From Bifidobacterium thermophilum DSM 20210 (GTDB taxonomy: Bacteria; Actinomycetota; Actinomycetes; Actinomycetales; Bifidobacteriaceae), in the NCBI GenBank assembly GCA_000771265.1, contig JDUB01000001.1, positions 1-64,000 on the forward strand: DNA of 64,000 nt, in the 5' to 3' direction. This document shows, piece by piece, positions 1 to 64,000 of the stretch. Each line of letters starts with the position of its first letter. Positions within the stretch are counted from its first letter, which is position 1. The notes beneath the pieces are model-generated. The model did not search any database, was not told the origin of the DNA, and was given only the letters and a program-made list of their open reading frames with translations. A program made the position numbers and the translations under genes.

Positions 1-367
1 CCACGTTTAGTTCCTATAGGCCCGATTTTCTGTTGATCGCCGGTGCTGTGGTCTCCAACTGTCCCAAACCCCCACCTGGTCTGCGGACACCCCTGATTCC
101 CAGGGACATGTTTGGTGCGTTGTTTGGTGCCATTCGAGGGTGCATAGGCCAACACGCGTACCGGCCCGGGTCTCCCGTAGCTCGCAAGCCGTGTGTCGTC
201 TCTACCGACGCTGAGGGACATCTCAGGGACATCTCAGTGTCGGCAGAGGCGGAACAAGAATCTTCTGCCGGTGCTGAGTGTGCAGTGAGTGGCGGTAGAC
301 TCAGGCCGACGACCGGGGTTATCGGCGAAATGCGTGTCCGGCGGTGGAGCGCGTGGGAGTCTTGATT

Positions 368-482
368 ATTGTTCCGGTCTCCGCGCGTCCTGTATGCCGT
401 GGCATGCGCGGCTGAGCAGATATTGACGGAAAGTCGCCGTGACTGGCCATGTTCTGCTGATATCGCATGCCGAGACATTGTG
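368..482. repeat. Two-unit array of GTATGCC palindromes, about 73-bp period
   Basis: Palindrome 1 (392-407) is GTATGCC-gt-GGCATGC. Palindrome 2 (465-480) is a weaker version, GCATGCC-ga-GACATTG, 73 bp downstream. Positions 368-436 align over about 70 bp with 32511-32579, so the same repeat family occurs at two places in the window. Confidence 0.65.
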
Positions 483-614
483 CTTTGCAGGTTGACTTGT
501 TCGGCGCCATCAATGTTGCCGGTCGGTATCGGTCCATTTGAATGATTTGAACGGCAGAGTGGAAGAGGGTTGACCGTGGGCAGGTTGGAAGCTAGGCGGG
601 TAATCGAACATTCC

Positions 615-1560
615 TGCACTGAATCGGAGAACGCTGGGCGGAATCAGAACCGGTCCGTGTCGGCATTGGACCGGACCTGCCCGCCAATCATGGCAGCACA
701 ATAAACCCGCGGGATTCCAATGATTCGCCGATGACTTTGGGGTCGGCCGTTGTCGCGACAGCCAAGCATCAGCCTAGGCTGATGGACTCAATTGCGAATC
801 GCGCGCTGGAATCGGAACCGGTCCCTACCGGCGTCACAACGGACATGGCTCCCAGCCATGGTATCAACGTAAACATGCGGAATTCCAGTGATTTGTATGC
901 ACTGCGATAATCAACCATTGCGCGGCGAGTCACTTGAGTCGCCCGGATCGCGGACCGAATCGGAGAATAATAGTCGAAAATCAATCCAGTCCGCAAAGGT
1001 GCCGATCATTACACATCCCACTGGTCACGCCCACGACGAAAACTGCAGAATACCAATACTCTTCCGGTGGGCCTGGCTCTAACCAAGTGACACTCACCCA
1101 CCCTAGAGGCCAAGTCCGCGGACTGAATCGCAAATTGCGCGTCGGAATCGGAACCAGTCCACACCGGCGCCGGTCCGTCGACGACGGCAACACCGCAAAT
1201 CCGCGGAATCCCAGCGCTCAGACCGCATTATCACAATCATCCGTCGCAAGTGTGGCTGCACGGATCGCCCGGATTTCCTAAATCGCGGACCGAACCGGAG
1301 AATGCGGACTGAAAACCGATTCAGTCCGTGCTGGCATTGGACTTGGCCTGTCCGTCGATCATGGCATCACTGTAAGACCCCGGGATTTCAATGATTCGTG
1401 GATGCCTTGGGGGCCTGGTCGTCGGCGCGACGGCAAGGCATCCGGCCGAGCCTGCGGACTGAATCAGAGAACGCGTATCGGAATCGGAACCGGTTCACAC
1501 CGTCGCCGACCGGTATCAGACGACCGCCTGCGGCGACACCGTAAACCCGCAACGTGGAGC
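615..1560. repeat. Tandem array of six diverged 168-bp units
   Basis: The core GGAATCGGAACCGGTCC or a variant starts at 640, 808, 976, 1144, about 1312 and 1480, which is an exact 168-bp step each time. Flanking stretches also align between units, for example 712-775 with 1381-1444. Units 1 and 5 contain a hairpin whose arms covary: CCGGTCC (650-656) with GGACCGG (668-674), and AGTCC (1323-1327) with GGACT (1339-1343). The units are strongly diverged in sequence but constant in length. No continuous reading frame runs through the array. Confidence 0.75.
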
Positions 1561-1752
1561 CAAAACTTGATACACGCAACAACAGATTCGACCTCTGATC
1601 TGCTCTGGGCGATGCAGATGCCCTATACCCAATTGCCCCGCTTTTCAGCGTCGAGCAGCCCTGCACGCGTGCATGTCCACGCCATCCCATCCACGGTCCC
1701 GATCACGGTTGTGGTGGTCGTATGCCCGAAGAAGTACCGGATGCAGAATCCG

Positions 1753-1793
1753 ATATCTCGCGTTTCCGCAACGATTTCGCGAGATTTGGGATT
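1753..1793. repeat. Inverted repeat with ATATCTCGCG motif
   Basis: The perfect 8-bp arms ATCTCGCG (1755-1762) and CGCGAGAT (1778-1785) are extended by AATCC and GGGATT outside. The left arm with its ATATCTCGCGTTT context recurs at 32822-32834, at the start of the AATATCTC hairpin cluster. Confidence 0.5.
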
Positions 1794-2448
1794 ATTTTGC
1801 GCGCGACCGATGCCATTACCCTCCGGTTCGCGTGGGAGATAGGATGCCGCGAGCGTGACATCGATGATCTGGCCAAGTGATACGTGGTCGGGGTTCGTTA
1901 GCCCTGTTGAGACGTGCGAGTCGCGAAATTGTCCGGGAATGGAGCAAGCCTCCATCACCTGATTGTTCCGCTCATTCGTCGGTGGACATGTGCCCGTGTA
2001 TCCGGTTCATGCCTTTGAACGATAAACGATTGATTTGGCGGGCATCGTTGTCCGCCGGAACGTAGGGCGGAGCCGGAGGTACGCCTTTGTCCGCCGTCTC
2101 CGTACTTTTATTGTATCTACACAATGGCGGAATTTCAGCATTTTCTGATGGTCCATTGCTCGGTACAGCGGAAAAACTGCATTCGTTGTCATCCCGATTT
2201 CCCGCGTAAATATTCTGGTTTTGCGTTAACATTTTTCCGTTAATCAATATGTTCACATTCCGGTACTTCGTGCGTCGTGTCTCGGCGTGTCTCGGCGTGT
2301 CTCGGCGTGTCGGGCGGTGCCGCACCCCGTCGTCGCCCGACATCCGCCATGTCGCCCCGCTGGAATGCATTCGGTCCAGCGCATCAGGCCAAATCGAAAA
2401 ACCAGTCGTGCGTTCGTCATCATCCCATGCGCTATCGTGGAAGCTGTT

Positions 2449-3090
2449 ATGGCTGAATCATTCACAGTGCTCAACCCCGCATCCGCTCCCGCACAAGGGT
2501 CGCTGACGGACAAGAAGTCCGAGTTCATCGCCGACATCTGCCATGTCGACGAGCTTGCGCAAGCGGTGTCTTTCGTGGAGACGATTCGCGAACGCCACCC
2601 GAAGGCGCGTCATGTGGCCTATGCCGCGATATGCGGCGATCAAGGGCGGCTCGCAGAGCGGATGAGCGATGACGGCGAGCCCTCGGGCACTGCCGGCAAG
2701 CCGATTCTCGATGTGCTTCGCGCCAATCATCTTACGGATTGCGTGGTGACGGTTACCCGGTATTTCGGCGGTATTCTGCTGGGGTCCGGCGGCTTGACGC
2801 GGGCGTATTCTTCGGCGGCGTCATTGGCAGTCAAGGCGGCGGATACCGCGAGAATCGCCACCTGTGTGCGGTTGCGGATGACGGTCGGTTATCCGCAGCT
2901 TGACACGCTCACCCATCTCATTGCGCAATCCGACGGGGTGCGTGACAACGAACAGTACACCGATGTCGTTCGCCTTGACGCGCTGATTGAGCAATCGAAG
3001 GCACAGGCGTTCAGCGCGCGTGTCATCGAGGCCTTCAGCGGATCGGTGCACGCCGAGCGGATTGGTGTCGAACACCGGGCGATACAGTGA
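2449..3090 (+). CDS. yigZ: YigZ / IMPACT family protein
   Basis: This 213-residue protein belongs to the YigZ/IMPACT (UPF0029) family. The N-terminal domain carries the family landmarks: the TDKKSEFIA stretch near residue 21, the SDDGEPSGTAGKPIL segment near residue 67, and TRYFGGILLGSGGLTRAY near residue 101. A shorter ferredoxin-like C-terminal domain follows. Eukaryotic IMPACT regulates GCN2 signalling, while the molecular role of bacterial YigZ is not settled. I chose the ATG at 2449 over an upstream in-frame ATG at 2287 because family homology begins here and the upstream 54 codons are low-quality sequence. The stop overlaps the first possible start (GTG 3087) of the next gene, so the two are probably co-transcribed. 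Confidence 0.85.
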   Translation: MAESFTVLNPASAPAQGSLTDKKSEFIADICHVDELAQAVSFVETIRERHPKARHVAYAAICGDQGRLAERMSDDGEPSGTAGKPILDVLRANHLTDCVVTVTRYFGGILLGSGGLTRAYSSAASLAVKAADTARIATCVRLRMTVGYPQLDTLTHLIAQSDGVRDNEQYTDVVRLDALIEQSKAQAFSARVIEAFSGSVHAERIGVEHRAIQ

Positions 3091-3095
3091 GGGGT

Positions 3096-4028
3096 ATGAG
3101 TGACGGCATGAGCGAGACGACAGCATCGCAACACGAAGAGGCGACTGCGGCCTCACGGGAGGGGCAGTTGCAGGAGGAGCAGTCCCAAGACGGGCAGCTT
3201 CAACATCAGCAATCCGAAGGTGGATTGGTCGCTGAGGCGCCTAACACTGTGGCATCCGATACCGACGCGCCTGATGCCGACGCGCCTGACGTCAACGTAT
3301 CCGAGACAGACACAGACACATCCGACGCCGGTACGCCGGCTTCCGACGCGTCTGATACCGGTACGCCGGATTCTGCCACACCCGGTGAGTCCGCCACGCC
3401 CGACACCGCAGCCGCGTCCTTCGAACCACTGACCGTCACCTACGAACGCCTGCGCCATACCGATGACGTCGCCGAACTGCATGAATACGCGCGTCGCCCA
3501 TTGCCGGACCGTTCGTTGCAAGCAGCCTTCTCCCGCGCCACCGCACTGCTTGAGGCGGTCGCGGGCAATCAGCATACGCCGCTTGAAGACCGGGTGTTTT
3601 TGGCTACCGAGATGCCGTTCCCGAATATCCTGGTCAAACTCTCGGAAGATCCCGAACCTCAGGTGCGTCGTGGGGTCGCCGCGAATCAGGACGACAAGAA
3701 CTGGCTGGTGGGGCGCCTGACCAAGGACCCCGACCCCTCGGTGCGTGACGCCGCTCTGCGTAACCCCCGTACATCTTGGAAGATGCGTCTTGAAGGGGCG
3801 CAGAACCCTGAAGTCGACGCGGACACTTTGGACTTCCTGTCCACGCTTGGCGTGTCGTGCGAACCCGGCGCTCCGGTCGTCCTCGCGGGCATGGTGCGAC
3901 GCGCGGTAGCTCTCAATCCTCAAGCCTCGCAAGAGACCTTGCAACGTCTGAGCGCTGACACCTCCCCATCCGTTGCGCGGTGCGCACAGCGCAGGTTGGA
4001 AGCAGCGCAGACGGGCGAATCAAACTAA
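3096..4028 (+). CDS. LRV (leucine-rich repeat variant)-type protein
   Basis: The product is about 310 residues. The first 105 residues are acidic, low complexity and probably disordered, with runs of D-A-P and D-T. From about residue 160, LRV-like alpha-helical repeats appear, built around LSEDPEPQVRRGVAAN and LTKDPDPSVRDAALRNP; a further copy sits near the C terminus (SADTSPSVARCAQRRL). Such repeats usually make protein-binding solenoids. No catalytic motif is visible and no function can be assigned. The start is uncertain: GTG 3087 overlaps the yigZ stop, ATG 3096 lies one base after AGGGG, and ATG 3108 is spaced 13 from it. I report the middle option. Confidence 0.7.
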   Translation: MSDGMSETTASQHEEATAASREGQLQEEQSQDGQLQHQQSEGGLVAEAPNTVASDTDAPDADAPDVNVSETDTDTSDAGTPASDASDTGTPDSATPGESATPDTAAASFEPLTVTYERLRHTDDVAELHEYARRPLPDRSLQAAFSRATALLEAVAGNQHTPLEDRVFLATEMPFPNILVKLSEDPEPQVRRGVAANQDDKNWLVGRLTKDPDPSVRDAALRNPRTSWKMRLEGAQNPEVDADTLDFLSTLGVSCEPGAPVVLAGMVRRAVALNPQASQETLQRLSADTSPSVARCAQRRLEAAQTGESN

Positions 4029-4063
4029 AATCCCAGAAAACTGTCGATGAATCCGGGATTTCG
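4029..4063 (+). terminator. Possible intrinsic terminator
   Basis: Arms AAATCCC and GGGATTT surround an 18-base loop directly after the LRV gene stop. The stem is short and the loop long, so the call is weak. Confidence 0.35.
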
Positions 4064-4101
4064 TCTTCTTCTGGTCGCTTTTTGGGCTTACACTTGAACG
4101 T

Positions 4102-6267
4102 ATGACAGAGAAGACCGAAAACGATGAGCGCCTCGCTCGTCCTCTGATTCGTCTTGCCAAGCTCGTCGGCATCGGCACCAGCTATGTCGGCCAAAGCAAC
4201 GACTACCACGAAATCGAGGACGACGTCCTCGTGGCGGTACTCGCGGCGCTTGGCGTGGATGCGTCGAACGATGAGGCCATCGAACGTTCCATCCGCACCA
4301 TTCTCGACGAACGCCACGCGCGTCTGGTCCCACCGACCGTCCTGCATACGGTCGGCAAGGAGGACTCCGTGCTGGTCAATACCGGCATTCTGGAGATTCC
4401 GTCGGCGACCATCACCTTGGAAGACGGCCGGCAGTATGACGGCGAGCTCGTCGCCGGGGCAGGCGACGGCTCTCAGGCGTATTCGTTGGACGGCAAGTTC
4501 GTCGCGACCGCCTCGCTGACCCTGCCGAAGGATCTTCCAATCGGCTACCACACGCTGCATGTCCGTGTTGGCGACCGCGAGCAGGACGCCACACTGATCA
4601 GCGCTCCGGAGAAGATCGAGCTGATCGACCCGATGAAGAACAACCAGCTGTGGGGCTGGATGGCTCAGCTGTATTCGATTCGTTCCAACGGTTCGTGGGG
4701 TGTCGGTGATTTCGAGGATCTCAAGACCCTCCTCGTGGAAGCCAAGCGCAAGACTGGTGCCGATTTCATGCTCATCAACCCGGTCCACGGCAGTGAGCCG
4801 GTGGCTCCGCTGACCCCGTCCCCGTATCTGCCGATCAGCCGTCGTTTCGTGAATTTCACGTACATTCGCCCGGAGTCCATTCCGGAATACAAGCAGCTTG
4901 ATGACGCCGCGCGCAAGCAGATCGAGGAGCTGCATTCCCAGGTCGAACCGCTCAACGGCGACGCGCAGCTCATCGACCGCGACACCATGTGGCGTATGAA
5001 GATGCGCGCGCTGTGGCTGGTGTTCAAGGCTGGACGCTCCGCCGGCCGCCAGGCTGAATTCGACGTGTACAAGAAGGAGCAGGGCGCCGAGCTCGAATCC
5101 TATGCCACGTGGTGCCTGTGCTACGACAAGTGGGGCAAGCCCGAAGACACGCCGGACAACTGGGAGCGCAAGTACGCCAAGGATTCCGCGCAGGTCGCGG
5201 CGCTGCGCAACCAGTTCCCCGACACGCTTGAGTTCTATCGTTGGCTCGAATGGATTGCCGGCGAGCAGCTCGAATCCGCCCAGCGTGCGGCGAAGGACGC
5301 CGGCATGAAGATCGGTCTGATGGCCGATATGGCTGTTGGCGTTCATCCTGCCGGATCCGACGTGTGGTGGAATCCTGAGCGATTCGCCAAGGGCGCCACG
5401 GTCGGCGCGCCGCCGGATTACTTCAACCAGCAGGGTCAGGACTGGAGCCAGCCTCCGCTCAACCCAATCCAGCTGGAAAACACCGGATATCAGGTGTACC
5501 GAGAGATGGTGCACGGCATGTTCGCCCGCGCGGGTGCCGTCCGCATCGACCATATCCTGGGCCTGTTCCGTCTGTGGTGGATCCCGCAGGGCAAGGGCGC
5601 CAAGCACGGCGCCTACGTGTACTACGATTCCGAGGTTATGCTCGGCATTCTCGCCATTGAAGCGGCGCGCGCCAACGGCGTGGTCGTCGGCGAAGATCTC
5701 GGCGTGGTCCCCGATTTCGTGACGAAGTCGCTCGGACGTCACGGCGTGCTTGGCTGCGCCGTCGAATGGTTCGAACAGATGGACGGCAAGTTCAAGGCCC
5801 CGAAGACTTGGCGCGAGTATGCACTTGCTTCGGTTAACACCCACGATATGCCACCGTCTTACGGCTACCTCGAGTATGAGCAGGTGAAAATCCGCGAGAA
5901 GCTCAACTTGCTGGACTGCCCGGTCGAGGAATTCCAAGCATCCGCAACCAAGGAGCACAACGCGATGCTCAAGATGCTCGTCGACAACGGCTATCTTGAC
6001 GCGGAACTGCTCAAGGACGAGAAGGCCAATGAGCAGCAGATCGTTGAGGCGCTGTACCGCGGTCTCAAGGATGCGCCGAGCAAGCTCATCGCGGCATCCA
6101 TCACCGACGCCGTCGGCGAGAAACGCGCGCAGAACCAGCCGGGCACCAACAACGAGTACCCGAACTGGCGTATCCCGCTCGCGGATTATGACGGCAACGT
6201 CGTTCCGCTCGAGAAGCTCTTCGACAATGAGCGCCTGAAGTCGCTGACGAAGATCATGAATTCCTGA
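4102..6267 (+). CDS. malQ: 4-alpha-glucanotransferase
   Basis: This cytoplasmic GH77 enzyme of 721 residues transfers alpha-1,4-glucan chains between maltooligosaccharides, in maltose and glycogen metabolism. The conserved catalytic parts are all present: the nucleophile region [16 protein letters not shown] near residue 482, the acid/base region [10 protein letters not shown] near 530, and NTHDMP near 579. The first 140 residues form the N-terminal extension seen in actinobacterial and E. coli-type MalQ. No Shine-Dalgarno precedes the ATG. A TACACT hexamer at 4089-4094 ends seven bases before it, so the message is probably leaderless. Together with glgX and pgm in this window it points to active alpha-glucan turnover. 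Confidence 0.95.
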
Positions 6268-6286
6268 CGTATCGTCGGGCGAATCG

Positions 6287-6325
6287 CGGTGGCCTGTCGG
6301 TTGTATGCCGGCAGGCCACCGTTGT
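6287..6325 (+). terminator. Intrinsic terminator after malQ
   Basis: Perfect 10-bp arms CGGTGGCCTG (6287-6296) and CAGGCCACCG (6312-6321) are followed by TTGTATGT. Confidence 0.7.
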
Positions 6326-6345
6326 ATGTGCGGCGTGGTGGCGTG

Positions 6346-6374
6346 TTGCGTTTGGGCAGGGGAGGCGATATACT
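6346..6374 (+). promoter_or_regulatory. Promoter of rplM-rpsI
   Basis: TTGCGT (6346-6351), a 17-bp spacer and TATACT (6369-6374) make a good vegetative promoter. Transcription would start near 6381, leaving a leader of about 140 bases before rplM, long enough for autoregulation by a ribosomal protein. I do not recognise a named leader motif. Confidence 0.65.
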
Positions 6375-6521
6375 TATCGACTGTTGTGTTCCCAAGGGGT
6401 CCTTCAAAGCGCTTTCCCACTCGCCATCGAGGACTTTCAGGGAGCCCACGATAAGAAAACCGGGTCGTTTCGCGCTTGCGGGCGGTTAGGTTTGGAACAC
6501 AATATGAGAAAAGGTACAATC

Positions 6522-6971
6522 GTGAAGACTTTCACACCGAAGCCAGATGATCTGACTCATGAGTGGTACGTCGTCGACGCCACAGACGTGGTGCTTGGCC
6601 GTCTCGCGACGCAGGTCGCTATCCTGCTGCGCGGCAAGAACAAGCCGACGTACGCGCCGCATGCCGATTCCGGCAATCATGTCATCGTCATCAACGCCGC
6701 GAAGGTGGCGCTGACTGGCAACAAGCTCGACAAGGTGCTGTACTCGCACTCCGGCCGTCCTGGTGGCCTGCGTCGCGACAAGTACGCCGACCTGCTCGAG
6801 CGCAAGCCGGAGCGTATCATCACTGCCGCCGTCCGTGGCATGCTGCCGAAGAACCGTCTTGCGAAGGTGCAGCTCAACCGTCTGCACGTCTTCGCCGGTG
6901 AAGAGCATCCGCACACCCCGCAGAAACCGCAGGTCTTCGAGATCGCGCAGGTTTCTCAGCAGGCCAAGTGA
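6522..6971 (+). CDS. rplM: 50S ribosomal protein L13
   Basis: This 149-residue L13 (uL13) binds 23S rRNA early in large-subunit assembly. Family hallmarks are [16 protein letters not shown] near the N terminus, the [10 protein letters not shown] segment, YSHSGRPGG, and the [11 protein letters not shown] core. I chose GTG 6522, which follows AGAAAAGG at good spacing and gives the usual MKTFTP N terminus; an in-frame ATG at 6504 would add only six residues. rpsI follows 21 bases later, the usual L13-S9 pair. Confidence 0.95.
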
Positions 6972-6992
6972 ACCGAAGGGAGATAAAGAAAC

Positions 6993-7484
6993 ATGGCTGA
7001 AAACACCAACGACTCCGCGGTTCTCGAGACCGAAGAGGAGCTCACCTCGTACACCACCGAAACCAACGCCGGCGCTGGTACCGGTACGTCCCAGATCGCA
7101 CCTTGCTACGGTACTGGCCGCCGCAAGGAAGCCGTTGCCCGTGTCCGTCTGGTTCCGGGTACCGGCAAGTGGACGATCAACGGCCACACGCTCGAGGAGT
7201 ATTTCCCGTCGAAGCTGCTGCAGCGTGAGGTGAATTCCCCGATCGTGCTGCTTAAGCTTGAGGGCAAGTTCGACGCCATCGTCCTCGTGGACGGCGGCGG
7301 CACCACCGGCCAGGCCGGTGCTATCCGCCTCGGTGTCGCCCGCGCCCTGAACGCGGTCGATCGTGACGCGAACCGTATCGCGCTGAAGAAGGCCGGCTTC
7401 CTGACTCGCGACTCCCGTGTCGTCGAGCGCAAGAAGGCTGGTCTGCACAAGGCACGTCGCGCTCCGCAGTTCTCCAAGCGTTAA
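6993..7484 (+). CDS. rpsI: 30S ribosomal protein S9
   Basis: S9 (uS9), 163 residues, contacts tRNA in the P site through its C-terminal tail. The conserved [17 protein letters not shown] segment begins near residue 39 and the protein ends in the family's basic tail, RRAPQFSKR. The first 35 residues are an acidic extension of the kind seen in actinobacterial S9. An AAGGGAGAT site precedes the ATG. Confidence 0.95.
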
Positions 7485-7512
7485 GTTTGCTTGTGCGCGC
7501 TATTGCGCGTTG

Positions 7513-7547
7513 CAGATGCCGGTATCCCGAAAGGGTGCCGGCATCTG
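7513..7547 (+). terminator. Intrinsic terminator after rpsI
   Basis: The hairpin CAGATGCCGG...CCGGCATCTG has an inner ATCCC/GGGT extension and a GAAA loop. It lies 28 bases after rpsI and may also serve the opposite strand, since glgX ends at 7617. Confidence 0.7.
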
Positions 7548-7616
7548 TCGTATCTGCGTTGTGTTGGCTTGAGGCGTCGCCGCAACATGAATTTGCTGCG
7601 CCGCCGCCACCTTCAG

Positions 7617-10277
7617 TCAGTTTGATGAGTCTGCCTGATTTTTCGGCTTGATCTGCTGCATGAGCGTGATGCTGTACTCTGGCACCATCCACGACTCCTG
7701 CTCTGGCTTAGCGTCGTCATGATTGTCATGATGCTGCGTCGCCGACTTGGCGGTATTGCGCAAGGCTGTGCCAGGTGACGCCACATTGCCGGTCGTATCG
7801 ACATCAGCATCGGCGTCAGCATCACCCGCGACGCCTGACTGCGCGTTTGTGCCGGCAGGAACGCCTTGATGCGGGGCACGGAGCTGTTCGGTTGCCTCGG
7901 ATTGCGCAATGACGCTAGGAACGGGTGGCGTCATCGCCGACGTCGAGTCATGCGGCGTGTTCTGTGCCTGTGCGATGACGTCGCTCAGGGGGTAGCGCGT
8001 CAGGTGCATCGCCATCCAATTCATGTCAGGCGAGTGCTGGGCCACACTGACTTTGGTGCCTGGGGCGGGCTCGATGCCTTCGGCTTGGGCCGAACTCCAC
8101 ACAGTCTGCCATGAGCTGTCAGCTGGCAGGCGGAAGCCACAATCGCCGGCATCACCGTTGATGATGATGAGCAAATCTGCAGAATTGTGGGCGATCAAAC
8201 GCATGGTGAACCGGCGTGCCGTTGGGTTTGACCAGTCACTGTCCACGGGTGTGGTGCCGTCAGGTAGGAACCATTGCACGCGGCTGGACTGCTTGAACAG
8301 CCCGATTTGTGTAAGACGCGTGTAGAAATCTTCGGTATGGAACAGCGAGAGGGATTTGCGTGCGGAAATCAGCCGCGACACAGATTCGAAAATCCGCAGC
8401 TGACTGTTCTTGCCGGTCGAGTCCATCCAATCCCATTGCAGCCATGTGATGTCGTTGTCTTGGCAGTAGGCGTTGTTGTTGCCTTGCTGGCTGTTGCCGA
8501 ACTCGTCACCGGCTTGGAGCATCGGCGTGCCCAGCGACAGCAGCAACGTGCCGAGAAGATTGAGCGTGGCCCGTTCGCGGTGCTGGTTGATGGCGGGGTC
8601 GTCGGACGGTCCTTCGTGCCCGAAGTTGACTGAATAGTTCACATTCGACCCGTCGTTGTTGTCTTCGCCGTTGTCCTCGTTGTGTTTGCGGGCGTAGGCG
8701 GTCAGGTCGGCGGTGGTGAAGCCGTCATGACAGGAAATGAAGTTGATCGACGACGGAGCGCCGCGTCCTGGCTCGGTGGCGAAGAGGTCTGCGGAACCGC
8801 ACAACCGGGTGGCCATCTCCTGCATGCCGGTTTCCCCGTTGCCCGGCCGGTCGACCGGATCGGTCAACCAGAATTGCCTGACCGAGTTGCGGAAGGCATC
8901 GTTCCACTCGCCGAAGGGCATACCGAACTGGCCGGTGCGCCACCCTTGATAGCCGACATCCCAAGGCTCCATGATGAGTTTCAGGTTGCCCAGCAGCATG
9001 TCGCTGCGCAAGGCGTACAGGAAGGGGTGATGCTTGGTGAAGTTGCCGTCGAGACGCGCAAGCGAGGCGGCCAGGTCGAAGCGGAAGCCGTCGACGCCGA
9101 TCCGTTTGGCCCAGTACCGCAGGCTGTCGATGGCGAAGGTCACGACATGCGTGTTGGAAAAGTCAAGCGTGTTGCCGCAGCCGGTGGTATCTTCCAACCG
9201 ACTGGGATTGTTGCGCTGGTGCCGGTAGTAGGACAGCTCGTCCAGCCCCCGCCAGCATACGGTCGGCCCGTCGGTACCGCCTTCGCATGTGTGGTTGTAG
9301 ACCACGTCCATGATGACTTCGAATCCGGCCTCGTGCAGGGCTCGGACCATGTCGATGACTTCCTGGCGAACCGCGCGCGGGCCTGAACGTTGTGCGGCCT
9401 GCGTGGCGTAGGACGGCTCCGGTGCGAAGTATCCGAGCGTCGAATACCCCCAATAGTTGTGCCGTCCGCGTTGCTGAAGAAACAGCTCATCCTGTTTGGC
9501 TTGGATTGGCAGCAGCTCAATCGAGGTGACGCCGAGCGTCTGCAAGTAGGACAGGGTAGCGGGGTGGGCGAGCCCTGCATATGTCCCGCGCAATTCCGGA
9601 GGCAGCCACGGCGCGTTCGCTGTGAAGCCTTTGACATGCAGCTCGTAGATGACGGTTTTGCTCCACGGCACGTGGGGGTGGGAGGGCTCGCCTTCGTGCT
9701 TGGTGGTGTCTCGGTCGTCGATGGCGACGGATACCGGCATGCTGCCGAGGGAGTCAAGTGTGCTCATGTTGCCGTCGGGGGATCCGTGGACGACCCCGTT
9801 GTCGATGGTGCACTCGTAGGAGAATGCGGAGGCATCGAGTTTCATGGTCCCGTCAATGCCTTTGCCATAAGGGTCAAGCAGGATTTTATGCGGGTTGAAG
9901 CGCACGTCGTGTGTTGGATTCCATTGCCCGTCCACGCGATAGGCGTAGCGCATGCCGTCCCAAGCCTTGGGCAGGTGGACATACCACAGGCCGTAGTTCG
10001 GACCGCTCATTGCGAACAGGGTTTCGCGCACGTACATGGATTCGATGATGCGCGAGCAGATGGGGAAGAGCCGCACTTCTTGCGTCCATGGGATGGGGGA
10101 CCCCTTGAACAGGCGAACTGCTTCGTTGTAGAAGGCGGAAGGGCGGTCAAGCGGTTCGTAGACGCACAACCAGATACGGTCGGCTGTTTCTGATCTGACG
10201 ACGGCATCCGCCCCGCCATCGTCGGTGAAGTAGAGACCTGGCCGTGTGGCGTAACGGTGCAATGGCGGATTTTTCAT
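7617..10277 (-). CDS. glgX: Glycogen debranching enzyme (GH13)
   Basis: This 886-residue GH13 isoamylase-type enzyme hydrolyses alpha-1,6 branches in glycogen or limit dextrins. The four GH13 regions are in order: DVVYNH (about residue 324), GFRFDLAAS with the nucleophile Asp (about 397), LIMEPWD with the acid Glu (about 436), and SCHDG (about 515). An N-terminal carbohydrate-binding-like domain precedes the barrel. The last 100 or so residues form a low-complexity tail rich in Ala, Thr, Gln and Asp, beyond the usual family length. I chose ATG 10277 (MKNPPLHRY) over an ATG at 10325 because family homology starts there and a LacI-type palindrome occupies 10304-10317. Confidence 0.92.
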   Translation of the reverse strand: MKNPPLHRYATRPGLYFTDDGGADAVVRSETADRIWLCVYEPLDRPSAFYNEAVRLFKGSPIPWTQEVRLFPICSRIIESMYVRETLFAMSGPNYGLWYVHLPKAWDGMRYAYRVDGQWNPTHDVRFNPHKILLDPYGKGIDGTMKLDASAFSYECTIDNGVVHGSPDGNMSTLDSLGSMPVSVAIDDRDTTKHEGEPSHPHVPWSKTVIYELHVKGFTANAPWLPPELRGTYAGLAHPATLSYLQTLGVTSIELLPIQAKQDELFLQQRGRHNYWGYSTLGYFAPEPSYATQAAQRSGPRAVRQEVIDMVRALHEAGFEVIMDVVYNHTCEGGTDGPTVCWRGLDELSYYRHQRNNPSRLEDTTGCGNTLDFSNTHVVTFAIDSLRYWAKRIGVDGFRFDLAASLARLDGNFTKHHPFLYALRSDMLLGNLKLIMEPWDVGYQGWRTGQFGMPFGEWNDAFRNSVRQFWLTDPVDRPGNGETGMQEMATRLCGSADLFATEPGRGAPSSINFISCHDGFTTADLTAYARKHNEDNGEDNNDGSNVNYSVNFGHEGPSDDPAINQHRERATLNLLGTLLLSLGTPMLQAGDEFGNSQQGNNNAYCQDNDITWLQWDWMDSTGKNSQLRIFESVSRLISARKSLSLFHTEDFYTRLTQIGLFKQSSRVQWFLPDGTTPVDSDWSNPTARRFTMRLIAHNSADLLIIINGDAGDCGFRLPADSSWQTVWSSAQAEGIEPAPGTKVSVAQHSPDMNWMAMHLTRYPLSDVIAQAQNTPHDSTSAMTPPVPSVIAQSEATEQLRAPHQGVPAGTNAQSGVAGDADADADVDTTGNVASPGTALRNTAKSATQHHDNHDDAKPEQESWMVPEYSITLMQQIKPKNQADSSN

Positions 10278-10303
10278 GGTGCCATTGTAAGGTCTGCGTA
10301 GCC

Positions 10304-10317
10304 TGTTTGCGCAAACA
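10304..10317 (-). promoter_or_regulatory. LacI-family-type operator upstream of glgX
   Basis: TGTTTGCGCAAACA is a perfect 14-bp palindrome centred 33 bases upstream of the glgX start. A CG/GC-centred palindrome of this form is typical of LacI-family sugar regulators, which commonly control alpha-glucan genes in bifidobacteria. The regulator itself is not in the window. Confidence 0.6.
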
Positions 10318-10478
10318 TCGCACACGATATGGTCACATGTGGGGGTATTTGCCGCATTGTCGAGCGAAACTCACAGAATCGAACAAAAACCGTTCAGCTG
10401 ATACCATGAGATGCTCGCCGATTCTCATGAAACGCTCAACACCACGCAAGCCGGAGAACGTACCGGTTATCCGCTACA

Positions 10479-10496
10479 TTGTGATGAAGGTCACAC
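10479..10496 (+). promoter_or_regulatory. Rex-like (or CRP-like) operator upstream of adhE
   Basis: TTGTGA-N6-TCACA at 10479-10495 matches the inverted-repeat format of the redox sensor Rex, a known regulator of adhE in Gram-positive bacteria. The inner TGTGA-N6-TCACA equally fits a CRP/FNR-family site. It lies about 65 bases before the adhE start codon. Confidence 0.5.
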
Positions 10497-10560
10497 ATTC
10501 CGGTGACGAGCCGCCGACAGGCGGCGACCCCTTTTGCAGTACAGGCTCGAGGAGGACCAA

Positions 10561-13293
10561 TTGGCAGAAGCAAAGAAAACAGAGGCTACCAAGCCAAGCC
10601 CCGAAGAGAAGCTGATCGCGGCTCAGGCCGAGGTCGACGAGCTGGTCAAGAAGGCCCAGGTTGCCCTGAAGGAGTTTGAGAAGCTTGATCAGAAGCAGGT
10701 CGATCACATCGTCGCGAAGGCTTCCGTCGCAGCGCTGAACAAGCATCTGCAGCTTGCGAAGATGGCCGTGGACGAGACCGGCCGTGGTCTTGTGGAGGAC
10801 AAGGCGACCAAGAACATCTTCGCGTGCGAGCACGTTACCCACTATCTGGCGGGGCAGAAGACCGTCGGCATCATCCGTTCCGACGATGTCCTCGGTATTG
10901 ATGAAATCGCCGAGCCGGTCGGTGTGGTCGCGGGTGTTACCCCGGTCACCAACCCGACTTCGACCGCGATCTTCAAGTCCTTGATTGCGCTCAAGACCCG
11001 GTGCCCGATTGTCTTTGGCTTCCATCCGTTCGCGCAGAAGTGCTCGGTGGCGGCAGCCAAGATCGTGCGCGACGCGGCCATCGCAGCAGGTGCCCCTGAG
11101 AACTGTATCCAGTGGATTGAGCATCCGTCCATCGAGGCGACTGGTGCCCTCATGCGCCACGACGGCGTCGCCACGATTCTCGCGACCGGCGGCCCGGGCA
11201 TGGTCAAGGCCGCGTACACCTCCGGCAAGCCGGCACTCGGCGTCGGCCCGGGCAATGCTCCGGCGTACGTCGATGCCGATGTCGACATCGAGCGTGCAGC
11301 CAACGACCTCATCCTCTCCAAGCATTTCGATTACGGTATGATCTGCGCCACCGAGCAAGCGATCATTGCCCATAAGGACGTCTACGACCCGCTGGTCAAG
11401 GAACTCAAGCGTCGCAAGGCCTACTTCGTGAACCCCGACGAGAAGGCCAAGCTTGAGCAGTACATGTTCGGCTGCACCGCCTATTCCGGTGGTTCCCCGA
11501 AGCTCAACTCCGTCGTGCCGGGCAAGTCCCCGCAGTATATCGCCCATGAGGCTGGCTTCGAAGTGCCCGCCGACGTGACCATCCTTGCCGCCGAATGCAA
11601 GGAAGTCGGCGAGATGGAGCCGCTTACTCTCGAAAAGCTCTGCCCGGTGCAGGCCGTACTCAAGGCCGACAACAAGGAGCAGGCTTTCGAGATGTGCGAA
11701 GAGATGCTCAAGCATGGCGCCGGCCACACCGCCGCCATCCACACCAACAACCAGGATCTGGCCCGTGAATTCGGTCTGCGCATGCATGCTTGCCGTATCA
11801 TCTGGAACTCCCCGAGCTCGCTCGGCGGCATCGGCGATATCTACAACTCCATCGCCCCGTCCCTGACTCTGGGCTGCGGCTCCTACGGCGGCAACTCGGT
11901 GTCCGGCAACGTCCAAGCCGTCAACCTCATCAACATCAAGCGCATCGCACGGAGGAACAACAACATGCAGTGGTTCAAGGTGCCGCCAAAGACCTATTTC
12001 GAGCCGAACGCGATCCGTTATCTGCGCGACATGTACAACCTCAACCGCGCGGTCATCGTGTGCGACAAGGTCATGGAGCAGCTCGGCGTGGTCGACAAGA
12101 TCATCGACCAGCTGCGCGCCCGCCAGAACCGTGTCACCTTCCGCATCATCGACTACGTCGAGCCGGAACCGTCGGTTGAGACCGTCGAGCGCGGCGCCTC
12201 CATGATGCGTGACGAGTTCAAGCCCGACACCATTATCGCCGTTGGCGGTGGCTCCGCGATGGACGCCGCGAAGGTCATGTGGCTCATGTACGAGCACCCG
12301 GAGATCGCCTTCTCCGATGTTCGCGAGAAGTTCTTCGATATCCGTAAGCGCGCGTTCAAGATTCCGCCGCTCGGCGAGAAGGCAAAGCTCGTGTGCATCC
12401 CGACCTCTTCCGGCACCGGTTCGGAAGTCACTCCGTACGCCGTCATCACCGACCACAAGACCGGCTACAAGTACCCGATCACCGATTACGCGCTGACCCC
12501 GTCCGTGGCCATCGTCGACCCAGTGCTCGCGCGCACCCAGCCGCGTCGCCTGGCCTGCGATTCCGGCATGGACGCCCTGACCCACGCAATCGAGGCCTAC
12601 GTGTCCGTGTACTCCAACGACTTCACCGACGCCATGGCGCTGCACGCCATCAAGATCATCTGGGACAACCTGTCCGAGTCCGTCAACGGTGAAGCCGGCC
12701 TTGAGAAGACCGCTGCGCAGGAGCATATGCACAACGCCGCCACCATGGCCGGCATGGCCTTCGGCTCCGGCTTCCTCGGCATGTGCCACAGCATGGCGCA
12801 CACCATCGGTGCGCTGTGCCACGTGGTCCACGGCCACACGAACGCCATCCTGCTGCCGTATGTCATCCGCTACAACGGCCAGGTCCCGTCCGAACCGACC
12901 AGCTGGCCGAAGTACAACAAGTACGTGGCCCCGCAGCGCTACCAGGAAATCGCCCGTCTGATCGGCATCGATCCGGGCAAGACCCCTGAGGAAGGTGTGG
13001 AGAACCTCGCCCGTGCCATCGAGGACTACCGAGACAACAAGCTCGGTATGGACGCCAGCTTCAAGGCCTGCGGTGTTGACGAGGATACGTATTGGTCGCT
13101 TATCGACCGCATCGGCATGCGCGCCTATGAGGACCAGTGCACGCCGGCGAACCCGCGTATCCCGCTCATCGAGGATATGGAGGACATCGCCATCGCCGCA
13201 TACTATGGCGTCTCGCAGGCTGAGGGCCACAAGATGCGCGTCGATCGTCTCGGTGTCGCAGCCACCGAGGAGGCTTCCGAGCGCGTGAAGTGA
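10561..13293 (+). CDS. adhE: Bifunctional acetaldehyde / alcohol dehydrogenase AdhE
   Basis: This 910-residue enzyme reduces acetyl-CoA to acetaldehyde and then ethanol, reoxidising NADH in the bifid shunt. The N-terminal aldehyde dehydrogenase half has the catalytic Cys at about residue 262 (DYGMICATEQ). The C-terminal iron-dependent alcohol dehydrogenase half has the NAD-binding GGGSAMDAAK (about 561) and the metal-binding SGMDALTHAIEAY and GMCHSMAHTIGA segments, the latter followed by VHGHTNAILLP. The start is a TTG at 10561, nine bases into the longest frame, because GAGGAGGA lies five bases upstream and the length then equals the usual bifidobacterial AdhE. It normally forms filaments (spirosomes). 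Confidence 0.95.
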   Translation: MAEAKKTEATKPSPEEKLIAAQAEVDELVKKAQVALKEFEKLDQKQVDHIVAKASVAALNKHLQLAKMAVDETGRGLVEDKATKNIFACEHVTHYLAGQKTVGIIRSDDVLGIDEIAEPVGVVAGVTPVTNPTSTAIFKSLIALKTRCPIVFGFHPFAQKCSVAAAKIVRDAAIAAGAPENCIQWIEHPSIEATGALMRHDGVATILATGGPGMVKAAYTSGKPALGVGPGNAPAYVDADVDIERAANDLILSKHFDYGMICATEQAIIAHKDVYDPLVKELKRRKAYFVNPDEKAKLEQYMFGCTAYSGGSPKLNSVVPGKSPQYIAHEAGFEVPADVTILAAECKEVGEMEPLTLEKLCPVQAVLKADNKEQAFEMCEEMLKHGAGHTAAIHTNNQDLAREFGLRMHACRIIWNSPSSLGGIGDIYNSIAPSLTLGCGSYGGNSVSGNVQAVNLINIKRIARRNNNMQWFKVPPKTYFEPNAIRYLRDMYNLNRAVIVCDKVMEQLGVVDKIIDQLRARQNRVTFRIIDYVEPEPSVETVERGASMMRDEFKPDTIIAVGGGSAMDAAKVMWLMYEHPEIAFSDVREKFFDIRKRAFKIPPLGEKAKLVCIPTSSGTGSEVTPYAVITDHKTGYKYPITDYALTPSVAIVDPVLARTQPRRLACDSGMDALTHAIEAYVSVYSNDFTDAMALHAIKIIWDNLSESVNGEAGLEKTAAQEHMHNAATMAGMAFGSGFLGMCHSMAHTIGALCHVVHGHTNAILLPYVIRYNGQVPSEPTSWPKYNKYVAPQRYQEIARLIGIDPGKTPEEGVENLARAIEDYRDNKLGMDASFKACGVDEDTYWSLIDRIGMRAYEDQCTPANPRIPLIEDMEDIAIAAYYGVSQAEGHKMRVDRLGVAATEEASERVK

Positions 13294-13344
13294 TGCCCCG
13301 CGGGGCAGGTCCCCGCCCGGCATTGATCACCTGAATCCTAAGCA

Positions 13345-13380
13345 TTGCGCCGTCGTACCCAGTCGGGTATGGCGGCGCAA
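13345..13380 (+). terminator. Intrinsic terminator after adhE
   Basis: The long hairpin TTGCGCCG...CGGCGCAA also pairs internally, TACCC with GGGTA, across an AGTC loop. Confidence 0.75.
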
Positions 13381-13531
13381 CTCATTTCGGGGGCATGACT
13401 GGCTGCGGCCGGCCGGCATCAGCATCTGCTGGCATCAGCTTCTGTCGGCATCTGTCGGAGATGATATGGGTGGCACGGCATCGCTTGTCGTGCCATCAGC
13501 CTTGCGTAATCGCGTGTTATCATACCTGCTT

Positions 13532-14212
13532 GTGACAGCCATTGAACAACAACCGACAGCTTCCCGTCGCCGTGCGAAACGCGGCAATTATGCCCCTAGC
13601 CGCGCCAGACGTGAACAGATAGCCTCATCCGTACTGCAGATTGTCGACCAATCCGGGTATGGCGACGTGACCGTCATCCGAATTTCCAAGGAAACCGGGA
13701 TACCGCAGTCAAGCGTCCTCTACCATTTTCCTACCAAGGACCACCTGCTGGTCGGTGCGATGGAATACGCCGATTCGCTTGACGGCAAAGAGTACAACCT
13801 GGAAAGCGCATGGCCCGAGCTGAGCGAGGACATGCTCGACAAGCTCATCAGGATGCGGCTTTCGCGACGCAACCGGCTGTTGCTCATGACCTACCTTCGC
13901 GGGTTGGCCACGCAGCCGGACAATCCGGCGAGCAAGTACCTGGCGACCAAGGATATGCGCACCGTCGATCATTGGACGAAACTGTGCACGCAGTTGCAGC
14001 ATCAAGGCGTGATGCACCAAGCCTTGGACGCCAAACGCACCGCGATGCAGGTTCTTGCGCTCTGGCAGGGTTTGGTGCAGGCGTATCTGCGTGACGATTC
14101 CCTTGATGCCGACACGATGCATGATCTGTTCATGGATGGCATGCGCCATCTGACGTGCAGGAACTGGCAGGAGTTCCTCACCTATCTTTCACGCCCGGAC
14201 GTCGGTATCTAG
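13532..14212 (+). CDS. TetR-family transcriptional regulator
   Basis: The product is 226 residues. The N-terminal helix-turn-helix covers about residues 18-65 (IASSVLQIVDQSGYGDVTVIRI, then TGIPQSSVLYHFPTKDHLL), the standard TetR arrangement. The rest is the variable ligand-binding helical domain, and the ligand cannot be told. I chose GTG 13532 because an extended -10 (TGT-TATCAT, 13518-13523) ends eight bases upstream, implying a leaderless message, and because the longer frame from 13466 would begin upstream of that promoter. The neighbour downstream is a convergent esterase, so no target is obvious. Confidence 0.8.
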   Translation: MTAIEQQPTASRRRAKRGNYAPSRARREQIASSVLQIVDQSGYGDVTVIRISKETGIPQSSVLYHFPTKDHLLVGAMEYADSLDGKEYNLESAWPELSEDMLDKLIRMRLSRRNRLLLMTYLRGLATQPDNPASKYLATKDMRTVDHWTKLCTQLQHQGVMHQALDAKRTAMQVLALWQGLVQAYLRDDSLDADTMHDLFMDGMRHLTCRNWQEFLTYLSRPDVGI

Positions 14213-14226
14213 GTTCGCTCCGGACG

Positions 14227-15285
14227 TTATGACAGCAGCCGGTACGAGAAATCGTGGATCTGGCGGAACACCGCCTCGCTTTCTTCGAGCCACGACATGC
14301 AGACGCTGTAGACATGGCCGAGCGGTTTGCCGGGCCGTGCTTTCACGTCGTGGAGTTCGAACTCCTGATGCGCGCGTGATAGCTCCGTCGCAAGGGCCAG
14401 GCTTTCATACTCGATGAAATCGTCGCTGCTGGTCGCCAGATACATGGGCGGTATCACGCTGTTGCGGACCAAGTTGGTGCTGAAGCGGTAGTCGGGGTCG
14501 ACCTGCGACAGCCGCTTGAAGAAGTGGGGGCCGATAACCGACACGACGTCGTCGGGGCGTTCGTTGCGCGATTGTGCGTCCGTGGCTCCCGGTGTGAACG
14601 GCGAAAGATCGAAGACTCCCGAAACCGCAGCGACACCACGGATGTGCAGACCCGATGGGGTGACGCCGTATGCTGCGGCTGTTGCGGGGTCGCTTTGCAA
14701 GGCAGCCTGATAAAAGGCGAGTGCACCGCCGGCGGAATCGCCGGTGAGGAACACGTGATTAAGGTCGATTGGGTAGGCATCTCCATGTCCGGCAATCCAG
14801 GCGAGGCCTGCGGCGATATCGCGCAACTGTCCAAGGAAATCGGTCTGCGGCGCAGGGCGGTAGTTGAGCGAAAACACCGCGAAACCGTGTTGTGCGAGCG
14901 TTACGTTGAAATTGCGGTTGAGCTCCTTATACCCGTATACGAATCCGCCGCCGTGGATATCAACGTAGACAGGCAGCGTGCGGCCTTGGCGGATAACGGC
15001 GTCATGGGGTAGATACAAATCGAGCAGATGCCCGCGGATCGTGTCGTCGAGATAGGGGATGTCGGTAATCATATCGATGTCATCGGGCACTGACCAGTAC
15101 CGTGAGCGTGGCAGATCGCTTCTCGCGAACGCGAGGCGGGTGTCGCGGATGGCCTGCACAGCGTGCTCGTCGTATCCGCAATCGGCGAGGTCGGCGTCGA
15201 ATTCGGTCCAGCTCGCGGAACGCGGATTGCCGAAATCAAACTGTGGGGTGGCGCCGAGCGCCGACTCATATCTCAGATGTGCCAT
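14227..15285 (-). CDS. Alpha/beta-hydrolase (HSL-type esterase)
   Basis: This 352-residue hydrolase is of the hormone-sensitive-lipase type and probably hydrolyses short esters in the cytoplasm. Visible motifs in order are the oxyanion HGGG (DIHGGGFVYG, about residue 115), the nucleophile elbow GDSAGG (about 182), a late acidic SSDDF segment, and the histidine region PLGHVYS near the C terminus, completing the Ser-Asp-His triad. The ATG at 15285 follows GAGG at good spacing; the longer frame adds 36 residues of basic, non-homologous sequence. It converges on the TetR gene with 14 bases between the stops. The substrate is unknown. Confidence 0.85.
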   Translation of the reverse strand: MAHLRYESALGATPQFDFGNPRSASWTEFDADLADCGYDEHAVQAIRDTRLAFARSDLPRSRYWSVPDDIDMITDIPYLDDTIRGHLLDLYLPHDAVIRQGRTLPVYVDIHGGGFVYGYKELNRNFNVTLAQHGFAVFSLNYRPAPQTDFLGQLRDIAAGLAWIAGHGDAYPIDLNHVFLTGDSAGGALAFYQAALQSDPATAAAYGVTPSGLHIRGVAAVSGVFDLSPFTPGATDAQSRNERPDDVVSVIGPHFFKRLSQVDPDYRFSTNLVRNSVIPPMYLATSSDDFIEYESLALATELSRAHQEFELHDVKARPGKPLGHVYSVCMSWLEESEAVFRQIHDFSYRLLS

Positions 15286-15726
15286 ATCTGCCTCGATTCT
15301 CCAACGCCGTCGTCGTTGTGCGGTGGTGCGTAGCCGTATGGTCCAGTCTAGTCTTTCGTTGGACGGACAGGCGGATTGCGCGTTGCGCCACACCGTGGTG
15401 GCGGACGGCAGCTTGATGTCCTATACTCAGGTGGGCTCTTGTGATGGATGAGATGAGTGGTGTCAGCGCCCGGGGCGGAGTCCCGGAACTGCGACACGCC
15501 GCAGAAATCTTATACATGGCACGTGCTTTAATAATCAAGTTGCCTGTTTTAGGCTCGCATATTGGAATCAAAAAAGCGAGCGCGGCGTCGGCGGCTCCGA
15601 GTGGGTCGCTGTCTGGCTGCGCACTGATGTGGTTACGACCGGGGTGTTATGCCTTGGGTCAAGCTCGCCGGTGCCCTGCGACAGGTTGGTAAACAGTAAA
15701 CGAATCGCTAGAAAGGGCGGACGGCA
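15286..15726. other. Divergent promoter and leader region of the S10 operon
   Basis: No gene is visible in these 441 bases. A TATACT hexamer at 15422-15427, preceded at 17 bp by TGGCGG, could be the operon promoter and would leave a leader of about 300 bases. A TAATAAT stretch at 15529-15535 followed by TTGCCT (15540) is an alternative. I do not recognise a known S10 leader structure. Confidence 0.4.
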
Positions 15727-16035
15727 ATGGCGGGACAGAAAATCCGCATCAGGCTTAAGTCCTATGACCATGAGGTCATCGACCAATCGGCGAAGAAAAT
15801 CGTCGAGACGGTGACGAACGCGGGTGCCACTGTGGTGGGCCCGGTTCCTCTGCCGACCGAGAAGAACGTATTCTGTGTTATCCGTTCTCCTCACATGTAC
15901 AAGGATTCTCGCGAGCATTTCGAGATGCGTACTCATAAGCGTCTCATCGACATCGTGGACCCGACCCCGAAGGCCGTGGACTCCCTGATGCACATTGATC
16001 TGCCTGCGGATGTCAACATCGAGATCAAGCTGTAA
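15727..16035 (+). CDS. rpsJ: 30S ribosomal protein S10
   Basis: S10 (uS10), 102 residues, is part of the 30S head and, as NusE, of antitermination complexes with NusB and NusA. The sequence begins [24 protein letters not shown] and contains [19 protein letters not shown], both diagnostic. It is the first gene of the S10 operon and has an AGAAAGGG ribosome binding site. rplC follows 17 bases downstream. Confidence 0.97.
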
Positions 16036-16052
16036 GGGAGGAGGGAACCGCT

Positions 16053-16703
16053 ATGTCACAGAACAAGAATCGCACTGCACTGCTCGGCCGCAAGCTCGGC
16101 ATGTCGCAGGTCTGGGATGAGAACGGCTTCTTCGTTCCCGTCACTCTGGTCGACGTGTCCACCAACGTGGTCACCGCAGTCAAGACCGAGGAAACCGACG
16201 GCTATAAGGCTGTCCAGCTCGGTTACGGCCAGATCGATCCGACGAAGGTGACCAAGCCGCTCGCTGGTCATTTCGCCAAGGCCGGTGTCACCCCGCGTCG
16301 TCACCTCGCAGAGGTGCGCACGGAGAACGCCGAGGAGTACAAGCCCGGTCAGGAACTGACCGCCGAGCTGTTCTCCGAAGGTACGCTGGTGGACGTCACC
16401 GGCACCACCAAGGGCAAGGGCTTCGCCGGTACCATCAAGCGCTGGGGCTTCAAGTCCTATCGTCGTACTCACGGCTCTCATAAGAACGAGCGTCGCCCCG
16501 GTTCAGTCGGTGCATGCGCTACTCCGAGCCGTATTCTCAAGGGCAAGCGCATGGCCGGCCGTATGGGTCATGAGACCAACACCGTGCTCAGCCTTACCAT
16601 CGTCTCCTCCGATGTCGAGAACGGCATCCTCGCCATCAAGGGCGCCATCCCGGGGCCCAAGGGCGGCATCGTTCTCGTCCGTTCGGCAGTGAAGGGAGCC
16701 TGA
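16053..16703 (+). CDS. rplC: 50S ribosomal protein L3
   Basis: L3 (uL3), 216 residues, is one of the first proteins to bind 23S rRNA and reaches the peptidyl-transferase centre. Recognisable segments are [15 protein letters not shown] at the N terminus, [24 protein letters not shown] in the middle, and [15 protein letters not shown] at the end. A very strong GGAGGAGGG site precedes the ATG. It sits four bases from rplD and is clearly in the same transcript. Confidence 0.97.
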
Positions 16704-16707
16704 AACC

Positions 16708-17373
16708 ATGGCAAACGTTACTCTGAACGTCACTGACGTCAAGGGACAGGCCGCTGGCACCGTCGAGGCGCCGGCTGAGATCTTCGGCATTTCCGCTGAA
16801 GACGTCCACGCCCACATCCCGCTGATCCACCAGGTGGTCATCGCACAGCTCGCCGCTGCCCGTCAGGGCACCCATGCGGTGAAGAACCGTGCGAAGGTCT
16901 CCGGCGGCGGCAAGAAGCCGTGGAAGCAGAAGGGCACCGGCCGTGCACGCCAGGGCTCCATCCGTGCTCCGCAGTGGTACCACGGTGGCGTTGTCCACGG
17001 GCCGGTTCCGCGTGACTACAGCCAGCGCACCCCGAAGAAGATGAAGGCTGCAGCTCTGCGCTACATCCTCTCCGATCGCGCCAACGCCGGTCACATCGGT
17101 GTCATCGATTTCGGTGGCATTGAGACCCCGTCCACGAAGACCGCTGTTACCGCGCTGAACGCCGTGAGCTCCAACGAGTTCACCACCGTGGTGTTCTCCC
17201 GCGACAACATCAACGAGTGGCTGTCGGTGCGCAACATCCCGACCGTGCACCCGATCTTCGCGGATCAGCTCAACACGTACGACGTGGTCACCGCCAAGTA
17301 TGTCGTCTTCTCGAAGGAAGGCTTCGACGCCTTCGTTGCAGCGAAGACGAAGTCGGCCACGAAGGAGGCCTGA
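16708..17373 (+). CDS. rplD: 50S ribosomal protein L4
   Basis: L4 (uL4), 221 residues, lines the peptide exit tunnel through its extended loop and in many bacteria represses its own S10 operon. The loop is visible as [21 protein letters not shown] with the following GGVVHGP. The ribosome binding site AAGGGAG overlaps the end of rplC. The end of this gene in turn carries the AAGGAGG site used by rplW. Confidence 0.97.
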
Positions 17374-17378
17374 TCCAC

Positions 17379-17675
17379 ATGGTCGCTATTCACAAGCCAG
17401 CACACGACATCATCCTCAAGCCTGTTGTCTCTGAGAAGAGCTACGCCGAGTCCGATCGCGGCCGCTACACCTTCGTTGTGGCGCCGAACGCGAACAAGGT
17501 GCAGATCAAGCAGGCCATCGAAGAGATCTTCAATGTCAAGGTGACGAATGTCAACACCCTCAACCGCGCGGGCAAGCGCAAGCGCACCCGCACCGGTTTC
17601 GGTCAGCGTGTCAATCAGAAGCGCGCGATCGTGACCGTGGCCGAGGGCCAGACGATCGACATCTTCGGTAACTGA
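17379..17675 (+). CDS. rplW: 50S ribosomal protein L23
   Basis: L23 (uL23), 98 residues, sits at the tunnel exit and is the docking site for trigger factor and SRP. The diagnostic part is [21 protein letters not shown] followed by [17 protein letters not shown]. The start ATG at 17379 lies eight bases after the rplD-terminal AAGGAGG; the longer reading frame running back to 17217 is the rplD gene in another frame. Confidence 0.97.
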
Positions 17676-17710
17676 AGGCTAGCCGAGAAAGTCAAAGGAA
17701 GAACTACATT

Positions 17711-18541
17711 ATGGCTATCCGCGTTTATAAGCCGACGACTGCAGGCCGTCGCAACGCGTCCGTGTCGGATTTCTCCGACGTCACGCGCTCCACGCCTGAG
17801 AAGTCGCTGGTTCGCAAGCTCACCAAGACCGGCGGTCGTAACTCTTATGGCCGTATGACCTCCCGCCATCGTGGCGGCGGCCACAAGCGCCAGTACCGTC
17901 TCATCGACTTCAAGCGTTGGGACAAGGACGGCGTGCCGGCGAAGGTCGCTCACATCGAGTACGACCCGAACCGTTCGGCCCGCATCGCACTGCTGCACTA
18001 TGCAGATGGTGAGAAGCGCTACATCATCGCTCCGGAAGGCGTCAAGCAGGGCGACATCATTGAGACCGGCGAACAGGCCGATATCAAGCCCGGCAACAAC
18101 CTGCCGCTGCGCAACATCCCGACCGGTACCATCGTGCACGCCATCGAGCTCCGCCCGCTGGGCGGCGCGAAGATTGCGCGTTCCGCTGGTGCTGCCGTTC
18201 AGCTCGTCGCTAAGGATGGCGCTTACGCCCAGCTGCGTATGCCGTCCGGCGAAATCCGCAACGTCGACGCTCGCTGCCGCGCGACCGTCGGTGAGGTCGG
18301 CAACGCCGATCACGCCAACGTCCAGCTCGGTAAGGCAGGTCGCGCCCGCTGGATGGGCAAGCGCCCGATCACTCGTGGTGAGTCCATGAACCCGGTCGAC
18401 CACCCGCACGGCGGTCGTACTCGTGGTGGCAAGCCGCCAGTGTCTCCGTGGGGCAAGGGCGAAGTTCGTACTCGCCGTCCGAAGAAGGCTTCGAACAAGA
18501 TGATTGTTCGTCGTCGTCCGAATGGTAAGAACCGCAAGTAA
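17711..18541 (+). CDS. rplB: 50S ribosomal protein L2
   Basis: L2 (uL2), 276 residues, is needed for subunit joining and peptidyl-transferase activity. The conserved core is easily seen: [22 protein letters not shown], the [12 protein letters not shown] strand, and near the end [23 protein letters not shown], including the essential His. Length and layout are normal for the family. AAAGGAAGA precedes the ATG. Confidence 0.97.
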
Positions 18542-18556
18542 GGGAGTGTCGAGTAG

Positions 18557-18835
18557 ATGACTCGTAGCATCAAGAAGGGCCCATTCGTCGACGCCCACTT
18601 GCAGAAGAAAGTCGACGAGCAGAACGAGAAGGGCACGCACAACGTCATCAAGACGTGGTCGCGCCGTTCGATGATCACCCCGGACTTCATCGGCCACACC
18701 TTCGCCGTCCATGACGGCCGGAAGCATGTGCCGGTGTTCGTTACCGAGGCAATGGTTGGCCACAAGCTCGGCGAGTTCGCCCCGACCAAGACCTTCAAAG
18801 GTCATGTGAAGGACGACAAGAAGGCACGCCGCTAA
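18557..18835 (+). CDS. rpsS: 30S ribosomal protein S19
   Basis: S19 (uS19), 92 residues, forms part of the 30S head and the B1 bridges. The family sequence [14 protein letters not shown] opens the protein; [29 protein letters not shown] and [10 protein letters not shown] follow. A TAAGGGAG ribosome binding site overlaps the rplB stop region. Confidence 0.97.
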
Positions 18836-18851
18836 AGAGGAGACAAGACAC

Positions 18852-19211
18852 ATGGAAGCTAAAGCAATCGCTCGTCACGTCCGCGTGACGCCGCGCAAGG
18901 CTCGCCGCATGGTCGACCTCATCCGAGGCAAGCGTGCGACCGACGCCATTACCATTCTCAAGTTCGCTCCTCAGTCCGCCGCACTGCCTGTGCGTAAGAC
19001 TCTGGAGAGCGCTATCGCCAACGCTCGCGTGAAGGCCGACAAGGCCGGCGAGCCGTTCCGCGAGAACGACCTGTTCATCAAGGAGACCTATGTGGACGAA
19101 GGCGTGACGCTCAAGCGTTTCCGCGCTCGTGCCCAGGGCCGTGCCGCTCGCATCAACAAGCGCACCAGCCACATCACGGTCGTTGTCGCTAGCAAGGAAG
19201 GAGCCCGCTAA
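18852..19211 (+). CDS. rplV: 50S ribosomal protein L22
   Basis: L22 (uL22), 119 residues, contributes the second constriction loop of the exit tunnel and is a known site of macrolide-resistance changes. Landmarks are [17 protein letters not shown] at the N terminus and the beta-hairpin [20 protein letters not shown] near the C terminus. A GAGGAG site precedes the ATG. The gap to rpsC is two bases. Confidence 0.97.
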
Positions 19212-19213
19212 AG

Positions 19214-20032
19214 ATGGGTCAGAAGATCAATCCCTTTGGCTATCGCCTGGGTATCACTGAGAACCATCGTTCCAAGTGGTTCTCCGATTCCAACAAGGTT
19301 GGCGAGCGTTACCGTGACTTCGTGCTGGAGGATGACAAGATCCGCAAGGCGCTGAGCAAGGATCTCGAGCGTGCGGGCGTGTCCCGTATCGTCATCGAGC
19401 GTACCCGTGACCGTGTGCGTGTGGACATCCACACCGCCCGCCCGGGCATCGTGATTGGCCGCCGTGGTGCTGAGGCTGAGCGCGTTCGCGCCAAGCTCGA
19501 GAAGCTCACCGGCAAGCAGGTCCAGCTCAACATCTTCGAAGTGAAGAACGCAGCTCTTGACGCTCAGCTCGTTGCCCAGAGCATCGCTGAGCAGCTGACC
19601 AACCGAGTCACCTTCCGCCGTGCCATGCGCAAGGCGGAGCAGGACGCGATGCGTGCCGGCGCAAAGGGTATCCGTATCAAGCTCTCCGGCCGTCTCGGCG
19701 GTGCGGAAATGAGCCGTTCCGAGTTCTATCGCGAGGGTCGCGTTCCGCTGCAGACTCTCCGCGCCCTTATCGATTACGGCTTCTTTGAAGCCCGCACCAC
19801 TTACGGCCGTATCGGCGTGAAGGTGTGGATCTACAAGGGCGATATGACTGAGACTCAGTTCGAAGAGCAGCAGGCTCAGCAGAACAACAGCCGTCCGGGT
19901 CGTCGTGGCGATCGTCGCCCGCGCCGTGGCGGTCAGCGTTCCGCTCAGACCAAGCCCGCGACCGAAGCCGCTCAGGCGGCCCCGGCTGCAGCCGAAGCTG
20001 AGGCTCCTGCCGCAACGGAAACGAAGGAGTGA
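19214..20032 (+). CDS. rpsC: 30S ribosomal protein S3
   Basis: S3 (uS3), 272 residues, forms the mRNA entry channel with S4 and S5. The KH domain ([23 protein letters not shown]) is at about residues 76-98 and the C-terminal S3 domain ends near residue 220. About 50 further residues are rich in Gln, Arg, Pro and Ala, a low-complexity tail longer than in E. coli but common in actinobacteria. The AAGGAAGGAG ribosome binding site lies inside the end of rplV. Confidence 0.97.
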
Positions 20033-20038
20033 GCTGGA

Positions 20039-20458
20039 ATGCTTATCCCAAAGAGAGTTAAATACCGCAAGCAGCATCGCCCGGACCGTCATGGTATGTC
20101 CAAGGGCGGCAACGAGATCGCCTTCGGCGATTACGGCATCCAGGCGCTTGCCCCGGCTTATGTGACGAACCGTCAGATCGAAGCCGCACGTATCGCCATG
20201 ACCCGCTACATCAAGCGTGGTGGCCGCGTGTGGATCACGATCTTCCCGGATCGCCCGCTGACGAAGCACCCGCTCGGCGCCCGAATGGGTTCCGGTAAGG
20301 GCGCGCCTGAGTTCTGGATCGCCGATATCCACCCCGGTCGAGTCATGTTCGAGATCGGTGGTGTCTCGGAGGATGTCGCTCACGAGGCTCTGCGCCGCGC
20401 TATCGACAAGCTCCCCATGAAGTGCCGTATTATCGCGCGTGAAGGCGGTGACATCTGA
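20039..20458 (+). CDS. rplP: 50S ribosomal protein L16
   Basis: L16 (uL16), 139 residues, sits near the A-site tRNA elbow. Diagnostic stretches are [15 protein letters not shown] at the start, the [25 protein letters not shown] core and [12 protein letters not shown]. The stop overlaps the rpmC start by one base (TGATG), indicating translational coupling. Confidence 0.97.
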
Positions 20459-20715
20459 TGCCAGTCGGAACTGCAGACTATTCCATCAAGAATCTCAACG
20501 AGAAGACCAATGCGGAAATCGAGGGCTTCCTCAAGAAGTCCAAGGAAGAGCTGTTCAACCTGCGCTTCCAGCACGCAACCGGCCAGCTCGAAAACACCGC
20601 CCGTCTCAAGGCCGTCAAGCGCGACATCGCCCGGATGTACACCGTCCTGCGCGAGCGCGAACTCGGTATCACCGAGGAGCCTGAGGCTGCGGATACGAAA
20701 GCTGAGGAGAAGTAA
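20458..20715 (+). CDS. rpmC: 50S ribosomal protein L29
   Basis: L29 (uL29), 85 residues, lies next to L23 at the tunnel exit. The helical hairpin is visible as [48 protein letters not shown]. An acidic tail of about 15 residues ([13 protein letters not shown]) makes it longer than most L29 proteins. It is coupled to rplP by a one-base overlap. Confidence 0.96.
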
Positions 20716-20717
20716 GC

Positions 20718-20984
20718 ATGGCTGAAAAGCAAGAGCGTAACTTCCGCAAGGTTCGTCGCGGTTACGTCGTGTCCGAAGCTATGGACAAGACGATTACCGT
20801 CGAGCTCGAGCAGCGTTCGACCCACCCGCTGTACGGCAAGGTCGTCCGCTCCACCCGCAAGGTCAAGGCCCATGATGAACACAACGAAGCCCACGTTGGC
20901 GACCTCGTGAGTATTATGGAGACTCGGCCTCTGAGCAAGACCAAGCGTTGGCGTCTCGATAGCATTATCGAGCGCGCCAAGTAA
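20718..20984 (+). CDS. rpsQ: 30S ribosomal protein S17
   Basis: S17 (uS17), 88 residues, is a primary 16S rRNA binder with an OB fold. The conserved parts are [39 protein letters not shown] and [18 protein letters not shown]. It has an AGGAGAAG ribosome binding site at the end of rpmC and is the last gene of the S10 group; a 70-base gap separates it from rplN. Confidence 0.97.
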
Positions 20985-21054
20985 CAAGTTCGGCAAGGCT
21001 CCGCGATCACCCGCAGGGGTGCTCGGGGAGAACCAGCTCGGCTAAGGAGAATCA

Positions 21055-21423
21055 ATGATTCAGCAGGAAACGCGGCTTCATGTCGCCGACAACACGGGTG
21101 CCAAGGAGATCTTGGCCATCCGAGTGCTCGGCGGATCGAAGCGACGCTATGCCGGCATCGGCGACGTGATCGTCGCCACCGTCAAGGACGCCATTCCTGG
21201 CGGGTCGGTCAAGAAGGGCGACGTGGTGAAGGCCGTTGTCGTCCGCACCGTCAAGGAACACCGCCGTGCGGATGGTTCCTACATCAAGTTCGACGAGAAC
21301 GCCGCTGTGCTCCTCGGCTCTGGCCAGGAACCCAAGGGCACTCGTATCTTCGGACCGGTCGGTCGTGAGCTGCGCGATAAGCGCTTCATGAAGATCGTGT
21401 CCCTCGCTCCGGAGGTGATCTGA
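21055..21423 (+). CDS. rplN: 50S ribosomal protein L14
   Basis: L14 (uL14), 122 residues, forms bridge B8 and binds the silencing factor RsfS. The protein opens [28 protein letters not shown] and ends with the [19 protein letters not shown] signature. It starts the spc group. CTAAGGAG precedes the ATG, and the stop directly abuts the rplX start. Confidence 0.97.
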
Positions 21424-21759
21424 ATGGTAGCCAAGATCAAGAGCGGCGACCAGGTCAAGGTCATCCGCGGCAAGGATCGCGGCAAGGAAGGCAAGGTCTT
21501 GCGTGTGCTGCCCAACGATCGACTGATCGTTGAGGGTGTGCAGATCGTCAAGAAGCATGTCCGTGCCACCCAGCAGGGCCAGCAGTCCGGCATCGTTCCG
21601 GTCGAGGCCCCGATCCATCGCTCCAACGTGATGCTGATCGACCCGGAGACCAAGCAGCCGACCCGCGTTGGCGTGGTCGTTAAGCAGGAGGCTCGTGACG
21701 GCAAGGTGAAGACCGTGCGCGTGCGTGTCGCCAAGAAGTCCGGAAAGGAGCTGGCATGA
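21424..21759 (+). CDS. rplX: 50S ribosomal protein L24
   Basis: L24 (uL24), 111 residues, initiates 50S assembly. The KOW motif is at the N terminus: [36 protein letters not shown] provides the ribosome binding site. The gene overlaps rplE by four bases (ATGA), so translation is coupled. Confidence 0.97.
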
Positions 21760-22328
21760 CCGATACAACAGTCGAAGCGCCGGCAACTCCGCGCTTGAAG
21801 CAGAAGTACTTCGACCAGATCGTGCCTGAGCTCGAGAAGGAATTCAAGTATTCCAACCCGATGCAGGTTGCTCGTCTGCAGAAGGTCGTTGTCTCCATGG
21901 GTGTCGGTGCCGCTGCCCGCGACTCCAAGCTCATCGAAGGTGCTGTGAAGGACCTGACGGCCATCACTGGTCAGAAGCCGAAGATTACCCACGCGAAGAA
22001 GTCCGTCGCGCAGTTCCATCTGCGTGAGGGCCAGGCCATTGGCGCGTACGTCACGCTCCGCGGCGACCGCATGTGGGAGTTCCTCGATCGTCTTCTGACG
22101 CTGGCCCTGCCGCGTATCCGCGATTTCCGCGGCATCGACGGCAACCAGTTCGACGGCCAGGGCAACTACAACTTCGGTCTCACCGAGCAGTCCATGTTCC
22201 ACGAGATCGATCCTGATTCCATTGACCACGTCCGTGGTATGGACATCACCGTGGTGACGAACACCAAGGACGACAAGGAAGCCCGCGTGCTGCTTAAGCA
22301 CCTCGGTTTCCCCTTCAAGGAGAACTGA
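21756..22328 (+). CDS. rplE: 50S ribosomal protein L5
   Basis: L5 (uL5), 190 residues, binds 5S rRNA and contacts the P-site tRNA. Conserved regions include [57 protein letters not shown] and [27 protein letters not shown] lies inside the end of rplX. rpsN begins one base after the stop. Confidence 0.97.
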
Positions 22329-22329
22329 A

Positions 22330-22515
22330 ATGGCAAAAACCGCTCTGAAGAACAAGGCGGCCGCCAAGCCGAAGTTCAAGGTGCGCGCCTACACGCGTTG
22401 CCAGGTTTGTGGTCGTCCCCACTCCGTGTACCGCAAGTTCGGCCTGTGCCGCATCTGCCTTCGCGAGAAGGCTCACCGTGGCGAGCTGCCCGGAGTTACG
22501 AAGTCCAGTTGGTAA
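22330..22515 (+). CDS. rpsN: 30S ribosomal protein S14, zinc-binding type
   Basis: This 61-residue S14 (uS14) is the short zinc-binding form. The two CxxC pairs (CQVCGRPH and [17 protein letters not shown]) are intact, so it needs zinc, unlike the long zinc-independent paralogue that actinobacteria may carry elsewhere under zinc control. AAGGAGAACTGAA precedes the ATG. An 88-base gap follows before rpsH. Confidence 0.96.
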
Positions 22516-22603
22516 ACATCGACGCTGAAGGTCCGCGGCCCAATCGGGTGCATAGCACCCGTGAGGGCGGCGGAAACCACGGCGAGAAAGGGCGTTAGCC
22601 CAC

Positions 22604-23002
22604 ATGACAATGACAGATCCGATCGCAGACATGCTCACGCGTCTGCGTAATGCGAGCGCGGCAAAGCACCAGACCGTGGATATGCCGTACTCCAAGTTCA
22701 AGGCGAACATCGCCGAGATCCTCAAGCGTGAAGGCTACATCGCTGATTTCACGGCGAAGGAAGCCAAGGTCGGCCAGACCCTCGAAATCACGCTGAAGTA
22801 TGGTCCTCACGGCGAGCGTTCCATCCAGGGCATCAAGCGTATTTCGAAGCCGGGCATGCGTCGCTATGCGAAGTCCGACTCCCTGCCGATGCCGCTCGGC
22901 GGCCTCGGTGTCGCCATCATCTCGACGAGCTCGGGATTGCTGACCCAGAAGGAATGCCTCGACCGGGGCATCGGCGGCGAAATCGTCGCTTACGTTTGGT
23001 GA
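22604..23002 (+). CDS. rpsH: 30S ribosomal protein S8
   Basis: S8 (uS8), 132 residues, binds the central domain of 16S rRNA and in E. coli represses the spc operon. The family pattern [28 protein letters not shown] is at the N terminus, and the C-terminal block [31 protein letters not shown] is complete. The upstream 88-base gap could hold a regulatory site, but none is recognisable. Confidence 0.97.
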
Positions 23003-23019
23003 GAAAGGAGAGCTGAAAC

Positions 23020-23559
23020 ATGGCATCGCATATTGGTAAGCTCCCCGTCACCATCCCGGCTGGCGTGGAAGTCAAGATTGAAGGTCAGACCTTCTCCACC
23101 AAGGGCCCGAAGGGATCTGATTCCTTCGTGATTCCGGAAGGCATCACCGGCAAGGTCGAAGGCAACGAAATCATCCTGACCCCGGCCGACGATCTGCGTC
23201 CGACCCGTGCCAAGCACGGTCTGGCCCGCTCGATCATCGCGTCCATGGTCAAGGGCGTGCACGAGGGCTACACCAAGACCCTCGACATCGTCGGCACTGG
23301 TTATCGCGCGCAGCTCAAGGGCAAGAGCATCGAGTTCTCCCTCGGCTACTCGCACACCATCACCGTCGATCCGCCTGAAGGCATCGAGTTCGAACTGCCG
23401 AACGCCAACCAGGTGATCGTCAAGGGCTCCGACAAGCAGGCCGTTGGCCAGGCTGCCGCGAACATCCGCAAGCTTCGTGCTCCGGAACCCTACAAGGGCA
23501 AGGGCATCAAGTACAGCGACGAGCACATCCTGCGCAAGGCTGGAAAGGCTGGTAAGTGA
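23020..23559 (+). CDS. rplF: 50S ribosomal protein L6
   Basis: L6 (uL6), 179 residues, lies near the factor-binding site. Typical sequence is [19 protein letters not shown] at the N terminus, [21 protein letters not shown] in the middle, and [22 protein letters not shown] at the end. GAAAGGAG precedes the ATG, and rplR starts one base after the stop. Confidence 0.97.
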
Positions 23560-23560
23560 T

Positions 23561-23932
23561 ATGAGCGTCAAGATTTTCGGCAAGGGCAAGAAGTTCTCCC
23601 GTCTTCGTCGTCACGCCCGCCTGCGCAAGCGCATTTCCGGTACCCCGGAGCGTCCGCGCCTGGTGGTCACCCGTTCCAACCGTCACATGGTCGCCCAGAT
23701 TGTGGACGATACCAAGGGCATCACCTTGGCAAGCGCTTCCACTATGTCCCACGATTTCGATGGGTTCGAAGGCAACAAGACCGAAGCGGCCAAGAAGGTC
23801 GGTGAACTTGTCGCTCAGCGCGCCAAGGACGCCGGTATCACCAAGGTCGTGTTCGACCGCGGTGGCTACAAGTACCATGGTCGCGTCGCAGCTGTTGCTG
23901 ATGGCGCCCGCGAGGGAGGTCTGGCACTGTGA
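23561..23932 (+). CDS. rplR: 50S ribosomal protein L18
   Basis: L18 (uL18), 123 residues, binds 5S rRNA with L5. Diagnostic segments are [37 protein letters not shown] and [26 protein letters not shown] chose ATG 23561, directly after the rplF stop; the longer frame beginning at 23444 lies inside rplF. It overlaps rpsE by four bases. Confidence 0.97.
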
Positions 23933-24657
23933 GCGATAACGAGAAGGAAACCCAAGTGGCTGAAGAAACTCAGAACACTCAGGCTGCTGCAGAGAACAAC
24001 GACGAGCGCAAGTCCCGTCGTGGCCAGCGCGGTGAAGGCCGTCGCGGTGAGCGTCGCAACCGTCGTGAAGAGAATCACGGCGACGAGCTGCTCGATCGCG
24101 TGGTCACCATCAACCGCGTGTCCAAGACCCACAAGGGTGGTCGTACCTTCAGCTTCGCCGCCCTCGTGGTAGTCGGTGACGGCAAGGGCACTGTGGGTGT
24201 CGGCTATGGCAAGTCCCGTGAGGTCCCGGCGGCTATCGCCAAGGGCCAGCTGGACGCCAAGAAGCACATGTTCACCGTTCCGCGCGTCAAGGGCACCATC
24301 ACCCACCCGGTGATTGGTCATGACGCCGCTGGCACCGTGATGCTTCGCCCGGCTGCCCCCGGTACCGGCGTTATCGCCGGCGGTGCTGTCCGCGCCGTCA
24401 TGGAGTGCGCTGGCATCTCCGACATCCTCACCAAGTCCATGGGCTCCGCAACCGCGGTGAACGTGGTCCGTGCAACCGTGGCTGCTCTCAAGCAGCTCGA
24501 AGAGCCGGAAGAGATCGCGGCGCGCCGTGGCCTCTCGCTCGAAGAGGTTGCTCCGGATGCTCTGCTGCGCGCTCGCGCCGAGGGCATCGCTGAGGCCCGC
24601 AAGGCCCGTGAGGAAGCCCAGGCTAAGGCAGCCGCTGAAACGAAGGATGGTGAGTGA
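23929..24657 (+). CDS. rpsE: 30S ribosomal protein S5
   Basis: S5 (uS5), 242 residues, helps form the mRNA entry channel and affects decoding accuracy. The double-stranded RNA-binding part ([43 protein letters not shown]) begins near residue 60. About 55 residues of charged, low-complexity sequence precede it and a helical Ala/Glu-rich tail follows, so the protein is longer than E. coli S5. The start is a GTG overlapping the rplR stop (GTGA), with GAGGGAGG upstream. Confidence 0.96.
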
Positions 24658-24839
24658 TGGCTAATCTGAAGATCACCCTGATCCACGGTGTGGTGAACAC
24701 CACCCCACGCCAGCGTGCTACGGTGCAGACTCTGGGTCTGCACAAGATCGGCCAGAGCGTCGTCCGTGAGGACACCGCCGCCAACCGTGGCCTGGTCAAC
24801 GCTGTGCGCCACCTGGTCACCGTCGAGGAGGCTGACTGA
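24657..24839 (+). CDS. rpmD: 50S ribosomal protein L30
   Basis: L30 (uL30), 60 residues. The sequence [31 protein letters not shown] is characteristic. The ATG at 24657 shares its first base with the rpsE TGA stop; a GTG three bases earlier is in the same frame but is not needed. It is translationally coupled to rpsE. Confidence 0.96.
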
Positions 24840-24841
24840 TT

Positions 24842-25300
24842 ATGGCAAACGAAGAAGCAGACATCCTGCAAATGCATGATCTGCACCCGGCTCCGGGAGC
24901 CAAGAAGGATCGTATCCGCGTTGGTCGCGGTGAAGGTTCCAAGGGCAAGACCTCGGGCCGTGGCGCCAAGGGCACTAAGAAGCGCTATCAGGTTCGTCCT
25001 GGCTTCGAAGGCGGACAGCTGCCGCTGTACATGCGTCTTCCGAAGCTGCGTGGCTTCAAGAGCCCGTTCAAGCAGGTCTACCAGGTCGTCAACATCGCTA
25101 CGCTGAACGAGCTGTTCCCTGAGGGCGGCGAAGTCACCGTGGCTGATCTGGTCAAGAAGCGCGCTGTGCGTGCTGGCAACCCGGTTAAGATTCTTGGCGA
25201 TGGAGACACCAAGCTGGCGTTCACCATCAAGGGCGTGAAGGCTTCGGCCTCCGCCAAGGCCAAGATTGAGGCCGCAGGCGGCTCCATCTCCGAGAACTGA
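24842..25300 (+). CDS. rplO: 50S ribosomal protein L15
   Basis: L15 (uL15), 152 residues, is a late-assembly protein. The N-terminal glycine-rich basic region, [45 protein letters not shown], is fully conserved in style. GAGGAGG lies upstream inside rpmD. A strong hairpin after the stop separates it from secY. Confidence 0.97.
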
Positions 25301-25330
25301 ACTCGGTGATGCTTGCCTGCTAGACAAGCT

Positions 25331-25367
25331 GATGTGACCCTCTCCTGTACTAGGAGAGGGTCACATC
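25331..25367 (+). terminator. Strong hairpin between rplO and secY
   Basis: The 15-bp arms GATGTGACCCTCTCC and GGAGAGGGTCACATC are perfect and flank a seven-base loop. No T-run follows, so it may act as a partial terminator or an mRNA-processing/stability element that sets the ratio of ribosomal protein to SecY. Confidence 0.6.
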
Positions 25368-25529
25368 GTATTCTGTACTGTACCCGCGGTTTCGACCACA
25401 CTGTCGGCGTTGCCTCGCGTGCATCGACGCGCGTCAGGTAGACGGCATAGGGTAAACTGTGGAACTTAGAGTGTGACATTGCACGTTCGCGTGGTTTCCT
25501 CGCGCAAGACATAAGGGAAGGAACCCCAG

Positions 25530-26867
25530 GTGAGGACGTTAATCCAGGCCTTCAAGACCAAGGAATTGAGGAACAAGATCCTCTTTGTACTTGGCATGAT
25601 CATCATTTACCGTATCGGCTCATTCATCCCGACACCGGGTGTCGACGTCAAAGTCGTCCAGCAGTGCGTCGGCAAGATGAGCACGGTATCCGAGAACTTC
25701 ATCGGTCTGGTCAACCTCTTCTCCGGCGGCGCTATGCTCCAGCTGTCGATCTTCGCACTGGGCGTCATGCCGTACATCACGGCATCCATCGTCATCCAGC
25801 TGCTGCGTGTGGTCATTCCTCGTTTCGAAATGCTGCACAAGGAAGGCCAGTCCGGCGAAGCGAAGCTCACCCAGTACACCCGTTATCTGACCATCGGCTT
25901 GGCGGTGCTCCAATCCACCACCATCCTGGTCACTGCGCGTTCCGGTGCACTGTTCAACTACCAGTGCTCGCAGGTCATCCCGAACGATTCAGTATGGAAT
26001 CTGGTCGTTATGGTCCTCATCATGACTGGCGGCACCGGCTTCATCATGTGGATGGCCGAGCTCATCACCGATAAGGGCATCGGCCAGGGCATGTCGATTC
26101 TTATCTTTATGTCAATCTGCTCCGGCTTCCTGCCGCAGCTGTGGGAAATCGGCTGGGGCACGAATGGCAAGGACGGCAACTGGACCAAGTTCGGCATCGT
26201 CGTCGGCGTTCTGCTCGTCATCATGATTTTCGTCGTGTATGTCGAACTTGCTCAGCGCCGGATTCCTGTGCAGTACACACGCCGCATGATCGGCCGTAAG
26301 ATGTACGGCGGTTCGTCAACCTACCTGCCGCTCAAGATCAACATGAGCGGCGTTATTCCGCCGATTTTCGCGTCCTCGATCCTGTCCATCCCGACACTGA
26401 TTGCGCAGTTTGGCAACAGCGACCAGAGCTGGGTCAAGTGGATTAACACCAACCTTGCCAGCACCACCACCGTGTGGTACATCGTGCTGTATGCCATCCA
26501 GATTGTGTTCTTCACCTTCTTCTACACGTCCATCACCTTCGATCCGGACGAAGTTGCCGACAACATGAAGGATTACGGCGGGTTCATCCCGGGTATCCGT
26601 GCCGGTAGCGCGACCAGCCGTTATCTTGGCTATGTGATGAACCGTCTTGATACGGTGGGCGCCATCTACCTGCTGTTTGTGGCACTCATCCCGACTGTTC
26701 TCATCATGTCTATGCAGCTGAATAACCGTCTGCCCTTCGGCGGCACGACGATCCTGATCATCGCAGGCGTCGGCCTTGACACTCTGCGTCAGGCGAAGGC
26801 TCAGACCGAGCAGTTCCAGTACACCGGATTCCTGTTCGAGAACACCGAGCACGTCGAAGGCAAGTAA
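25530..26867 (+). CDS. secY: Protein translocase subunit SecY
   Basis: SecY, 445 residues, is the ten-helix channel of the Sec translocon in the cytoplasmic membrane. Hydrophobic segments alternate along its length. Diagnostic stretches are GALQ-like GGAMLQLSIFALGVMPYITASI near residue 70 (plug/TM2 region), GIGQGMSILIFMSICSG near 185, the RRIPVQYTRRMIG cytoplasmic loop near 240, and PFGGTTILIIAGVGLDT near the C terminus. The start is GTG 25530 with AAGGGAAGG upstream. A hairpin before it and a 200-base gap after it suggest its own promoter and terminator within the ribosomal block. Confidence 0.96.
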   Translation: MRTLIQAFKTKELRNKILFVLGMIIIYRIGSFIPTPGVDVKVVQQCVGKMSTVSENFIGLVNLFSGGAMLQLSIFALGVMPYITASIVIQLLRVVIPRFEMLHKEGQSGEAKLTQYTRYLTIGLAVLQSTTILVTARSGALFNYQCSQVIPNDSVWNLVVMVLIMTGGTGFIMWMAELITDKGIGQGMSILIFMSICSGFLPQLWEIGWGTNGKDGNWTKFGIVVGVLLVIMIFVVYVELAQRRIPVQYTRRMIGRKMYGGSSTYLPLKINMSGVIPPIFASSILSIPTLIAQFGNSDQSWVKWINTNLASTTTVWYIVLYAIQIVFFTFFYTSITFDPDEVADNMKDYGGFIPGIRAGSATSRYLGYVMNRLDTVGAIYLLFVALIPTVLIMSMQLNNRLPFGGTTILIIAGVGLDTLRQAKAQTEQFQYTGFLFENTEHVEGK

Positions 26868-26880
26868 TCACAACCACAAC

Positions 26881-26950
26881 CGGGTACGGTCCTTGGGGCC
26901 GTACCCGAACTGTTATCCGCAGCTGCACAAAGTGAGCACAGATAACAGTT
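26881..26950 (+). terminator. Two successive hairpins after secY
   Basis: The first has 9-bp arms CGGGTACGG and CCGTACCCG (26881-26907). The second has 10-bp arms AACTGTTATC (26908-26917) and GATAACAGTT (26941-26950). Neither ends in a long T-run. The second could also be an operator, since it is nearly palindromic and lies upstream of adk. Confidence 0.5.
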
Positions 26951-27067
26951 TCGCTATCACCGTGTATGACATGTAAATTGTGCGTGGCCTCATCTGAGTC
27001 TTAGGCTCCGGACACGAGGTCGCGGATCATTGGCTTATCAAGCCAGCAACCACAGGAAAGGAACACC

Positions 27068-27628
27068 ATGCGTCTGCTGATCATGGGACCGCAGGGCGTC
27101 GGCAAGGGAACCCAGGCCGCTCTGCTGAGTAAGCATTACAACATCCCGGCGATTTCCACCGGAGATATCTTCCGCTACAACCTGAAAAACCACACCGAGC
27201 TCGGTAAGCAGGCACAGGCATATATCGACAAGGGCGAACTCGTGCCGGACGAGCTGACGAACTCAATCGTCAAGGATCGTCTTGCCAAAGACGACACCCG
27301 TAACGGTTGGATTCTTGACGGGTATCCGCGCAATGCCGCCCAGGTCGCGGCGCTCGACAAGATGCTTGACGAACTGGGCACCCCTTTGGATTATGCTGTC
27401 GCCCTCGACGCGGCGCAGGATGTCCTGCTCGAACGCATGAAGAAGCGTGCAGCCGAGGAAGGTCGTTCCGACGACACCCCGGAAGCGATTGCGAAGCGTC
27501 TTGAGACCTATGCGAAGGAGACCGCACCGCTGCTTGACATCTACCGCAACCGTGGCAAGCTCGTCAGCGTCAATGGCGTCGGCGAAATCGAAGTCATCAA
27601 CAAGGAGATCATCGCCAAGCTCGGCTGA
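27068..27628 (+). CDS. adk: Adenylate kinase
   Basis: This 186-residue cytoplasmic enzyme interconverts ATP plus AMP with two ADP. The P-loop GPQGVGKGTQA is at residues 7-17; the AMP-binding STGDIFR follows near 38, and the DGYPRN motif is near 83. It is the short form lacking the zinc-type LID insertion, as usual in actinobacteria. AGGAAAGGAAC precedes the ATG. The map gene that follows adk in many genomes is absent here; infA comes next. Confidence 0.96.
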   Translation: MRLLIMGPQGVGKGTQAALLSKHYNIPAISTGDIFRYNLKNHTELGKQAQAYIDKGELVPDELTNSIVKDRLAKDDTRNGWILDGYPRNAAQVAALDKMLDELGTPLDYAVALDAAQDVLLERMKKRAAEEGRSDDTPEAIAKRLETYAKETAPLLDIYRNRGKLVSVNGVGEIEVINKEIIAKLG

Positions 27629-27671
27629 CAATCAAGACCGGTCCGTTACCCGACGAACCGCGTGATCATCG

Positions 27672-27714
27672 AAGCTGGTGGCGCAACACGCCGTATGTTG
27701 CACCACCAGCTTTT
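27672..27714 (+). terminator. Intrinsic terminator after adk
   Basis: AAGCTGGTG pairs with CACCAGCTT, with an inner GCAAC/GTTGC stem, followed by TTTT. Confidence 0.7.
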
Positions 27715-27784
27715 CGTGTATTATTGCAATTTGGTGTGTCTTCGGATACCCATAGTAATTCGTCTGAGGAACGGAACGAGGCTC

Positions 27785-28003
27785 ATGGCAAAAGACGGTG
27801 TGATTGAAGTCGAAGGCAAGGTGGTGGAAGCACTGCCGAACGCGATGTTTCGCGTGGAACTTGAGAACAAGCACATCGTGCTGGCAACGATTTCCGGAAA
27901 GATGCGCAAGAACTACATCCGTATTCTTCCGCAGGACCGGGTTGTGCTGGAGATGAGCCCCTACGATCTGAACCGCGGGCGTATTACGTACCGTTACAAG
28001 TAA
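27785..28003 (+). CDS. infA: Translation initiation factor IF-1
   Basis: IF-1, 72 residues, is an OB-fold protein that binds the 30S A site during initiation. The whole sequence is typical: [30 protein letters not shown] and the closing [16 protein letters not shown]. The ATG at 27785 follows GAGGAACGGAACGAGG. The longer frame from 27662 has no family sequence. rpmJ follows 20 bases later. Confidence 0.97.
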
Positions 28004-28023
28004 GGTACAAGCAAAGGAAAACC

Positions 28024-28137
28024 ATGAAGGTCAGCCCTAGTGTGAAGAGGATCTGCGAAAACTGCCGCGTGATCCGTCGTCACGGCCGCGTCATGGTGAT
28101 CTGCACGAACCCGCGCCACAAGCAGCGTCAGGGCTGA
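28024..28137 (+). CDS. rpmJ: 50S ribosomal protein L36
   Basis: L36 (bL36), 37 residues: [20 protein letters not shown] and then [17 protein letters not shown]. It keeps zinc ligands in the CxxC...C...H pattern (CENC, CTNPRH), so this is the zinc-binding form. AAAGGAAAACC gives the ribosome binding site. The gene is easily missed because of its size. A 125-base gap leads to rpsM. Confidence 0.96.
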
Positions 28138-28262
28138 GCAGATTTCCAGCGGCATATGAACAGACACTGAATCACAGCGCAAGCTGAACCCCGGGTACGC
28201 AGGCCCGGGCCGGGAAACCGGGCGATTCGGTGTGAGACCTGCGCAAAACAAAAGGAATCGCA

Positions 28263-28640
28263 ATGGCACGTCTTGCCGGAGTCGACATCCCAAATGAGAA
28301 GCGCATCGAGATTGCGCTGACCTACATCTTTGGTGTGGGCCGCACTCGTGCGAAGGAAACGCTTGCCGCGACCGGAATCAATCCGGATACCCGCGTCAAG
28401 GATCTTACGGATGAGCAGCTCATCACGCTGCGCGACTATCTTGAAGCCAACTACAAGATCGAAGGCGATTTGCGTCGTGAAATCGATGCGGACATCCGTC
28501 GTAAGATCCAGATCAACTGCTACCAAGGCCAGCGTCACCGTAGGGGACTTCCTGTGCGCGGTCAGCGCACCAAGACCAACGCCCGCACCCGCAAGGGTCC
28601 GAAGCGTACGGTCGCCGGAAAGAAGAAGGCCACCAAGTAA
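28263..28640 (+). CDS. rpsM: 30S ribosomal protein S13
   Basis: S13 (uS13), 125 residues, is a head protein contacting P-site tRNA and S19. It starts [26 protein letters not shown] and carries the basic C-terminal [32 protein letters not shown] tail. AAAAGGAATC lies upstream. It begins the alpha group. Confidence 0.97.
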
Positions 28641-28717
28641 GGTGGCGTGCCCCGGGCCACGAGACGGACTAGCTCATCGCCCGGGCATTCAAGTTCGTTA
28701 CTAGGAAACGAGGGTCA

Positions 28718-29116
28718 ATGGCAGCCAACAAGCAAGCTGCGCGCAAGCCGCGTCGCCGGGACCGCAAGTCGGTGCCGGTCGGGCAGGCGCACATCAAGTC
28801 CACTTTCAATAACACCATCATCTCGATTACGGACCCGTCCGGAGCGGTTGTCTCCTGGGCGTCCGGTGGCGATGTCGGTTTCAAGGGCTCCCGCAAGTCC
28901 ACGCCGTACGCCGCTGGCATGGCCGCCGAATCCGCTGCCCGCAAGGCGATGGAACACGGCGTCAAGAAGGTCGACGTATTCGTGAAGGGCCCGGGTTCCG
29001 GTCGTGAAACCGCCATCCGTTCCCTGCAGTCCGCCGGACTCGAGGTCGGTTCCATCACCGACGTCACCCCACAAGCGCATAACGGCGTTCGTCCTCCGAA
29101 GCGTCGTCGCGTCTGA
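28718..29116 (+). CDS. rpsK: 30S ribosomal protein S11
   Basis: S11 (uS11), 132 residues, lies on the 30S platform near the E site. Family landmarks are [42 protein letters not shown] and the C-terminal [18 protein letters not shown]. rpsD is not found after it here, so it must lie elsewhere, as in other actinobacteria with split alpha operons. Confidence 0.97.
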
Positions 29117-29195
29117 GCACTTTTACAATCCACCCATCCAACCCGCTTATGGCCGGTGAGTGCACCACCGATCAGAAGCTGAAAGGATAACCACA

Positions 29196-30194
29196 GTGCT
29201 TATCGCACAGCGTCCGACACTTACCGAGGAATCTCTCAATCCACAGCGCTCACGTTTCGTGATCGAGCCGCTCGAGCCTGGCTTCGGCTATACGCTCGGC
29301 AACTCCCTGCGCCGCACGCTGCTCAGCTCCATCCCTGGAGCGGCAGTCACTTCGGTCCGCATCTCCGGCGCCCTGCATGAGTTCACTACTCTGCCTGGCG
29401 TGGTCGAGGATGTCACCGAGATCCTGCTCAACATCAAGGGCATCGTGCTGACCAGCGAATACGACGAGCCAGTGGTCATGTATCTGCGCAAAAGCGGTAA
29501 GGGCGAGGCTACGGCGGGAGATATCACGCCGCCTGCCGGCGTCACCATCGCTAATCCGGATCTGCACATCGCCACGCTCGAAGACGATGGCGAACTCGAG
29601 ATCGAGTTCACCGTTGAACGCGGCCGCGGTTATGTGCCTGCTCAGATGAACAAGCAGGATAACGACGAAATCGGCCGCATCCCGGTCGATTCGATCTACT
29701 CCCCGGTTCTCAAGGTGAGCTACAAAGTCGAGGCCACTCGCGTGGAACAGCGCACCGACTTCGACAAGCTCATTCTGGACGTGGAGACCAAGCCCGCCAT
29801 TTCGCCGCGTGATGCGGTGGCTTCGGCCGGCTCGACCCTGGTTGAGCTTTTCGGCTTGTGCCGTGAGCTCAATGCTCAGGCCGAGGGCGTCGAGGTTGGT
29901 CCGGCACCGGTTGCCGAAGAGACCAATCCTGAGATGTCCATCCCGATCGAGGATCTCAATCTCACGCAGCGCAGCTACAACTGCCTCAAGCGCGAGGGGA
30001 TTCACACCATCGGCGAGCTGGTGTCCCACACCGAGCAGGATCTGCTCGATATCCGCAATTTCGGTATGAAGTCCATCGACGAAGTCAAGGAGAAGCTGCA
30101 AGGTTTCGGCCTGTCGCTCAAGCCTTCGCCACTCGGAGGATTTGATACCAACAACCTCGAAGGTGGCACGTTCTTCTCGCCGGAAGATGAGTGA
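29196..30194 (+). CDS. rpoA: DNA-directed RNA polymerase subunit alpha
   Basis: The alpha subunit, 332 residues, dimerises to start RNA polymerase assembly and binds upstream promoter elements and activators. The N-terminal domain has [36 protein letters not shown]; the C-terminal domain has [49 protein letters not shown] chose GTG 29196 because GAAAGGATAA lies upstream and the longer frame from 29160 adds unrelated residues. Confidence 0.96.
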
Positions 30195-30271
30195 ACCGCA
30201 CCTTTGACCAACCGTTCCTGATCGGATGTTCGGGCATCTGCCCACCTGAGCGGGAACAATAAGGAGTAAAC

Positions 30272-30919
30272 ATGCCAAAACCGAAGAAAGGCCCACGTCT
30301 GGCGTCGAGCCCGGCACATGAGCGCCTGATGCTCGCGAACATGGCGACCAGCCTGTTCCGTAACGGCAGCATCAAGACCACCCTGCCGAAGGCAAAGCGT
30401 CTGCGTCCGCTGGCCGAGCGCCTGATCACCTTCGCCAAGCGTGGTGATCTGCACTCCCGCCGTCGCGTGATGCGCGTCATTCGTGACAAGTCCATCGTCC
30501 ACAAGCTCTTCACTGAGATCGCCGAGCAGATGGAACAGCGCGAGGGTGGCTACACCCGCATCGTCAAGATTGCTCCGCGTCGTGGTGATTCCGCTCCGCA
30601 GGCCATCATCGAGCTCGTCACCGAGCCGGTTGCCAAGAAGGCCGTCGTGAAGGAAGCTGAAGCCGCTGCCAAGACCGCCGCGAAGGAAGACAGCGAGGCT
30701 GTTGCTGCCGCCGCCGATGCCGCGATCGCTGATGGCGCTGCTGATGATGCCGTTGAGCAGGCTGTGGCCGCCAACGAGTCCGGCAACGATGTCGCCGCTG
30801 CTGACGCCGCCGCTGTTGACCTCGACAAGACCGCGGATGCTGCGGATGCCGAGGCTGCTGAGCAGGCTGAGGAAGCTGACGTGGCTGATGACGCCGAGAA
30901 GGCTGCCGACGAGAAGTGA
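30272..30919 (+). CDS. rplQ: 50S ribosomal protein L17 with long C-terminal tail
   Basis: L17 (bL17) borders the tunnel exit. The first 117 residues are the normal protein ([56 protein letters not shown]). About 98 more residues follow, composed almost only of Ala, Asp, Glu, Val and a few Lys, probably disordered. Extended L17 proteins occur in other actinobacteria, but this tail almost doubles the length. A terminator follows 40 bases after the stop. Confidence 0.95.
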
Positions 30920-30959
30920 GTGAACCGTCACCTTCCGTGACTGTTGCACAACACTAATG

Positions 30960-30996
30960 ACGGGGGTCGGATCCATACGGGTCCGGCCCCCGTTGT
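30960..30996 (+). terminator. Intrinsic terminator ending the ribosomal block
   Basis: GGGGGTCGGATCC and GGGTCCGGCCCCC form a GC-rich hairpin with an ATAC loop, followed by GTTGTCG. Confidence 0.75.
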
Positions 30997-31113
30997 CGTA
31001 TATGATCGCATACCGGAGGCATTGTCAAGAGACGTATCCCGCACGTGTCTGATTACTGTCTCATGCCCCTTGATTAGCGCACACATTTATGCCAAGGTCG
31101 TATACTTGAGCCG

Positions 31114-32013
31114 ATGAGATTGAGAATTGACCTTTCCTACGATGGCGGCGGATACCATGGCTGGGCGCGACAGCCAGAGCTACGCACAGTACAAGGCGAA
31201 CTGGAACACGCGTTGGCGACCATCCTTCGACTTGCTGACGAGCGGGAGGTTCGTGTCACTGTCGCCGGCCGAACCGATACCGGCGTGCATGCGTTGGGGC
31301 AGGTGTGCCACGTCGATATATCGCCCGAGGTTCTTGACTCATGCATCGGCCATATGCAGGCGAATGGTGTCGAGGCGTTGGAGCGTCGCCTCAAGCATGT
31401 GCTGCCCGATGATATCGTTATCCGCTCCATCAGCCGCGCGCCTGACGGTTTTGACGCGCGATTCTCCGCGCTGGAGCGAACTTACGTCTATCGGATTTGT
31501 GATGAAGGTCGGCCGGTGGACCCTAGGATGCGTGGATTTGTGACGGCAATCCCGGATCGTCTTGATTTAGGCCTAATGAACGAGGCAGCCCGGATGACCA
31601 TAGGCCTGCACGATTTCGGCTCGTTCGCGACACCCAATCCTGGGGGTACGACCATCAGGGAGGTCAAGCGCGCCCACTGGGACAGAATCCCGGATGCGCC
31701 GCTGGTGTCGGGGGATTCCGATCCGGCAGGGTATCGGGTGTCTGTTCTCGAGTCAGGGCTGGTCTGTTTCACGATCGTAGCCGATGCCTTCGCCCACAAT
31801 ATGGTGCGTTCGTTGGTTAATGCTTGCGTGCAAGTAGGCAGAGGTAGGAAAAGCTTGGACTGGTTCGCGCACAAAATGGCCGAGCCGGTTCGTGAGGGTT
31901 CAACCGGGCCTATCGATGCGCGCGGATTGACGTTGGAGCACGTGTCCTACCCTCCGGATGATGAACTGGCTGCGCGTGCCGAGGCAATCAGGGCGAAGCG
32001 CACCTTGGAATAG
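31114..32013 (+). CDS. truA: tRNA pseudouridine synthase A
   Basis: TruA, 299 residues, modifies U38-40 in the anticodon arm of many tRNAs. It opens RIDLSYDGGGYHGWARQPELRTVQGELE; the catalytic Asp is residue 55 in AGRTDTGVHALGQ. The AFAHNMVRSLVNACVQVGRG region is near residue 230. A TATACT hexamer (31101-31106) ends seven bases before the ATG and there is no Shine-Dalgarno, so the message is probably leaderless and separate from rplQ despite the usual neighbourhood. Confidence 0.95.
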   Translation: MRLRIDLSYDGGGYHGWARQPELRTVQGELEHALATILRLADEREVRVTVAGRTDTGVHALGQVCHVDISPEVLDSCIGHMQANGVEALERRLKHVLPDDIVIRSISRAPDGFDARFSALERTYVYRICDEGRPVDPRMRGFVTAIPDRLDLGLMNEAARMTIGLHDFGSFATPNPGGTTIREVKRAHWDRIPDAPLVSGDSDPAGYRVSVLESGLVCFTIVADAFAHNMVRSLVNACVQVGRGRKSLDWFAHKMAEPVREGSTGPIDARGLTLEHVSYPPDDELAARAEAIRAKRTLE

Positions 32014-32126
32014 CTGTTCGGTTGCACGTTAGTCGCACATGCTTAAGTCGGCATGTGAGAACAGCTTGGCGGGGGTATATTCTCGCATCATCGCGACACG
32101 CGGGACGGATGTGCGTGAAATTGTCC

Positions 32127-32132
32127 TATAAT
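32127..32132 (+). promoter_or_regulatory. -10 element upstream of tRNA-Ser
   Basis: A perfect TATAAT lies 46 bases before the tRNA. No clear -35 is visible at the right distance. Confidence 0.45.
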
Positions 32133-32178
32133 AATCAGGTTGCATGTTTTCTGCGGTCATCGCAGTGACGAGCGACTT

Positions 32179-32264
32179 GGATGAGTGTCCGAGCGGTCGA
32201 AGGAGCACGCCTCGAAAGCGTGTGAGGGCGAAACCCTCCGCGAGTTCGAATCTCGCCTCATCCG
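32179..32264 (+). tRNA. tRNA-Ser(CGA)
   Basis: The 86-base cloverleaf has a GGATGAG/CTCATCC acceptor stem, a CACGC/GCGTG anticodon stem with loop CTCGAAA (anticodon CGA, reading UCG), and the long variable arm of class-II tRNAs (GAGGG...CCCTC). The T arm contains GTTCGAATC. The discriminator is G, correct for serine. CCA is not encoded. Confidence 0.96.
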
Positions 32265-32268
32265 CAGT

Positions 32269-32297
32269 ACCCCGTGGGTTCCACCCGCGGGGTTTCT
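32269..32297 (+). terminator. Terminator after tRNA-Ser
   Basis: CCCCGTGGGT and ACCCGCGGGG form the hairpin, followed by TTTCTTGTT. Confidence 0.85.
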
Positions 32298-32510
32298 TGT
32301 TATTAAGCCGAAAACCGCATGGTTCCAACGGTTTCATGGCGTGTCTCGCCACCAGGCAGGGTTGCGTCGAGGAGCATACGGATACATGTTACGGCGCATA
32401 TTGGGGGACGCATTAGGGGCATGGTGGGCGCGTGCCGCAACGCCGTTGAGGATGATAGGCAATAACTTTGATTCCTATATGCCGCAGCGAGATGTATGAG
32501 AGACTGGAAC

Positions 32511-32700
32511 ATTGTTAGGTCTGCGTGCGCATCCTGTATGCCGCGGCATGCGAAGCTGAACAATATCGTCGGAAAGCAGCAGCTCCGGGCTGTGCCCTGC
32601 GGTCTGCGCATTCCCGGACATACGCAACTCGCCATATTGCTCACGGATGGGGCATGGCGTCTCCCGTCTGCCATGCGGCGTATGCCGGGGCATACGTAAA
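32511..32700. repeat. Three-unit array of GTATGCC palindromes, exact 72-bp period
   Basis: Palindromes start at 32536 (GTATGCC-gc-GGCATGC), 32608 (GCATTCC-cg-GACATAC) and 32680 (GTATGCC-gg-GGCATAC), exactly 72 bp apart. The sequence between them also aligns loosely (AATATCGTCGGA with CATATTGCTCACGGA), so these are diverged tandem repeats rather than unique spacers. A related two-unit copy is at 368-482. A further inverted repeat, GCATGGC/GCCATGC, lies at about 32652-32676. Confidence 0.7.
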
Positions 32701-32817
32701 CCGACATTACGGCTCCTGGGCGGGCCTGAAAGCTTTTAGACCGACGTGGGCGCGCTTCTCCCGCACACGGGAGTCGGGGGCCACAGTCCAGTCTGAGCGA
32801 TCTGCGGATGTGCGAAT

Positions 32818-33075
32818 CTCAATATCTCGCGTTTTCGTGTGGAATTCGAGAGATATTGAGAAGAAAGTCTGAATATCTCTCGGCGGTGGCAGTTTTGGGG
32901 AGATATTGAGCATTCAGCACGATGCTGCCATGTCGGCAAGATTATCAGAAGCTTGAAATTTCAACGATTCTAACTTATCGTGCCTTCGTCGCGTCATCGG
33001 GCGGTCCTGAAAAAGTCGCGGATTTCGCATTTTCGGAGAGATATTCAGAGATTATTCGAAAAATCTCTCTCGCGC
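32818..33075. repeat. Cluster of AATATCTC / GAGATATT hairpins
   Basis: Three inverted repeats share this motif. The first has perfect 11-bp arms CTCAATATCTC (32818-32828) and GAGATATTGAG (32850-32860). The second pairs AATATCTC (32872-32879) with GAGATATT (32900-32907). The third combines GAGAGATATTC (33036 onward) with AAATCTCTCTC about 20 bases later. No gene is visible between 32300 and 33215. Confidence 0.65.
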
Positions 33076-33219
33076 AGGATTTTCGGCGTGATTTTCGGAC
33101 TTTCTGATACACAGGCATACAGAGAAGAGAAGACCGATGGGCCGGACCTATTTATCTGACCGCCCACAGTTCGTCGAGTCGTGGGTGTCACGGGATCGCG
33201 GACTATGCCAGGTGCGGCG

Positions 33220-34122
33220 TCATTGCTTGCTGCTGCTTGCGAAAACCGCAAAATCGGCGCTCGGGTAGCCTTGCTCGAACGCCTCGTAGCAATGCCCTGT
33301 AATCAGACGCACCAACACGAGCATCTGATTGGTGCGGGTGCTGGCTGCTGTAGCCCCGGTGTTCGAGACGGTGTTGTCGGGGGATGCGAGGGCGGCCAAC
33401 TCCTCCAACGCGCAGTCGATTTCAATGATGGACACTGTGGACGCCTGCAATCCTGTTGATTGGTCGGTCGCAGTGCTCGGATTGGCGAGCAGATTGGATA
33501 TCTCGTATTCTTTCTGCCGCAAATCGCCGGTATTGCCCGCGATAGACATCAACTGCGACCCGGCGGCATGATGGTTGTCGCTTGCGGTGAGGGTCGCGCC
33601 GGCCACCCCCTTGGCGGCGAGCACTTGCAATGCGGAGCCTGCACGGTCTTCGGCAAGCGCGAGTTTGCGAAGAATTGCTTTGCTTAACGGCAGTGCTGTC
33701 AGCCCATCGAGACGCTGTCTGCGCAGGGCGTTGCCGTCGTGGGCGCTCGCCGTGTAGGTCTGTGAGATGCTTTGCGCGAGATTGTTGGCCAGCCATTGGG
33801 CTTGCGCGCTGCGGATGACCCCTTCTGAAATGCGTTGCGGACATGCTGCCGCGACGGTCTGCCAGTCTTGCGCCGACTGCGATGACGCCAAGTATCTGAC
33901 GATGATTGGCCCGTGCTGTGCGCGGGAGTCGTTGTCGGTGGCGGAGCGGTAGGAGCGCTCGCAGTCGGTTTCCTGATATTCCGATTCGGCTCGTCCTGCG
34001 ATTCTGGGGGATGAGCATGCAGTCGTGGCAGTCATCACCGCGATTGTGGCAACGCATATGGCGGCGTATCTGAAGATAGTGCGCGCACGGCGAAGGAGGG
34101 GGCTGCGTGTCTGCATAATCAT
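33220..34122 (-). CDS. Predicted lipoprotein of unknown function
   Basis: The product is 300 residues. A basic N terminus (RSPLLRRARTIFR) is followed by a hydrophobic helix and a lipobox-like TTAC with the lipidated Cys at residue 36, so it should be exported and anchored to the outer face of the membrane. The mature part is helical, rich in Ala, Ser and Gln, with several Cys residues (54, 93, 237, 273) that could form disulfides. No family is recognised. It is divergent from nusA across 72 bases. The start could also be ATG 34116, two codons in. No good ribosome binding site is seen, so the start is tentative. Confidence 0.65.
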   Translation of the reverse strand: MIMQTRSPLLRRARTIFRYAAICVATIAVMTATTACSSPRIAGRAESEYQETDCERSYRSATDNDSRAQHGPIIVRYLASSQSAQDWQTVAAACPQRISEGVIRSAQAQWLANNLAQSISQTYTASAHDGNALRRQRLDGLTALPLSKAILRKLALAEDRAGSALQVLAAKGVAGATLTASDNHHAAGSQLMSIAGNTGDLRQKEYEISNLLANPSTATDQSTGLQASTVSIIEIDCALEELAALASPDNTVSNTGATAASTRTNQMLVLVRLITGHCYEAFEQGYPSADFAVFASSSKQ

Positions 34123-34194
34123 CTAAAGTAGTACGTAACTGTGACTAATTGGGCAAAGCGCTCGGTAATAACTTCACATAGGAGGTCTTGCAGG

Positions 34195-35259
34195 ATGGAA
34201 CTGGACCTGGCAGGTATTCACCAGCTGGCAGCTGGTCAGGGAATTGACGCCGAGACGCTGGATGATGCACTTTCTGAGGCATTGCGACTGGCTTATCTCA
34301 AAACACCGCACGCGGCGAAGCATGCCCGCGTCGAGCTTGACGAGCGTGCAGGCACGTTCACGATCTGGGCTCAGGACGAGATTCCGGTCGAGCCGACCGA
34401 GGATGACCCTCATCCGGCGCCGAAGTTGGGGGAGGAGTATGACGACACCCCGCATGATTTCGGTCGTCTCGCCGCCGCGACGGCGCGTCAGGTCATCAGC
34501 CAGCTGTTCCGCAAGGCTGAGGATGACCGTGTGCTTGGCGCCTTCGCAGGGCAGAAGGGCAAGCTGATCACCGGTATCGTCCAGCAGGATGCTAAGGATC
34601 CGAGCAATGTACATATCGCCGTTGGCGATGTCGAGGCGTTGCTTCCCCGTCGCGAGCAGGTGCCAGGCGAGCGGTACCGTCACGGCGAACGTCTGCGCGT
34701 GTACGTGGTCAATGTCTCCCGCGGCCTGCGCGGACCGGAGATTGTCGTGTCCCGTTCCCACCCTGAACTCGTCCGTCGTCTGTTTGAGCGTGAGGTGCCT
34801 GAGCTGGTTTCCGGTGCTGTGTCTATCATGGCGATTGCACGTGAAGCGGGCGCCCGCACCAAGATCGCGGTCAAGGCGAACACCGACGGCGTTAATCCGA
34901 AGGGCGCGCTGATCGGCCCTGCGGGTTCCAGAGTGCGTGCCGTCATGGAGAATCTCGGCCATGAGAAGATCGATATCGTCGATTGGTCTGCAGATCCGGC
35001 GAAGTTTGTGGCGTCGGCGCTGTCACCTGCGGTTGCGACGGATGTGCAGGTCATCAGTGAGAAGAACAAGACCGCCATCGCGTTCATCCATGACGACCAG
35101 CTGTCGCTCGCCATTGGCAAGGAAGGGCAGAACGCCCGTCTCGCCGCGAAGCTGACCGGTTGGAAGATTGGCATCGAGTCCGCCGAGCAGCATAAGGCGA
35201 AGCTCGCCGCCGAACGGGCAGCCGAGGACGGCACGTCGCAATCGGCTGAAAACAAGTAG
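34195..35259 (+). CDS. nusA: Transcription termination/antitermination protein NusA
   Basis: NusA, 354 residues, binds RNA polymerase and nascent RNA and affects pausing, termination and antitermination. The N-terminal domain covers residues 1-110, the S1 domain (GKLITGIVQQDAKDPSNVHIAVGDVEALLPRREQVPGE) about 122-180, and two KH domains follow (GPAGSRVRAVMENLGHEKIDIVDW near 241; IGKEGQNARLAAKLTGWKIGIES near 310). The C-terminal acidic repeats of E. coli NusA are missing, as in other actinobacteria. The ATG at 34195 follows AGGAGG. No ylxR lies between it and infB. Confidence 0.93.
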   Translation: MELDLAGIHQLAAGQGIDAETLDDALSEALRLAYLKTPHAAKHARVELDERAGTFTIWAQDEIPVEPTEDDPHPAPKLGEEYDDTPHDFGRLAAATARQVISQLFRKAEDDRVLGAFAGQKGKLITGIVQQDAKDPSNVHIAVGDVEALLPRREQVPGERYRHGERLRVYVVNVSRGLRGPEIVVSRSHPELVRRLFEREVPELVSGAVSIMAIAREAGARTKIAVKANTDGVNPKGALIGPAGSRVRAVMENLGHEKIDIVDWSADPAKFVASALSPAVATDVQVISEKNKTAIAFIHDDQLSLAIGKEGQNARLAAKLTGWKIGIESAEQHKAKLAAERAAEDGTSQSAENK

Positions 35260-35270
35260 ACACGGCTCGC

Positions 35271-35307
35271 GCCGCAATCCACAGTCTCCGGTATGCTGGA
35301 TTGCGGC
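35271..35307 (+). other. Stable hairpin between nusA and infB
   Basis: GCCGCAATCCA and TGGATTGCGGC are perfect 11-bp arms with a 15-base loop. No T-run follows. A second stem (GTGACTGCGC/GCGCAGTCAC, about 35410-35433) sits just before the infB ribosome binding site. These may attenuate or stabilise the message. Confidence 0.5.
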
Positions 35308-35452
35308 AATCCGGGCCCGGCAGTCCATACTTCCGGGCCGTGACACGGAGACGAGGTAACAGATCATGGTCGCACGATGAGACAAGGTAAGCTCGCCATC
35401 ATCGAAGTGTGACTGCGCATATGCGCGCAGTCACGGAATAGGAGAAAACTGA

Positions 35453-38251
35453 GTGGCAAAACAGCGCGTATATGAACTGGCCAAGGAGCTTGGCGTTGAC
35501 AGCAAAACCGTCCTTGAGAAGCTCAAGGACATGGGGGAGTTCGTCAAGTCCGCGTCTTCTACCGTGGAGGCGCCGGTCGTTCGTCGTCTGAAGGCATCCT
35601 TCCCGAAGCAGGATGCATCCAATAAGCCAAACGATAAGAAGCAAGGTGCAAAGGCTGCACCGCGTCCGCAACACTCCGAGCATCATCAGGAGCAGCCGCA
35701 GGCTTCAAGTGAAAGCAATGCCGCGAAACCGGGGCCGGCGCATCTGCATGTGCCGAAGCCGGGTGCACCGCATCCGGGGCCGCATGCCGGCCAGCGTTCC
35801 CAGCAGGGTGGCCGTCCCGACCGTCCCCAGCGTCGTGACGACCGTCGCGACAACCGCGAGGGACGCAATTCCCGTAACGGTGAGCAAGGCCGTCCGGGTC
35901 ACAATCCGCGTCGTAATGGTCCTCGCCCAGGGGCCAGCGGTCCACACGCGTCGCGCGGAGCCCAAGGCGCCGCGTCGCAACAGCGTTCCGGAGCCCCGCA
36001 TACCGCGACTCCTGGTCCGCGTCCGGGCAACAATCCGTTCAGCCGCAAGCAGGGCATGCACGTGCCCACTCCGGGTGACATCCCGCGTCCGCACCCCATG
36101 GCGCGCCCGACCGTCGAAGGTGGTCGTGGCGGCCGTGGTCGTGGCGGCCGCAATGGTTTCAGCAACGGCCGCGGTGCTCGTCCGGGGCAGTGGGGCCAGC
36201 ATCGTCCTGGCCAAGGTGCCGGCGCAAACCGCGGTGGAAGCGGCAATCATTTCGGCGGCGGCTTCCAGAACGGCGGCGGCAATGCTGGTCCATCCCGTGG
36301 CGGCGGCCGTGGTCGTGGCGGTGCCGCAGGTGCATTCGGTCGTCAGGGCGGCAAGTCCTCGAAGGCACGCAAGAACCGTCTCGCGAAGCGTCATGAATAT
36401 CAGGAGATGAAGGCCCCGGTCATCGCCGGTGTGCGCATCCCCGCAGGCAACGGCCAGACTGTGCGTCTGCGTCAGGGCGCGTCCCTTGCGGATCTTGCTG
36501 AGAAAATCAATGTCAATCCGGCGGCGCTTGTCACCGTCCTGTTCCATCTCGGTGAGATGGCCACGGCGACCCAGTCCCTCGACGAGGCGACCTTCCAGAT
36601 TCTTGGTGAGGAAATCGGCTGGAACATCAAGATTGTCTCCGCTGAAGAGGAAGACAAGGAGCTGCTGCAGCAGTTCGACATCGACCTTGATGAGGAAGAG
36701 CTGCAGGACGACGAGAACCTCAAGCCGCGTCCGCCTGTGGTCACGGTCATGGGCCATGTCGATCACGGTAAGACCCGCTTGCTGGATACCATCCGCAAGA
36801 CCAACGTGGTCGCTCGTGAGGCTGGCGGCATCACCCAGCGCATCGGCGCATACCAGGTGACGGTCAAGCTTGACGGCGAATCGCGCAAGATTACCTTCCT
36901 CGATACCCCTGGCCACGAAGCCTTCACTGCTATGCGTGCCCGTGGCGCCGAACTCACCGATATCGCGATCCTCGTGGTCGCCGCGGATGATGGCGTCATG
37001 CCCCAGACCGTTGAGGCGATCAACCACGCGCAGGCTGCGAATGTTCCGATTGTGGTCGCGGTTAACAAGATTGATAAGCCGGGCGCCAACCCGGAGCGTG
37101 TGCGCGGACAGCTCACCGAATTCGGCCTTGTGCCGGAGGAGTACGGCGGCAACACCATGTTCGTCGACATCTCCGCCAAGCAGGGCACGAATGTCGACAA
37201 GCTGCTCGAAGCGGTGCTGCTCACCGCCGACGCGGAGCTTGATCTGCGGGCCAACCCCGATATGGACGCCCGAGGTGCCACCGTTGAAGCCCGACTCGAC
37301 AAGGGTCGCGGCGCTGTGGCGACTGTGCTCGTGCAGTCCGGCACCCTCCATGTGGGTGACGCTATCGTGGCCGGTACCTCGTATGGCCGCGTGCGTGCCA
37401 TGCTCGACGAGAACGGCAATCATATGAAGGCCGCCGGCCCGTCCACGCCTGTCCAGGTGCTTGGCCTGACTTCTGTGCCGACCGCAGGTGACCTGTTCCT
37501 GGTCGCCCCTGACGACCGTGCGGCACGCCAGATCGCTGAGAAGCGTCAGGCCACCGAACGCGCGGCCCAGCTGGCCAAGCGCCGCAAGGTGGTTTCGCTC
37601 GAAAGCCTCAAGGAGCAGTTCGCCAAGTCCGAAGTGGATATGCTCAATATCGTTATCAAGGGCGATTCCTCCGGCTCTGTCGAGGCCCTCGAGGATTCGC
37701 TCATGAAGATCGATGTGTCCGAGGAAGTCGGCATCCAGGTCATCCACCGCGGTGTCGGTGCCATCACGCAGAACGATGTCAACCTGGCGAGCGTCGACAA
37801 GGCCGTTATCATCGGCTTCAACGTGCGCCCGAACCGTCAGGTCGCCGATCTGGCGGAACGTGAAGGCGTGGAGATCAAGTACTACTCGATCATCTACAAG
37901 GCCATCGAGGATGTCGAAGCCTCCTTGAAGGGCATGCTCAAGCCCGAATACGAAGAGGTCGTCACCTCGCACTCCGAGATCCGCGAAATCTTCCGTTCCT
38001 CCAAGTTCGGCAACATCGCCGGCGTCATGGTTCAGGACGGCGAGGTCAAGCGTGGTACGAAGTGCCGCATCCTGCGCAACGGGGTCGCCACGGTCAACGA
38101 CTTGGAGATTTCCTCGCTGCGTCGTTTCAAGGACGACGTCCAGTCGGTCAAGGAAGGCTACGAGGCCGGTATCAACCTCGGCACCTTCAACGACATCGAG
38201 ATCGGCGACATCATCGAGACCTTCGAGATGCGCGAAATCGAACGCAAGTAG
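35453..38251 (+). CDS. infB: Translation initiation factor IF-2
   Basis: IF-2, 932 residues, is the GTPase that recruits initiator tRNA to the 30S subunit and promotes subunit joining. An N-terminal IF2N domain ([25 protein letters not shown]) is followed by about 300 residues of low-complexity sequence rich in Pro, Arg, Gly and Asn, with RGGRGRGG runs near 225-300. The G domain starts with GHVDHGKT at 434-441, then DTPGHEAF and NKID. Domains II-IV complete the protein. The start is GTG 35453 after AGGAGAAAAC. The glycine/arginine-rich linker resembles RGG RNA-binding tracts. Confidence 0.96.
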
Positions 38252-38300
38252 CCGCGACGGACGGCCCAGGCCGCCCACAACGGTTCGGAACACCAGGTAA

Positions 38301-38332
38301 CAGGCCAGTGCACTCCATGGCGCACTGGCCTG
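38301..38332 (+). terminator. Hairpin between infB and rbfA
   Basis: CAGGCCAGTGC pairs perfectly with GCACTGGCCTG across a ten-base loop. Only a short TT follows, so termination may be partial. Confidence 0.55.
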
Positions 38333-38486
38333 TTGCACAATCGAAGACATGAAGGCCGCCCGCGGGCGGTTACGCCCTCAGCCTGAAACAGGCACACGTG
38401 ACTGGGCTGTGGGAATATCAAACCAACGAACGTATCAGACCGGCCTCGAACAGACCGGCTCCTAGAACTCTTAGAAAGGAACACCA

Positions 38487-39062
38487 TTGGCAGGAACGAA
38501 TCCACGGGCGGCGCGCATCGCGGCGCTCATCCAGCGTGTGGTCGCATCCGCGTTGGAACGCCAGCTGCACGACGAACGGCTCCACAGCGTGACCATCACC
38601 GACGTGCGGGTCACCAACGATTTGCAGATCGCTACCATCTACTGGACCCAGCTCGGCCACGACGGCAAGGAGCAGGGTGAACGCAAGCGCGCCCAGCAAG
38701 CGCTCAATCAGGCGAAAGGCCGTCTGCGCACGCTGGTCGGTCGCAAGGCGGGGCTGCGACTTACCCCGGAACTCAAGTTCAAGTTCGACGAGGTGCCGGG
38801 AGAGGCGACCGAAATCGAAGATATTCTGGTCACCGCCCGTCGTCGTGACGAGGAACTCGCGAAAAGCCGCGAACACGCCCAGTACGCCGGCGGGGCCGAT
38901 CCATACAAGCATCCTGAGGAGCGGGAGAACCGCTGGGCCGAAGATGACGAGTACGATGCTTATGACGACGACAACTACGGTGAGGAATCCGACGACGCCG
39001 TCGATACCGGCGACGAACATGACGATACCGACAGCGGGCTGACAGGCGGGCAGGATGCCTGA
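38487..39062 (+). CDS. rbfA: Ribosome-binding factor A
   Basis: RbfA, 191 residues, assists late 30S maturation near helix 1 of 16S rRNA. The core occupies the first 120 residues (RAARIAALIQRVVASALERQLHDERLHSVTITDVRVTNDLQIATIYWT, ending LTPELKFKFDEVPGEATEIEDIL). A 60-residue acidic tail rich in Asp, Glu and Tyr follows, longer than in most homologues. The start is TTG 38487 behind AGAAAGGAACACC. The gene overlaps truB by eight bases. Confidence 0.93.
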   Translation: MAGTNPRAARIAALIQRVVASALERQLHDERLHSVTITDVRVTNDLQIATIYWTQLGHDGKEQGERKRAQQALNQAKGRLRTLVGRKAGLRLTPELKFKFDEVPGEATEIEDILVTARRRDEELAKSREHAQYAGGADPYKHPEERENRWAEDDEYDAYDDDNYGEESDDAVDTGDEHDDTDSGLTGGQDA

Positions 39063-40059
39063 CGGCCTCATCGTCATTGACAAGCCGCAAGGGGTCACGA
39101 GCCATGACGTCGTTGCCGCGGTACGGTCGGTGCTTCACGTGAAACGCGTCGGCCACGCCGGCACGCTCGACCCGATGGCCACCGGCGTGTTGGTCATCGG
39201 GTTCGGCTACGCCACCCGGCTGCTCAACTACATCGTCGACCATCACAAGACCTATGAAGCGACTATCCGGCTCGGGATGCGCACCACTACCGAGGATGCC
39301 GAAGGCGAAATCATCGAGTGGCCTGCTGAGGAACGCGAACACGTGCGCGCGCAAATCGCCGCGCTTTCCCGGGAAGTGATTGAACAGGCAATTAACACCC
39401 ACCTGATGGGGGAGATCAGCCAGGTCCCGAGCTCCTACTCCGCGGTGAAAATCAACGGCAAACACGCCTACGATCTCGCCCGCGAAGGCAAGGAGGTGGC
39501 CCTCGAGCCTCGCCAAGTGACCATCGACAGCTTCGACGTGCTAGCCGTCCATGAACCGGATGCGGCGCAGGGCACGCGCGATATCGACGTGTGCGTCACC
39601 TGCTCTGTGGGCACGTATATTCGGGCGCTCGCCCGCGATCTGGGCCATATCCTCGGGGTCGGCGGATACCTCACCCGGTTGCGGCGTACCCATGTCGGCG
39701 CGTTCAGCCTCGAAGGACCGCATGTCTTGCCCGCCCGCAGCGAGGAACACAGCTTCACCACGCGCGACGGACGGCACGAAACCCGCATGAGGGCCCGGCT
39801 TGATACCACGAAGGAGCAACTCCTGGACGCCGCCTTGACCATGGGGCAGGCCGCACGCATGACCATGCCCGTCGTGGATGTCAGTGACAAGCAGGCGCAG
39901 GATCTGCGGTACGGGCGCAGCATTGGCGTCACCGTGGCGGGTGCCACAGCCGCCATCGCGCATCCGACAGATACCAGTGAAGACGTGGTCGCCATCATTG
40001 TCCCCGACAGCGGGACGCCGGCGCAATCGCGCCCGACGGTGGTCTTCCCCGGCGCTTGA
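39055..40059 (+). CDS. truB: tRNA pseudouridine synthase B
   Basis: TruB, 334 residues, makes pseudouridine 55 in the T loop of tRNAs. The N terminus DGLIVIDKPQGVTSHDVVAAVR and the catalytic GHAGTLDPMATGVL (Asp39) are intact, as are the YEATIRLG and SSYSAVKINGKHAYDLAR motifs. A C-terminal RNA-binding domain follows. It is translated from within the end of rbfA. Confidence 0.95.
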   Translation: MPDGLIVIDKPQGVTSHDVVAAVRSVLHVKRVGHAGTLDPMATGVLVIGFGYATRLLNYIVDHHKTYEATIRLGMRTTTEDAEGEIIEWPAEEREHVRAQIAALSREVIEQAINTHLMGEISQVPSSYSAVKINGKHAYDLAREGKEVALEPRQVTIDSFDVLAVHEPDAAQGTRDIDVCVTCSVGTYIRALARDLGHILGVGGYLTRLRRTHVGAFSLEGPHVLPARSEEHSFTTRDGRHETRMRARLDTTKEQLLDAALTMGQAARMTMPVVDVSDKQAQDLRYGRSIGVTVAGATAAIAHPTDTSEDVVAIIVPDSGTPAQSRPTVVFPGA

Positions 40060-40168
40060 CCTTTTGCTAGAGTAGACGCGGCAATCCAAGAATCCAAAAC
40101 ATCGAAGACAACCAAGACATCACAACCAAGACATCCAAGAGTTTCGGGACAACGACAAGAGGAACAGC

Positions 40169-41479
40169 ATGAACATCACCAATCTGGTTCCCGACGTCAA
40201 CGGGCTGGTCAACTGGCCGACCTTGAGCGTCAACCGTAAATCCGTCGTCACGGTCGGATCCTTCGACGGCATGCATCAGGGGCACCGTGCGGTGATTGGA
40301 AGAACCGTTGAATTGGCCAAGCGCAACAACGCCTTCTCGGTGGTCATCCTGTTTGACCCGCGGCCGAGTGTCGTCCATCAGTACGCAAAAACCCATCAGG
40401 GGCAGCAGGCTCCGGCAGATATCGCCGATCCCGAGCGGCTCATGGGCGTCGACCAACGGCTGCGCGTCATGGACGAACTGGGTGTGGACCACGTGCTGCT
40501 CGTGCGGTATACGCTCGCGTTCGCTGCGAAATCCTTCCGTTTCTTCCTCGGCCAGCTGGTCGGCAAACTCGGCATGCGCACCCTCGTGCTGGGACAGGAC
40601 GCGCATATGGGAGCGGGCCGCACCGGCGATGTGAAAGCCATCGAGAATCTTGCGCTCGCCACCGGTGTGTTCGAACTGGACATCGTTGACGACCGCGGGC
40701 CCGGATACACGCGTATCCCACAGAATATCGCATATGTTGCGCCTGAGGGACCGGGCGAGCCGAAAGACCCGACTGCCGGCATGACCAAGGCCCAGATGCG
40801 CGCGTGGAGTAAGAAGCATCAAGCCCAGCAGGCGAGAGTGTGGAGTTCCTCGAATGTGCGCTATCTGCTGTCCCAAGGGCGGATCAAGGATGCGAACACC
40901 ATTCTGGGTGCGCCTCATGCCATCGAAGGCACGGTTGTTCACGGCGAGCAGCGCGGTCGCGGCATCGGCTTCCCGACGGCGAATCTGGACACGCAAATTG
41001 ACGGATTCCTGCCTGTCGATGGCGTGTACGCGGGGTGGCTGGTTGACTTGGGTGAGCCTAAGAACGGCGATGATGCGCAGGATTCGACGACGTCAGCAGA
41101 TGTGGCGGATCAGGCGTCACAAGACGCTGCTCGGCCCGATGTTGCGAATGCGGACGGCACCGCGCCAGCCGCAAGCATCCCGCGGCCCGTGGACCTTGCC
41201 TCCATTCGATCGCGGCTTGCTCCGCACTCGCCATACCGCTGGCCGGCGGCCATCTCCATCGGCACCAAACCCACATTCGAAGCCGAAGCCGGTGAGCTGG
41301 AACGTGTCGTCGAAGCCTATGCGGTGACCGATGACTGGCTTGACCTGTACGGGCATCGCGTTCGTATTGAATTCACCGGATTCCTGCGTCCGCAAATCAA
41401 GTTCGATTCCGTGGACGCGCTGAAAGCTGAGCTTGCGATCAACGCCAAGCAGGCTGCGGAAGCCGCCCGGCAGGCCTGA
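40169..41479 (+). CDS. ribF: Bifunctional riboflavin kinase / FAD synthetase with insertions
   Basis: RibF, 436 residues, phosphorylates riboflavin to FMN and adenylates FMN to FAD. The adenylyltransferase domain has VTVGSFDGMHQGHRAVI near residue 28 and a later ISQGRI-like LLSQGRI. The flavokinase domain has GRGIGFPTANLDT near residue 265 and, after an interruption, AAISIGTKPTFEAE near 358. Two insertions are unusual: TKAQMRAWSKKHQAQQAR near residue 205, and about 55-60 low-complexity residues (about 295-350, rich in Ala, Asp, Ser, Thr) inside the flavokinase domain. Confidence 0.92.
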   Translation: MNITNLVPDVNGLVNWPTLSVNRKSVVTVGSFDGMHQGHRAVIGRTVELAKRNNAFSVVILFDPRPSVVHQYAKTHQGQQAPADIADPERLMGVDQRLRVMDELGVDHVLLVRYTLAFAAKSFRFFLGQLVGKLGMRTLVLGQDAHMGAGRTGDVKAIENLALATGVFELDIVDDRGPGYTRIPQNIAYVAPEGPGEPKDPTAGMTKAQMRAWSKKHQAQQARVWSSSNVRYLLSQGRIKDANTILGAPHAIEGTVVHGEQRGRGIGFPTANLDTQIDGFLPVDGVYAGWLVDLGEPKNGDDAQDSTTSADVADQASQDAARPDVANADGTAPAASIPRPVDLASIRSRLAPHSPYRWPAAISIGTKPTFEAEAGELERVVEAYAVTDDWLDLYGHRVRIEFTGFLRPQIKFDSVDALKAELAINAKQAAEAARQA

Positions 41480-41514
41480 AAGGCTGTTGGCGCTGGCATA
41501 TCGTCAGCCGTCTC

Positions 41515-42939
41515 TCACCGGCGCTTCGTGAGTCCCAGTGCATCCAACGCATCCCGCAACGACGTCACCTCGACCAATTCAATCCCCTTCGGCGTGGAAC
41601 CTCCCCGCCGCTTGCTTGAACGGGTCGCCGGAACCACGGCACGTGTGAACCCGAGCCGTGCCGCCTCGTTCAACCGGTGGGTGAGCTGGGGGACGGGTCG
41701 CACCTGCCCGGTTAGCGATATCTCCCCGATTGCGCAGGTCGACCGTGCGATCGGGGTGCCGGTCGCTGCGCTCGCCAACGCCGCAACAATCGCCAAATCG
41801 CACGCTGGCTCTTTGGCCGATGCCCCCGCGATGGTCGAAACATAGACGTCGTTGGCAAGCAGATTCACCTTGCCATGACGGTACAGGACCGCGGTGAGCA
41901 TCGCCAAGCGGTTCCCGTCCACACCGTTGACCGCACGACGCGGGGTGGGCAACACGGATTTCGTAACAAGCGCCTGCAACTCGATTGGCAGGCTGCGATG
42001 CCCGTCCAGGGTGAAGGTCACGCATGTGCCGTCTACCGTCTCCTGCGAAGCGGACAGGAACAGCCCGGAAGGGTCGGCCACCTCTTCTATGCCCTCGCCG
42101 CTCATATCGAAGCAGCCAACCTCGTCGGTGGGGCCGAACCGGTTTTTCACCGCATGCAGCATACGCAGCGCGGTTTGGGTATCGCCTTCGAACTGGCAGA
42201 CCACATCGACCAGATGCTCCAGTGTGCGCGGTCCGGCGATTGAACCGTCTTTGGTGACGTGACCGACCAGGACAATAGGGATGTCAAGGGTTTTTGCGGT
42301 GTCGATAAGCGCACTCGCGACCTCACGCACCTGGGTGGAACCGCCCGAGATGCCATCGACATCTTGGGAGACGATAGTCTGCGCGGAATCCACGATGGCG
42401 AGCCGCGGATGTTCCTGAGCGATCAGCCCCAAAACGGTGGCCAGATCAGTGGTGGAGGCGAGCAGGAGATTGTCCTGTACCGCATCGATGCGTGAGGCGC
42501 GCATGCGCACCTGCGCCTGCGATTCCTCGCCCGACAGGTACAGTACGGTGCCATCCGGGTTCGTGCGCGCCACATTTCCTGCGGTTTCGAGCAATAGCGT
42601 TGATTTGCCGATACCCGGCTCGCCGGCGACCAGAACGACGGAACCAGGGACTATGCCGCCGCCCAGTACACGGTCGAATTCGCCGAATCCGGTGGGAATG
42701 CGGGCAACGCTTTCTGTGCCGACTTCGCTGATTGGCTTGACCGTACCCTCGCCCACCACGGTCTGCGCCTGCGTGCGCGAGGTGCGGCCGGGGGCGGCGG
42801 TGCGCGATTTTGCGGCGGGACGCGCCTCATGGAACTCCTCGACCGTGCCCCATTGGCCGCATTCAGGGCAGCGCCCGTACCATTTGGGGCCGTTCCAGCC
42901 GCATTCTGTGCACACGTACTGCGTCGTAGTCTTTGCCAT
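41515..42939 (-). CDS. radA: DNA repair protein RadA
   Basis: RadA (Sms), 474 residues, is a RecA-like helicase that extends strands during recombination. It has an N-terminal zinc finger (CTECGWNGPKWYGRCPECGQW), Walker A GEPGIGKSTLL near residue 107, the RadA-specific KNRFGPTDEVG near 260, and a Lon-protease-like C-terminal domain with TSVLP-type VTKSVLPTPRRAVNGVDGNRL. I chose ATG 42939 (MAKTTTQYVC); the upstream ATG at 42969 adds ten residues. It converges on ribF. Confidence 0.95.
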   Translation of the reverse strand: MAKTTTQYVCTECGWNGPKWYGRCPECGQWGTVEEFHEARPAAKSRTAAPGRTSRTQAQTVVGEGTVKPISEVGTESVARIPTGFGEFDRVLGGGIVPGSVVLVAGEPGIGKSTLLLETAGNVARTNPDGTVLYLSGEESQAQVRMRASRIDAVQDNLLLASTTDLATVLGLIAQEHPRLAIVDSAQTIVSQDVDGISGGSTQVREVASALIDTAKTLDIPIVLVGHVTKDGSIAGPRTLEHLVDVVCQFEGDTQTALRMLHAVKNRFGPTDEVGCFDMSGEGIEEVADPSGLFLSASQETVDGTCVTFTLDGHRSLPIELQALVTKSVLPTPRRAVNGVDGNRLAMLTAVLYRHGKVNLLANDVYVSTIAGASAKEPACDLAIVAALASAATGTPIARSTCAIGEISLTGQVRPVPQLTHRLNEAARLGFTRAVVPATRSSKRRGGSTPKGIELVEVTSLRDALDALGLTKRR

Positions 42940-43041
42940 AGTGCCGAAGCTAGCGAACTTTCGCGACATTGCGCGGCGGGCTCAACGTGCGTTCCCGATG
43001 ATGCCGGGCACGCGTCATGCCGCTGTGCGAGAATAAACCGT

Positions 43042-43680
43042 ATGGCGAACACTCAACAATCCTCATCCCATGGCAAGCTCACTGCGGTCATCGCAGTGGC
43101 GGCGGTGGTTATCGTGCTGGCACTGCTGTCGGCATTCATCTGGCCCGGCTGGGCGCTCAACAAGACGACGACACCGGCGAGTGCGCCGACCACCAGCTCG
43201 ACGGCGAGCGGCAAGAAGTCAGCGAGCGCGAAAGTTCCATCGACTCCGACCATTTCGGCGAAAGCTTTGCCCACTGACGCGACCAGTCTGCTGAAAGCCA
43301 TGCCGGACAGCGTGGTCAATTATGCGCGTACCGACGCCAACCCGAGCGCGAACTGGACATCCACGTCACCGCTGGAAGAGTACACGATGACGTATTCCAC
43401 TGGGGATGACACAAAGAACATCTCACTGATTACCGCACAATGGTCCAGTGCAGATGATGCGAAAAAGCAGTATGAGACGTTGACCGCCTCGCTGACTGGC
43501 GACGAGATTGCATCCGGCAATGTCAAGGTCAGCGGCAAGACTACCGGCAGCTATGTGATTCGCAAGGACGCCTCCGACAGCAAGAAGGCGGTCGCTGTCT
43601 GGCTCAACGATACCGCGGTATTTCAGGCGAACGGTCCGAGTGACGCGGTGACGACTTTCTGCCAGAAATTCCCGCTGTGA
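43042..43680 (+). CDS. Membrane-anchored secreted protein, unknown function
   Basis: The product is 212 residues. A short polar N terminus precedes one hydrophobic helix (about residues 13-37, LTAVIAVAAVVIVLALLSAFIW), followed by a Ser/Thr/Ala-rich linker (about 38-70) and an extracellular alpha/beta-looking domain (about 80-212) with EYTMTYSTGDDTKNISLITAQWSS and TTGSYVIRKD. This is the layout of a single-pass exported protein. No family is recognised. The ATG at 43042 is chosen because the membrane segment begins just after it; the longer frame runs antisense through radA. It is divergent from radA. Confidence 0.7.
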   Translation: MANTQQSSSHGKLTAVIAVAAVVIVLALLSAFIWPGWALNKTTTPASAPTTSSTASGKKSASAKVPSTPTISAKALPTDATSLLKAMPDSVVNYARTDANPSANWTSTSPLEEYTMTYSTGDDTKNISLITAQWSSADDAKKQYETLTASLTGDEIASGNVKVSGKTTGSYVIRKDASDSKKAVAVWLNDTAVFQANGPSDAVTTFCQKFPL

Positions 43681-43721
43681 CGAAGGCACGACGCGCTTTC
43701 GCGTGTGCCGTCGGAATGTCG

Positions 43722-43751
43722 TTATCCAAAGTCGCCGAATGCGTGTAGTAT
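43722..43751 (+). promoter_or_regulatory. Promoter of the bS22 gene
   Basis: TTATCC (43722-43727), an 18-bp spacer and TAGTAT (43746-43751) lie 43 bases before the start codon. Confidence 0.5.
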
Positions 43752-43794
43752 TAGGCGAGTTGCAATCTTTCGGTAATAAGAATGGAGGCTTCAG

Positions 43795-43884
43795 ATGGGT
43801 TCCGTCATCAAGAAGCGCCGCAAGCGGATGAGCAAGAAGAAGCACCGCAAACTGCTGCGTAAGACTCGTCACCAGCGCAAGTAG
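43795..43884 (+). CDS. Small ribosomal protein bS22 (AURKAIP1/COX24 domain)
   Basis: This 29-residue, extremely basic peptide reads MGSVIKKRRKRMSKKKHRK and then LLRKTRHQRK. It matches the actinobacterial bS22 protein, which was found in mycobacterial ribosome structures at the subunit interface and resembles the AURKAIP1/COX24 domain of mitochondrial ribosomal protein mS38. GGAGG lies seven bases upstream, and a dedicated promoter and terminator surround it, so it forms a monocistronic unit. It is too short for routine gene finding. Confidence 0.92.
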   Translation: MGSVIKKRRKRMSKKKHRKLLRKTRHQRK

Positions 43885-43931
43885 TTGCACCGGTGAAGCC
43901 TCGCGCAAGTACTGCGAGTAGCTCACAGCTC

Positions 43932-43956
43932 AGGCCCCTCTTCGGAGGGGCTTTTT
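43932..43956 (+). terminator. Terminator of the bS22 gene
   Basis: GCCCCTC, a TTCG loop and GAGGGGC are followed by TTTTTC: a textbook intrinsic terminator. Confidence 0.9.
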
Positions 43957-44093
43957 CTTTGCCTTACCGGAGCGGCTGCCTTGAACTGGTGACATCCGGA
44001 CGCGGCTTCGGCGTAACCGGTTGGCGAGAGAACGCATAGGCATGTTGTGTATGTTGGGGGATGCGCAACTTGACATGGCGATCGCACGCCGGG

Positions 44094-44135
44094 AAAGAAA
44101 ACCGCGAACGGGCGGGATCACCATCCGTTCGCGGT
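44094..44135 (-). terminator. Terminator of metY
   Basis: On the minus strand ACCGCGAACGG and CCGTTCGCGGT form the hairpin, followed by TTTTCTTTCCC. Confidence 0.85.
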
Positions 44136-44182
44136 TCGGCTATTCACGTTATTACTGCGCACAGGCCCGTGCGCATGGGCGA

Positions 44183-45484
44183 TTAAAGCACGGCGTCCAA
44201 GGCATGCTTCAAGTCGGCGATGATATCGTCGGCATTTTCTAGGCCGCAGCTCAGACGCACGAGGTCGATGCCGACGCCTGCTTCCTTGAGCTGCTCTTCG
44301 GTGAGTTGGCGATGCGTGGTGCCCGCCGGGTAGAGGATGCACGAACGCGAGTCCGCCACGTGGGTGGCGATGGACACGAGATTCAAATGGTCGAGGAACG
44401 CGGAGACCTTGTCGCGGCCACCGGGCACTCCGAAGGCGATGACGCCGCACGTGCCGTTCGGCATGTACTTGCGCGCGAGCCCGTAGTATTTGTCGGTTTC
44501 GAGGCCGGGGTGGTTGACCCACGAGATGCGTGGATCCTCGTTGAGGAACTTCGCCACCTTGTAGCCGTTCTCGCAGTGCCGCTTCATGCGCAGACCCAGA
44601 TCCTCAAGGTTCTGGCCGAGGATCCATGAGTTGAACGGCGAGGGGATCGAGCCGAAGTCGCGCATAAGCTGCGCCACGCATTTGGTGATGAACGCGCCGC
44701 CGTTGCCGAACTCCTTGGCGTAGGTCACGCCGTGGTAGGAATCGTCCGGGGTAGTCAGGCCCGGGAATTTGTCGGCGTGGGCCATCCAGTCGAACTTGCC
44801 GGAATCCACGATGACGCCGCCGACGCACGAGCCGTGGCCGTCCATGTACTTGGTGGTCGAATGCGTCACGATGTCGACGCCGTACTCGAACGGACGGCAG
44901 TTGACAGGCGTCGGGAAGGTGTTGTCGACGATTAGCGGCACGCCATGCTTGTGTGCGGCGGCGGCGAACTTGTCGAAGTCAAGCACCATGAGCGAGGGAT
45001 TGGCGATGGATTCGCCGAACACGGCCTTCGTGTTGGTGCGGAACGCGGCGTCGAGCTCTTCGGGCGTGCAGTCCGGGTGCACGAAGGTGCAGTCGATGCC
45101 CATGCGGCGCATGGTCACGTTGATGAGGTTGTATGTGCCGCCGTAGATGGCGTTCGAGGCGACGATATGGTCGCCGGCGGAGCACAGGTTGAACAGCGCG
45201 AAGAAGTTCGCCGCCTGACCGGAGCTCGTGAGAATGGCCGCGGTGCCGCCCTCGAGTTCGCAGATCTTCTTGGCAACGACATCGTTCGTCGGGTTGGACA
45301 GGCGGGTATAGAAATACCCGGATTCGGACAGGTCGAACAGGCGGGACATCTGCTCGCTGCTCGTGTATTTGAATGTGGTGGACTGGACGATTGGGGGCGT
45401 GCGTGGCTCGCCGTTCTTCGGCTGCCAGCCGCCCTGGACACAGATGGTGTCGATGGAATGCGATTCGTCTGCCGTATTGGCCAT
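44183..45484 (-). CDS. metY: O-acetylhomoserine aminocarboxypropyltransferase (PLP, sulfhydrylation)
   Basis: This 433-residue member of the Cys/Met-metabolism PLP family probably joins sulfide or cysteine to an activated homoserine. It has STTFKYTS and YTRLSNPTNDVVAKK near the N terminus, SSGQAANFFAL for cofactor phosphate, VDNTFPTP with the PLP Asp, and HSTTKYMDGHG with the Schiff-base Lys212. The length and the GVTYAKEFGNGGAFITKC insertion favour the MetY group over cystathionine gamma-synthase or lyase, but the exact reaction cannot be fixed from sequence. It is transcribed alone. Confidence 0.88.
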   Translation of the reverse strand: MANTADESHSIDTICVQGGWQPKNGEPRTPPIVQSTTFKYTSSEQMSRLFDLSESGYFYTRLSNPTNDVVAKKICELEGGTAAILTSSGQAANFFALFNLCSAGDHIVASNAIYGGTYNLINVTMRRMGIDCTFVHPDCTPEELDAAFRTNTKAVFGESIANPSLMVLDFDKFAAAAHKHGVPLIVDNTFPTPVNCRPFEYGVDIVTHSTTKYMDGHGSCVGGVIVDSGKFDWMAHADKFPGLTTPDDSYHGVTYAKEFGNGGAFITKCVAQLMRDFGSIPSPFNSWILGQNLEDLGLRMKRHCENGYKVAKFLNEDPRISWVNHPGLETDKYYGLARKYMPNGTCGVIAFGVPGGRDKVSAFLDHLNLVSIATHVADSRSCILYPAGTTHRQLTEEQLKEAGVGIDLVRLSCGLENADDIIADLKHALDAVL

Positions 45485-45577
45485 GGGGTTTGCCTTTCTG
45501 CGATGGGCATGGTGTCATGTGCACGTCATCGCAAGCGGGGCAAGCCATTGTCTGCAAGGCGATGCGTTGGCACACCA

Positions 45578-45606
45578 TACCTAGTGTATCCCCAGCCACT
45601 TCTCAA
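45578..45606 (-). promoter_or_regulatory. Promoter of metY
   Basis: On the minus strand TTGAGA (45606-45601), a 17-bp spacer and TAGGTA (45583-45578) lie about 95 bases before the start. The leader shows no S-box-like structure that I can recognise. Confidence 0.55.
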
Positions 45607-45657
45607 TGGTCAGATGTGCGGCGGATTCGTGCTGCGGATGCGCACATAAGGTAAAAG

Positions 45658-45687
45658 AAACCCCCGTGGGTTGCCCCGCGGGGGTTT
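45658..45687 (-). terminator. Terminator of rpiA
   Basis: AAACCCCCGCGGGG and CCCACGGGGGTTT form the stem on the minus strand, followed by CTTTTACC. Confidence 0.85.
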
Positions 45688-45707
45688 GAAAGGGAGGGTT
45701 TACACGC

Positions 45708-46406
45708 TCACTTGTTCGGGTTGGTGAGCACGCGCGGACCGGCTGGATCGCCGACGATGACCTGGTCCACCATGTTGAGGAACAGGCCGTGCTCCACCAC
45801 GCCCACGGTGTGGATGAGATCCTCGGCCAGCTCCTGCGGGTGGTCGATGCGCCCGAGGTGCAGGTCCACCACGTAGTCGTTCTCGTCGGTGAGGACCGGC
45901 TTGCCCTCGGCGTCCAGACGCAGCGTCGGCTTGTAGCCCTTCGCTTCGAATTTGCGGATCACCTGGCCGTTGCCGAAGGGGATGACCTCGACCGGCAGCG
46001 GGAACTTGCCGATGGTGTCGACGACCTTGGACTGGTCGACGATCCACACGACCTTGTTGGAGTTGATCGCCACGATCTTCTCCCACAGGAGAGCAGCGCC
46101 GCCGCCCTTGATGCCGTTGAAGTTCTTGTCGACCTCGTCGGCGCCGTCGATGGTGATGTCGATGTGGTCCACATCGTCGATGTTCACAATCTTGATGCCG
46201 TAGCCCTCGGCCTGCTCCTGCGTGCGACGGGAGGTGGTGACGCCGGTGAACTTGAGGCCTTCCTCCTGCACGCGGCGGCCGAGCTCATCCACTAGGAAGC
46301 GCACGGTCGAACCGGTGCCGAGACCGGCGATCATGCCATCCTGGATGAGCTTCGCGGCTTCGATGCCGGCCGCCTTCTTCAATGCGTCTTGCTGTGCCTT
46401 GTCCAT
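45708..46406 (-). CDS. rpiA: Ribose-5-phosphate isomerase A
   Basis: RpiA, 232 residues, interconverts ribose 5-phosphate and ribulose 5-phosphate in the pentose part of the bifid shunt. The substrate-binding [16 protein letters not shown] is near residue 18, DGADEVD near 85 and [12 protein letters not shown] near 97, which includes the catalytic Glu/Lys region. I chose ATG 46406 ([11 protein letters not shown]) because AAAGGAG lies upstream; an ATG 33 bases further up is in frame but unsupported. Confidence 0.95.
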
Positions 46407-46651
46407 AATGCTCCTTTGAGCTCGCTGAATGACAGACACCGTGACTGCCTGCCGCAGGCCGATCCTGTGCTGGCGGTCACGATGTCGCTTCGCCTCGCAT
46501 AATGCGCCGAAGCCTGCTTCTATAGTATCGATGCGGCGGTATTTCGCGGTGCGGCCTCAATTCTGGCTCGGCTTACAGCGTGACTATGATGTGATGACCT
46601 TTGATGCTTCGCAGCTCGGGCCCATGGTCCCATTGACTGCCGGCCGCCCGC

Positions 46652-47767
46652 CTACCCAAGCATGAATCGGGCGCCGTTGAGTTCGACGGAGCCGTCGCCT
46701 TGCACATATCCGTCGATTTCCACCAGCCCGTGAATATGGCGGGGCTCGCCGCTGTATGTCGGGCTGCTGGACGGCGGCGGGGAGAACCGCAGCGTGCCGG
46801 AGAGCGTCAAGCCGGGGACCACGCGCGAGCGATTGCCGCCGGATGATGCGGAAGCGGTCGAGGAGGCCGTCGGTACGGTCTGGTTATCGGGGGTTGAGGC
46901 GGCTGATTCGTCGTCGGTTGAACCGGCAGGTTCGGCGGTGCTGGTGTCATCATCCGCGTCCGTTGTCGCGGCTTCCGCGGTCCTGTGGTAATCCGGCAGA
47001 TCATCCGGAACGCCTTCCGGTTCGGCCAGCTGCTCAGCCAGCGATTCGGCGCGCCCGCTGCCGGAGGAAGTTCGCGAAACCGGCCCTCCGCCTGCGCTCT
47101 GTCCTCTGTCTGCGCGTTGCCTGCCATCCGCACCAGGCACGCCGCCGGTGTCTTCGGCGCGTCCCAGATGGTATTCGGCCGCGGAAATCTTCCCTTCCAT
47201 CAGCATGTGCGCGTCTTCGGGTACGACGGTGCCCTTCGCGTATTCCGAGGCGAGCAGCGACTGCCAGCCCTCAAGCGGCAGATACCCCGGTTTGACACCG
47301 CTGCGGCAATCGCCCGCATACCCATGGGCGAGGTGGTCGACTTTTTCGTTGCCGGGATTGTTGTTATGCCCCTTGACCCACACGAATTTCACCGGTCCGG
47401 ACCGTTGCGAGATCTCACGGTCGATGGCGGCGATGAGCTCACGGTTCTTCACCGGCTTGCCCTGCGAGTTCTTCCAACCGTGTTTCTTCCAGCCGCGCAC
47501 CCAGGTTGTGGAGCAGTTGATGGCGTACTGCGAGTCTGATTCGATCACGAGCGGCTCAGCGCCCGGGTGAGCGCGCAAGGCTTCAAGCACCGCGCACAGC
47601 TCACCGATCTGGTTGGTGCCGTTCGAGGCGCCGCCGGCGTCGCAATCGCCCTCGTGCTCGTGCCCGGGAGTCCCGCCTGCGTGCGGCGTATGGTCGGCCC
47701 ATGCCCACCCCATCGGGCCGTTCGGATTGCCTAGTGCTGATCCATCCGTCGAAACCGTGATTGTCAT
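46652..47767 (-). CDS. rnhA: Ribonuclease HI with long low-complexity tail
   Basis: The product is 371 residues. Residues 1-160 are an RNase HI domain, which removes RNA from RNA:DNA hybrids: VSTDGSALGN (Asp8), GELCAVLEAL (Glu), ESDSQYAINC (Asp) and VKGHNNNPGNEKVDHLA (His, Asp) give the four metal ligands. A short stretch binding region (PLEGWQSLLASEYAKG) follows, then about 110 residues rich in Ser, Thr, Ala, Asp and Gly, and a conserved-looking C-terminal block (GLTLSGTLRFSPPP, then HIHGLVEIDGYVQGDGSVELNG). GGAGG precedes the ATG. Confidence 0.88.
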   Translation of the reverse strand: MTITVSTDGSALGNPNGPMGWAWADHTPHAGGTPGHEHEGDCDAGGASNGTNQIGELCAVLEALRAHPGAEPLVIESDSQYAINCSTTWVRGWKKHGWKNSQGKPVKNRELIAAIDREISQRSGPVKFVWVKGHNNNPGNEKVDHLAHGYAGDCRSGVKPGYLPLEGWQSLLASEYAKGTVVPEDAHMLMEGKISAAEYHLGRAEDTGGVPGADGRQRADRGQSAGGGPVSRTSSGSGRAESLAEQLAEPEGVPDDLPDYHRTAEAATTDADDDTSTAEPAGSTDDESAASTPDNQTVPTASSTASASSGGNRSRVVPGLTLSGTLRFSPPPSSSPTYSGEPRHIHGLVEIDGYVQGDGSVELNGARFMLG

Positions 47768-47826
47768 GCCTCCACCTTACGGAGGGGGCGGGATACGGTC
47801 GCTTGATTATTCCGGCGTGTCGCCAT

Positions 47827-47857
47827 TTGACTTCAAGTGAACTTGAACCTTTAGGGT
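47827..47857 (+). promoter_or_regulatory. MerR-type promoter with 19-bp spacer and operator
   Basis: TTGACT (47827-47832) and TAGGGT (47852-47857) are separated by 19 bp, the over-long spacer typical of promoters activated by MerR proteins. Inside it lies the perfect dyad TTCAAGT-GA-ACTTGAA (47832-47847). A MerR gene ends this operon at 50458. Confidence 0.75.
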
Positions 47858-47994
47858 TGAGGTATCACATCGCGGATATGAAAGCGTTCCGGGCAACCTG
47901 GAACGGGCGGAATCCCGGAAAACCGGCCGGGAAGAACCGGCCGGAAACCGGGACGATTCGGAATCCTAAACAAGCCGATCCGCAGGAAGGCAAG

Positions 47995-48732
47995 GTGACG
48001 GGCGTGGTAATCAAACAGACCGCGGGGCACGACAATCTTGGCGATCTCGCCCCGGTGTTCGCGCATCTCAACGACGACGTGCTGTTCGGCGAGGTGTGGA
48101 GCCGCGAGGATTCACTGTCGCTGCACAACCGCAGCATGGTCACATGCGCAGCGTTGATGGCGCAGGGGCTGTTCCCACAACTGGAATCCCATATCGCGCT
48201 GGCCAAGAAGAACGGCGTGACCCGCGACGAGATGGTGGAGATCGTCACCCAGCTCGCGTTTTATGCAGGCTGGCCGAAGGCGTGGATCGCGTTCGGTATC
48301 GTGCGCAAGGTCTACGGCGACGATGCCACCGAACCGGCGCCCGTGCATGGTCCCTTCGAGTTGGGTGAGCCGGCTGACGGGCCGAATTTCACCGGTCATG
48401 CCTGGCTGCAGATGCTCGGCGGTCTGCCGGCTGTGGGCGCGGGCAATGTGACCTTCGACCGCGGATGCTACAACCGCTGGCATACGCACCCCAAGGGGCA
48501 GATTCTGCTGGTCACCGCCGGTCACGGCTGGGAGCAGCAGGAGGGGCAGCCGCCCCACGAACTGCACGCCGGCGATGTAGTGGTCTGCCCGCCGAACGTG
48601 CGTCATTGGCATGGGGCTGCGGCGGATTCCACGCTTACTCATATCGCCATCACGCCGACCGGCGAAGACGGGTCGGTCGTCGATTGGCAGGAGTTTCTTG
48701 ACCAGACCGAGTACGACAAGCTCAACGCGTGA
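47995..48732 (+). CDS. Carboxymuconolactone decarboxylase-like / cupin protein
   Basis: The product is 245 residues in two domains. The first (about 1-125) is an alkylhydroperoxidase/CMD-type helical domain (LNDDVLFGEVWSRED, MVEIVTQLAFYAGWPKAW), although the redox CxxC of AhpD is not present. The second (about 140-240) is a cupin with HTHPKGQILLVTAG and a later NVRHWHGA, giving plausible metal ligands. The reaction is unknown; proteins of this build often sit beside oxidoreductases. I chose GTG 47995 behind AGGAAGG over ATG 47878, whose extra 39 codons are low complexity and begin only about 14 bases after the expected transcription start. Confidence 0.75.
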   Translation: MTGVVIKQTAGHDNLGDLAPVFAHLNDDVLFGEVWSREDSLSLHNRSMVTCAALMAQGLFPQLESHIALAKKNGVTRDEMVEIVTQLAFYAGWPKAWIAFGIVRKVYGDDATEPAPVHGPFELGEPADGPNFTGHAWLQMLGGLPAVGAGNVTFDRGCYNRWHTHPKGQILLVTAGHGWEQQEGQPPHELHAGDVVVCPPNVRHWHGAAADSTLTHIAITPTGEDGSVVDWQEFLDQTEYDKLNA

Positions 48733-48831
48733 TGTATGCCGCGTGACGCGTGAGCCGTCCGCCGGTCTGCCGCTGGCCGGCACCGATACATCATCCAACC
48801 CAGTGCAATACCCCAATACAAAGGAGCAACC

Positions 48832-49923
48832 ATGAAGTCAACCATCTATTACGGACCGCACGATGTGCGCGTCGAAGAACGCCCGATTCCTACTATCAAG
48901 AACCCGGGCGACCTGATTATCCGCGTCGTGCGCACCTGCGTGTGCGGATCCGATCTATGGCCATACCGCAGCCAGGATGCTAACTCCGCCGGAACGCCGA
49001 TCGGTCATGAATCCATCGGCGTCGTGACCGAAATCGGCGCCGACGTGACCGCAGCCAAGCCCGGCGACTTCGTCATCGTGCCGTTCCCCATCAGCTGCGG
49101 CGAATGTGCGGCGTGCAAGGCCGGATTCGAGTCCAGCTGCCTGAACGGCGGCTACTTCGGCGCCGCCGAGGACGAGGGCTGCCAGAGCGAATACTTGCAT
49201 GTTCCGCACGCCAACGGAACCATTGTCAACGTGTCCGAGGCGCTCGCGGCGGGCGGCATCCCCGGCGCGCCCGCCAGTCCGAAGGACTTCACCGACGAGA
49301 TGCTCGCCGATTTGCTGACCCTCTCCGACGTGATGGGCACCGGCTACCATGCGGCTGTCAGCGCCGAAGTCAAGCCCGGATACACCGCCGTCGTGTTCGG
49401 TGACGGTGCGGTGGGTCTGTGCGGCGTGTTGTCTGCGAAATTGCTGGGCGCCACCCGCATCATTGCCATGAGCCGTCACGAGGATCGCGCCGCCATCGCC
49501 CGCGAATTCGGTGCCACCGACATCGTGCCTGAGCGTGATGACGCGGCCGTCGCGCGTGTCATGGAGCTTACGGGCTCCGGTGCTGATGCCGTGCTCGAAT
49601 GCGTCGGTTCCGCCCAGTCGTTCAACACCGCGTTGCGCGTCGGCCGTCCGGGTGCCGTCATCGGCCGCGTGGGTCTGCCCCACGGCGTGCAGATCCCGGC
49701 GGATGCCACCTTCTACCGCAATATCGGGATCAAGGGCGGCCCGGCCCCTGTGCGCACCTACGCCCGTCAGCGTCTGCTGCGCGAAGTACTCGCCGGCAAC
49801 GTTCATCCGGGACGCGTCTTCACCAAGACGTACACCCTGGACGAGGTGCCGCAGGCTTACGCCGACATGGATGCGCGCCGCGTGATCAAGGCGTTGGTGA
49901 AGGTGTCCGAAGTCGAAGGCTGA
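48832..49923 (+). CDS. Zinc-dependent alcohol dehydrogenase
   Basis: This 363-residue medium-chain dehydrogenase uses NAD(P). The catalytic zinc site is visible as CVCGSDLWPYR and GHESIGVV; the structural zinc site as CGECAACKAGFESSC (four Cys, about residues 86-102); and the cofactor site as VFGDGAVGLCGVLSAK near residue 188. An AAAGGAG site precedes the ATG. It is co-transcribed with the cupin gene and merR behind the MerR-type promoter, suggesting a role in handling reactive aldehydes or related stress, though the substrate is unknown. Confidence 0.88.
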   Translation: MKSTIYYGPHDVRVEERPIPTIKNPGDLIIRVVRTCVCGSDLWPYRSQDANSAGTPIGHESIGVVTEIGADVTAAKPGDFVIVPFPISCGECAACKAGFESSCLNGGYFGAAEDEGCQSEYLHVPHANGTIVNVSEALAAGGIPGAPASPKDFTDEMLADLLTLSDVMGTGYHAAVSAEVKPGYTAVVFGDGAVGLCGVLSAKLLGATRIIAMSRHEDRAAIAREFGATDIVPERDDAAVARVMELTGSGADAVLECVGSAQSFNTALRVGRPGAVIGRVGLPHGVQIPADATFYRNIGIKGGPAPVRTYARQRLLREVLAGNVHPGRVFTKTYTLDEVPQAYADMDARRVIKALVKVSEVEG

Positions 49924-50011
49924 CGCCGAACCGTGCCATTGCCGTTCTGCCGCTCCGGGGTTCCGTCCGGGGCGGCAGATGCGTGTACGTACTACTGGAA
50001 AGGAGTCGCTG

Positions 50012-50458
50012 ATGGCGACATACACCATCGGCCAGATGGCGAAGAAACTCGGGGTATCCACCTCGACGCTGCGCTACTACGACAGCGAAGGGCTGCTGCC
50101 GTTCGTGGGGCGGACCAGCGGCGGGACGCGCGTGTTTCGCGATGAGGACATGCCGATGATCAACATCATCGGCTGCCTGAAAGCAGGTGGAATGTCGATC
50201 AAGGACATCAAACGCTATGTCGACCTGTGCGGCGAAGGCGATGCGACCATCGAACGCCGACTTGATATGATTCGCAACCAGCGCGAAGCCGTGATGGATA
50301 AAATGCGTGAGTTGCAAGACAACCTCGACGCGCTCGACTACAAGCTGTGGTATTACCAGACGGCCGACCGGCTGGGGTCGTGCGAGCAGGTCGACGCGCT
50401 GCCTGATGACGAGCTGAGCCCCAAGATGCGCGCGGTGCGGCATCGGCTGAGTCACTGA
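50012..50458 (+). CDS. MerR-family transcriptional regulator
   Basis: The product is 148 residues. The winged helix is at residues 3-70 (YTIGQMAKKLGVSTSTLRYYDSEGLLPFVGRTSGGTRVFRDEDM), then a long dimerisation helix with REAVMDKMRELQDNLDALDYKLWYY. The C-terminal tail is short and lacks the metal-binding Cys of MerR/CueR; a single Cys (about 71) in GCLKAGGMS and one at CGEG might sense electrophiles, as in AdhR/NmlR-like regulators. It ends the operon whose promoter carries a MerR-type dyad, so autoregulation with activation of the dehydrogenase is likely. AAAGGAG precedes the ATG. Confidence 0.88.
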   Translation: MATYTIGQMAKKLGVSTSTLRYYDSEGLLPFVGRTSGGTRVFRDEDMPMINIIGCLKAGGMSIKDIKRYVDLCGEGDATIERRLDMIRNQREAVMDKMRELQDNLDALDYKLWYYQTADRLGSCEQVDALPDDELSPKMRAVRHRLSH

Positions 50459-50482
50459 GATACTGTTGAAATCATTGGGTTT

Positions 50483-50520
50483 TGTGTTGTGTTGTGTTGT
50501 GTTGTGTTGTGTTGTGTTGT
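50483..50520. repeat. Pentanucleotide microsatellite (GTGTT)7
   Basis: Seven uninterrupted GTGTT units (50484-50518) lie 25 bases after the merR stop, in the gap before the toxin-antitoxin genes. Perfect short repeats of this kind are prone to length changes. Confidence 0.9.
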
Positions 50521-50599
50521 GCTGTGCCCGCTTGATGCGGATTCTGGCCTGTGCGCGGGTCGTAATGAATGTGGGAGTTTGCGTCGTAGAAGCATGTAA

Positions 50600-50875
50600 C
50601 CGAATAATCTCCCGTTATCTCCCGCCCCTCGTGGGAGATTGGCCGCGAATCGGCGGTTCGGCAGAAAAGTCCCGGATTGCAGCGGGAGTTTATCGCTAAT
50701 GCGCCAATCTGGCGCTGTTCTCCCCAAACCTGACTCGTGACCAATATTCAAGAATCACGAAATTCCAACGTTCACCTTGGGAGATTATCCGCATGAACGC
50801 GTGATTCCCGCAAACTCCCGCGCCGCGCGCGGGAGATCGGCGCCCGATAGACCGGTTCACGCTAAACTCCCGTCC
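50600..50875. repeat. Cluster of TCTCCC / GGGAGA inverted repeats
   Basis: The motif occurs at least eight times in both orientations. Clear hairpins are ATCTCCC (50617-50623) with GGGAGAT (50633-50639), TCCCG with CGGGA (about 50670-50687), and CTCCCGCGC (50815-50823) with GCGCGGGAG (50827-50835). A last AAACTCCCG is near 50864. No gene is visible in 50459-51093. Confidence 0.6.
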
Positions 50876-51093
50876 GCCGGTGACAGTACTGCTGTGAGGA
50901 GCCCGCCAATATTGAAATGCCCTATACCGCGGTTCTTCCGTCGTGTTTCCCGACGAAGCCAGCTGATAGCTAAGTGAGTCCGGCATCCAGCGGGTCGCAT
51001 CTCGACGGACACTCCGCGCAACGCGCCCATCGGTGTGGGTGTGGAATTGCCGAGTTCGCCGAATCAAGACCATCGCATGACAGATACATGCTA

Positions 51094-51122
51094 TTGGGGA
51101 AATATCAATATGATGGTATAAT
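51094..51122 (+). promoter_or_regulatory. Promoter of the brnT-brnA pair
   Basis: TTGGGG (51094-51099), a 17-bp spacer and a perfect TATAAT (51117-51122) form a strong promoter with transcription starting near 51129. In this family the antitoxin usually represses this promoter. Confidence 0.7.
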
Positions 51123-51171
51123 AATGTCAAATCAACGTCGAAACGATGGCAAGCTGAGTGTGGGGGTGGTA

Positions 51172-51444
51172 GTGGAATTTGAATATGACCCAGCAAAAAG
51201 CGCGAAAAACCTTGCGAAACACGGTATCGACTTTGAACAAGCCCAGCCGATGCGGAGTGGCGGGAAAACGGTTTCGTTGGTATCGAAGCATGCCGGGAAT
51301 GACGACGTCCGGTACCTCGTGCTGGGCATGATTGCCGGGAAGCATTGGGCGGCGATAACCACGAAGCGTGGGAACCGCATCCGGTTGATTTCGGTCAGAC
51401 GGTCACGAAAAGACGAGGAGCGATATTATGACCAATGCGAATAA
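51172..51444 (+). CDS. brnT: BrnT-family toxin
   Basis: BrnT toxins are small RNases of type II toxin-antitoxin systems. This one is about 90 residues: VEFEYDPAKSAKNLAKHGIDFEQA is the family's N-terminal block, and RYLVLGMIAGKHWAAI with RLISVRRSRKDEERYY the C-terminal one. An in-frame ATG at 51124 would add 16 residues but lies before the expected transcription start, so I prefer GTG 51172 (or GTG 51166). It overlaps brnA by 17 bases, the normal toxin-first order for this family. Confidence 0.85.
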   Translation: MEFEYDPAKSAKNLAKHGIDFEQAQPMRSGGKTVSLVSKHAGNDDVRYLVLGMIAGKHWAAITTKRGNRIRLISVRRSRKDEERYYDQCE

Positions 51445-51712
51445 CAGCCAGTCGCTTGATGCACAACAGCTGGAACAGCGATTCGATGACGGCGAGGAAG
51501 TGCTCGGGTGCTTTGATCTGGACCATCCTGTCGTCGAACACCATCCGGTCGTTCAGAAGCGTATTACCTTGACCATGCCTGACTGGATTGTCGAGGGACT
51601 GGACGAAGAGGCCGAAGAGTTGGCCATCAGCCGCAATGCAGTAGTGAATACTTGGCTCGCTGAGCGGATTCGCGCATCGCGTGCGCACAGCCAATCCGCG
51701 GTGCGGGCGTGA
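51428..51712 (+). CDS. brnA: BrnA-family antitoxin
   Basis: The product is 94 residues. The N-terminal half is acidic and probably wraps the toxin; the C-terminal half is a ribbon-helix-helix DNA-binding domain (KRITLTMPDWIVEGLDEEAEELAISRNAVVNTWLAERI), so the protein should neutralise BrnT and repress the promoter at 51094. GACGAGGAG upstream inside brnT is a good ribosome binding site. Confidence 0.85.
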   Translation: MTNANNSQSLDAQQLEQRFDDGEEVLGCFDLDHPVVEHHPVVQKRITLTMPDWIVEGLDEEAEELAISRNAVVNTWLAERIRASRAHSQSAVRA

Positions 51713-51775
51713 CGGATTCCAGTGTGGGCTGGTTGTGTGAACGGATACAGACGTGGCACGGCGAACCAGATCGGA

Positions 51776-52522
51776 TCAGCCGGCGGCGGACAACCGCACA
51801 TATCCGGTTGCTTTGAGCGTGAATCGGATTCGCGATGCTGCGAAGAGATCAACCGCGTGTTCGACTATCCTGCCTTTGGTGTCGGATGCGTCGCGGCGGA
51901 TGCGCACAACCGGCGAGCCTGTCGGAATATCCAGCAACGCCGCATGCTCGTCGGATGCTTCGAAGGTTTCCAGCGTTTCCTCGGCGTCGGATACATCTAC
52001 GTCATACCACGTGCTCAACGTACCGTACAGGGATGTGCCGAAATCGGGATAGGACAAGAGGTCGGGGAATAATGCCGCTGGCAGCGTGCTTTGCTCCAAG
52101 GACAGCGGCGTGCCATCCAGTCGTCTCAACCGGCTCATGCGGTAAATCGGGTCTCCCATCTGCAAACCGAGATGACGCGCGTCGCTTGGGCCACAGATAG
52201 TAAGTGTCGCGCTCAGCACGGTCGTATCCAGCGTGAAGCCTTGTCTTCTTGCGATATCGGGCAATGATTCGATGGTATCGATATTCCGCACGATTTTGCC
52301 ATCTGAAACGACGATGCCGCCGGCCCGGCCGATGAGACGGACGATTTCGTGATTGCGCTCCATGGTGTCGAGCGCCGCTCGCAGCGTCGATCTCGTGACG
52401 TTCAGTCGTTGCGCAAGTGCGCGTTCGGTGCCGATTCTTTCGCCGGCGGTCAGTTGATTGGTCCTGATGATCGTGCGTATCCGCCGGATGGTTTCCGCGT
52501 GTTCCTCTCGTGGTGCTTCCAT
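51776..52522 (-). CDS. GntR/HutC-family regulator with UTRA domain
   Basis: The product is 248 residues. The winged helix-turn-helix is at residues 8-72 (HAETIRRIRTIIRTNQLTAGERIGTERALAQRLNVTRSTLRAALDTMERN). The UTRA effector domain covers about 90-242 (SLPDIARRQGFTLDTTVLSATL, then GDPIYRMSRLRRLDGTPLSLEQSTLP). UTRA domains bind small metabolites, often sugars, histidine-related compounds or phosphonates. Its place beside the phospho-lyase cluster makes it the likely pathway regulator, probably sensing the amine substrate or a phosphorylated intermediate. A candidate operator lies just upstream at 52587-52598. Confidence 0.88.
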   Translation of the reverse strand: MEAPREEHAETIRRIRTIIRTNQLTAGERIGTERALAQRLNVTRSTLRAALDTMERNHEIVRLIGRAGGIVVSDGKIVRNIDTIESLPDIARRQGFTLDTTVLSATLTICGPSDARHLGLQMGDPIYRMSRLRRLDGTPLSLEQSTLPAALFPDLLSYPDFGTSLYGTLSTWYDVDVSDAEETLETFEASDEHAALLDIPTGSPVVRIRRDASDTKGRIVEHAVDLFAASRIRFTLKATGYVRLSAAG

Positions 52523-52586
52523 ATCGATCTTCCCGATGGTTGTGCTTGCGCAAACACTATCAGGCGATTATGTTGTGATGATTACG

Positions 52587-52598
52587 GTTGCATACAAC
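52587..52598. promoter_or_regulatory. Candidate GntR operator, copy 1
   Basis: GTTGCATACAAC matches GTTGCTGACAAC at 54138-54149 in ten of twelve positions (GTTGCnnACAAC). It lies 65 bases upstream of the gntR start, consistent with autoregulation. Confidence 0.45.
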
Positions 52599-52599
52599 A

Positions 52600-52635
52600 A
52601 TGCCCGGCCCCGTGAGTGGTTGCGGGTCCGGGCAT
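52600..52635 (-). terminator. Terminator of the phospho-lyase gene
   Basis: ATGCCCGG and CCGGGCAT arms with an inner CCCG/CGGG pairing lie downstream of the minus-strand gene ending at 52742, followed by TGTTGTATG. Confidence 0.6.
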
Positions 52636-52741
52636 CGTCGATGGATTTCGCGAGACCGGACTGGCCGGTTCCCGCGTTCGGGCACGCGAGCTACCGTGCG
52701 TACCCGACGATTCTGTGCTGGCTACAGCTTGCTACGGCTGG

Positions 52742-54106
52742 CTACAGTTTGAGTGTCGCCAGCGTCTTGGTGAACGCGTCCATGAACCAGTCCACATCAT
52801 CCTCGCTGAACACCAGCGGCGGGCGCAGTTTCAAGATGTTGCCGTACCGTCCGCACACCGAGGTGAGTACATGGTTGCCGCGCAGGGTTTCCAGGATATC
52901 CAGCGCTGCCTGCTGATCAGGGTCTTTCGTGCCGGGCTTGACGATTTCACAGCCGATGTACAGTCCTGCCCCTCGCACATCGCCGATGCACGGGTGTGCA
53001 TCCTGAAGCGAGGCGACGGCCTTCTTGAAAATCGCGCCGACCCGCTTGGCGTTGCCCATCGTGTCCTCGTCACGCATCACGTCGAGTGTAGCCTGCGCCG
53101 CGGCCATGCATACCGGATTGCCGCCGAAGGTGTTGAAATACGGGATCGAGCCGGCGAACGGTTCAAGCACCTCGTGGCGTGCCGCCATGAGCGAGGTCGG
53201 CAGACCGTTGGCCATCGGCTTGCCGGAAGTCACCAGATCAGGCACGATGCCTTGACGTTCGAAGCCCCAGAAGGCATCACCGGTTCTGGTGAAACCAGGC
53301 TGGACCTCATCGGCGATCCACACGCCGCCAAGCTCATGTACCGTGTCGATGACCGGTTGGAGATAGCCGACCGGGTCCGGGTACACGCCGTCGGAGGAGA
53401 AGATCGAATCGGCGAGGAACGCAGCGAATTTCACGCCGTGACGTTCCATATCGGCCACCGCCTTGCGTACCTCGGCGGACATCCATGCGCCGAAGGCTTC
53501 AGCGCTGCATGATTCAGCCGGCTTGCCGTCGATTTCGAGACGATAGGTGTCCGGGGTGGGGACCATGCGCATCTTCAAACCGAGCGTCTGGGCGGTGCCG
53601 AGAGCGGGGGAGAGTTTCGACGTCAACGCCGAATTGCCGTGATACGCCTCGTGTGTGACAATAACCCCTTCTCCGCCGGTGTACGCCTGAGCGACACGCA
53701 CCGCAAGATCGTTCGCCTCTGATCCGGTGCATTGGAACATGATTCGGTCGATTGGCCCGGGCATGGTGGACAGGATATCCTGCGCGTAATTGAGGATGTT
53801 CTCATGCAGATAGCGGGTGTGCGTGTTCAGTAGGGATGCCTGGCGCGTAATCGCTTCGACGACCCGCGGATGGCAGTGCCCCACAGAGGCGACGTTGTTG
53901 TAGACGTCTAGGTACTCCACGCCGTCGGCATCCCACAGGTGGGAGCCGCGACCCTTGACCAGATGCACCGGATTGCGGTAGAAGAGCCGGTACGCGGGGC
54001 CTAATACCTCACGTTCCTCGGTGAGCTTGCGCGTCTCGGGGTCCAGCGCGGCCGCCATTTCCGGGCGGAAACTATTGGTGTCCATGATCGTCGAACGGGT
54101 TGCCAT
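52742..54106 (-). CDS. Class-III PLP enzyme, phospho-lyase type
   Basis: The product is 454 residues of the class-III aminotransferase fold. PLP contacts are TGSEANDLA (about 150), HEAYHGNS, IADEVQPG with the cofactor Asp (about 266), and TSGKPMANG with Schiff-base Lys296. Several blocks, YLDVYNNVASVGHCHPRVVEAI, LLNTHTRYLHENILNYAQ, PTPDTYR and FNTFGGNPVCMAA, are characteristic (from memory of the family) of the ethanolamine-phosphate / phosphohydroxylysine phospho-lyases (ETNPPL/PHYKPL). Those enzymes eliminate phosphate and ammonia from a phosphorylated amino alcohol. The start ATG 54106 follows GGAAGAAGGA. Ordinary transamination cannot be excluded. Confidence 0.85.
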   Translation of the reverse strand: MATRSTIMDTNSFRPEMAAALDPETRKLTEEREVLGPAYRLFYRNPVHLVKGRGSHLWDADGVEYLDVYNNVASVGHCHPRVVEAITRQASLLNTHTRYLHENILNYAQDILSTMPGPIDRIMFQCTGSEANDLAVRVAQAYTGGEGVIVTHEAYHGNSALTSKLSPALGTAQTLGLKMRMVPTPDTYRLEIDGKPAESCSAEAFGAWMSAEVRKAVADMERHGVKFAAFLADSIFSSDGVYPDPVGYLQPVIDTVHELGGVWIADEVQPGFTRTGDAFWGFERQGIVPDLVTSGKPMANGLPTSLMAARHEVLEPFAGSIPYFNTFGGNPVCMAAAQATLDVMRDEDTMGNAKRVGAIFKKAVASLQDAHPCIGDVRGAGLYIGCEIVKPGTKDPDQQAALDILETLRGNHVLTSVCGRYGNILKLRPPLVFSEDDVDWFMDAFTKTLATLKL

Positions 54107-54450
54107 GGTGTCCTTCTTCCTGTTGTTTGCGGAAGGTGTTGCTGACAACTGCAAATATAGAGAAACACGCAAATGGCTTGCCGCCCGCCGATTACCGCGA
54201 TGTAACAAAACATGGGATCCAGGTAAATGGCTGTGGCTCGGGTACCTGGCTTTTCGCATACCGGTCCGAGAGTCCCGTGACTTTTGCGGACGCCATGAAA
54301 TATGCCATTAACACAGCCACGGATTTTCTAACTGTTCCGTAACAGATTCTCGGGGTGCCGTCGTGCGCCCGAATCCAATAATGTCAGGTAAATCCTTGGT
54401 ACGACAGGCACGCAGGCATGCTTGCCGCCAATCATGTGAAGGAGGATGTC
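54107..54450. promoter_or_regulatory. Divergent promoter region of the amino-alcohol cluster
   Basis: This 344-base gap separates the phospho-lyase gene (minus) from the amidase operon (plus). It contains GTTGCTGACAAC (54138-54149), shared with the region upstream of gntR, and a second palindrome, CTGTT-CCGT-AACAG (54332-54345). It is AT-richer than its neighbours. I see no clear paired -35/-10. Confidence 0.5.
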
Positions 54451-55839
54451 ATGTTCACCGTTGCCCAGTATCGTGCGGCATATCTCAATGGCAAGCTCAA
54501 GCCCAGCGATGTCATCTCCGGGCACCTGCGGTATGCGCATACGGTTGCGGACCGTGTGAATGCGATCAGCGCATACCGTGAGACCGCCGTGGAACAGGCG
54601 AAGGCGAGTGATTCCCGGTATGCATCCGGCAAACCCAAGGGGCCGCTTGACGGGGTGCCGGTCATCGTGAAGGACAGTTACCATGTGGCCGGGCTGCCCA
54701 GGTGGCATGGAAGTGCCATCCATGATGGCGATCCCGTCTCCTCGGCGTCTTCCGAACCGGTGATGCGGCTCGAGGAAGCCGGAGCAATCATCGTTGCGAA
54801 GGGCACGATGCCGGATATGGGCATGCTGGCCAGTGGCATCAGTTCGCAGTTCGGCATTGTGCGCGACCCGTGGAACACCGAGTTGAGTCCGGGAGGCTCG
54901 AGTTCCGGTGTCGGGGCCGCATTGGCGTGCGGCCTTGCCGCGTTCGGACTGGGAACCGACATCGCGGGTTCGGTCAGGTTGCCTGCCGCGCATTGCGGTC
55001 TTGCAGCCATCAAGCCCACGCAAGGGAGGATTGCGTATTCGCCTGCGAGCGTCATGCGGTCTTCCGGTGTGCTTGCCCGCACGGTTGCCGATGTCATCGA
55101 GGGCCTGTCCGTGGTCGGTCAGCAGGCGGACAGCGACCCGTGGTGCCTGCCCGGTGCCTTCGCTGCGGTTCCGGAGCAATCGGTGCTGGCGAAAACGCCT
55201 CGCGTCGGCGTGCTGCTGGACATGGGATATGGCCTGTCTCCTCAGCGCGCTGTGGCGGAAGCGGTAGAACGCGCGGCAAAGCGGCTCGAATGCTACGGAT
55301 GCATTGTCAAGCCGTTGCGATTGCACTTGACCGACGCCGATTACGACAACGCCGATCGGGTGTTCAAAGCCCACGCCGCCGCGGAAATTCGTGCATCCCG
55401 CCACCCGCAGGCTGTTCTGGATTTGGTCGCCGATTGGGTCAAAGAAGCAGACACACTGTCCATGGCTGATTACGAGGACGCAATGAACGGCCTGCTCACC
55501 ACTGTTGCAGCCATCGAACGCGAACTTCAAGGATTCGACTATCTGATTAGTCCTGTCATTCCGGTTACCGGGTTTCCCGCGGACAGTCCGGGGCCTGGAG
55601 ACGAACGCGAACTGCTCCATCACACGCAGTTCACGGCCTGGTGGAACCAGACCACACGGCCGGCGGCGGTGTATTGCGAGGCGATGGATGATGCCACGCA
55701 TCTGCCGGTTGATGTGCAGGTGATTGGCCGCAGGTTCGATGACGCCGGAGTGTTGGCGCTCGCCGGATTCTTGGAACGGACTCGCGGCTTCGATATGCAG
55801 TTCCCGTCTTTCGAGGGGGTGCCCGATGACCATGAATGA
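54451..55839 (+). CDS. Amidase-signature hydrolase
   Basis: This 462-residue amidase-signature enzyme hydrolyses an amide bond. The Ser-cisSer-Lys triad is Lys74 (VKDSYHVAG), Ser150 (SPGGSSSGVGAALACG) and Ser174 (GTDIAGSVRLPAAHCG). The 24-residue gap between the two serines equals that of fatty acid amide hydrolase; I see no GatA-specific features. In this cluster it could release an amino alcohol from an N-acyl precursor such as an N-acylethanolamine. There is no signal peptide, so it is cytoplasmic. AAGGAGG at good spacing fixes the ATG at 54451. The next gene overlaps its end by 14 bases. Confidence 0.87.
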   Translation: MFTVAQYRAAYLNGKLKPSDVISGHLRYAHTVADRVNAISAYRETAVEQAKASDSRYASGKPKGPLDGVPVIVKDSYHVAGLPRWHGSAIHDGDPVSSASSEPVMRLEEAGAIIVAKGTMPDMGMLASGISSQFGIVRDPWNTELSPGGSSSGVGAALACGLAAFGLGTDIAGSVRLPAAHCGLAAIKPTQGRIAYSPASVMRSSGVLARTVADVIEGLSVVGQQADSDPWCLPGAFAAVPEQSVLAKTPRVGVLLDMGYGLSPQRAVAEAVERAAKRLECYGCIVKPLRLHLTDADYDNADRVFKAHAAAEIRASRHPQAVLDLVADWVKEADTLSMADYEDAMNGLLTTVAAIERELQGFDYLISPVIPVTGFPADSPGPGDERELLHHTQFTAWWNQTTRPAAVYCEAMDDATHLPVDVQVIGRRFDDAGVLALAGFLERTRGFDMQFPSFEGVPDDHE

Positions 55840-56776
55840 GCCAGCCGCAGTTACAGCGAAGACTGATGAATCCTCCTGGATCTGGGGTGATGTGAAGGAA
55901 ACCGATATCACCCCGAGCTGGGTCGGCGGTGATGGCATCTTCACCGAAGGCGCGGATGCCCACGGCGATGCCGTACTACGTCGTGTGTTCACCAAGGAGA
56001 GCCGGCCCTACGCCTCACCGTTCGAGAGCATCGCGACAATGATGAAAATCGCGGGTGATGCAGGTATTTCCCCGCAAGTGCTGTCGGTGGGCGATGACCA
56101 GATCATCATGCGCAAACTGCCTGCCACCTGGAGAAACGCGAAGCTTGACGAATTGCGTGATCCGTACGTGCTTTGGGCGGTGCTTGAACAGCATCGCCGG
56201 GTCCATGAACTGCGCATCCCCGACGGACGGGAAGTCATGCACCGCGACTTGATTGAGGATGTGTTCGGCATGCGTGATCTGTATCGGCATACGGGCAAAC
56301 GCATGCCAGGGGATGTCGATGGCCTGTTGCGTGACCTTGACGGCTTCATTCGACGCGTGGACGAATTCCATGAGCCCGCCGTCCCATGCCACGGGGATGG
56401 TGCGGCTTCGAACATCCTGCTCGACCCCAAGGTACGGCCCGGTGACGTGGCGATGCCGTTGCTGTCCGGCTGGACGGTCAGTGGCGTCATGGATCCGCTC
56501 GAGGAAGCGGGGTCGGTGCTTTCCGAGGTCGGGCCGTTCTGTGGTGTGCCGGCCATGCTGATTAACGGGCTGGGTCTGCCGTCCTCGGCACTGCCGGTCG
56601 CCCAGTGCTTCGGCATTCTCGGCGACTTGTACTGGGCGTTGATCGGGCTGTGGCGTAGCGCCACGACCGACACCCCGGAAATCGATTTCGCGAAGTACGG
56701 GTTATGGCGTCTCGTCAAGGCACGCAACCAGCTGCTGCTGCCGACAGGCCCGTCCGCTTGGCTGAAGGAGTTGTGA
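55826..56776 (+). CDS. APH/choline-kinase-like protein with altered active site
   Basis: The product is 316 residues. It keeps a catalytic-loop-like CHGDGAASN (His189, Asp191, Asn196), but the metal-binding motif that should read DFD appears as MDPLEE (Asp223), and the nucleotide-binding Lys region reads AVLRRVF with Arg. The C-terminal part (GDLYWALIGLWRS, then FAKYGLWRLVKARNQ) aligns with the next protein (GDVKWGLWGIINS, FDYWKYGIWKLMRAY), so the two are paralogues. It may be a divergent kinase for another substrate or a non-catalytic partner. GAGGGGG precedes ATG 55826; the following gene begins two bases after the stop. Confidence 0.75.
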   Translation: MTMNEPAAVTAKTDESSWIWGDVKETDITPSWVGGDGIFTEGADAHGDAVLRRVFTKESRPYASPFESIATMMKIAGDAGISPQVLSVGDDQIIMRKLPATWRNAKLDELRDPYVLWAVLEQHRRVHELRIPDGREVMHRDLIEDVFGMRDLYRHTGKRMPGDVDGLLRDLDGFIRRVDEFHEPAVPCHGDGAASNILLDPKVRPGDVAMPLLSGWTVSGVMDPLEEAGSVLSEVGPFCGVPAMLINGLGLPSSALPVAQCFGILGDLYWALIGLWRSATTDTPEIDFAKYGLWRLVKARNQLLLPTGPSAWLKEL

Positions 56777-56777
56777 G

Positions 56778-57743
56778 ATGAGCGATCAGCAAGAACAAGT
56801 TCCGATGGTTGTTGATGGCCGGGTGAAGCATTCCAAATACATCGAAGTGCCGGCTGAAGTTCGAGATGCGATTGAACAGGCGAAGATATGGCAAGGCCAG
56901 ACCGTCTTCGCACAGCCGCTGAGCGGCGGGCTCACCAATGAGAACTGGAAAGTCACCGATGAATCATCAGTGCCGTACTTCCTTAAGGTTCCAGGCAAAG
57001 GCACCGGGTTCATCGACAGGTCCAATGTGGATGCCGGCACCATGCGCGCCTCCGACTTGGGCATTGGCGCGTCAGTCTATGAGTTCGATCCCGAAACCGG
57101 TATTGAGATCACCGAGTTTCTTGATGGCTGGGAAACCTGCACGACCACGTCTTTGCGTACGCAGGAGCAAGGTATTCAGGCCATGGATATCTACCGCAAA
57201 CTGCACTCTGGTGAACTTTTCGCCAACACCAATACGTTGTTCGAGCAAATCGACCAGCATCTGGAACAGGTCGATAGCATGTCCATCGACCTTCCCGATT
57301 GGGTACACGGGCTGATTGGCGAATACCATGACGTGAAAGCACGATTCCTGGCTTCCGGGCTCGATATCGTCCCGTGCCACAACGATCCGATGCCAGGCAA
57401 CTTCATGGTCAAGAACCATGAGATGCGCATCATCGACTTCGATTTCTGCGGTAACAACGAGGAAAGCTGCGAAGTCGCTTTGTTCCTCGCCGAGATGTTT
57501 TACGACGAGGAGGAGATGATGCCGTTGCTGGAGGAGTACTTCGGCAAGGTGGACGGGCACAAGCTCGCTAGGGTGCAGGCCGCGCGGGTCATCGGCGACG
57601 TGAAATGGGGATTGTGGGGAATCATCAACTCGGTTGTGCGCGATGTCACTTTCGACTACTGGAAATACGGCATCTGGAAGCTGATGCGCGCATACACCTA
57701 CAAGAAGCAGCTGGACTGGCCAAAAGTCAAAGATTCCATCTGA
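56778..57743 (+). CDS. Choline/ethanolamine-kinase-like phosphotransferase
   Basis: This 321-residue kinase of the LicA/choline-kinase type transfers ATP phosphate to an alcohol. The motifs are complete: SGGLTNENWKV (about 54), FLKVPG with Lys70, the catalytic loop CHNDPMPGNF (His201, Asp203, Asn208) and metal-binding IIDFDFCGNN (Asp220, Asp222), followed by CEVALFLAEMFYD. It is the likely source of the O-phosphorylated amino alcohol used by the phospho-lyase encoded at 52742. Ethanolamine, choline, 1-amino-2-propanol or hydroxylysine are all possible substrates. Confidence 0.85.
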   Translation: MSDQQEQVPMVVDGRVKHSKYIEVPAEVRDAIEQAKIWQGQTVFAQPLSGGLTNENWKVTDESSVPYFLKVPGKGTGFIDRSNVDAGTMRASDLGIGASVYEFDPETGIEITEFLDGWETCTTTSLRTQEQGIQAMDIYRKLHSGELFANTNTLFEQIDQHLEQVDSMSIDLPDWVHGLIGEYHDVKARFLASGLDIVPCHNDPMPGNFMVKNHEMRIIDFDFCGNNEESCEVALFLAEMFYDEEEMMPLLEEYFGKVDGHKLARVQAARVIGDVKWGLWGIINSVVRDVTFDYWKYGIWKLMRAYTYKKQLDWPKVKDSI

Positions 57744-57776
57744 ATTCACCATCAACCATTCAAGAAAGGAGTAGCC

Positions 57777-58103
57777 ATGAAGAAGTTTGTCCGCTCGTGG
57801 TCCGTGAAAAAGAAGATCACGGTATTCGCCGTACTGTACGGCATTGTGCTCGCCTTCGCCATCCTGCCGCCGCTCTATCTGTGGGGCAGCGGGAAGACCG
57901 CGCTGTTCCTTGGCGCACCGATGTCCATCTGGTATTGGCTGTTCAATTTCATCGCATTGCTCATCATCATGGGCTTGTTCTATTGGATCGAGGATGTGCG
58001 CGGCGAGGTGGATCCCGAGGAACCATCCGCCAGCGAAGCCTCACAGACTGCAATCGGAAACGCCGACGAATTCGCGGCGAACACATCTTCGGAAAGGAAG
58101 TGA
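57777..58103 (+). CDS. Small membrane protein, partner of the symporter (DUF3311-like)
   Basis: The product is 108 residues with two membrane helices (about 13-37 and 48-70) and a charged C-terminal tail. The second half (LFLGAPMSIWYWLFNFIALLIIMGLFYWIEDVRGE) resembles the small DUF3311-type proteins found next to sodium:solute symporters, where they are thought to be accessory subunits. AAGAAAGGAG precedes the ATG. The symporter gene starts seven bases after its stop, so the two are translated together. Confidence 0.75.
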   Translation: MKKFVRSWSVKKKITVFAVLYGIVLAFAILPPLYLWGSGKTALFLGAPMSIWYWLFNFIALLIIMGLFYWIEDVRGEVDPEEPSASEASQTAIGNADEFAANTSSERK

Positions 58104-58109
58104 TGACCA

Positions 58110-59666
58110 ATGGCTGTCATGTTCACCATGCTGGGACTGTTCTTCGCCGGCATCATTCTCATCCTGTATATCACACAGAAACGCTCCCACTCCTTTGACG
58201 ACTACGCAGTGGCGGGAAGGTCGTTCGGCCCATGGTATGTGGCCATGTGCTACGTGAACTCCTGGTGGCCGGGCACCGTGTTCATCTCGTTCGCGGGGCT
58301 GAGCGTGGCCTCGGGCGTCTTCGGGTTCTACGGTCTGGCATATTCGACCCTCGGCCTGTCCTTCATGTATTTCGTGGCAACGAGGGCTTGGCGATGGGGC
58401 AAACAGTACAATCTGGTGACCCAGCCGGATCTGATGCGGCTGCGGTATTCGTCCAAAGCTGTCGGCGTGGTTACCTCGCTGATTGGCGCGATTGCGATTC
58501 TGCCGTGGACTATTCTCGGCATGCAGGCGCTCGCCACGGTCTTCCATATCGCATCGAACGGCAGCTGGGCATTGCCGGTGTGTCTCGGTGCCGGTCTCGC
58601 GGTGATTCTGATTCGTCAAATCTGGACCGTGCAGATGGGTATGCGCGGACTCGTGTATACCGATATGTACCAAGGAATCTTCGCCTATGTCATCGCCGCA
58701 ATCGTGTGCGTGTTCCTCCTGGTCTCGCCGTCCTCGCCAGCGAATTGGGGCGACCTGTCCCACATTTCCGCCGACTTGCTGAAGGTTCCCGGCGACGGTG
58801 GACAATACGGGCCGTGGTATCTGTTCTGCCAGATCTTCACCGGCGTGGTCGGCGCGCTGTGCTGGCCGATGAGCTTCGTACGCATCTACACGGCGAACAA
58901 CGTGCGATCCGTGAAACAGTCCACCAACCGGGCAATCATCATTTCCGGCGTATTCTACGCGCTGCTGACCTTGGTGATGCTCGCCGCCGCACATATCCCC
59001 GCGGTCGCCAAGGATCCGCAGGCCGGCTGGACCACGCTGCTCAACCAGTGGGGCGGGGTATGGCTTATGGGACTTGGTCTGGTGATGATCTTCGCCGGAT
59101 CCATCGGCCACATCGATGGCAGCATCCAGGCGGCCGGCACGCAGATCGCGAATGACATCGTCGGCAACAGGGTGCATCTCGACGATGCTACGAAGACCAA
59201 GGTGTCGAAGATCTGCATGGTCATCTTCGTGCTTGTTTCCGCGGTGCTCGCATACTTCACCAACGGCATGTCGCGCTTGCAGCTGCTCGCCCAGCTGTCC
59301 TACCAGGGCATCGTGCAGATCGCGGTTCCGTTGTTCTTCGGCATCTTCTTCAAGTTCGGCAACAAGTACGGTGCCCTGTCGGGCATGATTTCAGGCTTCG
59401 TTGTCGCCGCCGTGCTGACCGTCATCTATCCGGACGACATTGCCGCACTGGGCAGCTTGACTTCGGGCGTGGTAGGCATGATGGTCAATCTGGTACTGTA
59501 CGTGGTTGTCTCCCTAGCGACGCGCAATCGCATGAGCAAGCGGGAAATCGACCATGTCGATGAACTGTTCGAGGTTGCGTCCGCCAAGCGTTCCGCGTTG
59601 CCGGCCGCTGAAAGCCAGCAGGTGGAATCCGAGGTGACGGCTACTGAGGATGCTGTTGTGCAGTGA
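58110..59666 (+). CDS. Sodium:solute symporter family permease
   Basis: The product is 518 residues with about 13 hydrophobic segments, of the SSS family (PanF/PutP-like), which imports a small solute with sodium. Characteristic parts are DDYAVAGRSFGPWYVAMCYVNSWWPGTVF near the N terminus, and later FAGSIGHIDGSIQAAGTQIANDIV and GMSRLQLLAQLSYQGIVQIAVPLFFGIFFKFGNKYGALSGMISG. The last 40 residues are hydrophilic. It ends the amidase-kinase operon and probably carries the pathway substrate; the solute cannot be named from sequence. The ATG at 58110 follows GGAAAGGAAG. Confidence 0.88.
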   Translation: MAVMFTMLGLFFAGIILILYITQKRSHSFDDYAVAGRSFGPWYVAMCYVNSWWPGTVFISFAGLSVASGVFGFYGLAYSTLGLSFMYFVATRAWRWGKQYNLVTQPDLMRLRYSSKAVGVVTSLIGAIAILPWTILGMQALATVFHIASNGSWALPVCLGAGLAVILIRQIWTVQMGMRGLVYTDMYQGIFAYVIAAIVCVFLLVSPSSPANWGDLSHISADLLKVPGDGGQYGPWYLFCQIFTGVVGALCWPMSFVRIYTANNVRSVKQSTNRAIIISGVFYALLTLVMLAAAHIPAVAKDPQAGWTTLLNQWGGVWLMGLGLVMIFAGSIGHIDGSIQAAGTQIANDIVGNRVHLDDATKTKVSKICMVIFVLVSAVLAYFTNGMSRLQLLAQLSYQGIVQIAVPLFFGIFFKFGNKYGALSGMISGFVVAAVLTVIYPDDIAALGSLTSGVVGMMVNLVLYVVVSLATRNRMSKREIDHVDELFEVASAKRSALPAAESQQVESEVTATEDAVVQ

Positions 59667-59689
59667 CCTGTGTATCTCGGAAGCCACTG

Positions 59690-59719
59690 AAGGCTGGCCT
59701 CTATTGGAGCCTTGCTTTT
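59690..59719 (+). terminator. Terminator after the symporter gene
   Basis: AAGGCT and AGCCTT arms with a 12-base loop are followed by GCTTTTC, 23 bases after the stop. Confidence 0.5.
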
Positions 59720-59819
59720 CTCATCGCAGGAAGGCAAGGCTCGTTCCTTATGTATGGTCGTCGCGTCTTCGGCGACCGGCGGCATGGGGAGTCGGTGCGG
59801 ATACAGGCATTGGAAGGGC

Positions 59820-60065
59820 GGTTATGTGAGCCGATCCTCACACGCAGGGGGTTGGACGACGCCGAATCGCCGATTTGCCGCCATCGACCGGTCATATTGT
59901 GAGCGAATCCTCACATGACGGCGGCTTGGATCGCTGCCATGGCTGATTCTGGCGGTTTGACTGCCCGTTGTGAGAGCGAATCCTCACACACTCACCCGAT
60001 CGGGCACCCCGATGAGCCGATGACCGCCATTGATCCGCTCATCTTGTGACCCGTTCCTCGCACTC
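59820..60065. repeat. Four-unit array of TGTGAG-N6-CTCACA palindromes
   Basis: Palindromes start at 59825 (perfect TGTGAG-N6-CTCACA), 59898 (perfect), 59969 (with an 8-base centre) and 60045 (TGTGAC...CTCGCA, decayed). Steps are 73, 71 and 76 bp. The intervening segments of the first units also align loosely, so this is a diverged tandem repeat between the symporter gene and pgm. Confidence 0.8.
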
Positions 60066-60136
60066 CGTCCCACAGCCGGCTGCCCACCCGCCGTCCGTCC
60101 CGCTCGCGCACGCCACCCTAAACCGCAGCCAACGCA

Positions 60137-60173
60137 AAGACCCCGCCGCGGAGACATTCCGCAACGGGGTCTT
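60137..60173 (-). terminator. Terminator of pgm
   Basis: AAGACCCCG and CGGGGTCTT arms with an inner GGA/TCC pairing lie 48 bases after the pgm stop on the minus strand. Confidence 0.75.
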
Positions 60174-60220
60174 AGACTGCTCAAACTGTCGCGATTATCG
60201 CGGCATTGCCATCATGACAA

Positions 60221-61915
60221 TCACTCAGCGAGTGCCTTGTCGACGACTTCGGTCGCTTCCTCGAGCACCTTGTCGAGGGTTTCGGGGGAGTCGAAGGATT
60301 CGGCGTACACCTTGTAGATGTTTTCGGTGCCGGACGGGCGGGCGGCGAACCAGTTGTTCTTGGTCGTCACCTTGAGACCGCCGATCGGCGCGTCGTTGCC
60401 CGGAGCCTTGGTGAGCTTCGCGGTGATCTCCTCGCCGCCCAGGGTGGTGGCGGTCACGTCGTCACCGGTGAGCTTGGCGAACTTCTGCTTCTGCTCGAGA
60501 GTGGTCGGCGTGTCGATGCGCTTGTACCAGCTCTCGCCGAAGCGTGCGACCTGGTCCTTGTGCAGTTCGGCCGGGTTCTTGCCCATCTTGCCGGTGATTT
60601 CCGCGGCGAGCAGGTCGGGAATCAGGCCGTCCTTATCGGTGGTCCACACGCGGCCGTCCTTGCGCAGGAAGCTCATGCCGGAGCTTTCCTCGCCGCCGAA
60701 GGCGACTTCGCCGGTGAACAGCGGATCGACGAACCACTTGAAGCCGACCGGGACCTCGACGAGCTTGGCGCCGATGGAGGCGGCCACGCGGTCGATCAGC
60801 GAGGAAGACACGAGGGTCTTGCCGATGCCGGTGCCTTCGGGCCAATCCGGACGGTTCGGGTTGCCATTCTTGTCTTTGCCGAACAGGTATTCGACAACGA
60901 CGGCGATGTAATGGTTCGGGTTCATGACACCCCAGTCAGGGCACACGATGCCGTGACGGTCGGCGTCCGGGTCGGTGCCGCCGACGAGATCGTACTTGTC
61001 CCAAGCTCCGTTGTTGAGCGAGTCAACGAGACCCTTCATCGCGTACGGCGAGGACGGATCCATACGGATCTTGCCGTCGTGATCGATGGTCATGAAGCGC
61101 CAGGTCGGGTCGACCTGCGGGCGCACAACCTCGATGGAGGTGCCGTACACTTCGTTGACGAGCGGCCAGTAGTTGACCGAGGCGCCGCCCAGCGGATCGA
61201 TACCGAGGCGCACGCCGGAGGACTTGATCACGTCGAAGTCGATGACGTTGCCCAGATCCTCGACGTAATGCTTGCGGAAGTCGAAACGTTCGACGAGGTC
61301 GGACTTGACGGCCTGCTCGAACGGGACGCGCTTGACGTTCTTGAAGTCGGGCAGCAGCTCATTGGCGCGCTTGGCGATCGCGTTCGTCGTCTCAGCCGGG
61401 GCCGGGCCGCCGGTCGGCGGATCGTACTTGAAGCCGCCGTCGGTGGGCGGGTTGTGCGACGGGGTGACGACGATGCCGTCGGCGAGGTCGTCGCCGGAGA
61501 AGCGCTGCGTGCCGTCAGCCGCACGGTTGTGCGTCAGAATAGCCTGGGAGACGACCGGCGTCGGGGTGAAGTCGTCGCGCGAATCGATGCGCACGCGCAC
61601 ACCGTTGGCGACCAGCACCTCGATGGCGGTCTTCCACGCCGGCAAAGACAGGGCGTGGGTGTCGCGGCCGATGTACAGCGGGCCGGTGATGCCGGCGGCC
61701 TTGCGGTGCTCGGCGATGGCCTGGGAGATGGCGACGATGTGGGCCTCGTTGAACGAGGTCTTCAGGGAGGAGCCGCGGTGGCCGGACGTGCCGAAGCTCA
61801 CGCGCTGCTCGGGGACGTTGACGTCGGGGACGATGTCATAGTACTTGCCGATGACTTCGTCGACGTCGATCAGATCAGCTGGGGTGGCGGGAAGACCCGC
61901 GTTTTTTGCTACCAT
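60221..61915 (-). CDS. pgm: Phosphoglucomutase, alpha-D-glucose specific
   Basis: Pgm, 564 residues, interconverts glucose 1-phosphate and glucose 6-phosphate, linking glycogen and UDP-sugar metabolism to the bifid shunt. The active-site phosphoserine is Ser153 in [19 protein letters not shown]; the magnesium loop [11 protein letters not shown] is near 312; the sugar-binding [10 protein letters not shown] is near residue 403; and the phosphate-binding [15 protein letters not shown] is at the C terminus. This is the long bacterial Pgm form. It sits alone between repeats and a PTS gene. Confidence 0.96.
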
Positions 61916-62256
61916 GTCTTCAATTGTGCCACGTCGTTTGGATGTTCGCCCGGAGACGTCCCGACATATGGCAACGATCGCTGATTTTCGCTTCTCGCGT
62001 CAGGAATGAAACGTTTGCATTGGCGGAATCATCGTATTCCTCTTGATTGCTATCGTTTGCATACGATTGGCGACATACGGGCGTCGGGGCCGATTCGGTG
62101 ATTGCGGCACCCGGCATCGTCTCGCCGGTCCGCCCGCGCCCCGCGCACCCGCGACCTTGTACCAGCAGCCACGCGCCAACGCGGCATCTTCCTTGAAAAT
62201 CCGCGGCTAGTGACGGTCCAATCTGAAGATGCCTGTGAAAATTCCCGCGAAGATGC
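61916..62256. other. Divergent intergenic region between pgm and the PTS gene
   Basis: No gene is visible. The element CGTTTGCAT occurs twice (62012-62020 and 62048-62056), 36 bp apart, once within the palindrome AAACGTTT (62009-62016) and once within ATCGT-N6-ACGAT (about 62045-62060). Both resemble LacI-family half-sites and could control pgm or the PTS gene. Confidence 0.45.
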
Positions 62257-62285
62257 TTGCAAGAAACGAAGTGCGGCGCTATAAT
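62257..62285 (+). promoter_or_regulatory. Promoter of the PTS gene
   Basis: TTGCAA (62257-62262), a 17-bp spacer and a perfect TATAAT (62280-62285) make a strong vegetative promoter, with transcription starting near 62292. Confidence 0.8.
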
Positions 62286-62299
62286 GTAATCGATTCGTT

Positions 62300-62386
62300 T
62301 ATTGCAGGGCTGCAAGTCAAGCAAGATGCAAGACCCGAGACACAGTGGCACTGTCATATCTGCCGCCGAGCCTCGGGTCTTTTTTG
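62300..62386 (+). promoter_or_regulatory. Leader with terminator, probable antitermination control
   Basis: The arms AAGACCCGAG (62330-62339) and CTCGGGTCTT (62372-62381) followed by TTTTTG form an intrinsic terminator between the promoter and the PTS gene. The preceding TTGCAGGGCTGCAAG segment (about 62302-62316) and the bases leading into the left arm could form an alternative, antiterminating hairpin bound by a BglG/LicT-type protein, as is usual for beta-glucoside PTS operons. I do not see an exact ribonucleic-antiterminator consensus, and no antiterminator gene is in the window. Confidence 0.6.
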
Positions 62387-62437
62387 TTGACACCTTGTGA
62401 ATACGAAGTGGAAAAACAGCCTAAGGAAGGAAAAACG

Positions 62438-64000
62438 ATGGCTGAATCAACTGCCTCGCAGATCATCGACGCGGTCGGTGGTCCGGGCAACATCAAGAGC
62501 CTGACGCATTGCGCCACCCGTTTGCGGTTCGAGCTTGTCGACGCACGCAAGGTGGACCAGAACCGACTTGAGTATATGAAAGGCGTGCTTGGCGCTGTTC
62601 CGCAGAGCGGCAACCGGTATCAGGTCGTCATCGGCGGCGGCGTTGCCACAATGTACGACAAGATCATGCAGCTGCCCGAAATGGCCAATATCAGCGGCGG
62701 CGAAGTCAACAACGACGGCTCCAAGAGACTGTCCAACGCCGAAGTCAAGGCCCAGGAACGCTCCAAGGTCAAAGGCAAGCACGCGTGGGTGGACAACTTC
62801 TTTGAGTTCCTGTCCGACACGTTCCGCCCGATCATCAACGTGCTGCTCGGTGCGTCGCTGATCATCGCGATCCTCAACGTGCTCATCGCCTGCCATGTCA
62901 TCTCCAATGACACGGAAAGCCCGACCCTGCTGCTGTGCAAGGCCGCGTACGAGGGCGTGTTCTACTTCCTGCCGATCATGATCGCCTACAACGGCGCGAA
63001 GAAGCTCAAGGTCGACGGCTGGGTCGGCGCCACCATCATGGCGGCCCTCATGACCCCGCAGTTCATGGCCCTGTCCGCGCCTGACAAGTGGGCGGGCATC
63101 TTCGGTGACAGGAGCGGTCTGGCCGCGGCCAAGGGCGCCCTCAACTGCGTGACCAACGCCACGCTGGGCACCCAGTCGTGCACCACCAAGGTGTTCGGCC
63201 TGCCGTTGCAGCTCAACGACTACTCCGGTTCCGTGTTCGTGCCGCTGTTCATGGTCGCCGTGCTCGCGCTCGTCTACAAGGGCCTCGAGCGGATCATCCC
63301 CGACAGTGTGCAGATGGTGTTCGTGCCGTTCCTGTCCATGATCATCATGATTCCGGTCACAGCCTTCCTGCTCGGCCCGCTGGGCGTGTGGGTCGGCAAC
63401 GGCCTCGGCGTCGGCCTGGCATGGCTGAACAACAACGCGCCGTTCATCTTCGCGATCCTCATTCCTATGCTTTATCCGTTCCTCGTGCCGCTTGGTCTAC
63501 ACTGGCCGCTCAACGCCCTCATGCTGGTCAACATCAACACGCTGGGCTACGACTTCATCCAGGGCCCAATGGGCGTGTGGAACTTCGCCTGCTTCGGCGC
63601 GACCGCCGGCGTGCTGGTCATCGCGATGCGCGAGAAGAACGTCGACATGCGTCAGACCGCGTTCGGCGCGCTTATGGCCGGCCTGCTCGGCGGTGTGTCC
63701 GAGCCGAGCCTGTACGGCATCCACCTGCGCTACAAGCTGGTGTACAAGCGCATGCTGATCGGCTGCTTCGTCGGTGGCGTGGTCATCGCAATCCTCGGCT
63801 GGATCTTCCCGTCCACGCTCGCCAACGGCCAGGTCGTGCACGGCGTGACCACTACGGCCTTCGCCTTCACCTCGCTGCTGACCATCCCGGTGTTCAGCCA
63901 GATGTGGGTCTATGCGATCGCCATCGCCGTGGCATTCTTCCTGTCCATGTTCCTGATTATCACGCTCGACTACCGCACCCCGGAGCAGAAGGCCGCCGAC
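62438..64000 (+). CDS. PTS beta-glucoside-type permease, EIIBC (partial)
   Basis: The gene runs off the window after 521 codons. Residues 1-80 are the EIIB domain with the phosphorylated Cys25 (KSLTHCATRLRFEL) and the GNRYQVVIGGGV strand. After a linker, the EIIC channel begins near residue 110 (FFEFLSDTFRPIINVLLGASLIIAIL) and continues with PLFMVAVLALVYKGLERIIP, LLGPLGVWVGNGL and a late FGALMAGLLGGVSEPSLYGIHLRYK. This arrangement is typical of beta-glucoside/sucrose-type permeases, often with a C-terminal EIIA that would lie beyond the edge. The sugar is not determinable. AAGGAAGG precedes the ATG. Confidence 0.93.
   Translation, partial: MAESTASQIIDAVGGPGNIKSLTHCATRLRFELVDARKVDQNRLEYMKGVLGAVPQSGNRYQVVIGGGVATMYDKIMQLPEMANISGGEVNNDGSKRLSNAEVKAQERSKVKGKHAWVDNFFEFLSDTFRPIINVLLGASLIIAILNVLIACHVISNDTESPTLLLCKAAYEGVFYFLPIMIAYNGAKKLKVDGWVGATIMAALMTPQFMALSAPDKWAGIFGDRSGLAAAKGALNCVTNATLGTQSCTTKVFGLPLQLNDYSGSVFVPLFMVAVLALVYKGLERIIPDSVQMVFVPFLSMIIMIPVTAFLLGPLGVWVGNGLGVGLAWLNNNAPFIFAILIPMLYPFLVPLGLHWPLNALMLVNINTLGYDFIQGPMGVWNFACFGATAGVLVIAMREKNVDMRQTAFGALMAGLLGGVSEPSLYGIHLRYKLVYKRMLIGCFVGGVVIAILGWIFPSTLANGQVVHGVTTTAFAFTSLLTIPVFSQMWVYAIAIAVAFFLSMFLIITLDYRTPEQKAAD

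What the first reader, a model, noticed from the sequence alone, without database searches (positions are those of the whole stretch)
59820..60065. Unrelated palindrome, same 71-76-bp phasing: TGTGAG array before pgm
Four TGTGAG-N6-CTCACA palindromes follow one another at 73, 71 and 76 bp. This nearly matches the spacing of the GTATGCC arrays although the core sequence is different. About 73 bp is seven helical turns, so all cores would lie on one face of the DNA.
Basis: partly seen in the sequence, partly recalled or inferred. Interest (0 to 1): 0.6.

Follow-up and report, generated by a model that had tools for sequence, protein, structure and literature searches.

The report
Phased palindrome arrays with matching nucleases
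The four palindromes belong to a genome-wide set of short DNA elements in bifidobacteria, spaced a whole number of DNA turns apart, and each set is paired with its own nuclease gene, apparently a system of self-spreading or chromosome-coating repeats not described before.

Summary
The array is real. It lies between convergent genes, downstream of pgm, not before it. The genome holds 179 such cores (control 1), nearly all in homotypic arrays stepping 73±1 bp. An unrelated palindrome, GTATGCC-NN-GGCATAC, uses the same step. Other bifidobacteria have other cores at about 42, 51-52, 63, 71-73 and 84-94 bp, near whole helical turns.

Each tested family has a matching gene. Close paralogs of one DUF559/Vsr-like nuclease are flanked on both sides by their own palindrome: class A by A, class B by B (four genomes), class C by C (found only after it was predicted), family I by I. 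This holds for 6 of 6 close paralogs in the boum group and 1 of 218 other genes. The class A and class C nucleases are 67% identical, which may explain why unrelated palindromes share a spacing. Elsewhere in the genus these genes are followed by half-sites exactly 42 bp apart, dispersed only in the same lineage.

This resembles REPIN/RAYT elements, but Y1 transposase is absent and there is no hairpin covariation. Binding, cutting and mobility are inferred, not shown. Families D, F and H have no nuclease partner found.

The parts
59825..59842 (-). class A palindrome 1 (TGTGAGCCGATCCTCACA); asymmetric centre reads GAT on the - strand
59898..59915 (-). class A palindrome 2 (TGTGAGCGAATCCTCACA), +73
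59971..59988 (-). class A palindrome 3 (TGAGAGCGAATCCTCACA), +73, 1 mismatch
60045..60062 (.). class A palindrome 4 (TGTGACCCGTTCCTCGCA), +74, 2 mismatches
58110..59666 (+). sodium:solute symporter family gene upstream of the array, convergent with pgm
   Evidence: PF00474
60221..61915 (-). pgm (phosphoglucomutase, named from the finding), ends towards the array
60137..60173 (.). inverted repeat, likely terminator of pgm; kept in B. boum and in G008 while the DNA beyond it changes
32536..32695 (.). class C array, unrelated palindrome GTATGCC-NN-GGCATAC, three copies at 72-bp steps (32536, 32608, 32680), downstream of a tRNA-Ser gene
392..480 (.). two class C sites 73 bp apart (392, 465); the second is degenerate

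Best explanation
The array is one of many intergenic arrays of a dispersed palindrome family (class A) in this bifidobacterial genome. Each palindrome is an extended ~34-bp inverted repeat, (S)GTCAYTG-TGTGAG-GATTSG-CTCACA-CARTGAC(S), that looks like a double-stranded binding site for a protein dimer. Neighbouring sites are held seven helical turns apart so that bound dimers lie on one face and contact each other. The most likely binder is the cognate DUF559/Vsr-like nuclease paralog, whose gene elsewhere in the genome (G000:C12:112517-113470) is bracketed by class A arrays. Class B and class C palindromes have their own paralogs. I propose that the nuclease binds cooperatively to its phased sites, and that cutting plus recombinational repair expands, contracts and spreads the arrays, in a relation like that of RAYT to REP/REPIN elements. 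Shown: the arrays, the phasing, the family/gene linkage, the conserved active-site residues, and gain or loss of whole units between species. Inferred: DNA binding, cooperativity, cleavage and mobility.
For: Abundance and step. Left and right half-sites vary independently, so no hairpin covariation (class A/B; family F). Linkage: class A on both sides of L243, class B on both sides of L273, L275, L252 and L253, class C on both sides of L278, family I on both sides of L249. In the boum group 6/6 close paralogs have their own class on both sides within 1.5 kb, 0/6 other paralogs, and 1/218 other genes within 1 kb (Fisher 3e-8 for 6/12 vs 1/218; four of the six are orthologs). The class C link was predicted before it was searched. 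Active-site residues E190, D227, E238, G241, H244, D251 are invariant in 19 proteins. Class A and C nucleases are 67% identical, class B 42-45%, which may account for the shared 73-bp step. Elsewhere in the genus a 42-bp direct repeat follows the gene in 18/44 against 9/264 controls, and such half-sites are dispersed only in the same lineage: 63 in G031, 34 in G042, 0 in nine others. Whole 73-bp units are gained or lost between species.
Against: Binding was not tested. The sister genomes G008, G014 and G101 keep class A arrays but no class A-flanked nuclease was found there, and this genome has class C arrays but no class C nuclease was found, so arrays outlast the gene or are maintained by something else. 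No partner was found for palindrome families D, F and H. L248, L274, L280 and other paralogs have no A/B/C arrays. The only structure model was unusable (mean pLDDT 46), so no DNA-binding domain was identified. No insertion of an array at a new, previously empty locus was caught.
Confidence: 0.62

Rival explanations
1. Host chromosome-organising arrays: an unknown host protein family binds the phased palindromes (nucleoid structure, insulation), and the DUF559 genes are homing-type parasites that inserted into arrays because the arrays are their targets.
For: Arrays persist where no cognate nuclease was found; DUF559 nucleases match a homing-type PDB entry weakly (3r3p, E 0.17); nuclease genes lie inside arrays, as homing genes do.
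Against: Each palindrome family with a known partner goes with its own nuclease paralog, so host protein and parasite would have to switch specificity together; in other species the gene sits next to one copy of a compact dispersed element instead of inside an array.
Confidence: 0.2
2. Operators of a transcription factor regulating neighbouring genes.
For: Symmetric dimer-type site, cooperative-looking spacing.
Against: Flanking genes share no evident function; about 40% of class A arrays lie between convergent genes (my count) against about 19% of gaps >=200 bp in this genome (24 of 127); the window array is downstream of both neighbours.
Confidence: 0.08
3. RNA or single-stranded DNA hairpins (terminators, REP-type).
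For: Palindromic, intergenic, often between convergent genes.
Against: No left-right covariation in classes A, B and F; no Rfam match in the window; no Y1 transposase in seven genomes; helical phasing is not expected for RNA.
Confidence: 0.04
4. Neutral tandem repeats that diverged except for the core.
For: Some spacers in one array are related, and whole units are gained or lost.
Against: Unrelated core families share the 73-bp step and other species prefer 42, 51-52 and 63 bp; clusters of other families are phased (R=0.60 at 10.5 bp, n=67, nominal p 4e-11, clusters not fully independent).
Confidence: 0.04

Closest known systems
REP/REPIN elements with RAYT (TnpA-REP, Y1 HUH) genes
   Same: Short palindromic intergenic elements, lineage-specific sequence, dispersed in many copies, with matching copies flanking a resident transposase/nuclease-type gene (PMC3116915, PMC2817692); in Pseudomonas SBW25 the commonest inter-REP spacings are 71 and 110 bp (PMC3116915)
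   Different: The partner is a DUF559/Vsr-like PDDEXK protein; no Y1 transposase found; no hairpin covariation; homotypic arrays with non-identical spacers at whole helical turns instead of inverted hairpin doublets (though G031 has a + + - - doublet-like form)
EDxHD / Vsr-like homing endonucleases (I-Bth0305I); a DUF559 gene was assigned to this family in PMC9403480, citing Taylor 2011
   Same: Weak profile match to 3r3p (mobile intron protein) and to endonuclease-like 3hrl; gene bracketed by its putative target
   Different: No intron or intein seen; hundreds of dispersed sites; conserved ~200-aa N-terminal region of unknown fold
AbiEi antitoxin operators
   Same: Cooperative binding of a protein to inverted repeats (S. 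agalactiae AbiEi; PMC7319586)
   Different: No AbiEi match in Pfam, NCBIfam or PADLOC; AbiEi-type repeats are 23 bp, 3 or 13 bp apart, at one promoter (PMC7319586)
Unexplained palindrome GGGACAG(N)15TGTCCC of B. animalis (PMC5217627)
   Same: Intergenic palindrome, 20 of 21 copies intergenic, mostly nearer 3' ends; probably the same kind of element (inference)
   Different: In the passages read, neither helical spacing nor a gene partner is reported
CRISPR
   Same: Regularly spaced repeats with unique spacers
   Different: Cores vary, no match of the two tested arrays in phages or plasmids, many small arrays; a true 61-bp CRISPR in G043 was set aside

Membership tests
REP/RAYT | Partner gene is a Y1 (HUH) transposase | tested here: not met
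   PF01797 absent from 7 genomes; the control search found it in 5 of 14 known genomes
REP/RAYT | Repeats form hairpins with paired stems | tested here: not met
   No covariation of arms in classes A, B and F
REP/RAYT | Matching repeats flank the partner gene and are dispersed in that genome | tested here: met
DUF559 / Vsr-like nuclease | Profile match and conserved acidic/His active-site residues | tested here: met
   PF04480 above cut-off for L234, L240, L237 and L236; invariant E, D, E, G, H, D
DUF559 / Vsr-like nuclease | DNA cleavage activity | not testable with these tools
   needs protein
EDxHD homing endonuclease | Gene copied into cognate sites lacking it | tested here: inconclusive
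   Gene lies between arrays; no empty/filled pair of one locus was examined
CRISPR | Near-identical repeats with spacers matching mobile DNA | tested here: not met
   Variable cores; two arrays tested, no match in phages or plasmids
ParB/parS | Site TGTTTCACGTGAAACA | tested here: not met
   Canonical parS sites are present separately, 8 at C47:59-63 kb
AbiEi | AbiEi domain | tested here: not met
   No match in Pfam, NCBIfam or PADLOC

The most novel reading that the evidence does not exclude
A new class of bacterial repeat system: a radiating family of Vsr-like nucleases, each paralog with its own palindrome, that assembles on helically phased site arrays and multiplies or maintains them across the chromosome; protein geometry sets the spacing (4, 5, 6 or 7 turns) while the DNA-reading surface changes freely.
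Probability: 0.5. Interest if true: 0.9.

Novelty: new variant of a known kind. Interest (0 to 1): 0.8.

Why it matters
If true, REPIN-type gene/repeat partnerships have arisen from an unrelated nuclease fold, in gut bacteria of wide interest. The phasing gives a direct readout of protein assembly on DNA. It would explain many of the repeated intergenic palindromes of bifidobacteria and give a probable function to these DUF559 proteins, which are annotated only as a domain of unknown function. It yields sharp predictions: one paralog, one palindrome, one spacing.

Tried and rejected
CRP-like or transcription-factor operator for pgm (array is downstream of pgm; neighbours unrelated). parS (canonical parS found elsewhere). 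Ori/ter marker (no GC-skew switch at the class B region). RAYT (absent). CRISPR (variable cores; two arrays without phage or plasmid match). RNA families (none in the window). AbiEi (no domain match; my recollection of AbiEi repeat spacing was wrong, corrected from PMC7319586). DUF559 homologs in viral contigs (none). Arrays in viral contigs (none). An upstream inverted-repeat association of DUF559 genes (not significant, p 0.69). The Paractinoplanes hit (L078) has a different core and is set aside.

Full report
WHAT IS THERE. The window array is confirmed with corrected steps 73, 73 and 74. It lies between two convergent genes, a sodium:solute symporter (PF00474) and pgm. In the genome of the window (2.22 Mb, 48 contigs) the same core occurs 179 times at up to one mismatch against 1 for the reversed control. 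Adjacent sites are almost always 73 bp apart, with 146 bp where one copy is missing.

CLASSES. Class A, to which the window array belongs, has the consensus SGTCAYTG-TGTGAG-GATTSG-CTCACA-CARTGACS in arrays of 2-11. Class B, TTGRT-TGTGAG-TGGYSR-CTCACA-AYCAA, forms arrays of 8-13 within C1:202-246 kb. Class C, GTATGYC-NN-GRCATAC, is unrelated in core but has the same 72-74 bp step. Class A and C arrays sometimes lie side by side in one intergenic region, each homotypic. Left and right half-sites vary independently in classes A, B and F, so these look like double-stranded sites, not hairpins.

DISTRIBUTION. The two-core, 73-bp pattern occurs in 5 of 112 congeneric genomes. Named relatives are Bifidobacterium boum, B. 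apri, B. thermophilum, B. minimum and Pseudoscardovia radai. The window's species is probably a near sister of B. apri (pgm 99% identical to G008; G008 is by its match count probably B. apri; inference). No match was found in viral contigs, and the two arrays tested gave none in phages or plasmids.

OTHER CORES, OTHER TURNS. A core-agnostic scan for similar palindromes at a fixed distance, restricted to intergenic DNA, gave 73 bp in this genome with smaller peaks at 52 and 63. Genome G043 gave 51-52, 63 and 71-73, after setting aside a genuine 61-bp CRISPR. Taking one distance per cluster for families other than A, B, C and F as recognised by simple motif filters (a few degenerate members remain), distances concentrate at one phase of 10.5 bp (R=0.60, n=67; nominal p 4e-11, although clusters of one family are not independent and the peak around 10.5 is broad).

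EVOLUTION. Orthologous arrays in the sister species gain and lose whole units, and the spacers diverge much like other flanking DNA. The pgm array has a counterpart in B. boum and none in G008.

THE PARTNER GENE. Searching for a binder, I noticed a DUF559 protein between two class B arrays. All class B nuclease loci checked have arrays. A second paralog is bracketed by class A arrays (L240/L243) and one in G043 by family I. I then expected that class C should have its own paralog: in G008 a third paralog (L278) is bracketed by class C arrays. Own-class arrays on both sides: 6 of 6 close paralogs, 0 of 6 others, 1 of 218 unselected genes (Fisher 3e-8). The control used 1 kb and the paralogs 1.5 kb, the control pool was partly chosen for class C, and four of the six are orthologs. 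Independent cases are A, B, C and, in G043, I.

THE FAMILY. It is found in 83 of 112 bifidobacterial genomes with 1-8 copies. Active-site residues are invariant. PDB relatives are weak: 3hrl, PvuRts1I and the homing-type 3r3p. The class A and C proteins are 67% identical, class B 42-45%. In other species the gene is often followed by half-sites 42 bp apart (18/44 against 9/264) and by inverted repeats (62% against 24%). In G031 this is a compact element with half-sites at +0, +42, -132 and -174, dispersed about 18 times and lineage-specific (similar, smaller numbers in G001 and G028).

INTERPRETATION. Function is by analogy with REPIN/RAYT (PMC3116915), whose enzyme is unrelated and absent here. 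Searches of the open-access library found no paper linking DUF559 or Vsr-like genes to such repeats; most subscription papers were not searched. The nearest note is an unexplained B. animalis palindrome (PMC5217627).

LIMITS. No binding or cleavage data. Several arrays lack a detected partner in their own genome, palindrome families D, F and H are unassigned, gene calls were made by a simple ORF heuristic, and the structure prediction failed. The convergent bias (about 40% of class A arrays against about 19% of large gaps) is my count from heuristic gene calls and includes orthologs.

Noticed in passing
pgm loci L111 (G032), L113/L233 (G016), L125 (G055), L122 (G043), L037 (B. boum), window 59825-60062: The region beside pgm repeatedly holds either a DUF559 nuclease gene or a phased palindrome array, with different cores in different species, as if it were a preferred landing site.
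   Followed up: partly
L206, L195, L201 (G043); L161, L162 (G011): Paired ~30-bp palindromes (GTCACNSTGC..) 71-73 bp apart; in the copies read, a semi-conserved AAACCYTTGGAAA..GGRTTTCC stretch lies midway, which may be a separate compact element type.
   Followed up: no
L194-L213 (G043), family F: GTACGKTCSGTY half-sites alternate in orientation about every 26 bp in long arrays (51-52 bp step), with no DUF559 partner located.
   Followed up: partly
L008:2653-3393: A Vsr mismatch-endonuclease gene ends within a few bases of a class A array.
   Followed up: no
L211 (G043:C18): Long CRISPR array with 61-bp period, set aside from the statistics.
   Followed up: partly
L078 (Paractinoplanes lichenicola): TGTGAGTACTCACTCACA sites at 663, 765 and 836 (the last two 71 bp apart); possibly unrelated.
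   Followed up: no
window 32179-32265: tRNA-Ser gene followed by the class C array 270-430 bp downstream.
   Followed up: no
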